A DNA stretch of 64,000 nt. Origin: Deltaproteobacteria bacterium. Lineage in GTDB: Bacteria > Myxococcota_A > Polyangia > HGW-17 > SLPX01. The translations under genes and the position numbers were made by a program. Location: assembly GCA_021162935.1 (NCBI GenBank), contig JAGGXR010000084.1, positions 1-64,000 of the forward strand, written 5' to 3'. The notes below the pieces were generated by a model, which worked only from the letters and a program-made list of their open reading frames with translations, was not told where the DNA came from and made no database searches. Shown here piece by piece: positions 1 to 64,000 of the stretch (position 1 is its first letter; the number at the start of each line of letters is the position of its first letter).

Positions 1-1
1 G

Positions 2-1042
2 AGCTGCACCGGCCTTGGCTACTACGGTGGGACGCTGGGTTGCACGACGAGCTGCACGTTCGACGAGACGAACTGCGCGGGAAATTGTGGGGACGGGGTG
101 AAGAACGGGACGGAGGACTGTGACGGGTCGGACCTTGGTGGGCAGAGCTGCACCGGCCTTGGCTACTACAGTGGGACGCTGGGCTGCACGACGAGCTGCA
201 CGTACGACGAGACGAACTGCGCGGGAAACTGCGGGGACGGGGCGAAGAACGGGACGGAGGACTGTGACGGGTCGGATCTTGGCGGGGAGAGCTGCGCCAG
301 TCTTGGATACTACGCCGGGACGCTGGGCTGCACGACGAGCTGCAGGTACGACGAGACGAACTGCGTGGTTTCGGCGATTGGAGATCCTTGCTCGCTCAAC
401 ATTAATTGTGGGAGCCTCTATTGCTTGCGCGAGGCAATAGGTGGCCTGCCCGCCCTGGAACAGGATTCAGGGTTTCCTCACGGATACTGCTCGCAGACCT
501 GTGACGTGAACTCTCCTTGCCCGGGCGGGACGACCTGTGTGTATATCGGACCGCCGGTGAACACACAGGTGTGCCTCAAGGCGTGCAGTGATACGAGTGA
601 GTGCCGGGCGGGATATTCGTGCTTCGGCCGGACTCAGTGGCAGGACGTCAACGGCGGTGTCTGCTACCCGGACTGCGATGGCGATTCGGACTGTGCAAGC
701 AATGACTGCAACGTGTGGGTGGGCCAGTGCAACCTGTCGGAATTCGGCGACGAAATTGGAGAGGCCTGCAACAGCAATGGTCAGTGCAAGGGAAATATGT
801 GCTTCGTCCAGGATGTGAATGGCGTTCCGGCCAATGGCTATTGCACTGGCCTGTGTTCCCTGTCCAAGGCGGCCAATCAAGAGGTGTGCCCTTCCGATGC
901 GGTCTGCACGAACATGTATGGAGGTGGTCAGGTGGACACGGGGGTCTGCCTGGACGGATGCGACCAGACCGCCGATTGTCGCCAAGCGGAAGGGTATCAA
1001 TGCGGGTCGAACTGGGATGCTTCGGGCATCTGCTATTACTAG
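2..1042 (+). CDS. Cys-repeat secreted/surface protein, C-terminal part (5' end outside window)
   Basis: The reading frame is open from the first bases, so the gene begins before the window. Its first part consists of near-identical 48-residue units (144 bp, starting near 2, 146 and 290) with the pattern CGDG-KNGTEDCDGSDLGG-SC-LGYY-GTLGCTTSC-DETNC. This Cys-rich repeat type is common in secreted proteins of myxobacteria and relatives. After residue ~125 the repeats give way to a non-repetitive Cys-rich region with spaced pairs such as CSQTCD, CSDTSEC and CDGDSDC. These probably form disulfide-bonded modules outside the cytoplasm. No enzymatic motif is visible and the function is unknown. The near identity of the units at DNA level points to recent tandem duplication. 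Confidence 0.8.
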   Translation, partial: SCTGLGYYGGTLGCTTSCTFDETNCAGNCGDGVKNGTEDCDGSDLGGQSCTGLGYYSGTLGCTTSCTYDETNCAGNCGDGAKNGTEDCDGSDLGGESCASLGYYAGTLGCTTSCRYDETNCVVSAIGDPCSLNINCGSLYCLREAIGGLPALEQDSGFPHGYCSQTCDVNSPCPGGTTCVYIGPPVNTQVCLKACSDTSECRAGYSCFGRTQWQDVNGGVCYPDCDGDSDCASNDCNVWVGQCNLSEFGDEIGEACNSNGQCKGNMCFVQDVNGVPANGYCTGLCSLSKAANQEVCPSDAVCTNMYGGGQVDTGVCLDGCDQTADCRQAEGYQCGSNWDASGICYY

Positions 1043-1171
1043 GAATGAGATACGGACGTCGTTCGACGACGCGGATGTTGCCTGGTGGTGCAGGATAATT
1101 TTCTGCGGTTCGTTGATGGTACTCTGCTGACTTCTCGTAATGTCTCACACGACTTTGGTTTGACAAAATAG

Positions 1172-1199
1172 TTGTGTTTCGAAGTCGGGTGGGTATAGT
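1172..1199 (+). promoter_or_regulatory. Possible sigma70-type promoter of the envelope operon
   Basis: TTGTGT (1172-1177), a 16-base spacer and TATAGT (1194-1199) lie about 125 bases before the first lipoprotein start. A perfect TTGACA also occurs at 1160 but is 28 bases from TATAGT, too far to pair with it. The -35 is weak, so this is a tentative call. The interval 1043-1325 holds nothing else I can recognise. Confidence 0.3.
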
Positions 1200-1325
1200 C
1201 GCAAAGATGAAATTGAAGGTTTGGCGATGTCGGCTGTCCTGGTCGATACGTAGAGGGGAAGCGTTGACAGGTGTTTTCAAGATCTCAGTGAGGCGTCCTA
1301 CTACGGCGCCGGGAGGTTTTGCAGG

Positions 1326-2312
1326 ATGATCCGCAATGTGAGGGCCCGCAGGGGAATGGTTGTCGGCCTTGCGGGTGTTTTCGTCCTGGGACTGCTCTTC
1401 GGTGGGTGCGTCAAGACGTACAACGGGAGCAGGTTGGAGATGAACCTGTCCCTTGGGACGGGGATGCAGACGTCGGATATCGTGGTGCCCACGCCGGGCA
1501 AACGTCCTGGGGATGTCGGATATTTTTCCCACTATGAATTGTTCGCCAACATCGAAGATTCGGGGTTGGTTCGCCTCGGCGTTTTTTTGGTCCGCCCTGT
1601 GTTTACCACCGACAACCCCTGCGTGCGGTTTATCCCGGATACGTTCTGTCGTCCTGGTGGGCAGGCCTGTCCCGAGTATATCAACACGGCTCGGTTTTCA
1701 GTCCTTGAACAGATTTATGGTGTGGTGTCTGCACCCACGGCGGCAACGACGGAAGATGCATCGAATCCGTATGGATACGATTTTTCGGTTGGCTTCGATT
1801 ATATGCAGTGGCCCGACGACCTGTTCCAGGATCCTTCGCTGCAGGACCCGGCGGAAAAACTGGCCCGTGCCAACTTGAAGCAGGACGCGGTGGAGCAGTT
1901 CTGCTCCAATTTGCCGCCAGGCTATTATGTCGGCAATCCGGGGCTGCTGGCCCAGCCGCTCCACGGAGACCTGTTCGGTCCGGTGGACGGTGTCGACCCG
2001 AGGACAGGCATTCAGCTCGGCGGTATCACGATGTGGGTGACCGGAAAGCTCCATCGTTTGACGCAGCTCATCGTTATCCGGGAAACAGACCCCTCTCGGT
2101 TGTCGCCTGAGAACATTGACAGAGAGGACCTCTTGCCGAGTCCGAACAGTCAGGTGTTCCTGATTGGCCGCAAGGATGAGGTTTACGGCTACATTCATAA
2201 TAATGAATACAGAGGAGTGACCACCGCTTTGCTGGAAAATCCATATGCATTGCCCATAACACTGCATGCGGTGATCTTTGAGGACATCGATAAGGACCCA
2301 ATCCAGTTCTAG
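1326..2312 (+). CDS. Hypothetical lipoprotein
   Basis: A 328-residue protein whose ATG follows GGGAGG. The N-terminus is a basic stretch, a hydrophobic core and LFGGC, a lipobox that predicts lipid attachment at Cys27 and export to the envelope. The mature part is mixed alpha/beta-looking with several Cys (CVRF, DTFCRPGGQACP) and no motif I can name. It is the first gene of a same-strand run with short gaps (lipoprotein, lipoprotein, OmpA-TSP3, TonB receptor), so it probably works with that outer-membrane assembly. Substrate and role cannot be read from the sequence. Confidence 0.75.
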   Translation: MIRNVRARRGMVVGLAGVFVLGLLFGGCVKTYNGSRLEMNLSLGTGMQTSDIVVPTPGKRPGDVGYFSHYELFANIEDSGLVRLGVFLVRPVFTTDNPCVRFIPDTFCRPGGQACPEYINTARFSVLEQIYGVVSAPTAATTEDASNPYGYDFSVGFDYMQWPDDLFQDPSLQDPAEKLARANLKQDAVEQFCSNLPPGYYVGNPGLLAQPLHGDLFGPVDGVDPRTGIQLGGITMWVTGKLHRLTQLIVIRETDPSRLSPENIDREDLLPSPNSQVFLIGRKDEVYGYIHNNEYRGVTTALLENPYALPITLHAVIFEDIDKDPIQF

Positions 2313-2347
2313 TCCTGTTGAGGAGCAGGGCTCAACGGAGGGATTCC

Positions 2348-3520
2348 ATGATGCGACGGCTTGTGTTTAATATTATTGGCATGGGATTGCTCGCGCTGGC
2401 ATTCGCCCCAGGCTGCAATCCTGTCAAATGTGGGGCTGGTACGAGAGAGAGGGACGGTCGATGTGTGCCTCTCAGTGTCGTGCAGGGTGACGGAGGCCTC
2501 CATTGCGGCCTCGGCACGGTGCTCGTCGGAGATGAGTGCGTCCCCAGCGAGGACCTTTGTGGCCCTTACACCAAGGCAGTTCCTGTGTTCGACGATGGCG
2601 GCGTGCCCATGGGGTTCGTTTGCGAAGGTCAGGGGACCACGGAAATGCCCACCTGTCCGGACGACTTTGGGCCCAATGGTGAGTTTTGCATCACCGGCCA
2701 GGCTGCCTACCTCGTCGACGACCAGGGCAACTACATGACGACACTTTTGGGCGATGCGAATGCATCGCCCGACGCGACTTGGGTGAGCATCAAGGTGTAC
2801 GACCCCATCGAATACGCCCAGGATCCGACCACCGCCGTGCCCCTCGGTTCGGGCCAGGTGGATCCAAAGACTGGCTATTTCCGGCTGGTCAATGTCTCGG
2901 TCCCAGGCAATCCCTTCGTGGCTCTTGCCCTGGATGACCTGGACGAACAGGCACAGAACCTGCTTGCCCAGGTGGGCACGCCCTATGATGCCAAGGCCTA
3001 CCAGAACCTCGAAGGGGTGTCTGCCTTTGTCATCACCAGCGATCAGATTCAGGACTGGACCACGAAGATCGGAGGCGATGCTGCGTTGGCCCAGACAGGC
3101 TGCCCGGCGCCTCAGGGCGGCGGTGATCGGGACCTGCTCCAATGCGGCGGCTGGATCGGCATCTACCGGAAGGGCGACCAGTCGGATCCTGGCGATCTGG
3201 TCGAAGGTGTCGCACCGACTACCGGTGTCATGGCGACGAAGCTCGACCCGAATACGACATGGTATCTGGGCATCGACGCGGACGGAAACGTGGTGTTCGA
3301 CGACCCGACCCAGGGGGTGGTCTGGAGCGATGATCAGGGACCGCACGAATGGACTGGTATGCTCGGTGCTGTGCTTCATCCCCATGCCGAGGTGCTCCAG
3401 TACTCGGGGTCCTGCAGTCCGGACTCACTCTGTAGTGGATGTCTATGGAGGGGGATCCAGGCTGGTAGCACCGAGGGTGTGATTTTGGTGCAGTACATGT
3501 TTCCGCTGGATTGTCCGTAG
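2348..3520 (+). CDS. Hypothetical lipoprotein, second gene of envelope operon
   Basis: I chose the ATG at 2348 because GGAGGG sits just before it and a normal lipoprotein signal follows (MMRRLVFNIIGMGLLALAF then APGC). An in-frame TTG at 2318 would add ten residues before the signal and is less likely. The mature protein starts with a Cys-rich segment (CGAGTRERDGRCVP, CGLGTVLVGDECVP, DLCGP) resembling the short Cys motifs of myxobacterial surface proteins. It continues into a ~270-residue region that may be a beta-sandwich, with phrases such as VSIKVYDPIEYA. The gap to the previous gene is about 35 bases and to the OmpA gene about 17, so co-transcription is likely. Function unknown. Confidence 0.75.
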   Translation: MMRRLVFNIIGMGLLALAFAPGCNPVKCGAGTRERDGRCVPLSVVQGDGGLHCGLGTVLVGDECVPSEDLCGPYTKAVPVFDDGGVPMGFVCEGQGTTEMPTCPDDFGPNGEFCITGQAAYLVDDQGNYMTTLLGDANASPDATWVSIKVYDPIEYAQDPTTAVPLGSGQVDPKTGYFRLVNVSVPGNPFVALALDDLDEQAQNLLAQVGTPYDAKAYQNLEGVSAFVITSDQIQDWTTKIGGDAALAQTGCPAPQGGGDRDLLQCGGWIGIYRKGDQSDPGDLVEGVAPTTGVMATKLDPNTTWYLGIDADGNVVFDDPTQGVVWSDDQGPHEWTGMLGAVLHPHAEVLQYSGSCSPDSLCSGCLWRGIQAGSTEGVILVQYMFPLDCP

Positions 3521-3537
3521 CAGCGGAAGGAGGCCTT

Positions 3538-5316
3538 ATGAGATCGCGCCGACAGACAAGCTGGTTCGTCGCGCTGGCCGTGCTGCTCAGTGGCGCTGCC
3601 GCACGGGCTGACGAGAAAGACAGGGCGGCGGACGCGCAAATTTTCAAGCCTGCCATGGACCAGTATGGGGTCTTTAGCGTGGATTCCGGCAAGCTTGCCG
3701 GCCAGTGGCAATGGGGGATGAAGGCAACGGTCAATCTGGCCAGCCAACCAATTTCGTTGAATCTCGTCGGGTCTCCCGCTGGTGGGTCCACGGCTCCCAT
3801 CGATTACAATCTCAGTATCGACCTGCAGGCCTACGTCGGCCTTTTGCGATGGTTGGAATTGGGCATGACCGCAACCGTGATGCGCCAGTGGCTCGGCAGC
3901 GCCTTCGATCTGAAGGATCACAACGGGTTCGTTGCCAACGATCCCTTGCAGAACATGAATCATTGGCCAGCCAAGGCCATGGCTGGTGACCTGCGGTTGG
4001 GCCTCAAGTTTGGACTTTTCGACATCAAAGGGTTCGCCCTGGCAGCGCTCATTACGGGGATTGCTCCCCTTGGAGACGAAACCAAGTTTGCAGGCGAGAA
4101 GAGCTTCTCTGGCGAGGGTCGTATCGCGTTTTCCTATACGAATGCGCGCGTGATGGCGGCGGCCAACGTTGGATACATCCTTCGACGACAAGAAGATATT
4201 CTCGAGCCTGTGGCCGCGGCATCGGGGCAACGAAACGTCATGTTGGAGATCGATGATGAACTGACCTGGGGCATCGGGGCGAAGGTGGGGATCATCAAGA
4301 GGCTCGCGATCGGGGCCGAGGTCTACGGGCGGGTGCCTGTTGCGGCACAGGGTCCGAAGGATCTGCCCATGGAGGCGCTTGCCGGGCTCATCGTTCGGGT
4401 CACTAATTCCGTGTCCCTGGCAGCAGGCGGCGGTGCCGGCCTGGGCCGATACATTGCGCACAATGGAATCAAACCATTGGGACGCGCCTCGCCCTGGCGG
4501 TTTTTTCTGACGGTGACCATTGCTCCCGAGGCCGCCAGAGTCGTGACGACGGTCAAGGATACCGATGGCGATGGAATTCCGGATTCTACGGATGCCTGTC
4601 CTACGCAACCCGAAGACATCGATGGATTCGACGATGCCGACGGGTGTCCCGACCCGGACAACGATCAGGACGGCATCCAAGATCAGGACGACAAGTGCCC
4701 GAACCAGACCGAAGACTTGGACGGCTACCAGGATGCAGATGGTTGTCCCGACGTGGACAACGATGGCGACGGGATTCCCGATATCAAGGATCGATGCGCG
4801 AATCAGCCCGAAGATCTGGACGGCTACCAGGATTCGGACGGCTGTCCGGACAAGGACAACGACGGCGACGGCCTGGCTGACGCTGCGGATCGGTGTCCCG
4901 ACGAGCCTGGCCCGGCCAGCAACAACGGCTGTCCGGTGGCCACGGTTGGACCGACCATCGTGGCGGGCAAGATCGAGCTGAAGCAGAAGATTTACTTCGA
5001 TACGGGTAAGGCGACGCTCCTTGCCATGTCGAAGGGGCTTCTGGACAAGGTCGCCGACCTCGTCAAGGCGAACCCCCAGGTGAAGTTGATACGAATCGAA
5101 GGTCACACGGACAGCCGTGGCAACGCGAAGAGAAATCTCGTGTTGAGCCAGCGACGAGCGGAGGCCGTGCGACAGTACCTGATTGCGAAGGGTGTCGGTC
5201 CGGATCGGCTGCAGAGCGTGGGCTACGGGGACACCCGGCCCATCCAACCCAACACCACGCGTAAGGGCCGAGCGGCCAACAGACGTGTGGAGTTTATCAT
5301 AGTCCGCCAGTAATGG
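3538..5316 (+). CDS. OmpA-family outer-membrane protein with thrombospondin type 3 repeats
   Basis: The start at 3538 follows AAGGAGG and opens with a cleavable signal peptide ending near ARADE. Residues ~25-335 look like an outer-membrane beta-barrel (alternating hydrophobics, many Gly). Residues ~341-465 hold Ca-binding thrombospondin-3 repeats, seen as DTDGDGIPDSTDACP, DNDQDGIQDQDDKCP, DNDGDGIPDIKDRC and DNDGDGLADAADRCP. Residues ~478-592 form an OmpA C-terminal domain, with GHTDSRGN and LSQRRAEAVRQYL, which in the family binds peptidoglycan. The protein probably anchors the outer membrane to the wall with a Ca-stabilised linker. It is followed at once by the TonB receptor, which suggests a joint envelope complex. 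Confidence 0.9.
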
Positions 5317-5326
5317 GAGGCCGACG

Positions 5327-7786
5327 ATGAAGGGAACTCGAAGCGAGACGCGGCTTTTCTGGGTGTTGGTTACAGCGCTCACGATGGGAGCGTCCGGCCC
5401 TGTGTTCGCGGCGGGTGGTAAGGGCGGCCGAACGGCCAAGGGCGCAAGTGCGGGCAAAGGGGCTGCCAGTGCGGCATCGGTGGATGAGAACGAACTCGAC
5501 GAAGGTGGGGAAGAAGGCGGACAGACCGAGGGCATCGAAGAGGACGTGGACCGCGAATTATACATTAAGAATATCGTCCACAGTGCCACCAAGACGACCA
5601 CGACGGTCCAGGAGGCCCCGGCGGTCATCCACATCATCACCGCCGAGGACATCGCGGCCTTTGGGTATCGCAATCTGATGGAGGTCTTAAACTCCATCCC
5701 CGGATTTTTGGAGGCGAACACCCAGTACGATCAGATGCCGCTTCCCGTGGTGCGGGGTACGAGCCAGGCGATTTTGTATTTGCGCGACGGACTGTCCTTG
5801 TTCGACCCCATTTACAACATCCAGTCGAACACGCGCAGGATTCCCTTGGAGACCATCAAGAGAATCGAGGCCACCACGAGCCCCGGCGGCGTGCTTTGGG
5901 GAGCCAACTCATTTATGGGGATTGCGAACATCATTACGAAAGATCCCGATGACGTGAACGGCATCGAGATTGGAGTGGGAGGCGGCACCGGGCCTGGCGA
6001 CGAGGATGTGATGCGGCCGTACCTCATGTACGGCAAGAGCTTCTTCAAGGGACAGTTCCAGATTTTGGCCCACTGGAGCGTGGAGATGTTTCGCGGGCCA
6101 CGCTACAGCATGCCTCAGTTGTGGCTCTACAGTCCACCGCCGAGGTTGGGCAGTATCGCCTTTTATCGAAACGTGAACGGCCTGGAGAGCAAGACGCCCG
6201 AGAGCATGTATTCTCAGGTGGACGGAAAGGTCATCTACGCCAAGCCGTCGAGTTCCATGAAGGTGTCGCTCGTTTGGCAGTTCTCGTTCAATAATTTCGG
6301 CACGGGCTTCGGCGGCCTCAATAAGCCGCTTGGGTTCCTGGCGGCAGTGGCCCGCAATGACAGCAGCGTGCAGGCCATGCGGGAGAATCAGATCGACTTT
6401 GGCGATAGCTATGCGTTCCTACAGTTCAAGGACCGCTGGCTCGACAACCGGCTGGGGCTCACCACCAAGGCCTACTATGTCCTGTTCGATCGTCCCATGC
6501 ATGCGGACATTCTTCCGTCGACCGAGGGCGTGCTTTCCGGCGTCAAGTTCAACACCAACACGAAGGCGCACCGGACGGGCATGACCTTCGACATGGATTT
6601 CTTGGTGCATCGTGGTCTGCGCCTGTTGTTCGGTGGTGAAGCTTTTTACCAGTGGGTGAAGAACGCCGATGTCTCTTTCAGTGCGCCCCTGGACGCAAAC
6701 GGTCAGGTGGATATGTCCAAGATTTCGGTGGTGTGCCCCTATCGCAACACCAATGGTGACGGGCTTCCGGTCTACGATCCGAACAATCCCCAAAACACGA
6801 ACTATGTCTCTGGCTGCCGTCAGCCCTTCGTGTTCGACTCGGACCAGTTTTCCTACGCCGTCTACCTAGCCGGCGAGTACCGGCCCCACAAGAGCCTCGT
6901 GTTCAACGCCGGTGTCCGACTTCAGCAGGCGCCCCTCGGCAACGTGACCTACGGCCCTCAAATCCTGTATACTGTGGCAGGTGCCTGGAACTTCTACAAG
7001 GCCATGTATCTCAAAGCCAACTATTCGACGGGCTTCCGATCGCCGGTCTTCGGCAATACATCGAACAACGGCGCCGCAGTGAACTATGGAGGAAATCCCG
7101 ATATCAAGACGGAAAAGAGCCAGGCTGCCCAGGTCGAATGGATCGCGCGACTCCTTCGTGGCGGCAAGTACATTCGTCAATGGGATATGCGCGTGGACTA
7201 TTCGTACACGACGATTCAAAACTACATTCGAATTCTACGCGGCGGATATGTAAATTCCACGGATCGGGGTATCCACTCGGTGGAGTTTCTGACCCAGTTG
7301 TACCTCAAAGGTGGCCATCGGCTCCGTCTGGCCTATACGTATTTCTACGAGTTCGGCGCATCGAAGCTCGACGGTGGACCCATTCGTTCCATTCCAAACC
7401 AGTGGCTGTCAGCAGGGGCTGTGTTCAAGCTCTTCGAAAAGAGTAAGTGGCGCCTGGATTTCAACACGACATTCCGACTCATTGGTTCTTTCGAAGACCC
7501 GAACCGCCTCATCAAGTGTCCGCCGGGCAACACCATGAACTGCTCGGCCACCGCAAGCGACCTGACGTATGACCACATTGCGCCCGCCGGTCTGCTCAAC
7601 CTGGGCGTGCGGCTCAGGGGCAAGCCGGGCGGATATCCGGTCGAGTTTACGGCCAACGTCTATAATGCCTTGAACAACAACTACTGGACCATGGACGCCT
7701 TTTACGAGCTGGGGCCTCGGATCGAACTCGTTCCCACCAGGGGTCAGGGCGTCTACTTCTATCTGCAGGGCAAGGCCCGCTTCTAA
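5327..7786 (+). CDS. TonB-dependent outer-membrane receptor
   Basis: An 819-residue protein starting at an ATG behind GGGAGG. Residues 1-29 are a signal peptide (cleavage near VFAAGG). A low-complexity Gly/Ala/Glu linker then leads to a plug domain at about 95-215, with SATKTTTTVQEAPAVIHIITAEDI, VLNSIPGF, PVVRGTSQAILYLRDG, IKRIEATTSPGGVLWGANSFMGIANIIT in order. The rest is a beta-barrel rich in aromatic residues, ending in the terminal Phe (GKARF) usual for outer-membrane proteins. Such receptors import siderophores, cobalamin, metals or sugars using TonB energy. No TonB-ExbBD genes are in the window, so the ligand is open. It closes a four-gene envelope operon. Confidence 0.9.
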   Translation: MKGTRSETRLFWVLVTALTMGASGPVFAAGGKGGRTAKGASAGKGAASAASVDENELDEGGEEGGQTEGIEEDVDRELYIKNIVHSATKTTTTVQEAPAVIHIITAEDIAAFGYRNLMEVLNSIPGFLEANTQYDQMPLPVVRGTSQAILYLRDGLSLFDPIYNIQSNTRRIPLETIKRIEATTSPGGVLWGANSFMGIANIITKDPDDVNGIEIGVGGGTGPGDEDVMRPYLMYGKSFFKGQFQILAHWSVEMFRGPRYSMPQLWLYSPPPRLGSIAFYRNVNGLESKTPESMYSQVDGKVIYAKPSSSMKVSLVWQFSFNNFGTGFGGLNKPLGFLAAVARNDSSVQAMRENQIDFGDSYAFLQFKDRWLDNRLGLTTKAYYVLFDRPMHADILPSTEGVLSGVKFNTNTKAHRTGMTFDMDFLVHRGLRLLFGGEAFYQWVKNADVSFSAPLDANGQVDMSKISVVCPYRNTNGDGLPVYDPNNPQNTNYVSGCRQPFVFDSDQFSYAVYLAGEYRPHKSLVFNAGVRLQQAPLGNVTYGPQILYTVAGAWNFYKAMYLKANYSTGFRSPVFGNTSNNGAAVNYGGNPDIKTEKSQAAQVEWIARLLRGGKYIRQWDMRVDYSYTTIQNYIRILRGGYVNSTDRGIHSVEFLTQLYLKGGHRLRLAYTYFYEFGASKLDGGPIRSIPNQWLSAGAVFKLFEKSKWRLDFNTTFRLIGSFEDPNRLIKCPPGNTMNCSATASDLTYDHIAPAGLLNLGVRLRGKPGGYPVEFTANVYNALNNNYWTMDAFYELGPRIELVPTRGQGVYFYLQGKARF

Positions 7787-7944
7787 ACCATCATTGTATC
7801 TTGGTCTGTGTGCCGTATCGGGGCTCGTTTTCTTTGCGCAAAAGCGTGCGTTGTCTGTTCGTCGTTTGGAATTTTCGTGGGATCATTTCTTCCGATTCAC
7901 CCTGACCCCGATCGTGATGAAGGCGTCCTGGGGGAGCCGTGCGT

Positions 7945-8859
7945 CTATCTGCGTGGCGCCATGCGTCGTTTCGTCCGCAGGCCGAAAGCGGCGAGGAGCA
8001 CGATGTTGATTGCAACTAGGATGGCGATGCCAGTCTTCAATCCGTTCAGCCAGTGGGTGGACAGGGCCAGGTTCGGCCGAATCTTCGACAGGACGAGGGC
8101 GAAGAAGGTAAGCTGTACGGCTGGGGTGCAGACTTTGCCGATCATGGTGGATCCCACCGGCACGAGGCGCCGATAGCCCGAGATGAGGATGAATCCTGCA
8201 AGGGCGCCGAGGTAACGAAAGGCGACCAGGGCGGCGAGCCACCACGGGATGATTCGGGCCCAGCCCAGGCTCAAGGCGGACGCGCTGGTCATCACGATGT
8301 CGGTCATCGGATCCATGTCGCGTCCGAAGTCGGTCTTCATGTGGAGCAGGCGAGCCAGGTTGCCGTCGAGGACATCGGTTAGGCCAACCCCCAACACGAT
8401 GAGCAGTGCTGGTAGGGCGGCGCGGCCCCATGCGTTCGGTCGGGACAGGTAGAGAGCCACGACCGGAGTCAGCATGAGTCGCAAGGTGGTCAAACCGTTG
8501 GGTAGACCGAATCGGTCTTTGATCACCGAATCGGGGCCACGGACGACTGTCGTGTGGACCACGAAGATCCAATCGATGAACCAGGCCCACAGGATCGTGA
8601 CCGTCAACGCGAGCCAGGCATGGGCAACAGCGAGCCAGACTCCGGCAAGTAGGGCGGCCGTCACAGCCAGGCTTGTGTCTGCAAAAACCCATCGATGGAT
8701 GGAGCGCCTCAGTGATGACTGTGACTTGGCTGTCTGGCGAGTTTGCTCGATGGTGGCATGAAACGATTTTCTCGTGTCGGTGGAGGCCAGGCCCCACAGG
8801 TAGCATTGGTCCACGGTGCTGTGCGGGGTCTGTCGGGTTCTGTGGCTCAGGGCCGACAC
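7945..8859 (-). CDS. CDP-alcohol phosphatidyltransferase family membrane protein
   Basis: Transfers a phosphoalcohol from or to a CDP-activated lipid in phospholipid synthesis. The full family signature is present: DG, two residues, AR, eight residues, G, three residues, D, three residues, D (DGNLAR...GRDMDPMTD), embedded in about six membrane segments. I place the start at a GTG two bases after the sirtuin stop, behind AAAGGAG (7-8 base spacing). An upstream ATG would lie deep inside the sirtuin gene. The product is 304 residues, with a hydrophilic N-terminus of ~55. The alcohol substrate (glycerol phosphate, inositol phosphate or other) cannot be told. It is probably co-transcribed with the sirtuin gene; the reason for the pairing is unclear. 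Confidence 0.85.
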   Translation of the reverse strand: MSALSHRTRQTPHSTVDQCYLWGLASTDTRKSFHATIEQTRQTAKSQSSLRRSIHRWVFADTSLAVTAALLAGVWLAVAHAWLALTVTILWAWFIDWIFVVHTTVVRGPDSVIKDRFGLPNGLTTLRLMLTPVVALYLSRPNAWGRAALPALLIVLGVGLTDVLDGNLARLLHMKTDFGRDMDPMTDIVMTSASALSLGWARIIPWWLAALVAFRYLGALAGFILISGYRRLVPVGSTMIGKVCTPAVQLTFFALVLSKIRPNLALSTHWLNGLKTGIAILVAINIVLLAAFGLRTKRRMAPRR

Positions 8860-8861
8860 GG

Positions 8862-9644
8862 TTACGGCTCCTTTGTCCGAGCGAGGGTTTCGACTGCAGC
8901 CACGAGTTTGGGCAGGGTTTCGGAGAGTGGGCCGCAGAGGGTCACTGTGCTGTGGTCGGTCAGCGGCGTCACCTCGTGATTGAGTTCGATCATTTTTGCG
9001 CCGAATCCAAGGGCCATCATGGGAAGTTGAGAGGCGGGCGCCACGGTCGCCGACGTTCCGGCGACGAGCATGACGCCGCAGTAGCGGGTCAGATGAGACG
9101 CTGCATAGAGCGCGCCTTGAGCAATGGGCTCCCCAAAGAAGGTGACGTCCGGTTTGAGGGCGGCGCCGCATACAGGGCAGTCAATCGGCTCGGGCGCGGC
9201 GGCCTTCGGGAAGTCTTGCCGTTGCCATGTGCCGCAGCCGTTGAGACAGGACAAGCTGCGAGGGGCACCGTGGAGTTCGATGACCCGAGATGAGCCGGCC
9301 TTTTGATGGAGACCGTCGATGTTTTGGGTGACGATCGCGTCGAGCAGTCCCAGACGTTCCATGTTCGCTAAGGCTCGATGCGCCTGGTTCGGCTCGGCCT
9401 TGGAGATGAGGCCATCGAGGGCCCAGAGCATGGTCCAGACCTGCTTCGGATCACGGCGAAATGCGGCGATGGTGCCGTAGTCGCTCAGTGGGTAGCGTTC
9501 CCACAGACCGCCTGAGGATCGAAAATCCGGAATGCCCGAGGCCACGCTGATGCCCGCACCGGTCAGGACCACGGCCGGCTGCCGTGTGAGCACGAGCCTG
9601 GCGGCGTCGTCGTAAGCAGCCGCATCGTAGGCAGCTTCGGTCAT
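8862..9644 (-). CDS. cobB: Sir2-family NAD-dependent protein deacylase (sirtuin)
   Basis: Removes acetyl or other acyl groups from lysine using NAD+, giving nicotinamide and O-acyl-ADP-ribose; cytoplasmic. The 260-residue protein carries the whole sirtuin core: GAGIS (29-33), GIPDFRS (37-43), TQNID (106-110), catalytic His125 in ELHG, a zinc site from Cys133, Cys137, Cys156 and Cys159, FFGE, and VAGTSATVAP for NAD binding. There is no obvious Tyr/Arg pair of the desuccinylase type that I can place with confidence, so the acyl preference is open. The ATG at 9644 follows GAGGCCCAT. The gene precedes the CDP-alcohol transferase on the same strand. Confidence 0.93.
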   Translation of the reverse strand: MTEAAYDAAAYDDAARLVLTRQPAVVLTGAGISVASGIPDFRSSGGLWERYPLSDYGTIAAFRRDPKQVWTMLWALDGLISKAEPNQAHRALANMERLGLLDAIVTQNIDGLHQKAGSSRVIELHGAPRSLSCLNGCGTWQRQDFPKAAAPEPIDCPVCGAALKPDVTFFGEPIAQGALYAASHLTRYCGVMLVAGTSATVAPASQLPMMALGFGAKMIELNHEVTPLTDHSTVTLCGPLSETLPKLVAAVETLARTKEP

Positions 9645-9899
9645 ATGGGCCTCGACGGGTGCATGGTTCGGTTCGTTCCCCCCCTCCCGCGTGGTCGCCT
9701 GGGTCTTTGGTGCAGCAGTCGGGAAGAGGATGATTTCTTTGTAGCACGGACGATGGTCGAAAGGAAGGACGGGTGAAATCGTGGTTTGACATCTGGACCA
9801 TGGAGGCTACCCTCTTGGCTGCCCGACGGAACGGAGTCGCTGTTCCAGGAAAGTGGGCTGGAGATTGGATTGTGGAAGAGATGCGAAGATTGTGACCGC

Positions 9900-11330
9900 A
9901 TGAGGGGGCTGCTTTTCCTGACGGCGTTGCTGTGCCTTGTTGAAGGACCAACTTCGGGATGCAAGGGGTCAGGTGCACGGCATGAACGTTGCCGCAAGGA
10001 CCTGGATTGTCGCTCGCCTCGCATCTGTTCATCGGGCCGCTGCCTGGCGCCTACTCGGCGCTGCTTCTGCGATGCAGGGGCGGAGCAAGGAGTTGTTGCG
10101 ACCTCTCGCGGATTGCAGGGCAGCGGCGGTAGGTGGTTCGACCTGGCGACATCGGCTGCAGGTGGGCGTCTGCCCAGGCCGAAACGCAGCACGGATTGGC
10201 CCATGTTTCGGGGGGATGGCTATCGATCGGGCTGGTCTGACTTCGTTGGTCCGTCCCAGCGTCCTGCCGTCCTGTGGCGATTCGCGACGGGAGCCCGAAT
10301 CAGTGGGTCAGTGGCCATCGGCCGAAACGGCGCGTTGTTTTTCGGGTCGCACGATGGCTGGGTGTACGCGCTTGGTCACGATGGACGTCTTGCGTGGCGT
10401 TTTCGAACCAACGATGCGATTTGGGGATCGCCCGCCTTGGCCGACGGGGGCAGGCTCGTGGTGATCGGCTCCGACGACGACCATCTTTACGGCCTGGATG
10501 CGAACACAGGAACCCTGCGGTTCAAGGTCAAGCTCGGTTCCTGCCGCCCAACGGTGCGGATCGGTAAGGAGACGGTCCTGTGCGACGTGGATTCGTCGCC
10601 AATGGTGGATGGCAGAGGGCACATTTTCGTTGGGAGCGATGGCTTGTGGGCGCTGGACACAAAGGGGACGATCCTGTGGCACTTCGGATCGGGCCACGTG
10701 GCCTCGTCGCCCATGGTGGGCCCGGACGGCACGGTGGTGTTCGGTTCCCAGAACAATCAGATCGTGGCGGTGCGTGCGCCGGGCCTCGTGTCGTGGCGCC
10801 ACGTGGCTCACGATGATGTGGACTCGACTGTGGCTTTGGGCCCGGGCGGCACGGTGTACGTGGGAAGCGACGACGGTCGATTCTACGCGTTGGACCGCCG
10901 TGGTAGGCTGCGCTGGGCCCTGCGGACCGAAGGGCCGGTTCGGTCATCGGCCGCTGTAAGCGTGGACCTGGTGACCGTGGGATCGGACGACGGCCGTCTC
11001 TATGCGCTGGATCCTGCTTCTGGACGCATTCGGTGGGTCTTTGCAACGGGTGGTCGCGTGGTATCATCCCCTACCATCGACGCACAGGGTCGCATCTACG
11101 TAGGATCTCAGGACGGCCGCGTCTACTGTCTGAACAAGGAAGGCCGCCTGTTGTGGTCGTTGTCCTTGGGCCGGGACGTGGATTCCGGTCCCGTGATCGG
11201 ACGAGATGGCCGCCTATACGTCGGTTGCGACGACGGTCGGCTCTATGCACTCGGCCATGCAGACGGCCGTTCGCATCCGGGCCGACGACGGCGGGTTCGG
11301 TCCGGCACAGCCGCGAGCATGAAACCATAA
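9900..11330 (+). CDS. PQQ-like beta-propeller lipoprotein
   Basis: A secreted beta-propeller. I prefer the ATG at 9900 because it begins a lipoprotein signal (MRGLLFLTALLCLVEG then PTSGC); a TTG at 9870 is possible. After a short Cys-rich stretch (CRKDLDCRSPRICSSGRC), residues ~110 onward contain at least seven blade repeats of the form W-F-TG--I-GSPA-----Y-GSDDG-LYALD---G, as in PQQ enzymes and BamB. The repeats lack dehydrogenase residues, so a binding or scaffold role is more likely than catalysis. BamB itself is shorter and has no Cys-rich head, so I do not call it bamB. The gene ends 20 bases before RNase R. Confidence 0.85.
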   Translation: MRGLLFLTALLCLVEGPTSGCKGSGARHERCRKDLDCRSPRICSSGRCLAPTRRCFCDAGAEQGVVATSRGLQGSGGRWFDLATSAAGGRLPRPKRSTDWPMFRGDGYRSGWSDFVGPSQRPAVLWRFATGARISGSVAIGRNGALFFGSHDGWVYALGHDGRLAWRFRTNDAIWGSPALADGGRLVVIGSDDDHLYGLDANTGTLRFKVKLGSCRPTVRIGKETVLCDVDSSPMVDGRGHIFVGSDGLWALDTKGTILWHFGSGHVASSPMVGPDGTVVFGSQNNQIVAVRAPGLVSWRHVAHDDVDSTVALGPGGTVYVGSDDGRFYALDRRGRLRWALRTEGPVRSSAAVSVDLVTVGSDDGRLYALDPASGRIRWVFATGGRVVSSPTIDAQGRIYVGSQDGRVYCLNKEGRLLWSLSLGRDVDSGPVIGRDGRLYVGCDDGRLYALGHADGRSHPGRRRRVRSGTAASMKP

Positions 11331-11350
11331 TGACAATTTGGAGGTGATCG

Positions 11351-13567
11351 GTGGATTTGAGAAAGAGATTGGAACGGTTTTTCAGCCGAAATCAGTTCGG
11401 TGAATTTCGTACCGGAGAGTTGGCGGAAATGCTGGACCTGCATCGTCGGGACCAGCGGGCACTGCGATCGGCCCTAACGTCGTTGGTCGATGAGGGGCTC
11501 CTGGTTCGCCGACGAGGCGGTTGGTATCGATCAGCGGGGCGCCAGCCATCGTCTGGCAAGGAGGGGACGGGTGTGTTTCGGCGCACGGCGGCGGGTTACG
11601 GCTTCGTTGAGACAAAAGATGGCCTTCGGGACATCTTTGTGGCTCCGACCATGACGGCTGGCGCGATGGATGGAGATTTGGTCAAGATTCGGGCGTGGGG
11701 GGATGCAGATCGCCGGGAGGGCTCCGTGTCGGAAGTGATGGAGCGACATCGAGATCGGGTTGTGGGAACGAGCATTCGGGATGGGTCGACCTGGTTTTTG
11801 GAACTCGATAACCCGCGGGTGGCCTCCAGACTTCGCTTGGAAGCCGGTGCAGATATGGAAGCTGGGATGGCCGTGGTGGCACGGGTGACCGAATTCCCGA
11901 CGTCGGATCACGGCGGTGTGGCCAAACCGGAACGCATTCTGGGACGAAGTGGTGACGTGGAGGTGGAGGTCGCCAAGATATTGATTCATGCGGGCGTAGA
12001 CGATGCGTTTCCGCAGGAGGTCATCGACCAGGCTCAGCAAGCGGCGGACCAGTCCGTGTCCGTTGCCGACGATCGTCGAGACCTGCGTGATTTGGACTGG
12101 GTAACCATCGATCCAGCAGATGCAAAGGACTTTGATGATGCGCTTTTCGCCGAGCGTCTCGACGATGGGGGATTTCGGCTGTACGTGGCCATTGCAGACG
12201 TGGCCCATTACGTGCGTCCAGGGACGGACCTGGATCGCGAGGCCCGTCGGCGCGGGTTTTCCTTGTACCTGCCGCATCGGGCCATTCCCATGCTGCCCGA
12301 AAGCCTCAGCTCAGGAAGTTGCAGCCTGAATCCGAACGTGGACAGGTTGGCCATGTCCGTGTCGGTGGACATTTCCGCCAAGGGCAAGGTGCTCGACCAG
12401 TGGTACGGACAGGCGGTGATCCGGTCCAGTGCCAGACTGGACTACGATTTGGTGGGACGCATCCTCAAAGGAGAGGTGGCGGCGCGCAAGGAAGTGCCAC
12501 CGCGCATCGTGGACCTGGTCCTGCTTCTCGATGAGTTGTCGCGTACAATGCTCAAGCGTCGTAGGCGGCACGGATATTTGGAATTGGAGATAGCAGAGCC
12601 CAAAGTCTTGCTAGAAGACGGGATGCATGTGGTGGACGTGGTGGCCTCCAAGGCGGATCGGGGTGTGAAGCGAGCCTACAGCCTGGTGGAGCATTGCATG
12701 CTGGAGGCGAACGAGGCAGTCGGGCGATTGATGGCCGAGCGCGGGGTGTCTGTGCCCTGGCGCGTGCACCCGGCGCCAGATCCGGATCGTCTGCCGCGGT
12801 TGGCCGACGTCCTGCGGCGGTTGGGGCTCGATGTGCCGCCTGAGTTGGAAGGAGGAGCCCCCGGCACCAGGACGTTGGCGCGGGTGGCCAAGGAACTTGC
12901 TGCCCATCCCGACGGCGACATTTTTTCGATCTACCTGCTCCAAACCCTTTCCCAAGCAGCCTACAGCACAGAAAATGTGGGCCATTACGCCCTTGCCTGC
13001 GGGATGTACCTGCATTTTACGTCTCCTATTCGGCGGTACGCTGACGTCCTCGTACACAGGCGGCTCAAGGCGCTGCTTTCAGTGGAGTCGGATCGTGCGT
13101 CCATGCCGGACGACGAGGAACTCGAGGAGTTGTCGGGTACCTTGTCGCGGATAGAGCGGACCTACGTGGACGCCGAGCGTGAAGGAGTGAACCTTTTCCG
13201 GGCGCTGCTCATGCAGGATCGGATTGGTGCCTTCCTCGAAGCCCGCGTGTCCGGGGTGATGTCCTTCGGCGCCTTCGTGGTCACGAGGAGCCCCTTTGTC
13301 GAGGGCCTGTTGCGGACAGTCGATTTGGGCGGGGATCGTTGGGAACTGGATGACACGGGACTCGCCCTCGTGCAGCAGGGTAGCGGCAGGCGGCTCGCCA
13401 TCGGCGATCCTATCGACGTGGTGGTCCAGGATGTCTCCATCGTTCGCAGGCAGATCTTGATGGTTCCTGCCGGAGAACTGACCGAGTTGCCATCGGCGAA
13501 GCCGCGTCGGAGTCATCGAAGTTCAAGGGGGAACCATGGACGTCCAGGCGGCAGGAGGCGTAGATGA
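11351..13567 (+). CDS. rnr: Ribonuclease R (RNase II/RNB family 3'-5' exoribonuclease)
   Basis: Degrades structured RNA processively from the 3' end. The GTG start at 11351 follows TTTGGAGGTG. The 738-residue protein has an N-terminal winged-helix domain (~1-60), cold-shock/OB folds (~70-230, with GVFRRTAAGYGFVE), the RNB catalytic domain with DWVTIDPADAKDFDDAL near residue 250 (the Asp residues bind Mg2+), and a C-terminal S1 domain (~630-700, VSGVMSFGAFV). It ends in a basic Arg-rich tail, typical of RNase R rather than RNase II. Its stop overlaps the next start (ATGA), implying translational coupling with the dGTPase-like gene. Confidence 0.95.
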   Translation: MDLRKRLERFFSRNQFGEFRTGELAEMLDLHRRDQRALRSALTSLVDEGLLVRRRGGWYRSAGRQPSSGKEGTGVFRRTAAGYGFVETKDGLRDIFVAPTMTAGAMDGDLVKIRAWGDADRREGSVSEVMERHRDRVVGTSIRDGSTWFLELDNPRVASRLRLEAGADMEAGMAVVARVTEFPTSDHGGVAKPERILGRSGDVEVEVAKILIHAGVDDAFPQEVIDQAQQAADQSVSVADDRRDLRDLDWVTIDPADAKDFDDALFAERLDDGGFRLYVAIADVAHYVRPGTDLDREARRRGFSLYLPHRAIPMLPESLSSGSCSLNPNVDRLAMSVSVDISAKGKVLDQWYGQAVIRSSARLDYDLVGRILKGEVAARKEVPPRIVDLVLLLDELSRTMLKRRRRHGYLELEIAEPKVLLEDGMHVVDVVASKADRGVKRAYSLVEHCMLEANEAVGRLMAERGVSVPWRVHPAPDPDRLPRLADVLRRLGLDVPPELEGGAPGTRTLARVAKELAAHPDGDIFSIYLLQTLSQAAYSTENVGHYALACGMYLHFTSPIRRYADVLVHRRLKALLSVESDRASMPDDEELEELSGTLSRIERTYVDAEREGVNLFRALLMQDRIGAFLEARVSGVMSFGAFVVTRSPFVEGLLRTVDLGGDRWELDDTGLALVQQGSGRRLAIGDPIDVVVQDVSIVRRQILMVPAGELTELPSAKPRRSHRSSRGNHGRPGGRRRR

Positions 13568-14643
13568 GCGATCAGGGAAGACGTGGGAAGGATGGCAGGT
13601 CGTGGCGGTCTATCCGGGAAGAGATGGAGGATCAGTTTCTCCATCCGGCAGCAGCCAGGAGCGCGCGGTCTGCGGGGCGCCAGCGCCCTGAGCCAGCTTG
13701 TCCCGTGCGAACCGATTTTCAGCGAGATCGCGATCGTGTTTTGCACAGCAAGAGTTTTCGTCGATTGGCGCGCAAGACCCAGGTCTTCCTCAACCCACAA
13801 GGAGACCATTATCGGACCAGGATCACCCACACGTTGGAAGTGGCCCAGATTGCGCGGACCATTGCTCGCGGCCTGCGTCTCAACGAGGACCTGACCGAAG
13901 CGGCGGCCCTTGGACATGACCTTGGACATACGCCTTTTGGTCATGCGGGAGAGGCCGTCCTGAACCGGTTGGCTCCGGGTGGCTTTCATCATGCCAAGCA
14001 GAGCCTGCGGGTGGTCGAGGAACTGGAGCGTCGTGGTAGAGGTCTGAACCTGACCTTCGAGGTACGGGACGCCATCGTGCATCATTCAAAGGGCAAGGGG
14101 CCCATTATGGCTCCAGACGGGGCTGGGCCTGCGACCGTCGAGGGGCAGGTCGTACGGCTGGCGGATATCGTGGCGTACACGAACCACGACCTGGACGACG
14201 CGGTTCGCGCCAACATCCTTCATCTGTCGGACCTACCCAAGGGAATCGTCGAAATTTTGGGTACGGAGCATTCGGCGCGCATCACCTTCTTGATTCTGGA
14301 CGTTCTCGAACATTCGAACTTGGACGAGCAGCCGAGGTTGCAGATAAGTGACGAGGCGCTTGAGGTCCTATCCCTTCTTCGGGCATTCTTGTTCGAGCGC
14401 CTGTACGAAAACCCCGTCGTCTATGGGCAGTTCGGCAAGGCCACCAAGATCATCGAGGACCTGTGGGAGCGATTCGTGGCCGATCCGGATATCCTCTTCG
14501 ACCGGTACTGGCCTGACTGTCCCGAACACCTCAGAACTCCTACCGAGCAGGCGGTCACTGACTTCTTGGCCGGCATGACCGATCGGTACGCGATTCGTCT
14601 ATTCGAGGAACTCTACCTGCCCAGATCCTGGTGGGTCTTGTAA
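13564..14643 (+). CDS. dgt: Deoxyguanosinetriphosphate triphosphohydrolase-like HD protein
   Basis: A 359-residue HD-domain enzyme of the dGTPase-like family, which hydrolyses dNTPs to deoxynucleoside and triphosphate. Visible parts are SKSFRRLARKTQVF with GDHYRTRITHTLEVAQIAR (first metal His), GHDLGHTPFGHAGE (HD pair, residues ~117-130) and a later IVHHSKG histidine pair. The length fits the shorter type-2 Dgt-like proteins, not the ~500-residue E. coli enzyme, so substrate range is uncertain. The start codon overlaps the rnr stop by four bases. This suggests co-translation, linking RNA turnover to nucleotide pool control. Confidence 0.9.
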   Translation: MSDQGRRGKDGRSWRSIREEMEDQFLHPAAARSARSAGRQRPEPACPVRTDFQRDRDRVLHSKSFRRLARKTQVFLNPQGDHYRTRITHTLEVAQIARTIARGLRLNEDLTEAAALGHDLGHTPFGHAGEAVLNRLAPGGFHHAKQSLRVVEELERRGRGLNLTFEVRDAIVHHSKGKGPIMAPDGAGPATVEGQVVRLADIVAYTNHDLDDAVRANILHLSDLPKGIVEILGTEHSARITFLILDVLEHSNLDEQPRLQISDEALEVLSLLRAFLFERLYENPVVYGQFGKATKIIEDLWERFVADPDILFDRYWPDCPEHLRTPTEQAVTDFLAGMTDRYAIRLFEELYLPRSWWVL

Positions 14644-14764
14644 GAAATCGTTTCCGCAGTTCATGCGATTCCCACGCGTAGGTGATCATGGCTCGCAACG
14701 AGAAGGCGACCGCACAAGTCGCCCCGAGGTTGTCCCAGGTAGACTGGAGACGTGAGATGTGACG

Positions 14765-17485
14765 TCAGACGGGGATGGCCCTTTTGAGCACGTCGAGGAT
14801 CATTCGCTTCTTGATGGGCTTCGTCAGAAAGTCGTTCGCACCCGCGGAGTCGGCCTTGGTTCTGTTGTTGTGGCCGGTTCTCGAGGTCAAGACGATGATG
14901 GGCAGGTGCTTGAACTGTTCCGCCTTGCGGAGACGTTCGATGAGCATGTATCCATCCATGCGCGGCATTTCCAGGTCCGTCAGGACCGCATCGACCTTGG
15001 TGTGGAGCATGCGTTCCCAGGCATCCCATCCATCCACGGCAGGTTCGACTTCGTAGCCGGCCTCCTGTAAGATTCGTACGAGTACTTCTCGCACACTTCT
15101 GGAGTCGTCGCAGACGAGCACTCTCGGCGTGTGTCGCCTGGTCATCGTGTCGTGTTTGACGCGGGGACGTTGCCCGACGCGTTCCGCCAGGGCCGCCGGG
15201 TCCAGGACGAGCTGCACTTTGCCCGAACCGGAGATAGTGGTTCCCGAGTATAGGTTCACCGGAGCGATGAGCGGACTCATGGGTCTGACGACGATCTGAC
15301 GGGGGCCCACCAACTTGTCGCAGACGACCATGAAGCGCCGATCCTCCCATCGCACGACGAAACCAGGGACATGCCGGGTCCTGCGTCTGCTCTCCACACC
15401 GAGGGCGTCTGCAAGATTGAGGATGGGCATGTCCAGGTTTGCGTGGCTGTCGAGGGTGATGAGTCTCGTCTCTTCGACGTGTGCGAGGGACAGGGCATAG
15501 ACCTCCCCGCCGACCTTGAACAGGAGGGCATTCGAAATGGCGGCAAGCAGTGGGAGTCGGACCGAAAAGGTGGTGCCCTTCCCAAGATGACTCGCCACTT
15601 GCACATCGCCAGCCAGGGAGTGGACAGCTCGGTTGACGACATCGAGGCCGACGCCGCGGCCCGCAATCTTGTCAGCCTGCTTTCTGGTCGTGAACCCAGG
15701 ACGGAAAATCGCATTGAGCAATGCGTCGTCGTCGAGTTGTTCGGCCTCTCGGTTGGGCACAAATCCCTGCTGCACGGCCGCTGCTCGGATGGCGGTCGGG
15801 TCGATGCCCGCTCCGTCGTCGCTCACTTCGATCTGCACGTAGTCCCCCAGTTCCTTGGCAGCGATTCGGACAATGCCTCGCCTGTGTTTGCCCAGCAAGA
15901 CCCGTCGGCTCGGGTGTTCGATGCCATGGCCCACTGCATTACGGACGATATGGATCATCGGGTCCATGAGTCGGTCGGCTATGGATTTGTCGAGGTTTGA
16001 TTCTTCTCCTTCGAGCACCACCTCGACTTCCTTGCCTTGGGTATGGGCCAGGTCGAGGGCGGCTCGCTTGAGTCGCAGCATCAGGTGATTGATGGGCTGC
16101 ATCCGTAGGCGTATGAGTTGTTCCTGGAGACTGGTGGTGAGCTTCCGTAGCCACTCGGCTTCTTCGGTCAGGCCTTCGACCGCCCGGTCCAGGTTTGCCG
16201 TTTCATCTGCGAGTTCCACCTCGACTTCAGGGAGCCGGTGATCCAAGTCGTCTTCATGTGCCGACAGCACGTCTCGGTAGGTGCGATGGGATCGTTTCAG
16301 ATCGGTGACGAGAGCAGCCATCTCTTCGGATCGGCGTTGGATGCGCGTGCGCGCAAACACGAGTTCAGCCAGCAGGTCCATGAGGCTGTCCACATGGTCC
16401 ACATCGATCCGGACGATGCGTCGATCCCGGTCGCGCCGCTCCGCTGCCCGCCGATGCCCGGCACGACGTTCGTCTTGGGGATGATACGGCTCATCGGGTT
16501 CAACGTCGGAGGCGGCTTTCGTGCTTTCGACATGGGAATCAGTCGATTCATCGGTCGGCTGTGGTCTCGACTCCATTTCGGCAGACGGCTTGTCTTCGGT
16601 GCTTGGGCGAAGCGCATCCTGCTTTCCGGTCAGGCGATGACGGAATGCATCGAGGAGCGTTGCATCGGTTGGATGATCCACGAGGGATTGGAGTGTGTCC
16701 ACGGCCCAGGTGGCTGTTTCGAGTTCATCTTTGAGGACATGGCCTCGCTGTCTCGTCGCCTCCAGAAAGGTTTCAAGCAGATGAGCAGCATCGCCGAGTC
16801 GTCCGAGACCCACCGTGCCGGCAGCACCCTTGATGGTGTGGGCGCCTCGAAACAGCTCTTTGATGGATTCAGGGTCCGCCGGGTTTTGATTGAGGCCGTC
16901 GAGAGCCGACAGCATGGTTTCCACGTGTTCGGTGGATTCTTCCCGAAAGACTTCGAGCAGGAGGTCCATGGTCTCCTGATCCCAGCCGAATTCTTCGGTG
17001 AAAGATGGATCCTGTTTTGCGGACTGGACGGACGGAGGACCGTTGCCCGAGTGACTCGGTTTGGGCGCGGATTCAGGAGGCTGCCGCGATGCTGTGTCTG
17101 TCTGTCGGGACTGTGTATCATGGGCAGGTAGAGACGTTTCGGATGCGACGTCCCCGCTGGTGGCGGATGGTGCCTTCGGCTCAGCCGGTTTGGTTTTCGG
17201 CTCAGTCGGTTTGGTGTCCGAGTCAGGTGGCCGAGACGCGATCGCTGCGACCTGTCCCTGGATCAAGACAATGGCCCTTGGGTCTTCTTCGCCTTCCTTG
17301 AAGACTGTTTCGAGATGGGCGGCGAGGCTGCTCAGTTCGGAGAATTCGAGCATGGCGGAGGCACCCTTCATGCCGTGTGCGGCTTCCGCCTTTTCCACGA
17401 TGCTCGTATCGGAGGAGGTCAGAACTTCCAGGTAGCCCTCCAGTTCGGTCAGGAAGATCTTGAGCAGTGCGTCGTCAATTTGCAT
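14765..17485 (-). CDS. CheA-type hybrid histidine kinase with two Hpt domains and C-terminal receiver
   Basis: The central kinase of a chemosensory pathway, 906 residues. Order of domains: Hpt1 with His37 (AAHGMKGAS), an acidic linker, Hpt2 with His216 ([10 protein letters not shown]), a linker with a very charged patch ([17 protein letters not shown]), dimerisation region (~340-470), HATPase ([29 protein letters not shown]), a CheW-like regulatory domain, and a receiver at ~785-906 (VLVCDDS, phospho-acceptor in [11 protein letters not shown], terminal FLTKPIKK). This layout matches PilL/ChpA and FrzE rather than flagellar CheA. It overlaps the MCP gene by 11 bases. A diffusible output regulator is encoded upstream in the same operon. 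Confidence 0.93.
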
Positions 17486-19697
17486 CGTCTATACTGTCTG
17501 ACTGCAAGGGAGCACGAGGCGATGCCTGGGAGACGTCCGCAGGTTCTGATTCCTTTGGCGGCGTCTCCGCGGTGATTCGGCGGCGCCTTGGGTTGCTGGC
17601 CGTCAGCCGTTTGAGGCGCACGATGGCGTGTTCCTGTTCCTTGTCTTCTTCTGCTTCCACGGCGAGATTTGGGAGCCGTTCGGCCAGTTCCTTGCGGATG
17701 GAGGAAAGAATGTGCTCGGCATCCTGGCGTCCCTTGGTTCCCTGAGACATCTCCAGAGAGTGGAGCGCATCCGCCAGGTCACCGATGCTCTTGTCGAATC
17801 GTGTCTTGGATTGCTCCACGACCTTGTCGATGGATTCGTCGGTCGTGGGGCGTACCTTGAATCGGGATATGGCTCGGTTGAGGGCCTCCGACGCCGTTCC
17901 GAGTCGCTCGGCCTCCTGGCGATAGTCCTGTGCCCGACGGGCGGTCGATGTGGTGACGTCCCGGACCGCCTCCATGGATTCGATGGCGCCCGCGGTCGCA
18001 TCCTGGATGATTTCCATGAAGGCGCCGATATCTTTCGTGAGGCTCGATGAACGGGCAGCCAGTTTGCGGACCTCATCTGCAACGACGGCGAATCCTTTGC
18101 CGTGCTCTCCCGCTCTGGATGCCTCGATGGCGGCATTGAGCGCGAGCATGTTCGTCTGAGCCGCGATCTCGTCGATCCGTTCTACGATCTGGTTGATCTC
18201 CATGGACCGTTCGCCCAGATCCCTGAGTTTTCGGGTAATGCCCTCCAGGGCTTTGGTCTGTCGGCTCGCGTCACTGGCCATTTCCTTGCTCGTGGCTACG
18301 ATACCTTCTGCTGCGTGATGAACGTTCAGCGCTGATTTGTGGACTTCGACCACGAGATGGCCGATGCTTTCGAGCATGTGGTTGAACGCGTCGGTGATGC
18401 TGCCCAGTTCGTCTGGTGTCACTTCACCTCGGGCCGTCAGGTCTCCTTCGGATGCAGACGAGACGATTTCGAGAAGATTGACGATGTCGCGTTGGAGGCG
18501 AAGTTTGTCTTCTTCGCTCTGGATGAGGCCCACGATGCGGTTCAGCATTTCGTTGATGGTCTGGGCGAGAATATGGAGTTCATCTTCGGTGCGGACGTCG
18601 CAACGAGCATCATAAGCGCCGTCTCGGATTTTTTGGGCCACGACGGTCAGGTGGGTGATCGGATTCAGGAAGGATCGCCGGAAGAACATGGTCGTGAGGA
18701 GGACCAGGGCTGCTCCCAGAACGAGCAGCCCGACGATGGCGATGTTGAGATATCGTCGAAAGCTTTTGATGCTTTGTTCGAATGTGCTAGACACCGCCGA
18801 GGATGCTTCGGCGAGTCGATCGAGTGATGGACCCACGTTTTCGAGACTGCTGCTCACGTTGCCGAATTCATCCAGGACACTGCTGAGGAGCACTTGGACC
18901 GGTCCTCGTAGGCTCGTCCTGGCTGCTAGGGACCATGCCTTGCCGTTGACCTTCCCGATATAGGTGATGATCCAGTAGTCCTGGGTCGCCTGGCCCTTGG
19001 TCCCCGTCGGTTTTCCCGTTTCGAAGGGTTGTCCGCGGAAAAGGCGGGTCGCCCCTGGTAGAGCCGACTTGGCTTGGCGGGTATGCAGGAGCGCTCGCCA
19101 TCCTTTGGACACGATCAGATTGAGGAGGTTGTTTGCCCAGGGACGGCGGATGGCCGTGAGGTCGTGACCCACGACCTGGTCGTCCAGGTGCAGCGCGACG
19201 ATATCCCGTCCTTTCTTGAGGATCGTGCCTTTGGCGCCCAGGACATCTGGTTCGTGTACAAGGATCAGGTTGTCCGAACTGGGCCCGATACGCGCTTCTT
19301 CGAGGAGGTACTTGCGCAGGCCGGGAACCGTAGACGGATTGTTTCGGAGCCTCGCAGGAGCTGCACGTATGAGGGCGGCAATCTGGCCAGCCACGGCAAA
19401 GGCCTCCTGTTGGCGAATCTCCTTGACCGCTTTGTCGATAACCTCACGTCCTCGACGCAGCCCGACTCGAATGCGCAGATGTGTGTTGCCGATATCATTT
19501 CGTGCGCGCCCGATGTGTTTGCTGACCGGAATGATGGAGCGACGGTGAACTCGCCTGATTTCGGTGAGCCGTTTTGTGGCATACCCCATGACGATGAGGG
19601 CTGCTCCCACGGGGAGAACGACGAGGGTCAGACTTGCGACCAGCAACTTGAAGGTCAGCCCGTGGAGTAGCAGATGTGTTCCACCCTTTTGGGTCAT
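17475..19697 (-). CDS. Methyl-accepting chemotaxis protein
   Basis: A 740-residue receptor. The start at 19697 follows AGGAA and begins a membrane segment ([21 protein letters not shown]). A ~300-residue extracytoplasmic domain follows, then a second membrane segment ([21 protein letters not shown]), a HAMP domain, and a long signalling coiled coil containing the hairpin tip [43 protein letters not shown]. The ligand-binding domain has no motif I can assign. The start lies eight bases after the CheW stop, and the end overlaps CheA by 11 bases, so it is part of one operon. No CheR or CheB is encoded in the window, so how it is adapted is unclear. Confidence 0.93.
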
Positions 19698-19705
19698 ATA
19701 CGTTC

Positions 19706-20236
19706 CTATCGGGGTTCGAGGCTTGCTCCAACCGCAGCTTGATATCGTACGTGTTCTACCAGTTTTTTGACGTCGAGTAAATCCAGACGGCCTTTGGGGA
19801 GCCGAAAATGTCCGGCAAAAACAAGCCCGTGGGCGTTGGTCATTGGGTAGAAAGCGTCGAGATGAGTCTTGATGACTCCGGTGGTGGCGTCTACGAGGAC
19901 GGCCACCCGGATGTCCTGCCATCGCAACAGGACGGCTTCACGATCCGGAAGAGGACGGCGACTCGATGCGACATCCGTGAGGATTTTGGTGAGATCCAGC
20001 AGGGGGATCACCTGGCCTCTGAGATTGGTCAGGCCGACCATGCAGGGAGGTGCCAGCGGGACACGGGTGACGTAGCCGGAGCGGAAGACCTCTTCGATGA
20101 AACGGAGTTCCACGGCCAGGGAGTGACCGTCGATGCTCATGGCGAGGACACTGACATGATTGCGATCCGCAGGGTGCGCTCCGGTTCTCACGAAAGCACC
20201 ATCATCGTGCCCCCCTGTCGGCGTAGTTTCAACCAT
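19706..20236 (-). CDS. CheW-like coupling protein
   Basis: Links the receptor to the CheA-type kinase. The 176-residue product has a CheW fold: [20 protein letters not shown], then [19 protein letters not shown], which matches the conserved CheW stretch -NLRG-V-PV-DL-. The C-terminal half ends in [14 protein letters not shown] place the start at the ATG at 20236, overlapping the end of the preceding receiver gene by eight bases. An earlier in-frame ATG at 20284 would lie within that gene. A PilI/FrzA-like role is likely given the operon. Confidence 0.88.
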
Positions 20237-20603
20237 CGGATCCGGGAAGGAACGCCTGGACCTTTTCCACGAGGACCTCGGCATCGACTGGCTTGACGAG
20301 ATAGTCCGTGGCCCCTTGCTTCATGCCCCAGTATCGATCGCTTTCCCGGTCCATGGACGTGATCATCAAAATGGGCATTTCAGTGAAAGAGGGGTCTGCG
20401 CGCAGGGCGCGACACAGTTGGAATCCGTTCACTTTGGGCATGATGATGTCGAGGATCAACAGGTCGGGTTGTTCCGATCGGATGAGGGTTTCCGCATCCT
20501 GGCCATCCGATGCCACCACGATTTCATGACCCAGCGGGGCGAGATATCGTTTGAACATCTCCACGGCCGTAGGAGAATCTTCTGCAATCATGATTTTTGC
20601 CAC
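20229..20603 (-). CDS. Single-domain response regulator (CheY/PilG-like)
   Basis: A 124-residue stand-alone receiver: AEDS acidic pair near the N-terminus, phospho-acceptor Asp in LLILDIIMPKVNGF, Thr/Ser in MITSMD, Lys in YLVKPVD. I prefer the second of two tandem GTG codons (20603), because GGAGG sits seven bases before it; an upstream ATG has no ribosome site. In Pil/Chp-type pathways such proteins carry the kinase signal to a motor or secretion machine. No output domain is present. Co-encoded with CheW, MCP and CheA. Confidence 0.9.
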   Translation of the reverse strand: MAKIMIAEDSPTAVEMFKRYLAPLGHEIVVASDGQDAETLIRSEQPDLLILDIIMPKVNGFQLCRALRADPSFTEMPILMITSMDRESDRYWGMKQGATDYLVKPVDAEVLVEKVQAFLPGSDG

Positions 20604-20670
20604 CACTGCACCTCCGACAGTTTGGATCGATTCGCGCGGTCCTGCATCACGCTCCAACCGTGATGTGGGT

Positions 20671-22077
20671 TTAGACAGCCACCGCTGAAACCCGTTTTCG
20701 AATGATCTTGATGGACAGCAAGCGGTAGAGCATCTTGCTCACATCGAAGGAACTCATCCTGCTTTGGCGGATGATGTCCTTGACCGAGTTCTTGCCGTTG
20801 ACCAATTCCAAGACGGTTTGTTCCTCACGCGTCAGTCGTCCCGAGCCCATCGATCGAACCGCATCGTCATTGCGCACGAAGACCTGATCGAAGTCATCGA
20901 TTTCCCGCTCGATGAGGTGCCACTCGTCCACGCGACGGAAGCCTTCCATCAGGATTCCCTCGACGGTCAGGTTCAGGGATGCCTCGGCAGCCATGGCCGG
21001 CAGTTCGGTCGTCGCTCGAAAGGTGAATCGACCGAAGTTCCAGCGAAGCAGCTCGTACACCAATTCGCTCGACTGCTGCGTCATGACCTGCTTCAGCTCC
21101 GTGGGCGTGAGTTTTTCGGCTCGGACGAGTTCCGCACCCAACAGACCACCCTTGCCTCGACGGCTTTGGACGAAGTCATCCAGGTCATCCGGCGTCATGA
21201 GCCGACTGTCCACGATGAATCGCCCCAGGAGGAATTCTTCGGGTACCCCGGCGGCGCTTGCCATCTGGACCTTGCCCTGTCGAAAATAGAGTTCAATCTT
21301 GGCGCCCCCCCTCGTCACCGAGAGGATGCCGTTTTGCTCCTGGTCCTGGAGCAGGCCCAGGATTTCGGCGATGGGAACGACGCGGATATCTCCGGTCAGA
21401 GCCGGAGAACCGATTTCCGCCAATTCGGGACAGGACGTCCTCAGTTCGCCGAGCAGGGCTTCGAGCGTTTGATCGTCCATGGCGGTCCTTGCCGCTTCGG
21501 TCAGGACGGTCGCATCCAGGTCCGATTCGATGAGGTCGGGATGACTGAGCACGCCCGCCGCCAGGGCTCGAGCCAGGCCGTCTCGGAATTGACTCAGGGC
21601 AGCCTTTCGTTCCTTGGTGGCCGCATCCGCCTCTTCGAGGAGTGCTTCCTGGCTCTTTGAAACGGAGTCTTCGCGTCCTGCCGTTTCCTTGGCGTCGTCA
21701 CCTCGGTACTTGGCGATGGTATGCCCCACGACCGCGGTGATCGCTTCGGGGCTGAAGGGTTTTGTGATGTAGTCGACGATACCCATTGCCTTGACGAAGC
21801 GATCGCCAACCTGGTCTCCCTTGGCGCTCATCAGCACGACGGGCACGTCGGACAGTTCTTTGTTGTCGGCCAGCGCGCGACAGACCTGGTATCCGTTCAT
21901 TTTAGGCATGACGAAGTCGAGCAGGATCATGTCGGGCTTGGTTTTCTCGGCGGCTGCGATGCCGGCTTCTCCGTCTGGGGCCGTCACGACGCTGTAGCCG
22001 GCCTTAGTCAGAACGAGCTGAACGACCTTGAGGATGGTGGGGCTGTCGTCAATGACCAATACCGAGTGTGTGGGCAT
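20671..22077 (-). CDS. Response regulator with receiver and PATAN (DUF4388) domain
   Basis: First gene of the chemosensory operon, 468 residues; the ATG follows GGAG. Residues 1-125 are a receiver (VIDDS, phospho-acceptor in MILLDFVMPKMNGY, MSAKGD, YITKPFS). After a helical linker, residues ~225-400 hold a DUF4388/PATAN domain, recognised by IRVVPIAEILGLLQDQEQNGILSVTRGGAKIELYFRQGKV and later LVYELLRWNFGRFTF. The C-terminal ~70 residues look like a winged-helix (LTREEQTVLELVNGKNSVKDI). PATAN domains are known in cyanobacterial phototaxis regulators and myxobacterial proteins as protein-interaction outputs. This is probably the main effector of the pathway, perhaps acting on type IV pili or gliding. 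Confidence 0.88.
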   Translation of the reverse strand: MPTHSVLVIDDSPTILKVVQLVLTKAGYSVVTAPDGEAGIAAAEKTKPDMILLDFVMPKMNGYQVCRALADNKELSDVPVVLMSAKGDQVGDRFVKAMGIVDYITKPFSPEAITAVVGHTIAKYRGDDAKETAGREDSVSKSQEALLEEADAATKERKAALSQFRDGLARALAAGVLSHPDLIESDLDATVLTEAARTAMDDQTLEALLGELRTSCPELAEIGSPALTGDIRVVPIAEILGLLQDQEQNGILSVTRGGAKIELYFRQGKVQMASAAGVPEEFLLGRFIVDSRLMTPDDLDDFVQSRRGKGGLLGAELVRAEKLTPTELKQVMTQQSSELVYELLRWNFGRFTFRATTELPAMAAEASLNLTVEGILMEGFRRVDEWHLIEREIDDFDQVFVRNDDAVRSMGSGRLTREEQTVLELVNGKNSVKDIIRQSRMSSFDVSKMLYRLLSIKIIRKRVSAVAV

Positions 22078-22521
22078 GTGCTAGCTCCAGGGTGACCGTC
22101 TGCGAGGATACGATGCATCCAGAGGGGACCCTACCATCTGGTGTTTTTGGGGTCAAGCGCGAACCGGATCCGCTCATCGAACACAGCGATCGATTGAGCA
22201 CCGAGCGTGGAAGTTGTGTTGTGTCCTGTTCGCTTTTGAACCACTGTGGCCACGACCGCCTGCCCCAGTCGAAAACGAAGGTGTTGATTCCATTCTCTCC
22301 AAAAAATCTTGGCCCCAATTTGGCCACGATCATTTGAGCGTCGGTTCCTTCGTGCCGCCCGCCCCTTTCCCCCCAATTTCCTGCTTGCTCTGGATCCAAG
22401 CCAGGGATCTGCTGCAACGGTTTCTGGCTGCTGTCAGTTACTTGTGAGGTGGTCTCTGAGGTGCTGGCGCTGAGTTCGCCGAAGGAGGAGCCGGTTTGGA
22501 TCCGGCGGCGGGAGGTGGATT
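22078..22521. other. Intergenic region upstream of the chemosensory operon
   Basis: About 440 bases between the start of the receiver-PATAN gene and the end of the small lipoprotein gene, both on the minus strand. It must hold the operon promoter and the end of the upstream gene. I see no clear -35/-10 pair, terminator hairpin or short gene. Confidence 0.4.
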
Positions 22522-22989
22522 TTAGTTTTTTGAAGCGGCCGCCGGCACTGATGTCGGCTCCTGTCCTGCGCCTTTCTTCACGGGAGGCGGCTTGATGTTG
22601 AGCTGGCTGACAGCATGGACCTGCCTGGGTGCGGGCGGTCGAGCCAGGGTCCGGCGCCTCCGCCAGTGGGGCTTGATGAAATACCATCGACCTTTGACCT
22701 TGCGGTATCGCGGGTAGCGATATTCCCAGTTCTTGCGGGCCTTGACGAAATGACCCCGGCGCCATCGATATGAGTTGGCGATGTCGAGCCATTCCCAATA
22801 GCCGCCCACCCAGAAATGTCCTGGTTTGATTCGTTGAGGCTGCTGCTCCTTCTTGGGATGAGGAGGCGGGAACGGAACCGAAATAGAGATTTTGGAGGCT
22901 CGGCTCTGGCCGTTGCCGAGCATGACCTTGCATCCAATGAGAGACGTGGAAAAAATGGCTGCGAGGGAAAGGGTGAAGATCGATTTCAT
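22522..22989 (-). CDS. Small basic lipoprotein with aromatic (YxW) repeats
   Basis: A 155-residue protein with a lipoprotein signal (MKSIFTLSLAAIFSTSLIGC). The mature part has a Pro-rich linker and aromatic-basic phrases: GHFWVGGYWEWLD, YRWRRGHFVKARKNWEYRYP, GRWYFIKPHWRRRR. These match the loose WxxGxW/YxWxxGxW repeat proteins found in many proteobacterial envelopes, whose job is not known. The start has AGAGAG before it, and a good promoter lies ~70 bases upstream. It sits alone between the chemosensory operon and the large repeat protein. Confidence 0.75.
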   Translation of the reverse strand: MKSIFTLSLAAIFSTSLIGCKVMLGNGQSRASKISISVPFPPPHPKKEQQPQRIKPGHFWVGGYWEWLDIANSYRWRRGHFVKARKNWEYRYPRYRKVKGRWYFIKPHWRRRRTLARPPAPRQVHAVSQLNIKPPPVKKGAGQEPTSVPAAASKN

Positions 22990-23055
22990 GGCATACTCTC
23001 TGGTTGATGATCGGGCTTTCGGGTACTTGTCGCGAAAACAACAACGTTCTCTGTT

Positions 23056-23083
23056 TGTTTAGGGTACATTATGGTTCTGTCAA
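23056..23083 (-). promoter_or_regulatory. Sigma70-type promoter of the small lipoprotein
   Basis: On the minus strand TTGACA (23083-23078), a 16-base spacer and TAAACA (23061-23056) precede the lipoprotein start by about 70 bases. The -35 is a perfect match and the surrounding DNA is AT-rich compared with the genes nearby. Confidence 0.5.
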
Positions 23084-23232
23084 GACGAAATTTGTTATCC
23101 TGGTTACTTGTGTTAGATCGATAACGACAATGACCGCCGTTGATTTACAGTGGAAAATAGCAGACTGGTTAAAGTTAGGGCTTTGCCACGGGGAGGCCCT
23201 TTGGGGCAGAGGCCGGGAATCGATGTCAGGAG

Positions 23233-26200
23233 TCAGTTGGGGAGGATCGTGTCGCACTGCATGGAGATGCTGAAAGGACTCGACGATCCTGCATAGCCGT
23301 CCACGACGATATAATACGTGACGCCCGCTGCTGCGTAAAACGAGATGGATTCGTCGTTGGAGCCTCCGTTGATGCTCATTTGGAGGCAGTTGTCCGGGCT
23401 GCATTCGTCAGCGCCGCGAATGAGGAACAGGTCCAGGTCAGCGTTGTTGTCCGAGAGGGTCACCGTGACGCTTCCAGAGCGTTGCGGTTGGAACAGGTAC
23501 GTGTACTCGTTTCCGGACTCGTTGGTGATACCACACGAGTATTCGTCGATATTTTGCGTGCTGCCCGGGCCGTCGTTGCGCCAGTTGTCCGAGCCGCCGC
23601 ACCACAGTTCTCTTTGTGGATCGCAGACGGGCCCCGTGGTTCCACATCCCGGGTGGTTGTCGCAGTCCGGGTCCGCGCAGTCGATCCGTCCGTCACAGTC
23701 GTCGTCTTTGCCGTTTGTGCAACGTTCCGGCACACAGCTCGCGCAGTAGGGATCACTTGCGCAGTCGGGGTCCTGGCAGTCTGTCAGGCCGTCGCAGTCA
23801 TCGTCTCTGAGGTCCGAGCAGAATTCCATGGGCAGACAGGGCAGGTTGCAGGCCGGGTCGTTGTCGCAATCCGGGTCCGCGCAGTCGATGAGGTTGTCAC
23901 AATCGTTGTCCTTCATGTCGTAGCAGACTTCCGGAACGCAGACCATGCAACTCGGATCGTTGTTGCAGTCCGGGTCGTCGCAATCCACGAGGTTGTCGCA
24001 GTCGTTGTCCTGGTAATCGTCGCAGACCTCAGGGATCGGGATGCACTGGTTGCAGAGAGGATAGTCCGCGCAGTCCGGGTCGTCACAGTCGGTCAGGTTG
24101 TCGCAGTCGTTGTCGATGCTATCCGAGCAGATTTCACTGGTGCATTGTCCGCCGCAATTCGGGTCCGATGCGCAACTTGGGTCATTGCAGTCCACCAGGT
24201 TGTCACAGTCGTTGTCGATGCCGTCGGTGCAGATTTCCGGATAGCATTGACAATAAGGCTGGTTGGCGCAGTCCGGGTCTGCGCAGTCCTGGAGGCCGTC
24301 ACAATCGTTGTCCGTGTGGTCGTAGCAGATTTCCGGGCTTGGGATACAGCAGTTCGGGTCGCCGGCGCAGTCCGGGTCGTCGCAGTCGACGAGATTGTCG
24401 CAGTCGTTGTCGATGCCATCGTGACAGTTCTCCGGCCGAGGTACGCAGCAGCTCGGGCTGCCGGCGCAGTCCGGGTCGTCGCAGTCGACGAGGCTGTCGC
24501 AGTCGTTGTCCTGGCCATCCCAGCAGACCTCGGGTTGGGGCACGCAGCAATTCGGATTATTGGCGCAGTCCGGGTCGTCGCAGTCGACGAGGTGGTCGCA
24601 GTCGTTGTCCTGGCCGTCCCAACAGACCTCGGGTTGGGGCACGCAGCAATTCGGATTATTGGCGCAGTCCGGGTCGTCGCAGTCGGTCAGGCTGTCGCAG
24701 TCGTTGTCGATGCCGTCCCGACAGCGTTCGCGTTGGGGCACGCAGCAATTTGGATCACCGGCGCAGTCCGGGTCGTCGCAGTCGACGAGGTGGTCGCAAT
24801 CGTTGTCCTGGCCGTCCCAGCAGATCTCGGGGCGGGGCACGCAACAGCTCGGCGACCCGTTGCAATCCGGGTCCGCGCAGTCGATGAGGTCGTCGCAGTC
24901 GTTGTCTACCTGGTCCGAACAGTTCTCCGGATTCGGGACGCAGCAATGAGGCGACCCACTACAATCCGGGTCGTCGCAGTCGACGAGGTGGTCGCCGTCG
25001 TCGTCCACGCCGTTCGTGCAATTCTCCTGGCCGCCACAGGCAAAGTACCAGCGGCAGTCCGGGTCTGCGCAGTCCACGAGGTCGTCGCAGTCGTTGTCCG
25101 CATGGTCCGCACATTGCTCCGGTTGTGGAATGCATTGGCAGGATGGGTCCGACGCACAATCAAAATCGTCGCAGTCGATGAAACCGTCGCCGTCGTCGTC
25201 GATGCCGTTCGTGCAGATTTCAGTTGGGGTTTGCTGGCAGGAAGCGGTCAGGGTGAAGTTGCTCCTGGCGCCTTCCCAGCCGTCCACGGCGATGTAGTAC
25301 GTTTGGCCCGCACGTGCCGTGAAGTCCAGGGCTTCGGGCGAGGAACCGCCGTTCCAACTGCCCGTGATGCAGGAGCGGGGGTCACAGGTGTTCGGCATGT
25401 TTCCGCCTTGAATGACGTAGAGGTCCAGGTCGTCGCTCAGGTTTGTGAGGGCCACGTGGACCTGGGTGGTGATGCCAGGTCGGAATGCATAGATCATCTC
25501 CGACCCCGGATATTGATAATCTGCACATGCGTACCGAACCACGTTCCTCGTGGAGTTGGGGCCGTCGTTCGCATCCGACGCCGTGTCGTTGCACGAAAGC
25601 TGATCGGTTGCCGTGCAGGTTTGGGTCCCGCATGCAGGACTGCCGGCGCAATCCGGATCCGCACAGTCGATGAGACCGTCGCAGTCATCATCGACTCCGT
25701 TGCGGCATCGTTCGGGCTGCGGCATGCAGCAACTCGGATCCGAAGCGCAGTCTGGGTCGTCGCAGTCCGTCATGGAATCACAGTCGTTGTCGATGCCGTC
25801 CCAGCAGATTTCCGGTTGAGCCACGCAGCAGTTGGGCGCCTGGGCACAATCGGAATCGTCGCAATCCACCAGGCCGTCGCAGTCGTTGTCGATGCCGTCT
25901 CGGCACATCTCCGGTCCCGGCACGCAGCAGTTGGGATCCGAAGCACAGTCGGAATCGTCGCAATCCACCAGGCCGTCGCAGTCGTTGTCCAATCCGTCCC
26001 AGCAGATTTCCGGCTCGCAGTTGCTTCGGCAGATAACCTCCAGATCGAATGTGACGTCTTGCCCCGTGGGGCCGTCCATCGCGAAGCCGTACGCGTGGTC
26101 GCCAAAAGGATTGGGCACACTGATGTACTCCGCATTCTGTCCAGGATTTGCCGACATGGCCATGCAGGCGCCAGCATCGCAGATCGCAGGCTGGTCTTCT

Positions 26201-27096
26201 CCGGCTCTCCCTGCGTTCAGAAGATACAGGTCTACGTCGCCTCCGTACGGCACGAGGCTCACTTCCATGAGCATCGTCGTCGGAGGAATGGCGCTTTTGT
26301 CGAGAAGCACGACGTATTCGGATCCAATTTCAGTGGGGCCGCCGCACGAATAGTGCGTGATGACTTGGGTGGATCCCGGTCCTGCCGTGCTCGCCTCCAT
26401 GCCCTCGTTGCAGCCGATGACGGCGGCGAAATCACAAACTTGGCCGCCGCAGTTCGTGGCATTGATGCAATCCGGGTCGTCGCAGTCTACGAGTTGGTCG
26501 CAGTCGTTGTCCAGGCCGTCGTTGCAGTTTTCGGCGACGCAGGAGCATGCAGGATCCGCCGCGCAATCCGAATCGTCGCAGTCCGTCCATCCGTCGTTGT
26601 CGTCGTCGATTTGGTTCGTGCAGTTCGTTTCCCGGTTCTTGCATGCCGGGTCGGACGAACAATCGGGATCCTGACAGTCGATGAGTCCATCGCCGTCGTC
26701 GTCCTGCCCGTTCGTGCAGATTTCCTGTCCGTTGCAGCCTTCGAAATCCGAACAGGCGGGATCGTCGCAGTCGCGGTGGCCGTTGCAGTCGTCATCGAGA
26801 CCGTTTGTGCAGATCTCGGTCGCCCCAGGGTGGACGTTCGGGTTCGAGTCGTCGCAGTCATCGCCTCCGCCACAGGTCGCCCCGTGGTCGTCATTGTCGA
26901 GGTCTACTGCCTGGTGGGTACAGGACCCCTGTGTGTCACATTGGTCCAAGGTGCATGCGTTTTGGTCGTCGCAGTCGGCGTTGGTCGCGCAGGGCTCGGA
27001 TCGGAAGTAGGTCCTGCCGCAGCCGCTTTGTGCAACGATGACTTGGGTCAGGGCCAGAGCTGACAGCCCTCCTAAAAACAACATATTTTTTTTCAT
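23233..27096 (-). CDS. Giant MopE-like Cys/Asp repeat secreted protein
   Basis: A 1287-residue secreted protein; the ATG at 27096 follows GGAGGG and starts a signal sequence (MKKNMLFLGGLSALALTQ). I count 24 units of about 33 residues with the core C-DG-DNDCD-LVDCDDPDC---P-CC, the putative metal-binding repeat related to MopE/Cu-binding proteins. The repeats are split by three ~110-residue PPC-like beta domains (around CNEGMEASTAGPGSTQ, SCNDTASDANDGPNSTR and WCGGSDNWRNDGPGSTQ), the last at the C-terminus. Asp clusters probably bind Ca2+ or Cu; Cys pairs form disulfides. Some neighbouring DNA repeats (99 bp) are nearly identical, so the number of units may vary between strains. No anchoring motif is seen at the end. 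Confidence 0.88.
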   Translation of the reverse strand: MKKNMLFLGGLSALALTQVIVAQSGCGRTYFRSEPCATNADCDDQNACTLDQCDTQGSCTHQAVDLDNDDHGATCGGGDDCDDSNPNVHPGATEICTNGLDDDCNGHRDCDDPACSDFEGCNGQEICTNGQDDDGDGLIDCQDPDCSSDPACKNRETNCTNQIDDDNDGWTDCDDSDCAADPACSCVAENCNDGLDNDCDQLVDCDDPDCINATNCGGQVCDFAAVIGCNEGMEASTAGPGSTQVITHYSCGGPTEIGSEYVVLLDKSAIPPTTMLMEVSLVPYGGDVDLYLLNAGRAGEDQPAICDAGACMAMSANPGQNAEYISVPNPFGDHAYGFAMDGPTGQDVTFDLEVICRSNCEPEICWDGLDNDCDGLVDCDDSDCASDPNCCVPGPEMCRDGIDNDCDGLVDCDDSDCAQAPNCCVAQPEICWDGIDNDCDSMTDCDDPDCASDPSCCMPQPERCRNGVDDDCDGLIDCADPDCAGSPACGTQTCTATDQLSCNDTASDANDGPNSTRNVVRYACADYQYPGSEMIYAFRPGITTQVHVALTNLSDDLDLYVIQGGNMPNTCDPRSCITGSWNGGSSPEALDFTARAGQTYYIAVDGWEGARSNFTLTASCQQTPTEICTNGIDDDGDGFIDCDDFDCASDPSCQCIPQPEQCADHADNDCDDLVDCADPDCRWYFACGGQENCTNGVDDDGDHLVDCDDPDCSGSPHCCVPNPENCSDQVDNDCDDLIDCADPDCNGSPSCCVPRPEICWDGQDNDCDHLVDCDDPDCAGDPNCCVPQRERCRDGIDNDCDSLTDCDDPDCANNPNCCVPQPEVCWDGQDNDCDHLVDCDDPDCANNPNCCVPQPEVCWDGQDNDCDSLVDCDDPDCAGSPSCCVPRPENCHDGIDNDCDNLVDCDDPDCAGDPNCCIPSPEICYDHTDNDCDGLQDCADPDCANQPYCQCYPEICTDGIDNDCDNLVDCNDPSCASDPNCGGQCTSEICSDSIDNDCDNLTDCDDPDCADYPLCNQCIPIPEVCDDYQDNDCDNLVDCDDPDCNNDPSCMVCVPEVCYDMKDNDCDNLIDCADPDCDNDPACNLPCLPMEFCSDLRDDDCDGLTDCQDPDCASDPYCASCVPERCTNGKDDDCDGRIDCADPDCDNHPGCGTTGPVCDPQRELWCGGSDNWRNDGPGSTQNIDEYSCGITNESGNEYTYLFQPQRSGSVTVTLSDNNADLDLFLIRGADECSPDNCLQMSINGGSNDESISFYAAAGVTYYIVVDGYAGSSSPFSISMQCDTILPN

Positions 27097-27484
27097 GACA
27101 CCCTCCATGTCCACCATCGAACAGACATTGTCCCTTGGAACTCGATGGTGACACATTTTGTATAATATCAATTTTGCAGCGTTTTTTGGTTTCTGTAAAG
27201 ATTCTTGGTTCCAGGTTCGTGTCGGGGCTTCGGGATGCGTTGACGCGTTTCGCAAAGGGGAGGGAAGGGCTTCTCCAGGGGCGCGGTCCTCCGGGACGGC
27301 CCCCACAGGCCCTACGGGGCATGGTTGGCTCTCGCTGCCTGTCTTGCAGGCCTTTCGCCCTGAGCGACTCGGCGGGTACGCCCTTTCGAACCGCCACCTG
27401 GGCTGCGCCCTCCTGCCGTGAAATGGTGATCGCAATCGGGAAGGTACCAGGGAGATGGCGACGCGGCTTTCGGTCGTTTTTCTT
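27097..27484. other. Intergenic region upstream of the giant repeat protein
   Basis: About 390 bases on the 5' side of the minus-strand repeat gene. The part nearest the gene (27150-27200) is AT-rich and contains TATTAT-like elements that may be its promoter, but no convincing -35 pairs with them. The rest is GC-rich and holds no recognisable gene or terminator. Confidence 0.35.
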
Positions 27485-28285
27485 CTATTGGGTGCGAACC
27501 ACGAGATTCCAATGGTTCAGGGTGCCCTCGTCGCCTCCGAAGTGGTCGATGAGATGGAGGGTCCAGGTTCCCGACAGATCCATGGCGTAGAATTGGTTGA
27601 GCGGAAACCGCTTGACCAATGTGGATCCGGAGACGTTTTCCTGGTTCCACAGAACCGCCGTGATCCCATTATGCTCCAGCGCGATTTCGAGATCTCCGAG
27701 GAAAGAATGGGTGATGTCGAGGTTGAGCCAGATGTCTCGGATCCGACCCGTATTCGAGATTTCGATGGTGCTGAATACACCGTCTGGATCCTCGTCCGGA
27801 ATCGTGACCGATTCATTCTGACCATAGGTGGTGAGGGTCGGGTCTGCCGGCCCATCCCCGTTGCATTGATTTCCGTCCGGGGTGAAGCAGTTGTTCCTGG
27901 CTCCGCTCACCCCGAACCGCCAGTTGCCGAGCTTGTCTTTCATGGCGGTCAAAATTTCCTGCCAGGACAGGTTTCCCTTGTGTTCGAATCCCCACAAGAG
28001 TTGGGCCAACAGTGCGCCCGTGGCAGTGAACGATTGCGCCTGGGACGTGGGTTGGATGTTGGAGATGACGTCTACTGCGTCCCAGCCGCCCTTGCCTTCC
28101 AGGGTTGCGTTCACGTAATATTCATAGCTGACGCAGGAGGCCGCATGGAGCAGCGCCTGACAGGGAGCCAGCCGCGCCACTGGCGTCTCTTCATGTGGGC
28201 GAGGAAATAATGGGTCATGTGGGCGAGGAAATGGTGGGGGCAATGAGCGACGTGTGGTTTTATGTACGACAGTTAATGGTGGCAA
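27485..28285 (-). pseudogene. Truncated secreted peptidase: possible caspase-like end plus P/proprotein-convertase domain
   Basis: The C-terminal ~110 residues form a P (Homo B) domain: SVTIPDEDPDGVFSTIEISNTGRIRDIWLNLDITHSFLGDLEI...SGTWTLHLIDHFGGDEGTLNHWNLVV. This is a beta-sandwich normally found behind a secreted protease domain. Before it, CQALLHAASCVSYEYYVNA...FTATGALLAQLLWGF...LSWQEIL resembles the end of a caspase-like (C14) domain, but this is a weak reading. No signal peptide, catalytic His-Cys dyad or full protease domain exists upstream; the N-terminal ~30 residues are low-complexity Pro-rich sequence that overlaps a 24-base direct repeat. I read it as a 5'-deleted gene. A short real gene is the alternative. 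Confidence 0.45.
28191..28232. repeat. 24-bp tandem direct repeat
   Basis: TCATGTGGGCGAGGAAAT occurs at 28191 and again at 28215 (24-base period). It lies at the broken 5' end of the P-domain gene and may mark the deletion point. Confidence 0.7.
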
Positions 28286-28401
28286 ACCGCAAAGAGGACG
28301 TTTTTAGGACGGTAGGATTTTTTGTGTATGGGGCCTGGGTTGGCCAGACCGAAGCACCAAAGACCGCGACGGATCGAAGCCAGAGTCGTTAAAATGGGCC
28401 C

Positions 28402-28430
28402 TTGTCGCCCGTGGAAAGATTTGGTATATG
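28402..28430 (+). promoter_or_regulatory. Promoter of the grpE-dnaK-dnaJ operon
   Basis: TTGTCG (28402-28407), exactly 17 bases, TATATG (28425-28430), about 145 bases before grpE. It looks like a vegetative promoter; I see no CIRCE inverted repeat and no clear heat-shock sigma-32 pair between it and the gene. Confidence 0.45.
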
Positions 28431-28574
28431 TCCGACCTGCATAGGTGCGTTCAAAAAAATGGGCGTCGTCCCGTCAAAGCAGGTGCACGAGGTACGATTT
28501 TGGGGGATGGCTTCTTCGTGAGAACGCTGCAATGTGATGGAAAGGCCAGGTTATTGGGCCAAGGAGACTCGGGT

Positions 28575-29618
28575 ATGGGCTCAGGAAAATTCGCTTCGGT
28601 CGCAGGAGAGGACGAGCGTGTGGATGGACCGGATGCCAAGCAGACGGCTGCCTCTAAGCCGCCTTTGTCGGGTCGTGGTGACGTGGCTGAAGAGATGGCT
28701 CCCGATTCCACCGCTGACGGGTCGGGCGGGGGGGTCGATGTCGCCGCAGAGGGCGGGGATCCAGGAACGGCGCCGGAGGAAGATTCTTCGACTGGGTCTG
28801 CAGATGGAGAACGTGGGGCCTCGCAGGCCGATTCTGGTGAGGCTGAAAACGCATCGGCGCCAGCGGGCGATACGCCGGCTGTAACGGATTCGCCTGGGGC
28901 GGATCGACTCGATGAGGAGTTGGCCGAGACGCGTCGGGAGGCCGAGGCCCTTCGGGACAAGCTCCTGCGGGTGGCTGCGGATTTCGAGAATTTCAAGAAG
29001 CGGTCGAGGCGCGATCTGGCATCGTCCGAGGATCGCGCCGTGGAAAAGGTCCTCGCCGAGGTGCTTCCTGTGATGGACAATCTGGAGCGGGCTTTGGCTC
29101 ATGCGGACCAGCAGGGAAATATTACGTCGATGGTCGACGGGGTGACCCTCGTGGTGCGTCAGTTCGGCACGGCCATCGAGAAGTTCGGCGTGGCTCCGTT
29201 CGAGTCCAAGGGGCACCCCTTCGACCCGGCGGTCCACGAAGCCATGGCTCAGGTGGAACGGGATGACGTTCCAGATGGCACGGTTGTGGAGGAATGGCAA
29301 AAGGGCTACGTCCTCAAGGGGCGTCTCATTCGTCCCGCCATGGTCTTGGTGTCCAAGGGTTCGGCCAGGGCATCCTCTCCGGACGAGGAGACCGCAGGGG
29401 CTGACGAGGATGTCGTGCCTCAGGATGGTCTGCAGCCCGCAGACGCAGGCGAGGCCACCGTCGACGTCACCGTCGAGGTTCCAGAGCAGCCTTCGGAGCC
29501 GATTTCAGACGAAGGGACAGATCTTTCCGGCGGCCGCGAGGAGGATTCGGTATCCGGAGCCGAGTCGCCATCCGAGACAGCCGAATCAGACGAACACGAG
29601 CCAAATCAGGGGGCCTGA
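28575..29618 (+). CDS. grpE: GrpE nucleotide exchange factor with long acidic extensions
   Basis: Releases ADP from DnaK during protein folding. The ATG at 28575 follows AAGGAG with 8-base spacing; earlier in-frame starts have no ribosome site. The 347-residue protein is much longer than normal GrpE (~200). The GrpE core lies at ~115-261: the coiled coil (ELAETRREAEALRDKLLRVAADFENFKKRSRRDL), then LPVMDNLERAL and NPFDP-like HPFDPAVHEAM, ending in GYVLKGRLIRPAMVLVSKG. Residues 1-114 and 262-347 are Asp/Glu/Ser/Gly-rich and probably disordered. First gene of grpE-dnaK-dnaJ. Confidence 0.95.
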   Translation: MGSGKFASVAGEDERVDGPDAKQTAASKPPLSGRGDVAEEMAPDSTADGSGGGVDVAAEGGDPGTAPEEDSSTGSADGERGASQADSGEAENASAPAGDTPAVTDSPGADRLDEELAETRREAEALRDKLLRVAADFENFKKRSRRDLASSEDRAVEKVLAEVLPVMDNLERALAHADQQGNITSMVDGVTLVVRQFGTAIEKFGVAPFESKGHPFDPAVHEAMAQVERDDVPDGTVVEEWQKGYVLKGRLIRPAMVLVSKGSARASSPDEETAGADEDVVPQDGLQPADAGEATVDVTVEVPEQPSEPISDEGTDLSGGREEDSVSGAESPSETAESDEHEPNQGA

Positions 29619-29709
29619 GGGTTGGGTTGGGACGCATCTTGTGCTCTGGGCCGGATTGCGGTACGGATGACGGCTTGACAGGGCACGACAAGCGTGGAGA
29701 AGCGATACG

Positions 29710-31578
29710 ATGGGTCAGATCATTGGGATTGACTTGGGAACCACGAATTCGTGCGTCGCGGTGCTAGACGGTGACACATCGACGGTCATTCCCAACACCG
29801 AGGGGTCTCGGACGACTCCATCGATGGTGGCGTTTGCCCAGTCCGGTGAGCGCCTGGTGGGGCATATCGCCAAACGGCAGGCGATCACGAATTCGGGCAA
29901 CACGATTTTTGCCATCAAGCGCCTGATGGGGCGAAAGCTGTCGGATCCGGAGATTCGTCAGATCCAGGAAACTTGTCCGTACCAGTTAGTGGAGTCGGAA
30001 AACGGGGACGTGTGGATCGAGGTCCGCGACAAGCCATACAGCCCTTCGGAAATTTCCGCGATGATTTTGGTCTATCTCAAGCGTGTCGCCGAGGACTATA
30101 TCGGTAATGAAGTCACAGACGCGGTGGTCACTGTGCCGGCCTACTTCGACGACTCCCAGCGCCAGGCCACCAAGGTGGCCGGTGAGATCGCCGGGCTGAA
30201 CGTGCGACGGATCATCAACGAGCCGACGGCGGCGGCTCTGGCCTATGGGTTGAACAGGCGCGACCAGTCTCAGACCGTCGCGGTCTATGATTTGGGCGGC
30301 GGCACGTTCGATATTTCGATTTTGGACCTGTCCGGCGGGACGTTTCAGGTACGTTCCACCAACGGAAACACCCATTTGGGCGGAGAGGACTTCGACCAGG
30401 TCCTGGTCAAGTATCTTGCTGAAACGTTCAAAGAGGACAACGGTCTGGATCTGCTCGAGGATCGGATGGCGCTTCAGCGCCTCAAGGAGGCGGCCGAGAA
30501 AGCGAAGTGCGAACTGTCGGTGGCCATGGAGACGGAAATCAACCTGCCCTTCATCGCAGCGGACGCAGGCGGGCCCAAGCATCTTGTCGTCACGTTGACG
30601 AGGCGTAAGTTGGAGGATTTGGTCTCCGATATCGTGGAGAAAACCCTGGAGCCATGCGGCAAGGCTCTAGACGATGCAGGATTGAAACCCTCGCAGGTGG
30701 ACGAGGTGATCCTGGTGGGCGGCCAGACGAGGATGCCTCTGGTTCAGCGTCGTGTTGCCGAATTTTTCGGGCGCAGCCCCAACAAGAGCGTCAATCCGGA
30801 TGAAGTGGTGGCCATTGGTGCGGCCATCCAGGGCAGTGTGCTCGACGGCACGGTGGACGACGTGCTGCTTCTGGACGTGACGCCGTTGAGTCTTGGCGTT
30901 GAGACGGCCGGCGGCGTGTTCACGAGGATCATTCCGCGGAACACACCCATTCCGGCCAGGCGGGCGGAGGTGTTCTCCACGGCAGCAGACAACCAGCCTT
31001 TGGTCAATGTCCACGTCCTGCAGGGTGAGCGGGAAATGGCTGCGGACAACAAGAGTCTGGAGCATTTCCAACTGCTCGGCATTCCGCCAGCGCCCAGAGG
31101 TGTGCCCCAGATTGAGGTGACCTTTTCCATCGATGCGAACGGTATCCTGGACGTGTCGGCAAAGGACCTGGCTACGAACAAGGTGCAGACGGTTCGCGTG
31201 GTGCCCACCTCCGGCCTGACCGAGGACGACGTGGTTCGGATTCAGCAGGCTGCCGAGGAATATGCTGAGCAGGATCGGAAGCGTCGAGAGCTTGCCGATT
31301 TGAAGAATAACGCCGAAACCTTGGTCTACACCACGGAAAAGGCGCTCGAAGAGTACGGGGACATGCTGGACGAGCAGGACAGAGACATGCTGGATGCAGA
31401 TTTGGTCTGGTGCAAGCAGCAACTCGAACGGCCGGACGTGGACGCAGATTCGCTCAAGGAAGGGATTGAACGCCTTGAGAGTTCCGCGCATCGAATCTAT
31501 GAAGCCATGTACGAGAAGGTTTCGGGCCTGGTCGACGAAACTTCCGAGGACCCCAGCCAAGGAGACGGATCAGAATAG
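29710..31578 (+). CDS. dnaK: Chaperone DnaK (Hsp70)
   Basis: ATP-dependent chaperone, 622 residues. The N-terminal ATPase domain opens with [18 protein letters not shown] and contains [41 protein letters not shown] and [11 protein letters not shown]. The substrate domain starts near [14 protein letters not shown], followed by the helical lid. The usual Gly-rich end with EEVD-like motif is absent; the tail is a short acidic [14 protein letters not shown], as in many bacteria. Start ATG has GTGGAGAAG upstream. It lies between grpE and dnaJ, a classic arrangement. A second DnaK may exist elsewhere; this copy looks complete. Confidence 0.97.
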
Positions 31579-31593
31579 AACGGAGGCGTCTGG

Positions 31594-32703
31594 ATGAAAA
31601 AGGATCCCTATCAGATCCTGGATGTGCCTCGCACGGCGGACGCCGACGAAATTCGACGGGCCTACCACCGGCTGGCTCGTCGCTACCATCCCGATCAGAA
31701 TCCCGACACAATCGACGAGCCCCATCGTTTCCACGAGGTGGTCACAGCGTATCAGCTTCTTTCAGACCCAGTGCAGCGCGCTCGCTACGACAGGCATGGA
31801 GGGCCGATTCCTGACAACGCATTGCCGTCCGATTGGAAAGAAGACCTGGCGGATGCGGTTCGGGACACGGTGTCGGGCCTTTGGGGCGGATTGGTCAACA
31901 AGGGTCATGCGGTTCGAGGAAAGGACATCACCTATCGGTTGGACCTGGACCTTTCCGATGCGGTCCTCGGTTGCGAGCGCACCATCACGTTCGAGGGGCC
32001 GGAGGTTTGTGACCGATGCGGCGGCATGGGCGGCCGCCTGGATCAGCCGGGCGACGTGGTGCAATGTAAGCGATGCGATGGTTCGGGGCGCATCCCGGTC
32101 GGGCCGGCGCTGTTGGGACTCACCAAGGTGTGTCCCGACTGTGACGGCAAGGGCCGCGTGGTCCGTCGACCTTGTGACGCATGCCACGGGACCGGGCTGG
32201 TTTCGAGGCTTCGGGAGTTTGCCATCACCGTGCCGTCCGGCACGCAGGACGGCGCCACGAAGGTGGTGCCTGGCAAGGGAGCACCAGGCACCCATGGAGG
32301 GCCGCCTGGCGACCTCCAGATTACGATTTCGGTGAGGCCGCATCCCATTCTTCGGGTCCAGGGACGGGATATGGTCTGTACGATTCCTGTTTCCTTCGTC
32401 ACGTTGGCCCTGGGGGGCGACTTGGATGTTCCCACCGTGGACGGATTGGTCACCATGCAGGTTCCTGCCGGCACCCAGCAGGGGAATGTCTTCCGGATCC
32501 AAGGTCGGGGCGTGCCGGGGCGCAACGGGGGCCGGGGAGATCAACTCGTGACCCTGGAGGCCGATGTGCCGAATGATTTGACTCCCAGGCAGATCGAACT
32601 GCTCGAATCGTTTCAGCGTTTGACTTCGCAGGATCAGGTGCCCAACGCCGCACGGTATCAGGCCTTCTTGGACGGGCAGGGCTCAGGAAGGCAAAGTTCA
32701 TGA
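31594..32703 (+). CDS. dnaJ: Co-chaperone DnaJ (Hsp40)
   Basis: Stimulates DnaK ATPase and hands over substrates. 369 residues: J domain with the HPD motif (RRYHPDQNPD) in the first 70, a short Gly-poor linker, a zinc region with four CxxCxGxG elements (CDRCGGMG, CKRCDGSG, CPDCDGKG, CDACHGTG), and two C-terminal beta domains (PSGTQDGATKVVPGKGAPG, VPAGTQQGNVFRIQGRGVPG). The linker after the J domain is charged rather than the usual Gly/Phe-rich one. Its stop overlaps the M50 protease start by four bases (ATGA), so the two are translationally coupled. Confidence 0.96.
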   Translation: MKKDPYQILDVPRTADADEIRRAYHRLARRYHPDQNPDTIDEPHRFHEVVTAYQLLSDPVQRARYDRHGGPIPDNALPSDWKEDLADAVRDTVSGLWGGLVNKGHAVRGKDITYRLDLDLSDAVLGCERTITFEGPEVCDRCGGMGGRLDQPGDVVQCKRCDGSGRIPVGPALLGLTKVCPDCDGKGRVVRRPCDACHGTGLVSRLREFAITVPSGTQDGATKVVPGKGAPGTHGGPPGDLQITISVRPHPILRVQGRDMVCTIPVSFVTLALGGDLDVPTVDGLVTMQVPAGTQQGNVFRIQGRGVPGRNGGRGDQLVTLEADVPNDLTPRQIELLESFQRLTSQDQVPNAARYQAFLDGQGSGRQSS

Positions 32704-33812
32704 CGGATCGGAGCAAAGCAGTGGAACCAGTCCCGGGATCATTCGGCCGCGACGACGTCGATGTCGCCGCCCATTCTGGAGACGCCTCGGCCGAACCAGG
32801 AGCGGCCCTGGTCGATCCAGGCGAGGAGGACCGTCGGGACGAAGGACCGGCCGGGAGCCGTCTGTGGGTGCACGTTGTCCTGTTTTTGACCACCTGTGTG
32901 ACCACGACGTTTTGGGGCGCGGTCTATGCCGGCGCCGGATGGGCCACATGGTGGAAGGGGCTTTCCTACTCGGCGCCCTTGATGGGCATCCTGCTCACTC
33001 ATGAGATGGGCCATTACCTTGCTGCACGACACCATCGGATTCCGGCGTCGCTGCCCTATTTCATTCCTTTTCCCTTTGGACTTGGAACCCTGGGAGCGGT
33101 CATTTCCATGAAGGGACGGATCGAGTCGAGGAATGCGCTCGTGGACGTGGGGGCCGCCGGTCCCCTGGCGGGATTCGTGGTGGCCGTCGTGGTGCTCCTG
33201 GTTGGACTTTCCCAGTCGACCGTGGGGACTGTGCCGCCCGGCAGTTCCCTGGCCACCGAAGGAAATTCGATCCTGTATATTCTGCTCAAGTTTGCGGTGA
33301 CCGGTCGGTACCTTCCTTCCGGTGGCTTGGACGTGTTTCTGACCCCCATGGCCCTGGCAGGCTGGATCGGGTTCTTAGTGACCATGATCAATCTGATTCC
33401 CGTGGGACAGCTCGACGGTGGGCACGTGGCCTACGCGTTTTTTGGCGAGCGGTACCAGGCCTTCAGTCGGAGACTCCACCGTTTTTTGCCCGTGATGGCC
33501 GTGGCGGTCATGGCCTACGTCACGATTGACGCCCTGGGCCAGATTGCGCCGCAGCCGCCGAACATCGTACCGGCCGCTTATCGGCTTTGGCCGCTGGTGA
33601 GCTGGAGGTCAGCGCTGACCGCCGGGTTCTTTGCCGGATTCCCCTGGCTCCTGTGGCCCGGCCTGCTGTGGCTGCTCAGCAGAACGAGTGGAGGGATCGA
33701 CCATCCTCCCGTGGGTCAGGATGAACTGACACGGGGCAGGCGGGTCATTGCATGGACCGTCGGGCTGTTGTTCCTGCTCATTTTTACTCCCGTTCCCATG
33801 CGGGGGCTGTAG
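32700..33812 (+). CDS. Site-2 protease family (M50) membrane metallopeptidase
   Basis: An integral-membrane zinc peptidase of 370 residues. HEMGH at ~101-105 supplies two zinc ligands and the catalytic Glu; the third, an Asp, is in NLIPVGQLDGGHV (~238). About seven membrane segments are visible, including FVVAVVVLLVGLS and LPVMAVAVMAYVTI. The N-terminal ~55 residues are acidic and soluble. There is no PDZ domain, so this is not the RseP type. It resembles the EGY1/plant-type and cyanobacterial group with GAAGPLAG. It overlaps dnaJ by four bases, which suggests a link between folding stress and intramembrane proteolysis; the substrate is unknown. Confidence 0.9.
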   Translation: MTDRSKAVEPVPGSFGRDDVDVAAHSGDASAEPGAALVDPGEEDRRDEGPAGSRLWVHVVLFLTTCVTTTFWGAVYAGAGWATWWKGLSYSAPLMGILLTHEMGHYLAARHHRIPASLPYFIPFPFGLGTLGAVISMKGRIESRNALVDVGAAGPLAGFVVAVVVLLVGLSQSTVGTVPPGSSLATEGNSILYILLKFAVTGRYLPSGGLDVFLTPMALAGWIGFLVTMINLIPVGQLDGGHVAYAFFGERYQAFSRRLHRFLPVMAVAVMAYVTIDALGQIAPQPPNIVPAAYRLWPLVSWRSALTAGFFAGFPWLLWPGLLWLLSRTSGGIDHPPVGQDELTRGRRVIAWTVGLLFLLIFTPVPMRGL

Positions 33813-33855
33813 TCTCGTCAAGACGAATCGGTGTCGTGATGGAGCACGATCGGTC

Positions 33856-34902
33856 ATGAAGATTGTCTGTCCAAAATGCGGCGCATTGGCCGAGGCTCAA
33901 GACGTGAAGATGGACGGTTCCCTGTTGACCTGGCGCTGCGGCGCCTGCGAAAAACGGGTTCGACAGGACGTAGAAGTCTACTCGGACGAGGCCGCCCCAC
34001 ACGCGGTCGTCGAACAGGCATCCGAACCGGAAGCCCCTCTGGGCAAGGCGGAACAACCTGCGGTGGAGGTCGAAGAGCCGACGGCCAAGGCGGAGCATGG
34101 GCAGTTGGCCACCTGTCCCAAGTGTGGTGCGCCCAAAACGGATCGTTCCGACTGTCCGCGCTGCGGTCTGGTCTTCGAGTTGTGGAATCCTGATGCACAG
34201 GTGGTCCCAGAGGCCCTTGAGGATGCCTGGATCCGGGTCGAAGAGGCGTTCGGTGACGACGCCCTTCATCAGAAATTTCTGTCCGTGGCGCGACAGATGG
34301 GTCGTCTCGACGTGGCGGCGGGCCGGTACCGGTCCTGGGCCGATGCCCATCCCGACGACGAGGCCACGGCGACGCGGCTGGACCAGGTGCTCATGCTCGT
34401 GGAGGCCGAGGCGCTCATGCCGTCTCCTCGACCCGATCAGACCACGGGCTGGCGCCGCCTCTTGCCTTGGGCCCTCGTCGCCCTGCTCGTCATCCTGTTG
34501 ATCTATTTACTCGTGGCGCCGCATCCGAAATACGTGCATCGCACGAGCACCGGCCCGGGGCCTGGGCAGGAGCCTGTCAACCTGGTGCCGCCCATGGGCC
34601 CTGGTGGGGCGCCCGTCAATCAGGTGTCGCCCATGGGCCCTGGTGGGGCGCCCGTCAATCAGGTGTCGCCCATGGGCCCTGGTGGGGTGCCCGTCAATCA
34701 GGTGTCGCCCTTGGGGATTCGGGGCGGAGTGGCACCTCGCCCTCAACCAGCCATGACTGGGCCGGTTGCACGTCCGCGCCCGGCCGAACAGCCTGCCATG
34801 ACGACCGGGCCACGTTCGGGGGCGGCCCGGCCCTCGTCTTCGTCTCCACGTCCGCATTCAGCCATGTCGGCCCGGTCTCGTTCCATTCCGTCTGGACCAT
34901 GA
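33856..34902 (+). CDS. Zinc-ribbon membrane protein with Pro/Gly repeats
   Basis: A 348-residue protein starting with a zinc ribbon of the MJ0042 kind: MKIVCPKCGALAEAQ...LLTWRCGACEKRVRQ. A Glu-rich linker, a second ribbon (CPKCGAPKTDRSDCPRCG, ~95-112), a helical region, and one membrane segment (LLPWALVALLVILLIYLLVA, ~200) follow. The tail carries three copies of a 13-residue unit PMGPGGAPVNQVS (39-bp DNA repeats) and ends in basic Pro/Ser/Arg-rich low complexity. Myxobacterial zinc-ribbon proteins with this layout are common and mostly uncharacterised. The start at 33856 fits the CPKC onset; it follows the M50 gene by ~45 bases. Confidence 0.78.
   Translation: MKIVCPKCGALAEAQDVKMDGSLLTWRCGACEKRVRQDVEVYSDEAAPHAVVEQASEPEAPLGKAEQPAVEVEEPTAKAEHGQLATCPKCGAPKTDRSDCPRCGLVFELWNPDAQVVPEALEDAWIRVEEAFGDDALHQKFLSVARQMGRLDVAAGRYRSWADAHPDDEATATRLDQVLMLVEAEALMPSPRPDQTTGWRRLLPWALVALLVILLIYLLVAPHPKYVHRTSTGPGPGQEPVNLVPPMGPGGAPVNQVSPMGPGGAPVNQVSPMGPGGVPVNQVSPLGIRGGVAPRPQPAMTGPVARPRPAEQPAMTTGPRSGAARPSSSSPRPHSAMSARSRSIPSGP
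34591..34710 (+). repeat. 39-bp tandem repeat inside the zinc-ribbon gene
   Basis: Three nearly perfect units start at 34591, 34630 and 34669 (CCCATGGGCCCTGGTGGGGC and onward). Each encodes 13 residues, so copy-number change keeps the frame. Confidence 0.85.
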
Positions 34903-35022
34903 TTGCGCAGGTCTCGTGCCGCCGGCTCTTTTTTTGATGGTCGCAGACCAGATCGTGGGTACCAAAAATTCGCGCGAGCAGGTACAATCGCTCCCGTGGA
35001 TTGAGAGATTGGAGGTGACAGA

Positions 35023-37098
35023 ATGAGCAGTTCCGTTCCTGGACGGTATGTGGGCGGGCGCGTTGGCGTCCTGTGGGGCCGGAGACCGAACTGGCGACTC
35101 GGGAGCGTGCAGCGGGGCCTCTTTGGTTTGGGTGCTGTGCTTTCGATTGTTGCCGTGGCGTTGCTGGTTGGGGGCGCTGTCGGCCTGTCGGGCTGTGGAG
35201 ACGACGGCGGGTCGTCCGGCTCCAAGGTCGTCGTCCTGGAGGGGTGCAATCCCCTGGCCGCCAACTGGCATTGCCTCCTGCCGTATCCGTCGGATTTCTT
35301 TTTGACCGAGGATGCCTCCATGCCGTCGGGTCACAGGGTGGTGATCCCGGAGGCGGCTCAGCTCAAGACTGCGGACGAAGGCAACCCGATCGACTTTTTG
35401 ACGATCCATCCTGCTGACGGGTTTTCCCTCAGTTCCCTCATTTTGGCCTACTTTCCCTTCGTGCTGGACGACTCGAATCTCGTGTTCCACGACGACATGG
35501 ATCGTTCCGTGACCGACGAAAGCCCCACGGTGCTTCTGGAGGCGGATACGGGCCGCAAGGTGGCCCATTTTGCCGAGTTGGATGCCAGGGATATTCCCGA
35601 CGACCAGCGCGTGTTGGAGATCCATCCTTGGGAGCGGCTCAAACCCACCACGCGCTACATCGTGGCCATCCGTCGTCTCGTGGATCACGAGGGCAGTGCC
35701 ATTCCGCCCGGTGAGGGGTTCGCCCTGTTGCGCGACGGCAAGGCCGGGGGGCATCCCGCGTTGGGTGCTTTGGTGGATCACTACGAACACGATATTTTCT
35801 CCCAACTCGAGCAGGCGGGTGTGGACCGGTCCGAGCTGCAGCTTGCTTGGGATTTTACCACGGCCAGTGAGGAGAATCTCACCGGCGACCTGATGCGTAT
35901 GCGAGGGATCGCGTTGGACTGGTTCAAGCACAACCAGGTCGCGGTCACGATCACCGACGTGCAGGATGATTTGGACGCCACGGTTTTTCGCAGGATCGAG
36001 GGGACCATCACGGTGCCCATGTTCCTGGAGAGTGAAGACGTGGCCTCCCTGCTCCATCGAGACGCACAGGGGCAGGTGGCGCAAAACGGTACGGTCGAGG
36101 TGCCTTTCCTCTTTTATGTGCCCAGGTCCGTGTCCGACGGGAGCGCCGAGATCCTTCCTGCCCGTTTGCTCCAGTTCGGCCACGGTTTTTTTGGCGAGCG
36201 CTACGAGGCGGAAAACTCGTTCGGACAGCGGTTTGCGAAGCAGACCGGCATGGTGATCATGTCGGTCAATTGGTGGGGCCTTGATTACCACTCGCTGTCG
36301 AACATGCTCGTCCAACTCCTGTCGAATCCCTCGAACACCTTCCAGTTCGTCGATCGAATCGAGCAGGCCATGGTCAACCAGCTCGCCCTGACCGAAGCGG
36401 CCAAGACCACGTTTCCACAGCAGACCGACATGCAGATCGACGGCAAGGTCGTCTATGACCCGCAAAAGATCTACTACTACGGCATCAGCATGGGCGACAT
36501 CATGGGGTCGACCTTCCTGGCTCTCTCACCGGTGTTCGATCGGGCCGCCCTGAGCGTGGGCGCCTGCGACATGCCTTTCATCGTGTTCCGTTCCCATAAA
36601 TTTTCCAGCCTGTTGGATCTGGTCCAGATAGCGGTGGATGACCCGATAAACGAAGTGGCCTTTTTCAGCTTGGGTGCCACGTCGACCGACCGATTCGATC
36701 CTCTTGTCTACGCCCCGTATTTGTTGGACCACCCGCTCGACGGTGGGCCGCAGCACCGCACGATCCTCATGCAGATCGGCCTGGGCGATTCCGAGGTGCC
36801 AAACGTTGCATCCTTTCTGCACGCCAAAATCCTTGCCCTGAAGTTGGTCGAACCCAGCCCCGCCGAGGTGTACGGTTTGACCGGCGCACAAACTCCTCTG
36901 GACGATTCCTCGCTCGTGCTGTTCGATTTCGGTGTGCCCGAACCCAGGCCCGGCACCTATGCCGTGCTGCCCACTGAAGATTCGGGCGTACACGGATTCG
37001 TGCGCCGGGATGAGTCGGGCATCAAGCAGATAGATGCCTTTTTGCGGCCAGGCGGTCGGATTCAGAATTTTTGCGACGGTGCCTGCGATCCCGAGTGA
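35023..37098 (+). CDS. Secreted alpha/beta-hydrolase lipoprotein
   Basis: A 691-residue protein with ATG behind GGAGGTGACAGA. The N-terminus has ~25 extra residues before a hydrophobic segment and LSGC, predicting a lipoprotein. Mature sequence begins CGDDGGSSGS. Motifs for a serine hydrolase: YYYGISMGDIMG (GxSMG nucleophile elbow, ~residue 485-495), and an earlier FGHGFFG that could be the oxyanion region; Asp and His of the triad are not certain. The N-terminal ~270 residues look like beta-rich binding modules (CNPLAANWHCLLPYPSDFFL is typical of large myxobacterial secreted esterase-like proteins). Substrate unknown. It stands alone, with a divergent or convergent neighbour on each side. 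Confidence 0.75.
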   Translation: MSSSVPGRYVGGRVGVLWGRRPNWRLGSVQRGLFGLGAVLSIVAVALLVGGAVGLSGCGDDGGSSGSKVVVLEGCNPLAANWHCLLPYPSDFFLTEDASMPSGHRVVIPEAAQLKTADEGNPIDFLTIHPADGFSLSSLILAYFPFVLDDSNLVFHDDMDRSVTDESPTVLLEADTGRKVAHFAELDARDIPDDQRVLEIHPWERLKPTTRYIVAIRRLVDHEGSAIPPGEGFALLRDGKAGGHPALGALVDHYEHDIFSQLEQAGVDRSELQLAWDFTTASEENLTGDLMRMRGIALDWFKHNQVAVTITDVQDDLDATVFRRIEGTITVPMFLESEDVASLLHRDAQGQVAQNGTVEVPFLFYVPRSVSDGSAEILPARLLQFGHGFFGERYEAENSFGQRFAKQTGMVIMSVNWWGLDYHSLSNMLVQLLSNPSNTFQFVDRIEQAMVNQLALTEAAKTTFPQQTDMQIDGKVVYDPQKIYYYGISMGDIMGSTFLALSPVFDRAALSVGACDMPFIVFRSHKFSSLLDLVQIAVDDPINEVAFFSLGATSTDRFDPLVYAPYLLDHPLDGGPQHRTILMQIGLGDSEVPNVASFLHAKILALKLVEPSPAEVYGLTGAQTPLDDSSLVLFDFGVPEPRPGTYAVLPTEDSGVHGFVRRDESGIKQIDAFLRPGGRIQNFCDGACDPE

Positions 37099-37219
37099 GC
37101 CGAGGTTCCCCGATTGGCCTGGTGGTCGGAGACAGACCTGAGCTGCCATCGGGAGGTCGTCGTCGTCGGGAAGGCACAGGAAGGCTCGTTCGTTTGGCGT
37201 CGTGCGGTGGAGGCTCGTA

Positions 37220-37705
37220 CTATGGAGCCGGATCGTCTTGTGAGTCGGGCTTGAACTCTTCGAGGATGATTCCAACCTTGGGAGCGGTCTCCAGCGTCCT
37301 GGTATCTCGGTAGAATTCTTTGTACACGATGCGTTGGATACCGGCATTCGCAAGGAGCTTGAAGCAGTTCCAGCAGGGGCTGGCCGTCACGTAGATGGCT
37401 GCTCCATCCACAGCGACTCCGTAGCGGGCCGCCTGGATGAGCGCATTCGCCTCAGCGTGGATCGTGGCCACGCAGTGGCCATTTTCCATGTCGCAGCCCA
37501 CCTCGGTGCAATGGGGCATGCCGCGGATGGACCCGTTGTAGCCCGTGGACAGAATTTGGTGGGCCTTGACGATCACCGCCCCCACGCTTTTTCTGGGGCA
37601 GGTGGATCGCTTCGCGACCATTTCCGCAATGGACATGAAGTATTCGTCCCAACTCAGTCGTCTCTGTCCCTGTCCGTTCGTTCGTTTTTCCGTCATGGTT
37701 GCCAT
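37220..37705 (-). CDS. dCMP deaminase / ComEB-like zinc deaminase
   Basis: Deaminates dCMP to dUMP for thymidylate synthesis. 161 residues with the zinc deaminase signature: His83-Ala-Glu85 (TIHAEANAL) and PCWNC (Cys111 and Cys114). A Cys-rich loop (CTEVGCDMENGHC) is typical of the dCMP/ComEB class and distinguishes it from cytidine deaminase. Start at 37705; a second ATG four codons later is also possible. It is convergent with the hydrolase lipoprotein gene and precedes nothing on its own strand within 100 bases. Confidence 0.9.
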   Translation of the reverse strand: MATMTEKRTNGQGQRRLSWDEYFMSIAEMVAKRSTCPRKSVGAVIVKAHQILSTGYNGSIRGMPHCTEVGCDMENGHCVATIHAEANALIQAARYGVAVDGAAIYVTASPCWNCFKLLANAGIQRIVYKEFYRDTRTLETAPKVGIILEEFKPDSQDDPAP

Positions 37706-37735
37706 CTGTAGCGTCCCTGCAAAGGTCTCGTCAAG

Positions 37736-38899
37736 TCACTTGATGTGCATGGTTTCTGCAGGCGACGTTCCGGTCGTGGAAGGATCCATCAGGCGTTTGA
37801 GCCCTGTGGTCTGGATCACGGTTATCTGGTCTTTGCCCGATTGGACATGCACTTCGAACCGACTGTTTGCGGACTGGACGATTCCCGAGTCGGCCTTCAT
37901 GGTCCAACGACCGGTCCCAGTTCCATGGATGGATGGTTCGTCGTGGTGGTTCCTGTGTGGAAGCAGGGCGCCAGCCGAATCCAGTTCGAAACGCGCATCG
38001 ATGGTCACCAGCCCACTCTGGATGGACGAAACGCGGTACCGGCCCAGCACGGCGACCCGAGGCAGGCCGGATCCGAGCGCTCGTGAGAGTCGGCCAGTCC
38101 ATCGAGCACCCGGTCCTATCGGTGCTTTGGGCAGCGGGCAGGTCACCGCGGCCATGGCCGGACTGGTGAGGGATCCGTCTGTCTTTTTAGAGGATTTCTG
38201 TCGGGCCTGCGACGGGTCCGTCCCGGTGGTCGCTCGGTCGGTCGGCAGGTCTCCTGCCCGGGCTGTATCGGCCTGATCGGCTCTCGTGTTGCCGTCGGCC
38301 TTGAGGGGCTTTGGTTGGTCCGCGATGCTGCGACCACGGTCGTCGAGGTCCATGGAGACCACGAGATGGGACAGGGCCCGGCTGACTCGCACCAGGGCTC
38401 GGGCGGGACGCGTTTTGCCGACGGCGGGGAAGTCGGCGAGCAGATGGGCGTGGTTGCCCTGGACCCAGGCCACTCGGATGCGCAGGCGCGCTGCGATGCT
38501 CGTGGTTTGGGTCTGCTTGCCTCGTTGGACCTCGGTCTCCATGCCTCGTTGGACCTGGGTCTCCATGACAAAGTCGTAGACGCCCCAGGGCCCTTTCTTC
38601 CAGCGGTAGCGTAGGACCTCGTGGGGAGGCAGTCCGGGATCGACCTGGGACAGGGTTGCGTTCGAGGGCGCAGAACCATGGTGCTGCTGTGCGCGGTGCG
38701 AGGTGGGGCGCCCTGTCGCCTGGTCGTTTCGATCCGGCCGGCAAGCGGCCATGGCCAGCGCCGTGAGCAACGCGAGGACGGCCGGCCGAGGAAGCGCCAG
38801 TGCCGCGCCAGTCGCAAAAGGAGAGCAAGCTGTCCTGCGGTTCGTCTCGGCGGCACCGGAGGTCAGTTCTGGAAATCGACCTGTCCTGTGGCTGGTCAC
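37736..38899 (-). CDS. Hypothetical lipoprotein coupled to the S41 protease
   Basis: I place the start at GTG 38899, which overlaps the stop of the protease gene (GTGA). The product is ~387 residues with a signal ending LLTALAMAAC after a 45-residue Arg/Pro-rich lead, so the lipobox is plausible but the long lead is unusual. The mature part contains HEVLRYRWKKGPWGVYDFVMETQVQRGMETEVQRG, with a duplicated QVQRGMETEVQRG, and further beta-rich stretches (GRYRVSSIQSGLVTIDARF, FEVHVQSGKDQITV). It has no recognised domain. The coupling suggests a partner or substrate of the S41 protease. Confidence 0.65.
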   Translation of the reverse strand: MTSHRTGRFPELTSGAAETNRRTACSPFATGAALALPRPAVLALLTALAMAACRPDRNDQATGRPTSHRAQQHHGSAPSNATLSQVDPGLPPHEVLRYRWKKGPWGVYDFVMETQVQRGMETEVQRGKQTQTTSIAARLRIRVAWVQGNHAHLLADFPAVGKTRPARALVRVSRALSHLVVSMDLDDRGRSIADQPKPLKADGNTRADQADTARAGDLPTDRATTGTDPSQARQKSSKKTDGSLTSPAMAAVTCPLPKAPIGPGARWTGRLSRALGSGLPRVAVLGRYRVSSIQSGLVTIDARFELDSAGALLPHRNHHDEPSIHGTGTGRWTMKADSGIVQSANSRFEVHVQSGKDQITVIQTTGLKRLMDPSTTGTSPAETMHIK

Positions 38900-41800
38900 G
38901 GCTTGCGAGGCTGTGGGCGCGGCGGCGCCGGGGTGTTGGCAGGGGATGCGGTCGCCGTTCGATAAACCTGCAGGAGACGATAGCCGCTGAGCGTCTTGGA
39001 GGATCGAGCCATGATGATGATCGTGTTCATGCCCAGGGGCAGATGGACCGTCGTATCGAAGTTGAGCTGGGTCGTGTCCGGCCCAGGCGCAGCAAGATAG
39101 AAGGCCTTCCGGCGGTAGGCGTCCGCCCGGCTGTTCGAAACGAACACGTACAGGTCTTTGAGGTGCGTCCCGTGGTGGGCGACGCCCTTGATCGTCACAT
39201 TGTCCCGGCCGGTGACCAGGGGGACCGCATCCACCGTGACTTTGGGCGGTTCGATATGCCCGGCAAAGACCTTGAGCGGCTCGGTCGGGTTCAGATGGAT
39301 CGTTTCCGAGAAGCCTGTTCGTGTCTTGGCATGGTAGACGCCCAGGTCGAAGGCGAGCGGTTTCGAGACGGTCTTTTGGAGTCGAAACACGATGGTCGCC
39401 TGTGCGGTGCGGCCGGCGACCAGATGCTTGATCAGGGCCCTGCCCTGCTCCAGGTAGATCGCTTTGCCAGATTTGTTTCGCAGCGTGACTACCGTGTTGT
39501 CCGCCGGACCGGCACCGACGTTCTTGATGCGGCAGAGCACCTTGACGGTTTCTCCCTTGGACAGCCGGTCGTCGCCGTTGCCCTTGAGTTCTTGAGCCTG
39601 GTAGTCCACCTGGAAACTCGGTCTCGGTTGCTGTGCCACGGTGAGATACGTGAGCACCGGACCTGCGTCCTTCTTGCCGGGCGAAGCGGTCGTGCCCTTG
39701 GTCGTGTTCGCGGCAGCTTGTGCCGTTTGCGTCGGTTTCGGGTAGGAGACGGATCCGTCCACGTACAGGATGAGCCTGAGAGGAATGGCTTCGTTCCATT
39801 CGTGGTACGGAATCTGAACGGGAATCGTCCAAAAACGCTTCTTGCCCGGATCGATGCGTCCCAGGAGAAATTCACGACCATCGAGATAGTATTCACTGGC
39901 ATGCAGGACCGCTCGAACCCGCCATACGGGCGAAGTTCCGCCGTTGTGCACCGTCACGGTGATCGAAAGCCTGCTGCCTGCTTGTACCGGCTTGTCTCCC
40001 GTGCTTTTCGTCAGGGTGAACTGTAGCTTGGGCGCTGGGGCGGACGACTGCACGTCTGCCCCTGCGGTCGTCGGCGCTTTCGCCCCTGTGGTCGCGGCCG
40101 ATTTCGGGTCTGGACGCCAGTCCACGCCCAACCGCTTGGCCGCCGCGATGATCCGCATCTGTTGCACAGTGCGTTGGCGCTGCACGAACTCTTTCATGTG
40201 ATCGATCATGCCGATTCTGGGGCCGGCTCCTTCCAAGAGGAAGGATCGGGCCACTTCCAGGACCGATGGGTCGGCCCCCACAGAGCCGGTTGTAGACAGA
40301 ACTTTTTCCTGCTTGGCCTGGTCCATCAGATACTCGATGGCCCACAGTGGCTTGGGGATGGTCACCTGTCGTCCAGGCGAGAGGTGGGTGGGGAGTCTCG
40401 CTTCGCCCGAACGAGCCTTTGCAGGTTGGAGATGGATCCACTTCTTGGTCACGATGACCGGCCTGGTGAGCAGGTCCGGCACCACACCGATGGTCTGGAT
40501 GGGCACGTCGCCCCGAACCAGGTAGCGCGCAACGGTGAGCTTGAGGGCCGAGTTGTCATCGTTCTTCATGAGCACCTGGACGCTGCCCTTGCCGAAGGTG
40601 CGTTCGCCGATGACCAGGGCCCGTCCCATGTACTTGAGGGCGCCGGAAACGATCTCCGCCGCGCTCGCCGACCCACGATTGACCAGGACCACGATTGGTT
40701 TCCGCCAGATCGTTGTTTCCTTTTTTGCGGTCCATTTTTCGAACTGGGCGCCTCTGGCGCCTTCGGTCACCACGATGGTGCCCATGTCCACGAAGGCATC
40801 CACCACGGCCACCGCAGCACTGAGCAGTCCGCCAGGGTTGTTCGACAGGTCCACGATGATGGAGGTGGCGCCGCCCTTTTGCACCTTTGCCAAGGCGGCT
40901 TCGAGTTCCAATCTGGTGTTTCCACTGAATCGGCTGATGCGCACGTAGCCGATATTTCCCTTGAGCATTTTGGCGGTGACCGAGTGGATCTCGATTTTGG
41001 CGCGCACGACATCGATTTTCTTGGGTGCCGATAGGCCGGAGCGTTCGATCCAGAAGCTGACTTTGGTGCCGATCGCTCCGCGCAGTCGGCTCACCGCTTC
41101 GTGAAGAGGCATGTTGACCGTGGACTCGTCTCCGATGCGTACGATGCGGTCGCCTGCTTTGATGCCAGCCTTGGCCGCCGGGGTGCCGTCGATGGGAGCG
41201 ATGACCGTCAGGGCTCCCTTGCGGATCGAGATCACGATGCCGATTCCTCCGAACGATCCGTGCGTCCTGATGGACATCTCGCCGAAGTCCTCCGGCTTGA
41301 GGAGGACGGAGTAGGGGTCCAGGGTTTCGAGCATCCCGTTGATTGCTGCGTACTGGAGGTCGGCTGCGTCCTTGTCCGAGAAGTCTCCGATGGACTTGAG
41401 CCTTGTCGTGATGAATGCCAAAATACGACGGAACAGTTGGGTCGCTTTGAGGGGTGATTGCATCACCGGCAGGGAGAAGTACTCGGATTTGTTTCCGACG
41501 GTGACCTCCATGCTGCCCGCATGGCCGGTTTTCCGATCCGGTGCGCTCACGAGTCGCACCTGGACCGAGGCCACCTGTTCCTGCACCTGCTGCAGAGCCT
41601 TGAGCACCATTTCTTCGGGATGGAACTTGTCCGGTTCCACGTATCGGAAGGTGACTTTTCGGAGCGCCTCGGTCAACACGGGGAACTTGGGTAGGTTCTT
41701 GTTCCACCGTTGGTTCGCTTCGGCCAGAAGCTGTCCCTTTGCCCCCTTGTGGAGGGCTGCCTTCTGGCTCCCTTTGCTTTGGGTCTCGGTTTCTTTGTGC

Positions 41801-41985
41801 TGCGTCGCCTTTTGTGACGAGCATCCTGTCCAGGACCAGGTCAGGGCGATGCCCACGAGGGCAATGGTGGTCACTGCCCTGGATGGCCACGGAATCCGCG
41901 GCTGCCGCATCGCAAATTTCGATGGACCATTGTGGTAGATGGTACTCCCGTGGACTGGGCGGTGACTGTTTGTGCTGTGGCTCAT
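38896..41985 (-). CDS. S41-family C-terminal processing peptidase with CARDB-like tail (lipoprotein)
   Basis: A 1029-residue secreted serine protease. The N-terminus (WSWTGC) is a lipoprotein signal. Residues ~225-320 are a PDZ domain (GIGIVISIRKGALTVIAPIDGTPAAKAGIKAGDRIVRIG). The peptidase core follows with IIVDLSNNPGGLL, catalytic Ser in NRGSASAAEI and Lys in ERTFGKGSVQ, the Ser-Lys dyad of the CtpA type. After ~residue 640 there is an extra ~380-residue region with two CARDB-like or Ig-like beta modules (TVHNGGTSPVWRV, IKNVGAGPADNTV), longer than normal Ctp proteases (~400-500). The tail may hold substrate or wall. It precedes the coupled lipoprotein gene and lies just past tRNA-Sec. Confidence 0.9.
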   Translation of the reverse strand: MSHSTNSHRPVHGSTIYHNGPSKFAMRQPRIPWPSRAVTTIALVGIALTWSWTGCSSQKATQHKETETQSKGSQKAALHKGAKGQLLAEANQRWNKNLPKFPVLTEALRKVTFRYVEPDKFHPEEMVLKALQQVQEQVASVQVRLVSAPDRKTGHAGSMEVTVGNKSEYFSLPVMQSPLKATQLFRRILAFITTRLKSIGDFSDKDAADLQYAAINGMLETLDPYSVLLKPEDFGEMSIRTHGSFGGIGIVISIRKGALTVIAPIDGTPAAKAGIKAGDRIVRIGDESTVNMPLHEAVSRLRGAIGTKVSFWIERSGLSAPKKIDVVRAKIEIHSVTAKMLKGNIGYVRISRFSGNTRLELEAALAKVQKGGATSIIVDLSNNPGGLLSAAVAVVDAFVDMGTIVVTEGARGAQFEKWTAKKETTIWRKPIVVLVNRGSASAAEIVSGALKYMGRALVIGERTFGKGSVQVLMKNDDNSALKLTVARYLVRGDVPIQTIGVVPDLLTRPVIVTKKWIHLQPAKARSGEARLPTHLSPGRQVTIPKPLWAIEYLMDQAKQEKVLSTTGSVGADPSVLEVARSFLLEGAGPRIGMIDHMKEFVQRQRTVQQMRIIAAAKRLGVDWRPDPKSAATTGAKAPTTAGADVQSSAPAPKLQFTLTKSTGDKPVQAGSRLSITVTVHNGGTSPVWRVRAVLHASEYYLDGREFLLGRIDPGKKRFWTIPVQIPYHEWNEAIPLRLILYVDGSVSYPKPTQTAQAAANTTKGTTASPGKKDAGPVLTYLTVAQQPRPSFQVDYQAQELKGNGDDRLSKGETVKVLCRIKNVGAGPADNTVVTLRNKSGKAIYLEQGRALIKHLVAGRTAQATIVFRLQKTVSKPLAFDLGVYHAKTRTGFSETIHLNPTEPLKVFAGHIEPPKVTVDAVPLVTGRDNVTIKGVAHHGTHLKDLYVFVSNSRADAYRRKAFYLAAPGPDTTQLNFDTTVHLPLGMNTIIIMARSSKTLSGYRLLQVYRTATASPANTPAPPRPQPRKP

Positions 41986-42126
41986 CCCTATTCCTGTCTT
42001 CGGTGATCCATGACCTGGGCCTTATCCATAACCTCGGCGTAACAACCTCGGCGTAACCTCGAAGCGCTGCCAGGCATTCCCGTTCGCGAAGCAAATGGTT
42101 CCAGAGCGTGGGATCATAGGAAAAAA

Positions 42127-42223
42127 CGGAAGCGTACGGGAGTCGAACCCGCCAGACTCGGCAGCTAAGCCTGTCTCAGACGGCTTTGAAGGCCGCGGGG
42201 GACACCGGTCCCCCAACGCTTCC
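42127..42223 (-). tRNA. selC: tRNA-Sec (UCA anticodon, selenocysteine)
   Basis: Read on the minus strand this 97-base gene begins GGAAGCGTTGGGGGACCGG and has the loop CTTCAAA with anticodon TCA (at 42189-42187). The acceptor ends pair (GGAAGCG with CGCTTCC). It has the T-loop GGTTCGACTCC and a long variable arm. These features and the 8/5 or 8-bp acceptor extension match bacterial tRNA-Sec. The discriminator G is at 42127 and the CCA is not encoded. T6 follows directly (42126-42121), a simple termination signal. SerRS, SelA and SelB act on it in the known pathway; they are not in this window. Confidence 0.95.
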
Positions 42224-42231
42224 AAGGCGGC

Positions 42232-42259
42232 ATTATAGGCGAAGGCGACTGGGAAGCAA
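42232..42259 (-). promoter_or_regulatory. Promoter of tRNA-Sec
   Basis: On the minus strand TTGCTT (42259-42254), a 16-base spacer, then a perfect TATAAT (42237-42232) lie eight bases before the mature tRNA 5' end, so transcription would begin at or near the first tRNA base. Confidence 0.7.
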
Positions 42260-42367
42260 GAACAGCAGAGGAATGGAGTGTTGAAGTGGACCCAGGGAAG
42301 GACAAGAAAGGTGACCCTATCGCGAGTTGCTCCATTGTCCGTTCCTTGGTTTCACTGTTCATGGTCA

Positions 42368-42396
42368 TTGTGTCGAAAAAAACTCGATGGTATAAA
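42368..42396 (+). promoter_or_regulatory. Promoter of the zf-TFIIB gene
   Basis: TTGTGT, a 17-base A-rich spacer and TATAAA (42391-42396) precede the zf-TFIIB start by ~55 bases. Confidence 0.55.
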
Positions 42397-42451
42397 AGCT
42401 CGGTTCGTAGGGTCCTGTTGGGGGACCACGTGATGGACAAGGAGGGGACAG

Positions 42452-42889
42452 ATGAAATGCCCAAGGGATGGAACGGAAATGGCCGTGGTGCGGCACGAGG
42501 CAGGCGTTGAGCTCGATCGGTGCCTTGAGTGCGAAGGTGTATGGCTGGACCGCGGCGAGATCGATACGATTCGTGCCCACGTGACGCATGCATTCGATTT
42601 GGGGACCTTCCATGTGCCCGAACGGTTTGATTTTGCCTTTTCGAAGAGCATGCAGCTCGAGTATGCGACCATCGCCTGTCCCAAGTGCGGCCAGAAGATG
42701 GAGACCACCGAGTATGCCTATTGGTCTCAGGTCCTCGTGGACATCTGCCCTGCCGGCTGCGGCATGTGGCTCGACCGGGACGAGTTGAAGGCCCTCGAAG
42801 TGTTCTTCGGCCAGAACCTGATCGACGAAGAGAAGGAGACGGCCCAGTCGGCCATGTGGGCGAGCCTGACCGAAATGTTCGGCGGCTAG
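42452..42889 (+). CDS. zf-TFIIB-domain zinc-ribbon protein
   Basis: A 145-residue soluble protein starting behind AAGGAGGGGACAG. It holds two zf-TFIIB-like zinc modules: CPRDGTEM...CLECEGVWLDRGEID and CPKCGQKM...CPAGCGMWLDRDELKAL. The -C-GGVWLDRGEL pattern is typical of this family, usually of unknown role in bacteria. No DNA-binding evidence beyond the name is available. It has its own promoter between tRNA-Sec and the helicase gene. Confidence 0.85.
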   Translation: MKCPRDGTEMAVVRHEAGVELDRCLECEGVWLDRGEIDTIRAHVTHAFDLGTFHVPERFDFAFSKSMQLEYATIACPKCGQKMETTEYAYWSQVLVDICPAGCGMWLDRDELKALEVFFGQNLIDEEKETAQSAMWASLTEMFGG

Positions 42890-43108
42890 CGCATCAGTTC
42901 TGGTTGGCTCGTTGTTGGCCACGACCTGGCCGAAATCATGCCTCGTTCGAGGCTGTGTTTCATCATATTCTTTGAATGCTGTGTCGTTCGGCGGTGCGTA
43001 GAAGGCGCTTCAGAAGCGTGTTTCCCGTGCTGTGTCCGTGATGGCACAACCATTGCTCCGCTCATGCTCATGTCACCCAACTGACCACTTTGCACTGGAG
43101 TTGGTTTC

Positions 43109-44545
43109 ATGCGCGAGCACAGCACGACCGTTGGGCCGGCCGGACCCCGACGTTCATCTTCGTCGGCGATCGTTTTCGAATACGACGCAGGTACGTTGGT
43201 CCTGCGCCGCGTTCCTCCTGGATTCGATCCTTCGGCCTATCCCGATTTGACCTGGGATCCGAGAGTCGGCGTCTTTCGCGCTGCGGGCTATCGATATGCG
43301 GCTTTGGTGGCGAACCTGCGTCGGGCAGGCTGGACCGTGCAGGATGCGATCCACAAGTCGGCCGATCGGCATCGGTTCGGCTGGAAGCCATTCGACCTGC
43401 GATCCTACCAGTCGGACGCCCTGTGGGCCTGGCGTCGCGCTGGCCGACGAGGACTGGTCTGTTTGCCCACAGGGAGCGGGAAGACGCGGGTCGGCCTCGC
43501 GGCCATGGCCGCAGGCGGATTGGCCACCTTGGTGCTGGTGCCCACCAAGGTGCTTTTGGCCCAGTGGGCCGAGGCGATTCGCGCCCTGTACGAAGGCCCA
43601 ATCGGCCAGGTGGGAGACGGCCAGAAGCGCGTGGAGTTCGTGACGCTGTGCACTTTTGAAAGCGCCTATCGCCACCTGGAACGGTTCGGCGACCGGTTCG
43701 GTCTGCTCATCGTGGACGAGGTGCATCACTTCGGAGGCGGACTGCGCAGCGAGGCGCTCGAAATGGCCCCGGCTCCAAGTCGTCTCGGCCTGACCGGGAC
43801 GCCGCCTGCCGACCGGGACAACGATGGTCGCCTGGCGCGAATCGAACGTCTCGTTGGGCCCGTGGTCTATGAGATGAACGTTGTGGACCTGGCCGGGAGC
43901 TTTCTGTCCGACTTCGAAACCGTGGTGCTCCCCGTTTCACTCACGCCGGCCGAAAGCCTCGAATACGAGCGGAACAACGCACGGTTTTTGGGCGAATATC
44001 GCACCTTTCGGGCCGGCAACCTGAATGGGACCTGGCCCGAGTTCATTGCATGGTCCAGGTCGAGGCCGCGAGGGTTGGAGGCCGTCTCCGCCTGGCACCG
44101 CAATCAGGCACTGTTGAGTCTGCCGGCGGCCAAGCGGGCCTTGCTGGCCGACCTGCTTCTTCGTCATCGCAGGCACAAGGTCCTGGTGTTCACCAGGGAC
44201 AACCAGGCGGCCTACGGCATTTCGTCCGAGCACCTCATTCCCGCTGTGACATGCGACGTGGGTCGGTCCGAGCGTACCCAGATTCTGTCCGCGTTCAAAG
44301 CGGGGCGCGTCCGGGCGCTCGTATCGTCCCGGGTCCTCAACGAGGGAGTGGACGTGCCGGAGGCCGACGTGGCCATCATCGTGGGGGGGGCATTGGGCAC
44401 AAGAGAGTACCTGCAACGGGTGGGTCGGGTCCTGAGGCAGGGCGATGGCAAGAGGGCGAAAATCTACGAGTTGGTGGTGGGGCGCAGCGGCGAGGCCAAA
44501 CGGGCCCGGGGTCATGCCGCCAGTCTGACCCGTGGTCGAAGGTGA
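43109..44545 (+). CDS. XPB-like superfamily 2 DNA helicase
   Basis: A 478-residue SF2 helicase close to archaeal/eukaryotic XPB. An N-terminal damage-recognition-like domain (~1-90, LRRVPPGFDPSAYPDLTWDPRVGVFRA) precedes RSYQSDALWAW (Q-type), Walker A PTGSGKT near 120, DEVHHFG near 204, LTGTP, and the second core domain with VLVFTRDNQAAYGIS, SRVLNEGVDVPEADVAII and QRVGRVLRQ. The DEVHH form matches XPB. The following Bax1-like gene makes an XPB-Bax1 helicase-nuclease pair likely; in archaea this pair unwinds and cuts bubble DNA. The start follows GGAG. Confidence 0.88.
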   Translation: MREHSTTVGPAGPRRSSSSAIVFEYDAGTLVLRRVPPGFDPSAYPDLTWDPRVGVFRAAGYRYAALVANLRRAGWTVQDAIHKSADRHRFGWKPFDLRSYQSDALWAWRRAGRRGLVCLPTGSGKTRVGLAAMAAGGLATLVLVPTKVLLAQWAEAIRALYEGPIGQVGDGQKRVEFVTLCTFESAYRHLERFGDRFGLLIVDEVHHFGGGLRSEALEMAPAPSRLGLTGTPPADRDNDGRLARIERLVGPVVYEMNVVDLAGSFLSDFETVVLPVSLTPAESLEYERNNARFLGEYRTFRAGNLNGTWPEFIAWSRSRPRGLEAVSAWHRNQALLSLPAAKRALLADLLLRHRRHKVLVFTRDNQAAYGISSEHLIPAVTCDVGRSERTQILSAFKAGRVRALVSSRVLNEGVDVPEADVAIIVGGALGTREYLQRVGRVLRQGDGKRAKIYELVVGRSGEAKRARGHAASLTRGRR

Positions 44546-44591
44546 GGGCGGAGCAGGATGTGGCGTCGTGGGTCGGGCAATCTTCCGAATA

Positions 44592-44643
44592 TGGAATCGT
44601 CTGGTCCACCGGTTCAATGGAATCGTCTGGTCCACCGGTCCAG
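44592..44643 (+). repeat. 26-bp tandem direct repeat between the helicase and nuclease genes
   Basis: TGGAATCGTCTGGTCCACCG occurs at 44592 and 44618. The duplicated unit is 26 bases, with a few differences at its end. It sits in the short gap before the Bax1-like gene, upstream of its GGAGG. Confidence 0.85.
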
Positions 44644-44672
44644 GCGATCGATCTTGGTGATAGGAGGTCCAC

Positions 44673-45965
44673 ATGTTTTCTTTGGCAATGACTCCATACA
44701 GTGTTCGTGGAGCACGGGTCGTGTTGCACTATCTGACCCGCGCGGATCGGGTTTGGGTCGAAGGGCTCATCGCGGAGTATGAGGCCCACGTTGGGCGTAC
44801 GAAGCAGGAGTTGACCGATCGACTGAATGGTCCCTTGCCGGCCGCGGTGCCCAAACGGCAGGCTGCCCTCGTCAGGCAGGTGCTCGATCATCTCTATCGA
44901 CCGCAGACCCGATGCGCCGCTCCGCCGGCGACGATTCGCCGGGTTCTGTTCCATGAGGCGGCTCGGTGGAAGCCGGAGCACGTCGAGGATCTGGCGTCGT
45001 GGAAACGTCAGGTGGTGGGGCGAGCTGCTGACGAACTCGGCCTCACGTCGAGACAGGTGCTCGACGGCCTGTACGGCGATATGCCCCACCGTCGGATCGT
45101 AACGGCGCCCGACGAGACGCCCACCCCGGACGAGGTGATCGGCATGGCGAACCTGTCCATGGCCCAGACCATGGTGGCCCGGTCCCAGGACGTGACCATC
45201 GAATTGGATTCGCAGGTTCGTCCTGTGGTCCGGATGGCACGCCTGCTCGGACTCATCTGCACGGTGGACGGGCTGTCCTCACTCGATGGCCAGATTGTTT
45301 CTGGGTCGGTCCATCCGTTCAGGCAGGGAGCCCTGCTGCAGATTTCTGGTCCTCTGAGTCTGTTTCGACACACCCTCAAGTACGGGAGGTCGCTTGCCCG
45401 CCTCCTGCCTGGTTTGGCCTGGAGCCCACGTTGGCGGCTTGTGGCCAATTGTTACGTCGAAGGACGCATGGTGGAGTTCGTCGCGGACCACAGCGACCAC
45501 CTCGTATCCGCGACGAATCAGCCGAATCAGTTCGACAGCAAGTTGGAAGAGCGTTTCTTCAAGGATGTTTCGAAGCTCGCCCCGGACTGGGATCTGTTGC
45601 GTGAGCCCGAACCCGTTCCCCTCGGACATGGATTCATGTTCCCTGACTTTGCCTTGGTATCGCCGGATCAGCCCGAGGAGAAGGTTTTGGTGGAAGTGGT
45701 TGGATTTTGGACCCCTGGCTACCTTCGGCGCAAGTTGGCCGACCTGGCCGAGGCAGGACTGGAGCGGATCATTGTATGCGTGGACGAATCCTTGGGCTGT
45801 GTCCAGGAAGATCTGCCCGTTGCTGCGAGGCTCATTCCATTTCGGAAAAAGATCGACGCCGCGGTGGTGCTGGAGCAGGCGAAGCAACTGCTCGAAGGAG
45901 CTGGACCGATCCGAGGCGGCCGGCAGGGTGCCCGGCCTAACGTTGCCAGACAATCCTGGGCTTGA
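44673..45965 (+). CDS. Bax1-like nuclease (DUF790 family), XPB partner
   Basis: A 430-residue DUF790 protein; ATG follows GGAGG. The N-terminal half binds helicase in the known archaeal pair; the C-terminal part (~288-410) is a PD-(D/E)xK-like nuclease domain: FDSKLEERFFKDVSKLAPDWDLLREPEPVPL, FMFPDFALVSP (catalytic Asp), VLVEVVGFWTPGYLRRKL (catalytic Glu then a Lys). In archaea Bax1 cuts 5' of the bubble opened by XPB. Its position ~130 bases behind an XPB-like gene supports the assignment. The last ~15 residues are a Gly/Arg-rich tail. Confidence 0.88.
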   Translation: MFSLAMTPYSVRGARVVLHYLTRADRVWVEGLIAEYEAHVGRTKQELTDRLNGPLPAAVPKRQAALVRQVLDHLYRPQTRCAAPPATIRRVLFHEAARWKPEHVEDLASWKRQVVGRAADELGLTSRQVLDGLYGDMPHRRIVTAPDETPTPDEVIGMANLSMAQTMVARSQDVTIELDSQVRPVVRMARLLGLICTVDGLSSLDGQIVSGSVHPFRQGALLQISGPLSLFRHTLKYGRSLARLLPGLAWSPRWRLVANCYVEGRMVEFVADHSDHLVSATNQPNQFDSKLEERFFKDVSKLAPDWDLLREPEPVPLGHGFMFPDFALVSPDQPEEKVLVEVVGFWTPGYLRRKLADLAEAGLERIIVCVDESLGCVQEDLPVAARLIPFRKKIDAAVVLEQAKQLLEGAGPIRGGRQGARPNVARQSWA

Positions 45966-45997
45966 TCATGGACTGGTGCCTGGTCCCGGCCATACAT

Positions 45998-48406
45998 TTA
46001 TAGGCGGTTTGGCGCGTCGTCCTGTCGTGATCCGGCTTTCGGGATCCGTTCCATGGTGAAGAAGCCGATTTCGAGCAGCCGACCCGGATAGGACTCGCCC
46101 CAGGACGAAACAGCAGACACCAGGGTCGTGCGGTATGGATGCAGGATCAGCCGGCTTTCGAGGTCGCTGCAGGGATGTCGCATGAGTTGGGCCCGAGCGA
46201 CGGCCACGCGGCTCTTCGGTTTCGCCTCGACGGGGCGGCCCTCCTGGCCGCCGGCATAGCAGGCGACAGGGCGGTACCAAAGCTTGCAGGGCCTGGTCGG
46301 GTCCAACTCAGCGCTTTTCCAGGATTCGATTTGGACCCAACGCTGTCTGATTTTCGGAGCGTCCGACAGGAAGAACGGCTGGTACGTGTGGTAGATGCCG
46401 GGCCCCTTTGGGTAGAGGATTTCGCAGCGGGGCGGAATGCTCGGTAGGACGGATTCGAGGAACAGGAATTCGGCCTGGGGCGCGGTGATCGTGCGGATGA
46501 TTATTTTTTCTCCATGCCAGACCAATAGGCCGATGGCCAGACTGCCAATGACGCCAAGCGTCTGCTCCAGCCTGAGTCGTAGGGCTGGCTGGTTTCGTGT
46601 TTGGTCCGCAAGGCGGCGAGGCATGGCAACCCGGACGATTGTTGCGGCGAGCCCGGAGACGCCCATGCCAGCCAGGACGGCCAAGAAGGGCTGGGCCACG
46701 AGTTGGAGCCGGATCGAGTTGAACTCCTGCCGGAAGCAGGCACCGGCTGCCAGGCCCGCCAGGGCTCCCGTTGACCAGAACAGGGCCTGTTTGGTTCGGT
46801 GGACCCATGGGGCGGCCATCAGGCCGAACAGAGTAGCTGCCACGAGGATTTTTGGCGTGAACCGGCCGTCGAACCAAGTGACTGCCGGGACGTTGTCGGA
46901 CGTGCCCAGGTAGGCCCAGCGCAGGTGGAACACGCAGTGCCAGGTGACCATCTGGACAGGTCCGTCGCCTTGGAGCGCTCGGTGGACGACCCAGGAAAGC
47001 CAGGGAAACAGGAGGGCTGCGAACAGACCGGCTGCGGCCAGGATCCGCGGTCGCCACAAGGCCTTCATCCCTCCCGCCATGACCACGGCGGCCGGGGCCA
47101 CGACCAGGGGCACCGCGATCATCTCGGGCCGCGTCTGGCTCGCCAGGATCCAGCCGGCCAGGGCCGCGGCGCCCGAGATGAGGCTCTTGTTTCGAACGGC
47201 GCTCGCCGTGAGCGCCATGCTCCAGACGGTGGCCGCGGTGGCCAAAACGAAGCGACTTTCGCTCGCCGAGAGCCGCACGTGACCGGGCAGAACCGCCAGG
47301 ATCACGGCGCCTGCCAGGGCGGCCGTTCGGTCGAGGCGGAGGGTCCGAGCTGTCAGGTACAGGGCCGGTACGGTTAGGGCGCCCAGCACCTCGTTCGTTC
47401 GGGACAGCAGGGTCAGGTCCGCGGTGGTGACCGGACCGTTGTGCCCGGCGAGGTATCGGATCAGATCGAAGAATGCCCAGAATCCGTTGCCGTACCAGAA
47501 GAACCCGTGGGGCGCGGTGCGGCTCAGTTCCTCGATGGTTTCGTAGGCATGAGCGTTGGGCCCGGCGGGAAGGAACTGGGCCCCCCAGAGCCTGGTTGCT
47601 ATTGCGACCGCCGTGACGGCAAGGAGCAGGAGTCCGTCGGTTCGGGTCATGTCGGATATCTTCACGATGCGGGGCAGAGCGAGCAGGCCGAATAGGAACC
47701 AGAACACGATGATCCACTCGAGGACCACTGCGGGCCGGGCGAGCCAGGTTGTCGGCCGAATGGGGAGCATGGGTCGGTCGGTGCGCAGACCGTATCCGGG
47801 CGAGCCGCGCCAGTGGCCGGGCACCGAGTCTCCTGTTCCGGGTCCATCGGGGCCCATGCGTTGCGCCTCTCGCCATGGATTCGATACGAGGCGACGGTCG
47901 TTGCGTTCCACCAGGCCGAGGAGGCGCTTTCGGATGGACAGGGGAACCGGCCCCGTGATCCGGGCGAAGAAGTGGGCGCTGTGCAGACATCGAAATGATC
48001 CCTGGGCGCAGGATTGGCCCGGACCTGGATGGACGAGCAGGAGGGCGCCGGTCCGGTGCTCAGTCGGTTCGTGTCTCGCGCTGCTTTTCCGGGTGGAACA
48101 GAGTTGGTTTCGAAGCGTGAAACGGGCTTGGGTGGGATCCACCTCCAGGGGGCCGATGCGCCACGATCCGCAGGCCGATTCTTTTTGTCGCGGAGGCTCC
48201 AGGTGGCTGGTACCGGGCTTTCCGTCCTTGTTTTGGTCCTCGTGTGACGGGGCGTCGATCCGACCCCCAAGTCTGTAGGGATGAATGAGTCCGCGGATGC
48301 AGTCGGCCTTCGACGCCGGCAACACGGGCAGGGCGCGGGCAGACCCGGCCGGCCAGCCCACCAGGACCGAGAGGCACAAAGCTGTGAAGACGACGCGGTT
48401 GGTCAC
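45998..48406 (-). CDS. Membrane glycosyltransferase (GT39/ArnT-like) with secreted N-terminal region
   Basis: An 802-residue protein. Residues 1-26 look like a signal peptide (GTG start; VVFTALCLSVLVGWPAGSARA); ~27-215 is a non-homologous, Cys-containing region. From ~215 on at least ten membrane segments follow (LEWIIVFWFLFGLLALPRI, LLLLAVTAVAIATRLWG, LAGAVILAVLPGHVRLSASESRF and others), with ATRLWGAQFLPAGPNAHAYETIEEL near the first loop, the position of the catalytic acidic pair in GT-C enzymes. A soluble tail closes it. GT-C proteins transfer sugars from polyprenyl carriers; the acceptor is unknown. No ribosome site is visible at the GTG. Confidence 0.7.
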   Translation of the reverse strand: MTNRVVFTALCLSVLVGWPAGSARALPVLPASKADCIRGLIHPYRLGGRIDAPSHEDQNKDGKPGTSHLEPPRQKESACGSWRIGPLEVDPTQARFTLRNQLCSTRKSSARHEPTEHRTGALLLVHPGPGQSCAQGSFRCLHSAHFFARITGPVPLSIRKRLLGLVERNDRRLVSNPWREAQRMGPDGPGTGDSVPGHWRGSPGYGLRTDRPMLPIRPTTWLARPAVVLEWIIVFWFLFGLLALPRIVKISDMTRTDGLLLLAVTAVAIATRLWGAQFLPAGPNAHAYETIEELSRTAPHGFFWYGNGFWAFFDLIRYLAGHNGPVTTADLTLLSRTNEVLGALTVPALYLTARTLRLDRTAALAGAVILAVLPGHVRLSASESRFVLATAATVWSMALTASAVRNKSLISGAAALAGWILASQTRPEMIAVPLVVAPAAVVMAGGMKALWRPRILAAAGLFAALLFPWLSWVVHRALQGDGPVQMVTWHCVFHLRWAYLGTSDNVPAVTWFDGRFTPKILVAATLFGLMAAPWVHRTKQALFWSTGALAGLAAGACFRQEFNSIRLQLVAQPFLAVLAGMGVSGLAATIVRVAMPRRLADQTRNQPALRLRLEQTLGVIGSLAIGLLVWHGEKIIIRTITAPQAEFLFLESVLPSIPPRCEILYPKGPGIYHTYQPFFLSDAPKIRQRWVQIESWKSAELDPTRPCKLWYRPVACYAGGQEGRPVEAKPKSRVAVARAQLMRHPCSDLESRLILHPYRTTLVSAVSSWGESYPGRLLEIGFFTMERIPKAGSRQDDAPNRL

Positions 48407-48604
48407 GTGGGATTTGTACCACAGGTTTTCGTGGGAAAACCAGGGCGCGTCTCTGCGGCCCGTACCGTTTGTGTGGCCTGCCGTCGTACCTCGTTGTGCG
48501 TTGTCTGCAAGGGATGTTCACCAAGAGCCTTCATAGGAGGAAGCGTCCTGATTGTTCGGGTGGAACATGATTGGTTGGACGGATTTTGGTTTGGAAGGGA
48601 GGGG

Positions 48605-49393
48605 TCAGGCCACGTAATAGAGGATGCCGAAGAACTGGCAGGCGCTGCCCGCCAGGACGAACAGGTGCCAGATGGCGTGGCTGTACGGCAGTCGTTCCCA
48701 GGCGAAGAACACCACGCCTCCCGTGTAGAACAGACCACCGGCCAGGAGCCAGGCGAGCCCGGCCCAAGGCAAGGCGGCGATGATGGGTTTTGCCGCGATG
48801 ACCACCACCCAGCCCATTGCGATGTAGACGATGAGGGACAGGATGGCGAATCGGTGGAAATAGACCATTTTGAGGGCGATGCCCAAAATGGCGAGGCCCC
48901 AGACGATGCCGAACAGGGTCCAACCCCAGGGACCTCGTAGGGTCACCAGTGCGTATGGTGTGTAGGTGCCGGCGATGAGGACGTAGATGCTTGCGTAGTC
49001 CAGGCGCCGGAAGACCGCCTTGGCGGTCGAAGCGGGCAGGGCGTGGTACAGGGTCGAAGACGCGTAGAGCAGGCAGAGGCTTGCCCCGTAGATGGAGAAG
49101 GCGACCATACGCCATGGGTCGCCTCGACGGGTTGCGAGCACCACCAGGATGACCAGGGCAGCCACCGAGCCAAGCAGACCCAGACCGTGTTCGATGGAAT
49201 TCGCGAGTTCCTCTCCAAGGGTGTACTTGAATCCGTAGAGCCCTTCTTTGGGTGTATCGGTATGGGAGCCGTGTTCTTTGCTGTTCGCGTCAGGAGTATT
49301 CGTCGTGGTCGTCAAACGATCGGTTTCGTTGCTCATGGTGCTGTGTGTGCTTCGGTGCTCTGGTTGCTCGTCGATCTGGGCATATGCTGCCAT
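48605..49393 (-). CDS. Hemolysin III / PAQR-family membrane protein
   Basis: A 262-residue protein with a hydrophilic N-terminus of ~60 residues and seven membrane segments. Family motifs are visible: EELANSIEHGLGLL, SSTLYHALP, DYASIYVLIAGTYTPY, and HAIWHLFVLAGSACQFFGI, giving the conserved Ser, His and Asp metal-site residues of PAQR proteins. Some members are called hemolysins but most are of unknown function, possibly lipid hydrolases. The start could also be the ATG at 49336; neither has a strong ribosome site. Confidence 0.85.
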   Translation of the reverse strand: MAAYAQIDEQPEHRSTHSTMSNETDRLTTTTNTPDANSKEHGSHTDTPKEGLYGFKYTLGEELANSIEHGLGLLGSVAALVILVVLATRRGDPWRMVAFSIYGASLCLLYASSTLYHALPASTAKAVFRRLDYASIYVLIAGTYTPYALVTLRGPWGWTLFGIVWGLAILGIALKMVYFHRFAILSLIVYIAMGWVVVIAAKPIIAALPWAGLAWLLAGGLFYTGGVVFFAWERLPYSHAIWHLFVLAGSACQFFGILYYVA

Positions 49394-49561
49394 GGACCCT
49401 TGATCGGTCGTTGTGTGGTTGTGGCCGGTCTCTGTTTGGTCTGGGGCCGGCCGTTCGGTAGCTTGGTCTATGCCATTGTTTCAGCTTTCGGTCCAGGTGG
49501 TTTCCGCTTCCTTTTCAGAGATTCGGACATCTGGTGTATCGCGCTGCAGACATCCGGCGAT

Positions 49562-50644
49562 TCAATCTGACTCTGCGTTTTTGGAGAGCTTCCTGGCCTG
49601 ATCCTTGTATGCGGACAGGAATGGGTCACAATGGTTGATATCGCCAAATGCAACTTGGGCTGCGGCCTTGCAGCCTCCCAGACATTCGTCTTCCAGTCTG
49701 CATCCCGAACAGAAAGCCGGATGCCCGGTCAGAAATCGTTTGTGTTCGTCGCTGCCCACCAGGTCCCAGAAGTTGGAGGTGAGTAGATTGCCCAGAATGG
49801 TGGGTGAGTGGTTGCAGGGACGCATGTTGCCCAGAGGGTCCACGGCGTAGTACGCGTTTTTCGTACCAGCGGCGCAGAACCCGAAGTCCAGGTCCGGCCA
49901 GCGTTCGTGGGGGAGCAGACAGGGCTGCATGGGAATGGAGCACGAGATCGGCAGATTGAGTTCTGACGTCAGGGCCTGGGCCTGATCCAGGGCGCGGGTG
50001 AGCCGGCGCGGATCCACCTGGAGTTCCTCCAGATTCTGGAGACCTCGGCCGCCGGGATTGAAGCGGTTGAACATGATGCCGTCTGTGCCCAGTGCGAAGG
50101 CCAGTTCGGCCGTGTCCTTCCAGTGATCGATGTTCCAGTTGGTCGCCACGAAGGCGCAAACCACGTCTTCGCCTGCATCCTTGAGTTCCGCAATGGCCCT
50201 GGTCACGCGGTCGAAGGCACCCTGCTTGCCGGACATGCGATCGTGGATGTCGGCGTTCGGCCCGAGCAGCGGCAGTTCGTAGAGGCTCACCGTGGCCGGC
50301 CCGATCCGATCGATGGCGGCTCGGTCCAACAGGGATCCGTTCGTGATGAGGTTGATGGCCACGCCTCGGCCCGCCACGAAGTCGACCAATTCGAAGAAGT
50401 CCTTTCGGAGCATGGGTTCACCGCCGGAAAAGGACAGAAGGTCCAGCCTGGTCTCGTCGATGATTTTTCCCAAGAGTTCGCATGTCCGCTTCGTGTCCAA
50501 CAGGCCGCGGGGATACGTTTCGTCCGCCTCCCATGCGTTGTAGCAGTGGGGGCAGACGTGGTTGCAGGTCGTGGTGGCTTCGAAGACTACGTGCGAGTGG
50601 CGGCGTCTTGGGCGGTTGCCGAGCAGCCGGTTCCAGAGGGTCAT
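49562..50644 (-). CDS. Radical SAM protein with SPASM domain
   Basis: A 360-residue radical SAM enzyme with the 4Fe-4S motif CNHVCPHC (Cys27, Cys31, Cys34), a GGEP SAM-binding motif (FSGGEPMLRKDFF), and ITNGSLL. The C-terminal SPASM region holds CAAGTKNAYYAVDPLGNMRPCNHSP, GNLLTSNFWDLV and CSGCRLEDECLGGC for auxiliary clusters. Such enzymes mature peptides (PqqE, MftC, AnSME) but no precursor peptide gene is seen next to it, so the substrate is open. It follows the DUF4038 lipoprotein gene by 40 bases, the same strand. Confidence 0.9.
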   Translation of the reverse strand: MTLWNRLLGNRPRRRHSHVVFEATTTCNHVCPHCYNAWEADETYPRGLLDTKRTCELLGKIIDETRLDLLSFSGGEPMLRKDFFELVDFVAGRGVAINLITNGSLLDRAAIDRIGPATVSLYELPLLGPNADIHDRMSGKQGAFDRVTRAIAELKDAGEDVVCAFVATNWNIDHWKDTAELAFALGTDGIMFNRFNPGGRGLQNLEELQVDPRRLTRALDQAQALTSELNLPISCSIPMQPCLLPHERWPDLDFGFCAAGTKNAYYAVDPLGNMRPCNHSPTILGNLLTSNFWDLVGSDEHKRFLTGHPAFCSGCRLEDECLGGCKAAAQVAFGDINHCDPFLSAYKDQARKLSKNAESD

Positions 50645-50684
50645 GTTCGGTCCTTTTCGCTTGTTCGTCCTCTCGGCGAGTTGG

Positions 50685-52631
50685 CTACTGGTGGGTGAGC
50701 ACCACGACCCAGTCGTCGTTGGACGGCGAGGGACGGTCCGGGATGAGATATCGGTCGTCGTGGTCCGTGTTGATCGGATTGCCGCCGTTGATGTCGGTGG
50801 AGGTGCCGTCGCGGGGATTGAACCACCGGGCTCGGTATTCGAGCCCTGAGAGCATCATTGCCCGGATGGATCGTGTTTCGTTCCCAGCGGGAATATAGAG
50901 CGCAAGGGTCTTTTGGTTCTGCATGAGGCACCTGGGCGCGTAGGTGTAGCGGAGCACTGCGTTGTGGTCGCCCGCGTTCGATGGATAATCGAGCGCCGGT
51001 GGGGTCCAGGAACCTCCCGAGTTCGTTTCCACGCAGGCGGCCGGCACCAGCGCCGGCCATCCGAGGGCCAGGAGTAGATCTTTGACGTAATGAATCATGG
51101 AAGAGCCAACGAAGTTCAGTGCGTCGGGATTGTCCGCTCCCCAAATGCCTTTGGCCCCGTACATGTGTCCTGCTGCTCCGGCGAACAGGGATGTCCAGGC
51201 CTCCCGGCGGGCCATGGATGCCTGTTTCGCCGCTCCGCTTCCTTGATCCCAGTCGATGTATTGGGCGTTCGTGTAGCCTTCGTAGGCAGGTTCAGCCAGC
51301 AGTACGGGCAGGTGGCTCGTCAGGCCGTTTGGGACCGTGCCTCGCAACTCACTGACGCGATAGACGATCTTATCCGTCTCCAGGTATGTTTGAATCCAAT
51401 GGTGGTCGAGCCAGTCTTCGCCATCGAAGATCCGCGAGGTCTCCTTGTCCGGGTCCGGTGCACCGACGTCGTTGCCTCCCGGATGCACGGACATGGGGTG
51501 GTCGAATGGATTGAAGCCGGGCCTGGCAGGGTTCACGTCGTTGCTGCCGCCCACCCAACGCCCCAGGTCCGCCACGGCGGCGAAGTCGTTGTCGCAGAAG
51601 AAGGTGTGGTGGTAGCATGCGTCGTGGAACTCGCCGGTGAGGCTCCAGACCAGGTTATAGGCGCCGTACCGGGCGAGGAGGTAGCGCGATATGTTGACCG
51701 CCTGCGCCACGGTGATGTCGGGCTTCTGCTCCACGATCCAGGACGGGTGACCGAAGATGACGAGGCCATGGTCCCAAAAGGCCTGGATGCGCTGATCCAG
51801 GGAGTCGAAGTAGGCTGGGTTGATTTTGGACCAGTCCACGGTCGGGCTGTCTGGTGGCTGGGTGTCCGGGTCCCACAGGTAGCCGCCTTCGTTGTTGTTT
51901 TCGTCTGGGCGCGCCGAGATGTACTGGATGAGCACAGAGTTGAATCCCTTGGAAGTCCGGTCGGTGAGGTAACTCGGGAAGCCGCTTGCCAGGTCGGCCA
52001 GGGGCAGCATCGTGTTGAACTTCCAGAAGGTGTCGCCCAGGGGCAAGAACGGCGTGCCGTCGCCATATTGGAAGTACCTTCCATTCGTCTGCACATGGCC
52101 GTGAAAATTCGCGTTGGCAGCGATCTCGTCGCTTGTTGGGGCCACGGCGGTGAAAGCACCGGATCCGATGAATCCGGAGTCGGACGTCTCGGTGGACACC
52201 TGCCAGGTCCATCGTCCTGGCTCGGTGGCGGCGAAGCGGACGGACCAGGAATGGTCGCCCGTCCAGTAGCCGTCCAGGGTCAGTTGCACGTCGTCGCCTT
52301 CGTGGGTGAACGTGACCTGCATCGGGAAATCGTCCCATCGGTGCTCATCGTTCGCCTCCAACGTGGTGACCTGGAAGGGTTGCCACTGGGTGACCGTGGG
52401 CCCGGCGTCCCCGGCGTCGTTCAAGCCGGCGTCGGATGTCTGGGCGTCTCCTGTCGCACCGTCCAGGCCTGCTTCGCCGGTCACGGCGTCGTTGATGCCC
52501 GCGTCTTGGTGGGTTCGACCCGAGTCATGTGAGCAGGCGGTCATGACTGCCAAGGCTCCCAGAAAAGCGGCCTTCCAGTGGTGGGTGCTGTGCTTTGTCT
52601 TGGTGGTCCGAATGCGAAATGGCTGCCTCAT
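50685..52631 (-). CDS. Secreted DUF4038/apiosidase-like lipoprotein (putative glycoside hydrolase)
   Basis: A 648-residue lipoprotein: start at 52631 behind AAGGAGGGACGTGACA, lipobox VMTAC. A Gly/Ala/Asp linker follows, then a DUF5060-like beta domain (~90-180, WSVRFAATEPGRWTWQV), and a barrel-like DUF4038 domain from ~185: GRYFQYGDGTPFLPLGDTFW, FNSVLIQYISARP, YGAYNLVWSLTGEFHD (the Glu could be the acid/base), LPVLLAEPAYEGY (second Glu). The family includes glycan-cleaving enzymes. The protein ends after a C-terminal beta module (RARWFNPRDG). It precedes the radical SAM gene, so a co-function is possible. Confidence 0.78.
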   Translation of the reverse strand: MRQPFRIRTTKTKHSTHHWKAAFLGALAVMTACSHDSGRTHQDAGINDAVTGEAGLDGATGDAQTSDAGLNDAGDAGPTVTQWQPFQVTTLEANDEHRWDDFPMQVTFTHEGDDVQLTLDGYWTGDHSWSVRFAATEPGRWTWQVSTETSDSGFIGSGAFTAVAPTSDEIAANANFHGHVQTNGRYFQYGDGTPFLPLGDTFWKFNTMLPLADLASGFPSYLTDRTSKGFNSVLIQYISARPDENNNEGGYLWDPDTQPPDSPTVDWSKINPAYFDSLDQRIQAFWDHGLVIFGHPSWIVEQKPDITVAQAVNISRYLLARYGAYNLVWSLTGEFHDACYHHTFFCDNDFAAVADLGRWVGGSNDVNPARPGFNPFDHPMSVHPGGNDVGAPDPDKETSRIFDGEDWLDHHWIQTYLETDKIVYRVSELRGTVPNGLTSHLPVLLAEPAYEGYTNAQYIDWDQGSGAAKQASMARREAWTSLFAGAAGHMYGAKGIWGADNPDALNFVGSSMIHYVKDLLLALGWPALVPAACVETNSGGSWTPPALDYPSNAGDHNAVLRYTYAPRCLMQNQKTLALYIPAGNETRSIRAMMLSGLEYRARWFNPRDGTSTDINGGNPINTDHDDRYLIPDRPSPSNDDWVVVLTHQ

Positions 52632-52904
52632 TGTCACGTCCCTCCTTGGCCAAGATCTCGTACCGAAGTCGACTCCAGTCCAGCAGAACGAGGCTTGGAC
52701 AACGATACCAACAAGGAAACGGCAAGCGCAATGAAAACCGAATGTCTGTTGGTAGAGAACGGGTGTCTTGTGTTGATGCGGTTGCCGCGCTATTCTCGAA
52801 GAAGATGATGTGACGATTTCGGATCGGCGCTTGGACGATTCGGAGGCGGGACTGAGGACGCAAGGGATGGGCGTGGTCTGATCCGCGTTACGGAGGGTTG
52901 AGGG

Positions 52905-54443
52905 ATGGGCAGGTGCTCGATGCGTGTTTTCGATGCATGGTTGGTCGTGTCTCTGATCTCGGTGGGCTCTGCGGGGGGCTGCGCAGGCGGTAGCCGCGCT
53001 GCGAAAACGAAGCCCGACGGGGCGGCGGGAGATGGTGCACCGGGAAAGTCGGATGCGACCCTCGATGGGAGTCGGACCGACGGGAGTCAAGCAGACGGAG
53101 GCGGGGCGCGTTGTGGCAATGGGGTGGTCGAGGGCCAGGAGGCCTGTGACGACGGGAATACGCTCAGCGGGGATGGCTGCTCGGCTGATTGTCATCTGGA
53201 AACATGCGATGCTCAGTCTTGCCCGCAAGGCTGCTGCAATCAGACAGGCCAATGCGTAAACGGAGCACAGGACGCCGTGTGTGGCAAGGGGGGGCAGACC
53301 TGTCAGGACTGCACACAGAGCGATGAGATCTGCCACAACCAGGCCTGTGAGGCCCTGACCGGATGCGATCCGGGGACCAAGATGGACTGCGGAAACTGTG
53401 GCCAGCGGACCTGCGCCGGCGATCGCACTTGGGGTGGATGTGAGGGCGAAGGGGTCTGTGGCGCTGGTGAGATTCAGGAACTGGGGACATGCGGCAACTG
53501 TGGAACGCTCCAGCGGGTCTGCCAGTCAGACTGCACCCTGGGCGACGCCCAATGCGTCAACGAAGGCATCTGTCATCCAGGGGATATTTCCACCGACGGA
53601 TGTGGAGCCTGTCAATCCAAGGAGTGCACGCAACAGTGCTCGTGGGGGTCCTGTCAGACCGCCCAAGAGGTGTGCAACGGCCAGGACGACGACTGCAACG
53701 GCACCTGTGACGACGGATTCGCCTGCTGCCAGGCAGCGACAGATTCCTGCACCACGAGTTGTGGATCCACGGGCACGAAGACCTGTCAAAGTGGTTGCAC
53801 CTGGGGAAGCTGCCAGCCACCGTCGGAAACCTGTAACGGCCAGGACGACAATTGCGACGGCCACGTGGACGAGGGGTATCGCGTGGACGTGGAGGGTTCC
53901 ACCTTCACGGCCATGCACGCCTACAACGCGGGTTGCAACGGTTGGGGTATGGCCTGCAACAACGCGATCCACCAGTTTTGTGCAGGCCGCAACGGCTGCT
54001 CTGTCAGTGGGTTTGGACCGGTGGAGGCCAATGGTGACAACATGAATCTGGTCTGTGCCGCCGGGGCGGACGTGATCACGTCGACCTATACGGAACTGCA
54101 GGGGTACTTGAGTTCCTGTACGAGTGCGACGCCGGCCAGTGGTTCCTGTTCGGCCGCCATTCATCGGTATTGCTGGCATCATGGATACACGAGTGGGTTC
54201 GGGCCGGTGTACAGTGCAGACCCCACCGTCCGGTTCACCTGTGTCCACGATGGGACTGTGCTCAATCCCACCTACACGGTGCTGTCCACGATTCAGCCGC
54301 CCTGTGATGGGTCAACGGAACGATGGGGCATGTACTGCAACTCGGCGATTCATCGTTGGTGCCAGCAACAGGGCTACGGTTCCGGCTATGGACCGGTGGA
54401 GAACAATGGCGACGATTGCTACGTGGTTTGTCTGACCAACTGA
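52905..54443 (+). CDS. Cys-rich lipoprotein with MopE-type repeats and triplicated C-terminal module
   Basis: A 512-residue secreted lipoprotein (SVGSAGGC lipobox). After a Gly/Asp/Ser linker come a DUF4215-type Cys repeat (CGNGVVEGQEACDDGNTLSGDGCS), several Cys modules and two metal-binding-like units (ETCNGQDDNCDGHVDEG and EVCNGQDDDCNGTCDDG). The last ~180 residues contain three related ~60-residue modules with C--AIH--C---GY-SGFGPVE, followed by a Cys ~15-20 residues later. I have no name for this module. Probably disulfide-bonded and surface-exposed; no catalytic motif. The gene faces away from the DUF4038 lipoprotein, with a shared ~270-base upstream region. Confidence 0.8.
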   Translation: MGRCSMRVFDAWLVVSLISVGSAGGCAGGSRAAKTKPDGAAGDGAPGKSDATLDGSRTDGSQADGGGARCGNGVVEGQEACDDGNTLSGDGCSADCHLETCDAQSCPQGCCNQTGQCVNGAQDAVCGKGGQTCQDCTQSDEICHNQACEALTGCDPGTKMDCGNCGQRTCAGDRTWGGCEGEGVCGAGEIQELGTCGNCGTLQRVCQSDCTLGDAQCVNEGICHPGDISTDGCGACQSKECTQQCSWGSCQTAQEVCNGQDDDCNGTCDDGFACCQAATDSCTTSCGSTGTKTCQSGCTWGSCQPPSETCNGQDDNCDGHVDEGYRVDVEGSTFTAMHAYNAGCNGWGMACNNAIHQFCAGRNGCSVSGFGPVEANGDNMNLVCAAGADVITSTYTELQGYLSSCTSATPASGSCSAAIHRYCWHHGYTSGFGPVYSADPTVRFTCVHDGTVLNPTYTVLSTIQPPCDGSTERWGMYCNSAIHRWCQQQGYGSGYGPVENNGDDCYVVCLTN

Positions 54444-54533
54444 ATTTCGTGTTCTAAGCGGGTTGTTCAAAATAGCGGATTGATTCTGATCAGCCTCCGA
54501 AGGTCGGTCTGGAACGGGGAGCGTGCAGGATGC

Positions 54534-56804
54534 CTACAATGGTTGGAGGAATCGGGCCACGATGGTCTTGAGGCCGTATCTTGGAAAGAACACGGCGACC
54601 TTTTCGTCCGGTGGCGTTCCGGTCCAGGCAGTCACCGTGCCCACGCCGAACTTGGGATGGGAGACCTCCATGCCGGCGACCCATCGTCCCTTGGCTTTCT
54701 TGCCGCTCCTTGCGGAACCACGGGTCGCTGCTCGTGGGGGCGCATCGGGGATGGCGTCTTTTGGCGGACGCCGACGGCGTTCGGCTTGCCAGGGCCGGTT
54801 TTGTCCCCAGCCTCGGCTTTGGCCTTGGGACCTGTCATCGAGGGGGATGCGGCCTCGGCCTGACCTTCCGGAACGGGTCAGGATTTCGGCCGGAATTTCC
54901 TCCAGGAATCGGGCTGGCTCGTTGTACCTGGTCTGACCCATCAGGGTGCGTTCGTTCGCCCTGGTGAGGTGGAGCTTCTGTTTGGCCCTGGTGAACGCGA
55001 CGTAGGCGAGCCGGCGCTCTTCCTCCACGTCGTCTTCGATGACGGATCGAAAGTGGGGCAGCAACCCTTCTTCGAGCCCGCAGACCACCACCTCTTCGAA
55101 TTCCAGGCCCTTGGCCGCGTGCACGGTCATCAAGGTGACCCCTTCGCCCAAAGCGTCCGTTTGATCCACGTCCGAGGTCAGGGCCACCTGCTCCAAGAAG
55201 CCTACCAGGGTTGGCTCTTGGGACTGATTTTCGGCGTCTTCTTCGTAGCTTCGAATACTGCCCACCATTTCAGCGAGGTTTTCGACGCGGGACCGTGCTT
55301 CTTCGGTGCCCTGGGCTGCGAGCTGTTGGGTGTAGCCCGTGCGTGCGAGCACCGCTTCTGCCAGGTCTGCCGGCCCCAGGTCCTTTGCCAGTTCAGCCAG
55401 TCCGTCCATGAGGGCCACGAAGGAGGCCACCTTCTTTCTGGCCCCTGTGCCGAGGAGTCCGGCGGAAGGAGAAGCAGCGCTGCGACAAACATCGAGGGCC
55501 GCCGTGTTTTTTTGATCCGCCAGGTCGAAAATCCGTTTGACCGTGGTTGCGCCGATGCCGCGTTTGGGTTGGTTGATGATCCGGTGCAGGTCCATGTCGC
55601 TGGCCGGATTATTCAGGAGCCGCAGGTAGGCCACCAGGTCCTTGATTTCCGCTCGGTCGTAGAACCGGATGCCGCCGACGATGCGATAGGGAATCTGTTT
55701 CGAACGCAGCGCTTCTTCGAGCACGCGGGACTGGGCATGGATTCGGTAGAACACGGCCAGGTTCGAGGCGCGTCCCTGCTGTTTGAGATGCTGGGCGATG
55801 CGGGCCACGTATTCCGCCTCCATCCGTTCGTCGGCGGCCACGAAGTAGTCGATGTCATCGCCGTCGCCCGCAGCCGTCCACATGGTCTTTTCGGTCCGCT
55901 GTCGGTTGTTGGAGATGAGTGCCGAGGCGGCTTTCAGGATTGTGCCCGTCGATCGATAATTCTGTTCCAACTTCACCACCGTGGCCCCCGGATGGTCGTC
56001 TTCGAAGTCCACGATGTTGGAGATGTCGGCCCCGCGCCAGGAATAGATGGACTGGTCGTCGTCTCCCACGACGCACAGGTTGCCCGTGTGTTCGGCCAAT
56101 CTGGCGGCCAGCAGGTACTGGACGCGATTGGTGTCCTGGAATTCGTCCACGAGGAGGTGGGTCCAACGTTTTGCCCAGCCTTCGCCCGCTGTCTGGTCTT
56201 CGGTGATGACCTTCAGGGCGAGCCCGAGCAGGTCGGAAAAATCCACGGCGTTCGCACGGAGCAACCGTTCCTGGTAGACTTTCCAGGCGCGTTTCACCTC
56301 GTCTTCGAGCGGGCTGGTCGTGTCCAGATCGTCGGGGCCTTCGTTGCGGCCCTTCATGAGCCCGATGAGGTGGATGGCCGACGACGGTGTCGCCGCACCA
56401 CCCTTGAGTCTCAAATCGTTGAACACCTGTTTCATGAGACGCTTCTGATCGTCTCCATCGTAGATGCTAAACTCGGCCGTCAAACCAACGCGTTCGGCCG
56501 ATTGGCGCAGAATGCGGGCACAGGAGCTGTGGAAGGTCCGCACCCAGATGGAGCGGGCCTCGTCGCCCACGAGCCGGTACACGCGTTCTTTCATTTCGGC
56601 GGCCGCTTTGTTCGTGAAGGTGACAGCCAGGATCTTCCAGGGCGCCACGCCCTGCTCGATGAGGTAGGCGATGCGGTTCGTGATCACTCGGGTTTTGCCC
56701 GAGCCGGCGCCTGCGAGCACGAGCAGAGCCCCTCCTTCGGTGGTCACTGCTTTGTGTTGGGCCGCGTTCAAGCCTTCCAGGATGCGTTCCGTGCGATCGG
56801 TCAT
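54534..56804 (-). CDS. UvrD/PcrA-family superfamily 1 DNA helicase
   Basis: A 756-residue 3'-5' helicase for excision repair or replication restart. Motifs: AGAGSGKTRVITNRIAYL (Walker A), FHSSCARILRQ, DEFQDTNRVQ (II), GDDDQSIYSWRGA (III), KLEQNYRSTG (IV), VHAAKGLEFEEV (V), RLAYVAFTRAK (VI). The C-terminal tail (GMEVSHPKFGVGTVTAW) is the PcrA-type RNA-polymerase-binding end. The start at 56804 begins MTDRTERILEGLNAAQ; an upstream ATG is less likely. A 15-bp palindrome lies ~120 bases upstream. Confidence 0.94.
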   Translation of the reverse strand: MTDRTERILEGLNAAQHKAVTTEGGALLVLAGAGSGKTRVITNRIAYLIEQGVAPWKILAVTFTNKAAAEMKERVYRLVGDEARSIWVRTFHSSCARILRQSAERVGLTAEFSIYDGDDQKRLMKQVFNDLRLKGGAATPSSAIHLIGLMKGRNEGPDDLDTTSPLEDEVKRAWKVYQERLLRANAVDFSDLLGLALKVITEDQTAGEGWAKRWTHLLVDEFQDTNRVQYLLAARLAEHTGNLCVVGDDDQSIYSWRGADISNIVDFEDDHPGATVVKLEQNYRSTGTILKAASALISNNRQRTEKTMWTAAGDGDDIDYFVAADERMEAEYVARIAQHLKQQGRASNLAVFYRIHAQSRVLEEALRSKQIPYRIVGGIRFYDRAEIKDLVAYLRLLNNPASDMDLHRIINQPKRGIGATTVKRIFDLADQKNTAALDVCRSAASPSAGLLGTGARKKVASFVALMDGLAELAKDLGPADLAEAVLARTGYTQQLAAQGTEEARSRVENLAEMVGSIRSYEEDAENQSQEPTLVGFLEQVALTSDVDQTDALGEGVTLMTVHAAKGLEFEEVVVCGLEEGLLPHFRSVIEDDVEEERRLAYVAFTRAKQKLHLTRANERTLMGQTRYNEPARFLEEIPAEILTRSGRSGRGRIPLDDRSQGQSRGWGQNRPWQAERRRRPPKDAIPDAPPRAATRGSARSGKKAKGRWVAGMEVSHPKFGVGTVTAWTGTPPDEKVAVFFPRYGLKTIVARFLQPL

Positions 56805-56922
56805 GGTGTCGATGTCTCGTCCTTTTTCGGATTCAGCGTTCCTCGTTCGTGCATGTCTCGCCACCGTCGACGGGGCGGAGGCGGTGCTCGTCGCGTTCTC
56901 GATGGCCGCAGGGGTGCCGGTC

Positions 56923-56958
56923 GCGTGTTATTTTTACTGGGTAGTAAAAATAACACGC
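56923..56958. repeat. Perfect 15-bp inverted repeat (possible operator or terminator)
   Basis: GCGTGTTATTTTTAC and its exact reverse complement are separated by a 6-base loop (TGGGTA), an AT-rich island in GC-rich DNA. Position upstream of uvrD fits an operator; the T/A tracts would also suit a bidirectional terminator. Confidence 0.7.
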
Positions 56959-56973
56959 TGTCCCGGCATGACT

Positions 56974-57005
56974 GGGTCCCAGCGTCATGGGGTCCCAGCG
57001 TCATG
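56974..57005. repeat. 16-bp tandem repeat
   Basis: GGGTCCCAGCGTCATG starts at 56974 and is repeated at 56990, followed by a degraded third copy (GGATCGCAGCATCA). Confidence 0.7.
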
Positions 57006-57395
57006 GGATCGCAGCATCAAGCCGTTTCGGTGCACGACGTGACAGGCAGCATGGAGGTCGACGGCGATCTTGTCAACGGGAAGTCATGCGCGGCGCAGGC
57101 CCGATCGTCGTCCGGCCTGGGCGCACGTAGGCGCGGCGGCGGCCAGGCTCAGGCCATGAACAACTCCAGCGCTGCGGCGACCTCGCCGCATTCACCGCGG
57201 GTTTGAAGTAGCGCTGGCGTTTCTGGTCTGCACTGTAGCGGTTGTGAGGCGAGTCCTGATCTGCGTCACCCTTTCGCGAGGGGCTTTCAGCCTCCTTGTT
57301 TGCCACCCTTAGAGCCAAATGGGAAGATCGAGGATTGAGGAAGAAGACCAGGCCGCGCAGTGATTTGTGATAAATTCGATGGGCTCCCTACGCCA

Positions 57396-58514
57396 TCACA
57401 TGGTGTCCCAAGCCGCCGAGCGTAGGTACATGCATCGGCCGTTTAGCATGGGAGTGTACTGGTCATCTTCCATTTCGAAGAAAACGACATCCGAGAGAGA
57501 ACCAGCGGACTGGTTGGGCTTAGCTCCCATCCGGTCTATGGTGACGATGCCGCTGACCGGACGGAAATGCGAGGGGACACAATTCGACGAGCCCGTGCCG
57601 TCTTCGACCAGCATCAAACATTGCTCGCACGTGTCGGGGTCGTCATTGGGAACCGCTGCCAGGTCGAAGGTGCCAGTGTCGTCTTCAGTAAAGGACATGT
57701 CTATGCGATCCAAGCAGCTCTGCATGCCTGTCCCGGGAGAATAAAAGGAATTGATGATTGATTCCCAGTCATCGCCGGGGTCGGGTGTGAATCCGTCGAC
57801 AGTTATGATCTCGCAACCTTCGGACAGGCTGTTCCACTCTACATGGTCCAGGAGCAGGCATGTACCGTCGTCCATGGGCACCATATTCCCGTGGTCGTCG
57901 ATGAAAGCCTCCACCAGCACCACGTCCCTCAGGGAACCCTTGCTTTGGTTGTCGGCTAGCCCACCGCCACTGGCCGAGAGTTCCAAAACTCCTTGCTGTG
58001 CAACAAACAATTTCTCGTTCGGCCCCTGCTCGTCCTGCTTTACGTACACCATGGACGAGTTTTCGGATAGGGACAGGTCGTAAGTGCCTCGTTTGTTGAT
58101 GACCACCTGCGGCCCGTGATACTTGTCGACTCGATCAATATAAACAAAATCTGCCAAACCCCTTGCCCCAATGCCGGGATTGATGAATCCGAGCAGCAGC
58201 CATTCGTAGTCATAGTCACTGTCGGGCTCCAGATCGCCCACGTTGATAGGGATGCAGTTCCGAGCGCAGTCGGGATCGGGACCGGCACACAGCCCCGCGT
58301 CGATGAGCCTCTGATCGCATTCACCGTCACCGTACCACCCATATTTCTCGCAGTAGTCCACGCCGTCGTCCGCCTTGCCAATGCTGCGGACTTCGTCCTT
58401 CGTGACGGCCGAGCCCTCGTTTTCGGTCCCCGAGTTCATTGCGCAGGCAGATACGAGCAGACCAACAGAAGCCATGATTACCGTCCATCGTATCATGTGA
58501 TTGGTCACCTTCAT
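57396..58514 (-). CDS. Hypothetical lipoprotein
   Basis: A 372-residue lipoprotein; the ATG at 58514 follows AAGGAGATGGGCA. Lipobox LLVSAC. The mature part begins with a Ser/Asp/Glu region, an acidic Cys segment (YCEKYGWYGDGECDQRLIDAGLCAGPDPDC), then beta-rich sequence in two related halves: DVVLVEAFIDDHGNMVPMDDGTCLLLDHVEW and DVVFFEMEDDQYTPMLNGRCMYLRSAAW, each preceded by a GSL motif. No known catalytic motif. It resembles the first envelope lipoproteins in style. Nothing lies within 300 bases upstream on the same strand. Confidence 0.75.
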   Translation of the reverse strand: MKVTNHMIRWTVIMASVGLLVSACAMNSGTENEGSAVTKDEVRSIGKADDGVDYCEKYGWYGDGECDQRLIDAGLCAGPDPDCARNCIPINVGDLEPDSDYDYEWLLLGFINPGIGARGLADFVYIDRVDKYHGPQVVINKRGTYDLSLSENSSMVYVKQDEQGPNEKLFVAQQGVLELSASGGGLADNQSKGSLRDVVLVEAFIDDHGNMVPMDDGTCLLLDHVEWNSLSEGCEIITVDGFTPDPGDDWESIINSFYSPGTGMQSCLDRIDMSFTEDDTGTFDLAAVPNDDPDTCEQCLMLVEDGTGSSNCVPSHFRPVSGIVTIDRMGAKPNQSAGSLSDVVFFEMEDDQYTPMLNGRCMYLRSAAWDTM

Positions 58515-58849
58515 TGCCCATCTCCTTTCGATCGTCATATGTCTTCTTTTCGTTCGGTTCGCCCAAAGGAGTTTGCAAGACGCGTGCCAGGAGGTGTCTG
58601 CAGGGGGCCATGTTGGACATTTGGCTTCCGGGGCCCGTTTGCGGCCTCATATTTTTGGCTCGCATCCAGATGAGAGACACCGTGTGGCTACTCGAATTGC
58701 CGGTTTGGGGGGACGGGTGGCAACGCGACGAGCCAAGCCCTTGTCTCGTCGCTTGCCCACGTTTGCCTGGCCACCACCCTGGGTCAGACTCAGCCCCTAT
58801 CACTTACAATAAAGGATTTAGGACCATCCGGAAGCGATGGTAGTGATCC
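58515..58849. other. Intergenic region upstream of the lipoprotein gene
   Basis: About 335 bases between the lipoprotein start and the transposase remnant. I see no gene, terminator or promoter I can defend. Confidence 0.35.
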
Positions 58850-59569
58850 GCCTCAGGAACAGTTTTTTTGCAATGGGGGCTGCTGCTGGAAGAGTTGGCA
58901 GTGGCTGATATCGGTCAAAGTCACGGGCTTGTCCGTCAGGCCCGCCGCCATGGCGGGTGTGCGGTAGGTCTTCCCACCCTAGGCGTCGGCGACGGTCAGT
59001 CCACGGTTGACGCGGCAAGAGTCGCATAGACCAGGTCGGACCGCGGGATCGTATGCGGCTTCGGCGGCCTACCCGCCTTCTATATTTTTTTCCACAAACG
59101 ACCTTTTCTCGTCGAGTTGGACTTCATGCACGTCCACCGCCCGTACGTGCTGCTCATGCCATCGCTTGAAATGTTCGCCCAACCGCCGCGTCAGACGAAT
59201 GACCGTCTCCTCTTGAGCGTGGCAAAGCCGCCCGGTCTGCCCCGCCCCGCATCCGTCGGCCACATGGTGCAGGATATCAAAGGCTTTTTCCTCGTAGATC
59301 CGCAGATTGAACAGCGGCGTCCCCTTGCGCTCCGAGAACTCCTCCCCGCAATCATGGCAGTGCAAGTACCGGGTCGTGCCGCCCCCACACCAGTAGCGAA
59401 TGCTCAGCCCCTTGTTGCCCTCCCCAACGGCAGAAGGACACTCCGGGTTCGGGCACCGAAGCGACGACAACGGTCGGTCTCGAAGCAGCGCCAGACGTTC
59501 GTGATTTGAATCTCTCATCTCATCGGTCTGTCCCATCGCCGGCTCCCTGTCGATCCCCGATCCCAGCAC
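58850..59569 (-). pseudogene. IS1-like transposase remnant
   Basis: The first part (59069-59569) keeps a 166-residue frame with zinc Cys pairs (CPNPECP, CHDCGEEF), FSERKGTPLFNLRIYEEKAFDIL, a helix-turn-helix-like ETVIRLTRRLGEHFKRW and VQLDEKRSFV, matching the N-terminal half of IS1-like transposases. The frame then stops (IEGG stop). Past it, another frame reads YRTPAMAAGLTDKPVTLTD, the family C-terminus, but carries a TAG before it. With the stop and frame change, this is a dead element. I found no terminal inverted repeats or target duplication. Confidence 0.65.
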
Positions 59570-59861
59570 GGATCACCACCGAAATTTCAGACTGTCGTTT
59601 TTTGAAGATGCTCGACAAACGTCTGCGAATTCAGACCTTGAGCCAGCGAGGCTCACTCACAAATCAATCCTGATTGAGGGGGCAGGTCGCGTTGAAAAAA
59701 ACCTGGGCTTGTGTTCTACTTGTACCTGGGAGGTCTGTCGCCGTGTCGTATCAGCATAGAGGGCGTTTGAAATTGGTATACGTGGCAATCTCATGCCTAC
59801 TGGGAGGGAGGGTGGTTTGTCTTTCCTATCCCTTGAACGAGAGAAGAGAGGGGGGCTGGCG

Positions 59862-61472
59862 ATGAAGAAGTCAGTTTTTCTGGGCCTGGGGGTTCTGTGC
59901 GCAGCTGCTTGTTTCGGCTGCGACGGCATGATCGGGGGTGACTTCGGCGGCGACGGCATGGTCGGGGGTGACTTCGGTGCCGACGGCATGATCGGGCGTG
60001 ACGGTGGCATAGATGCGTGTGAGCCCGGTACGGTCATTTGCGTGGATGGCACTGTCGGAAGCTGTTCTGCGGATGGTGTCGCGGTGCCTGGTGAGCCCTG
60101 TGAGTTCGGCTGCGATGATTCGCAGACAGTGGCCAGGTGCTTCAGTTGTCAGGTGGATGCGCAGTGGTGTGAGGGCGATGATCTGCTGACTTGTGTCAGT
60201 GGCTACGTTTCCGATGCGAGCAGGGAAACGTGTCCTCTGGGCTGTTTGTCTAATGATGGCGCGCATTGTCGGGAGTTGGGTGCACACGCGGTGTTCTCGC
60301 TAGGGGATTTTCTCGCGGATGGCACTTTGGCCTTCAGTCAAGAAATGCAGTTGGGTGCTGGCATCCATACGATCGACACGGACGAGTTCACGATCGATTC
60401 TGTTTCCTGGAGTGATCAGGCGATCGTCATTCAGGGTCAAGACGCCCCTGATGTTGCGGTCTTCGCCTGCGCAAACTTTCATCTCGTCGAGGGAGGAACG
60501 CTGCGGGCCATTGGGAGTCGCCCCCTGGCCATCGTTGCACGCGACACCCTGCAAGTTGACGGGATCATCGACGTCAGTGCACGCCTGACCGAACTCGGTG
60601 TTGGCAAATATGAAGACTGGAGCACGCCTGGACCGGGTGGTTTTTCCGGTGGAGCGCTTGGAGAGTCGGGGCAGGGAGGCTGCGGAGGGCAGCCTGGCGA
60701 AACAACCACCTGGGGATCTGGCAGTGGTGCGGGAGGATTCGGCGGTCCGGGTGGACGCGGGGCCAATCGCACCGAAAGTCCGGCACATCCATACTTCTTT
60801 CCCGGAGGTCCCGGCGGGGGAGTCTGCGGAAACGCCTCTCTGATTCCTCTTATGGGCGGAAGTGGCGGTGGTGGGGGAGAACCCACGAGTCAATCGCCCA
60901 CCGGCGACGCGGTGCACGCATCGTCTGCTGGCGGTGGAGGCGGTGGTGCGGTGTTGTTGGCGGCGGGGGCCACGGTGCAGATTTCTTCTACTGGAGGAGT
61001 CAGCGCTGCCGGTGGCGGCGGCGCTGTATGCGCCAACTCGGGTGGCGCCGGCGGCGGTGCCGGCGGTGGGATTCTCATCGAGGCGCCTTATGTCAGTCTG
61101 GCTGGCTTCGTGGCCGCAAACGGAGGAGGTGGCGCGGAAGGCGACTGCACTTGAGCGAGCGATGATGTTGGCCGGTCTGGCCAACCAGGCAGAAATGACA
61201 GGCAGCAGGCAGCAGGTGCACCCGGTCTCAATTCGATTCCTTCAAGAGGGCCAGGTGGCAATGGTGGGGCTGGAGCGATCGCGGCGGGCGATCAAGGTCC
61301 GGATACCTACACGGACGCCACGGGCGGTGGCGGCGGTGGTGTTGGGCGGATACGGATAAACAGCCTGTCCGAAGGCTTGAGCATCGAAACCTCCGCCATC
61401 ATCAGCCCGAGCGACAATCCCGGGGTTTGCGATGGTCTGTGCTCAACTGGTGAGATAGAGTATCAGGACTAG
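59862..61472 (+). CDS. Gly-rich lipoprotein interrupted by one in-frame UGA (Sec candidate or nonsense)
   Basis: Start ATG at 59862 follows GAGAGGGGGG; lipobox LCAAAC (or FGC). The N-terminal head has three 10-residue repeats (30-bp units at 59922, 59952 and 59982), then a Cys-rich region, a beta region, and a long Gly-rich part. The frame meets TGA at 61152-61154, after 430 codons, and stays open in the same frame for another 105 codons to TAG at 61470-61472. The continuation ends with the usual family tail (GGGGGGVGRIRINSLSEG...). Without the TGA this would be a normal 536-codon gene. A hairpin (61167-61185) follows the TGA at 12 bases. It is either a selenoprotein, a nonsense mutation or a base-call error. 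Confidence 0.7.
59922..60011 (+). repeat. 30-bp tandem repeat at the start of the Gly-rich lipoprotein
   Basis: Units starting at 59922, 59952 and 59982 each begin GACGGCATG and encode DGMIGGDFGG-type decapeptides. The third is diverged at its end (GATCGGGCGTGAC). Confidence 0.8.
61167..61185 (+). promoter_or_regulatory. SECIS-like hairpin downstream of the in-frame UGA
   Basis: GTTGGCC (61167-61173), loop GGTCT (61174-61178), GGCCAAC (61179-61185) form a perfect 7-bp stem and 5-base loop. The loop begins 19 bases after the TGA. Bacterial SECIS elements have an apical loop with G in its first positions a similar distance past UGA; that of E. coli fdhF also presents GGUCU. This is a structural resemblance only. 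Confidence 0.45.
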
Positions 61473-61612
61473 GAGGGCATCATCACGCTGCAGTCGGGAT
61501 GCGTCTTTCTGGGCGCGCTCCATTGCCGAGAAACAGCAACTCAATGCTGACCTCCGCGAACGCCGAGGTCGAGGTGCTCGATGTCGGCTAGAGCGACGTG
61601 CCCGGGGCCGGG

Positions 61613-62031
61613 CTACTTGGCGCGATACTTCGGCGGCAGGTTGGCCTGGGGAACCTACTTGCACAGATCGCGAATCGCAACGAGGGCTTCGTCCTGATGA
61701 TCTGCTGCCCGCGTTTCCAAGTAGAGTTCGAGCGCGCGGCGACCTTGGCAAACGCGGTTACCGGATCGCGCTTGCGCTCGTAGATGACCGCCTCTTTGCG
61801 GAAGAGCTTCGCGGCGGCGCGCATCATTTCCTGGTAGTGGAATAGGCCTACGAGAATTTCGCTGTAGACCACGTCGCAGATCTCCCGCGGAACTCCGAAC
61901 AGATCATAGGTGCTGTCGCACTCGCGTAGAGCGGCGTCCAAGTTGCCGTTATCTCGCAGCTTCAACATGCGGGCCACGGCTTCGACAAACTGCCGAATGA
62001 ACCGCATCACGTAGTCCTGGTGAATCAACAA
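61613..62031 (-). pseudogene. Frameshifted small gene of a DUF6483-like family
   Basis: The start is an unaided TTG at 62031 or ATG at 62010. The protein begins HQDYVMRFIRQFVEAVARMLKLRDNGNLDAAL, close to the opening of a small helical family I recall as DUF6483. Around 61740 the frame must shift by one base: the following residues then read LELYLETRAADHQDEALVAIRDLCK, reach a TAG at 61657-61655, and continue as VPQANLPPKYRAK to another TAG at 61615-61613, which matches the family's C-terminus. One frameshift plus one stop mark it as a pseudogene; sequencing error is possible. It faces the Gly-rich lipoprotein gene. Confidence 0.55.
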
Positions 62032-62414
62032 ACCGCAGCGTAACCACGTTTGGCCGGTTGCCAAGTGACCGAGGTGAAGAGGGGCCTGCACGCGGGCAGC
62101 GGAATCTGGTACGAGCACGTCGATCAAGGAGCGGACGTTCCCGGCCTCGGCGTGTTCGCGATCCAGAGCTTCACAGTCGCCGCTGGCGCAACCTTGATCG
62201 GCTTGTAGGAATTTCACAAGTCCTTTTTCCGATCAAGACAACGCTCTCCGAAGTCCAAACTCGAATGTTACAACAGGCATTGGTTTTTAGTAAGGCCACC
62301 GATTTGGCTGGTTCCTGCGTTGTGGGCCGATGGCCGATCTGGTACTCTCTTTCCTCGTGGGTCAAGCGGGAATGGCTGCGTTGGTCGTTCCGTTGTTCCG
62401 ATCGAGGCGATTTG
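62032..62414. other. Intergenic region upstream of thiE
   Basis: About 380 bases. No convincing gene; I looked for a TPP riboswitch (CTGAGA and ACCTGAT signatures) and see none. A minus-strand frame continues from the DUF6483-like gene to a GTG at 62217 behind AAAAAGGA, which might be a longer version of that gene. Confidence 0.35.
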
Positions 62415-63104
62415 ATGGATCAAAGACAAGGTGAAGGTATCGGAGCCCTGCGGGCGCAGCGCGCCGATCGGTTTGCGGCGACGGACCTCTATCCGGTGAC
62501 GAGCGCGGCGTTTTCCGAGGGCAGGAGCACCGAGACCATGGTTCAGGCGTTCTTGGACGCTGGGGTGGGCCTGTTTCAGCTTCGAGAAAAGAATCTGACC
62601 AAGCTCGGCTACTATGAGTTGGCCCGTCGGGTTCGAGCCATGGTGCCTGCCGATGTGCTCATGTTTTGCAACGACCACATCGACGTGGCACTGGCGGTCG
62701 GGGCCGACGGGGTGCATCTCGGTCGCGACGACCTGCCCATCGAGGCAGCACGTCGGATTGCCCCCGATCTGCTCATCGGCGCGTCGGCGCACAATCTGGA
62801 CGAGGCGCTCGAAGCCGAGGCTGCGGGAGCCGATTACGTGAACATCGGGCCCATTTTCGCCACGCAGACCAAGGCGCACCTGACCGAGGGCCTCGGGCCC
62901 GCTGCCATCGTCGAGATCGGTTCGAAGCTGTCGGTGCCCTTTACGGTCATGGGAGGCATCAAGGAACACAATCTCGACCAGGTGCTGGAGGCGGAAGCCA
63001 GGCACATTGCGGTGGTCACCGCGGTCACCGCGGCCAAAGATCCGATGACCGCGGCCCGTCGCCTGCGGGATCGGATTCGATCCTGGCCCCAATCGGCGGG
63101 GTGA
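62415..63104 (+). CDS. thiE: Thiamine phosphate synthase
   Basis: Joins HMP-pyrophosphate and thiazole phosphate into thiamine phosphate. The 229-residue protein starts at ATG 62415 behind GAGG; earlier in-frame starts lie in non-coding sequence. TIM-barrel motifs are complete: LFQLREKNLT, LMFCNDHIDVALAVGADGVHLGRDDLP, IGASAHNLDEALEAEAAGADYVNIGPIFATQTK, FTVMGGIKEHNL. The phosphate-binding and substrate Thr/Lys are in the GPIF-TKT-like loop. No other thiamine gene is in the window and there is no riboswitch, so it may be constitutive. Confidence 0.92.
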   Translation: MDQRQGEGIGALRAQRADRFAATDLYPVTSAAFSEGRSTETMVQAFLDAGVGLFQLREKNLTKLGYYELARRVRAMVPADVLMFCNDHIDVALAVGADGVHLGRDDLPIEAARRIAPDLLIGASAHNLDEALEAEAAGADYVNIGPIFATQTKAHLTEGLGPAAIVEIGSKLSVPFTVMGGIKEHNLDQVLEAEARHIAVVTAVTAAKDPMTAARRLRDRIRSWPQSAG

Positions 63105-63202
63105 CCGGCTCATCCCCGTCAGCTCTTTTTGGCGTTTCATATCTGGAGGTGCTAGCATGACCCGACAGGGCGAGGCATCAGGGCCCTGTCGGAGGTCGGC
63201 CG

Positions 63203-64000
63203 ATGGCCACGGAGCGGACAGACGAAACCAGCGAAATCACTGCAGCGCCCAATGGCTCGCCAGACGCACAGCCCGACGATGCGCCGCAAGGGGCTGATGT
63301 CGGTTCCGCAGAAGCGCTGCAGGCCGAATCGACAGGGTCGCTAGCGGTCCTGCTGGATGCGTTTCGTCGGCATCTCACGTTGGAGCGGCGTGTTTCCGCC
63401 CATACGGTCACCGCCTACGGCACGGATCTTTCAGCATTTATTTCGTTTCTTGAAACCCGCTTGGGTCGGTCACCAGAGCCTGGCCACCTTGACATCGTGG
63501 CGGTGCGTTCTTATCTTGCCACGCTGTTCGGGCACAATAGGCATGCCACCATCGGCCGCAAGCTCTCCAGCCTGCGGACGTTCTGCACGTTTCTGATGCG
63601 CATGGGTGTTTTGGAACAGAACCCGGCGGCCCTGGTGGCGATGCCGAAGAAACGCAAGGCCCTGCCCGAGGTGCTCACCGTGGACGCGGTGAGCGACCTG
63701 ATCAGAGCGCCGGACGACACGGCTCTGGGGCTCAGGGACAAGGCCTTGATCGAAGTGCTCTACGGCGCAGGTTTGCGACGGAGCGAGGCAACGGCCCTCG
63801 ATTGTGGGGACCTGCGGGTGGAGCAAGGAGGCGCAGTGCTGCGGATTCGACACGGCAAGGGCGACAAGGAGCGGCTGGCGCTCCTTGGTCAGGCCGGCGT
63901 GGTCGCGCTGGGGCGCTATCTCGACGAGGGCCGGCCCGCCCTGCGTCAGCCAAAGACGGGCTGGCAGGAGCCGCAGGCGCTTTTTTTGAATGCGCGAGGC
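63203..64000 (+). CDS. Tyrosine recombinase (XerC/XerD type), 3' end outside window
   Basis: A gene that runs off the right edge; 266 codons are visible. Start ATG at 63203 follows GGAGG with 7-base spacing. An acidic ~50-residue head precedes the SAM-like core-binding domain (LLDAFRRHLTLERRVSAHTVTAYGTDLSAFISFLETRLG) and the catalytic domain, with the first catalytic Arg in YGAGLRRSEATAL and the Lys in RHGKGDKERLALL. The rest of the catalytic set (HxxR, Tyr) is beyond the window. The length and order fit chromosomal XerC/XerD dimer resolution, but a phage or integron enzyme is not excluded; the extra N-terminal head is not usual for XerC/D. Confidence 0.88.
   Translation, partial: MATERTDETSEITAAPNGSPDAQPDDAPQGADVGSAEALQAESTGSLAVLLDAFRRHLTLERRVSAHTVTAYGTDLSAFISFLETRLGRSPEPGHLDIVAVRSYLATLFGHNRHATIGRKLSSLRTFCTFLMRMGVLEQNPAALVAMPKKRKALPEVLTVDAVSDLIRAPDDTALGLRDKALIEVLYGAGLRRSEATALDCGDLRVEQGGAVLRIRHGKGDKERLALLGQAGVVALGRYLDEGRPALRQPKTGWQEPQALFLNARG

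Follow-up and report, generated by a model that had tools for sequence, protein, structure and literature searches.

Most known selenoproteins are enzymes of the thiol-oxidoreductase type that have Cys homologs, and the searches for them rely on pairs of Cys and selenocysteine (Sec). According to the authors of deep-Sep, Cys homologs now seem to exist for every known selenoprotein, and families without them may be filtered out (PMC12013277). The published bacterial SECIS element has a loop of the form N1-G-[G/U]-N-N2, with pairing between N1 and N2, on a stem of 4-16 bp at a distance of 16-37 nt from the UGA, and a CxU motif is found in e.g. the UshA-like NF041198, thioredoxin-like Sec.1, ferredoxin-thioredoxin reductase and rhodanese form 3 (PMC13188914).

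In the window analyzed here, i.e. the whole 64,000-nt stretch of a myxobacterial contig, the frame at 59862-61472 (+) runs from an ATG at 59862 over a single in-frame TGA (61152-61154) to a TAG at 61470-61472. Between the two stops lie 105 sense codons, with a Gly-rich C-terminal tail (...GGGGGGVGRIRIN..., including GGVGRIRIN) that is the normal one for the family described below; translation thereby confirmed what the first-pass annotation had read from the bare sequence. That annotation had also proposed that the UGA inserts Sec in an extracytoplasmic lipoprotein of a new selenoprotein class. Our comparative tests support this, namely the presence of the UGA in 12 genes, covariation in a hairpin behind it, a held-out covariance model, constraint on the downstream codons and the co-occurrence of SelA, SelB, SelD, tRNA-Sec and a Sec-containing SelD (Sec-SelD). 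We consider it very probable, from sequence comparison, that UGA61152 inserts Sec431 in a putative extracytoplasmic Gly-rich lipoprotein belonging to a new selenoprotein family, although selenium in the protein remains unshown and no selenium, read-through or expression data are available. The features of the locus are collected in Table 1. The N-terminus is hydrophobic and its Cys20 is invariant in the alignment, the lipobox being judged by eye only, and the six-Cys module that follows is common to the Sec forms and their non-Sec relatives.

Table 1. Features of the putative Sec-lipoprotein locus, with positions in the window.
Feature	Position	Strand	Basis
tRNA-Sec, anticodon TCA	42127..42223	-	ARAGORN
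Putative Sec-lipoprotein gene, 536 residues, Sec431	59862..61472	+	translation; 12-member family with the same UGA
Lipoprotein-type signal peptide (predicted) up to invariant Cys20	59862..59921	+	alignment; lipobox judged by eye
N-terminal Cys-rich module C96, C103, C111, C124, C128, C136	60147..60269	+	column counts
Cys274	60681..60683	+	Cys in 9/9 Sec forms vs 8/70 non-Sec homologs
Trp284 in window copy	60711..60713	+	Cys in 8/9 Sec forms counted vs 1/66 non-Sec homologs
Cys322	60825..60827	+	Cys in 9/9 Sec forms vs 7/69 non-Sec homologs
Motif Gly-Asp-Cys429-Thr-Sec431 (CxU)	61140..61154	+	GDC[T/S/N]U in 12/12 members
UGA, very probably read as selenocysteine	61152..61154	+	kept in 12 members; Sec machinery present
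105 post-UGA codons, Gly-rich tail GGGGG.VGRIRIN	61155..61469	+	purifying selection in most tested pairs; alignment
Putative bacterial SECIS hairpin; stem of 7 bp, loop G-GUC-U with a G-U pair spanning it	61167..61185	+	covariation; held-out covariance model

A six-frame search of the window's own genome found five places, of which the second-best full-length one (G000:C66) is interrupted by a single stop, a TGA that aligns with the window's; the surroundings read GGGGAEGDCT-UGA-ASDDVGRSGQPG in the window and GGGGGGGDCT-UGA-NDNDAGQAGWRG in the second copy. By way of relatives, a scan for the pattern in about 85,000 species, a class scan and a class profile search, a family of 12 genes in 9 genomes was gathered, i.e. 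the window gene and 11 others: L147/L002 (the second copy in the window's genome), L063, L178/L196 (second copy in the L063 genome), L075, L084, L087/L145, L092, L107, L111, L135 and L136 (second copy in the L107 genome). The carriers are metagenome-assembled genomes. One of them, Zod_Metabat.807, holds two Sec copies (L107:2508-3935 and L136:2396-3748), which parallels the two copies in the window genome. The UGA occupies one and the same alignment column in all 12 members, where it closes the motif N-GGGG-xx-G-D-C-[T/S/N]-UGA (GDCN-UGA in L178/L196), and TAA or TAG occurs there in none of them. Every member has a long open frame before the UGA and 91-105 open codons after it. The pattern scan returned 85 stretches, and the nine flanked on either side by a long Gly-rich frame all belong to the family. 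Global reassignment of UGA is ruled out, since several family genes themselves terminate in it; other TGA flags among the inspected homolog lists were terminal stops. In a phylum search (379-genome sample, strict E of 1e-70), no Sec forms were found beyond the two of the window's genome.

Besides the UGA, the family is set apart by its cysteines. Cys274, Cys284 and Cys322 occur almost exclusively in the Sec forms, of which Cys429 is likewise typical. The core of L063, modelled by AlphaFold2 with U read as C (pLDDT 84, pTM 0.87), consists of beta strands separated by irregular, Gly-rich stretches, with helix almost absent, while the model of the window protein reached a pLDDT of 63. No significant match was obtained in a fold search against solved structures. 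The best hit, the likewise glycine-rich tail adhesin gp38 of phage PP01, was weak (E 0.085, TM 0.19 by query length) and is not evidence of homology, and predicted viral Gly-rich and collagen-like proteins matched as repeats only. Judged by the CxU and the distribution of cysteines alone, there is about an even chance that the Cys-x-Sec pair is a redox-active selenenylsulfide at the cell surface. Sec could also be inserted to make, together with Cys429, Cys274, Cys322 and, where kept, Cys284, a site for a soft metal or metalloid instead of a redox catalyst. It is in keeping with such a site that the Sec subfamily is marked by one Sec and as many as four Cys, and that many selenoproteins are tied to metals in a 2026 review (PMC13188914), but the window copy is without Cys284 and L107 has lost Cys274, Cys284 and Cys322 altogether, and both keep the CxU, in L107 as Cys429 and Sec. 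This retention despite Cys loss points to the CxU as the essential part, and the metal site appears unlikely, though it remains a real possibility. A surface redox site remains the most likely function, inferred as it is from the CxU and the accompanying cysteines.

The gene neighborhood has nothing in common across the family, and so gives no functional clue. Genes resembling sulfatases of the formylglycine-generating enzyme (FGE) type directly adjoin two Sec members (L084:2-652 and L136:555-2399), and are absent beside the other members examined. The target of FGE-type enzymes is C-[T/S]-P-x-R, to which the D-C-[T/S]-U motif bears a loose resemblance. In another case, the Sec gene is preceded on its own strand, at a distance of 56 nt, by a gene for a thioredoxin/PDZ-type protein (L111:2763-4100).

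The hairpin reported in the first-pass annotation, with a 7-bp stem and a GGTCT loop, was found as described (GTTGGCC-GGTCT-GGCCAAC): it begins 12 nt after the TGA and its loop lies 19 nt after it. The corresponding hairpin of the second copy, GCCGGCC-AGGCT-GGCTGGC, differs by two compensatory T-A to C-G exchanges and one G-C to G-U change. Nine members, the window and eight others, have a plain hairpin with a perfect or near-perfect stem of about 7 bp (6-8) and a 5-nt loop (GGUCU, AGGCU, AGUUU, AGUCU or GGGCC in the family), in which the stem starts 9-12 nt and the loop 16-19 nt after the UGA and the minimum free energy is -13 to -22 kcal/mol; all nine fit the published SECIS loop pattern and spacing (PMC13188914). 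Among the eight distinct sequences of these nine members, pairing is kept in about 98% (98.4%) of cells and four pairs are altered on both sides, in six cells, while sliding the partner by 1-3 bases lets pairing fall to 6-45%. L084, L107 and L135 are one codon shorter, with a bulged stem, recognized by eye, whose loop lies about 20 nt after the UGA. Their hairpin is invariant, thus offering no evidence of covariation, and fails a strict criterion (stem of at least 6 bp, loop N1-G-[G/T]-N-N2, 16-21 nt after the codon) that was chosen after the hairpins had been seen. This criterion is satisfied at 9 of the 12 aligned UGA sites, as opposed to 43 of 5,761 other codons in the same genes. The cleanest test is a covariance model, a check already suggested in the first-pass annotation, for which training was restricted to seven sequences of other genomes. 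It still placed the window site first in the 5.1-Mb genome held out from it: the two UGA sites scored 41.5 and 39.5 bits, ranking first and second, and the next-best site (G000:C4:184954) a weak 20.2 bits. Rfam gave no match to a SECIS family, only one to a microRNA model by chance.

The machinery for Sec was searched for in whole member-carrying genomes, leaving out those of L084, L107 and L136. SelA and SelD exceeded the curated cut-off in seven of the seven, and a Sec-SelD with a UGA of its own was present in six. SelB was over the cut-off in six as well, compared with 130 of 311 other genomes of the class (p = 0.026); the carrier without such a match, G217, does have SelA and Sec-SelD and is only 86% complete. 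In the window's genome, SelA is encoded on contig C75, SelB on C51, SelD on C82 and Sec-SelD on C124, and the tRNA-Sec that had been placed at 42127 in the window was recovered there by ARAGORN. The two SelD genes of this genome are L204 (G000:C82:26194-27123), which has no stop, and L211 (G000:C124:218-1135), which has the in-frame UGA. UGA can be read by near-cognate tRNAs. Given this, the absence of selenium data and the missing SelB match in G217, the UGA might be taken for a regulated stop or a leaky codon, at which the hairpin stalls ribosomes and Trp or another residue is inserted without any selenium. Loop and spacing nevertheless fit the SelB-type SECIS model, SelA and SelD occur in all seven genomes searched and Sec-SelD in six, and the UGA follows an invariant Asp-Cys-x, a typical redox setting, all of which leaves read-through of this kind very improbable.

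Downstream of the UGA, dN/dS was 0.12-0.36 in seven out of nine pairs (0.12 in L111/L145, 0.24 in L063/L196 and 0.27-0.36 in five more); the other two pairs, which are divergent, gave 0.68 and 0.99. The values are similar to those before the UGA, and the codons after it are mostly under purifying selection. A rival reading is that the TGA is a sequencing error or the mark of a pseudogene, i.e. a GGA (Gly) or TGG changed in one copy above a chance hairpin in GC-rich DNA; the first-pass annotation had reasonably raised a one-base change from GGA and the neighboring pseudogenes as objections. In its favor are the remnant-like flanking frames and the abundance of loose hairpins in so Gly-rich and GC-rich a gene (stems of 7 bp or more at 861 out of 5,761 codons elsewhere in the family genes). 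It fails because 12 genes share the UGA, eleven of them besides the window's in an otherwise open frame and most on separately assembled contigs and in other genomes, and it is also contradicted by the compensatory stem changes, the first rank under the held-out model and the mostly constrained downstream codons, so that it is refuted for the family and scarcely credible overall. The flanking frames (59069-59569 and 61588-62217, minus strand) look like gene remnants and have no Pfam match. Its place amid gene debris and its lack of Cys284 leave it possible that the window copy is in decay, however real the family, and that it has degenerated further than the second copy in its genome.

With Sec insertion at UGA61152 as the preferred reading, SelA, SelD and tRNA-Sec would make Sec-tRNA, and SelB bound to the hairpin (61167-61185) would deliver it at the UGA; the machinery and the hairpin are established by comparison, whereas the event itself is inferred. 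The finished protein would be exported, lipidated at Cys20 and, as modelled, folded as beta strands alternating with poly-glycine stretches, where Cys429 and Sec431 would form a Cys-x-Sec pair ending a Gly-rich strand. Cys274 and Cys322, being typical of the Sec forms, may sit near this pair, which is again an inference. In the absence of selenium, translation would presumably stop at the UGA, giving a product that lacks Sec and the last 105 residues.

Scores on the family profile separate the two groups, the Sec forms reaching 432-563 bits and the best non-Sec homolog 256; a homolog was found at an E of 1e-20 in 124 out of 318 class genomes. The non-Sec relatives are Gly-rich lipoproteins of Polyangia-type myxobacteria (L003 in the window's genome, and L006, L010, L014 and others), which share the N-terminal Cys module, where present, the Gly-rich repeats and the GRIRIN-like tail, but lack DC[T/S/N]U and most of Cys274, Cys284 and Cys322. 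No family member with Cys for Sec (GDCxC) was found in the 318 class genomes, and every match to the pattern DCxC in the class fell in an unrelated frame. The closest approach to a Cys form is the homolog L037 (G036:C123, minus strand), which has GDCC where the motif aligns. The absence of a Cys-to-Sec replacement pattern, counted against Sec in the first-pass annotation, is therefore real. Since the non-Sec relatives lack DC[T/S/N]U as a whole, this absence can be counted as a trait of the family. In a quick tree of 81 homologs the Sec label clusters, with 2 changes versus 11.4 in shuffles; the deep branches are weak, and a single origin of the Sec forms is not ruled out. We lean towards a de novo gain of Sec, together with the Cys-x-Sec pair and the extra cysteines, in a Gly-rich surface lipoprotein scaffold, rather than a replacement of a catalytic Cys of the thioredoxin type. 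If this is true, the family has no Cys counterparts and is invisible to searches for Cys/Sec pairs.

None of the 119 prokaryotic selenoprotein families in the table of the 2026 review matches the new family (PMC13188914). Pfam and NCBIfam gave no selenoprotein or redox family and no informative domain in the 11 members tested at an E of 0.1. The family looks undescribed in the literature searched, although an earlier unnamed listing in a groundwater deep-Sep screen cannot be excluded. Deng et al. 2026 reportedly applied deep-Sep to groundwater genomes, and one family member comes from a groundwater assembly. A conserved UGA and SECIS without a Cys counterpart would show Sec arising in a new structural setting, and the family would extend the myxobacterial selenoproteome and explain genes that are truncated at the UGA by standard reading.

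With SelB/SECIS selenoproteins of the E. coli fdhF type, the family has in common the in-frame UGA, a small guanine-bearing loop 16-20 nt after it, and SelA, SelD and tRNA-Sec, as well as SelB except in one incomplete genome; unlike the usual proteins of this kind, no homolog with Cys for Sec was found, such homologs serving as a criterion in discovery without being a strict part of the definition. From the known CxU selenoproteins it differs by the lack of an NCBIfam match and by a modelled structure of beta strands and Gly-rich loops without thioredoxin-type helices, while it shares with them the Cys situated two residues before Sec (PMC13188914).
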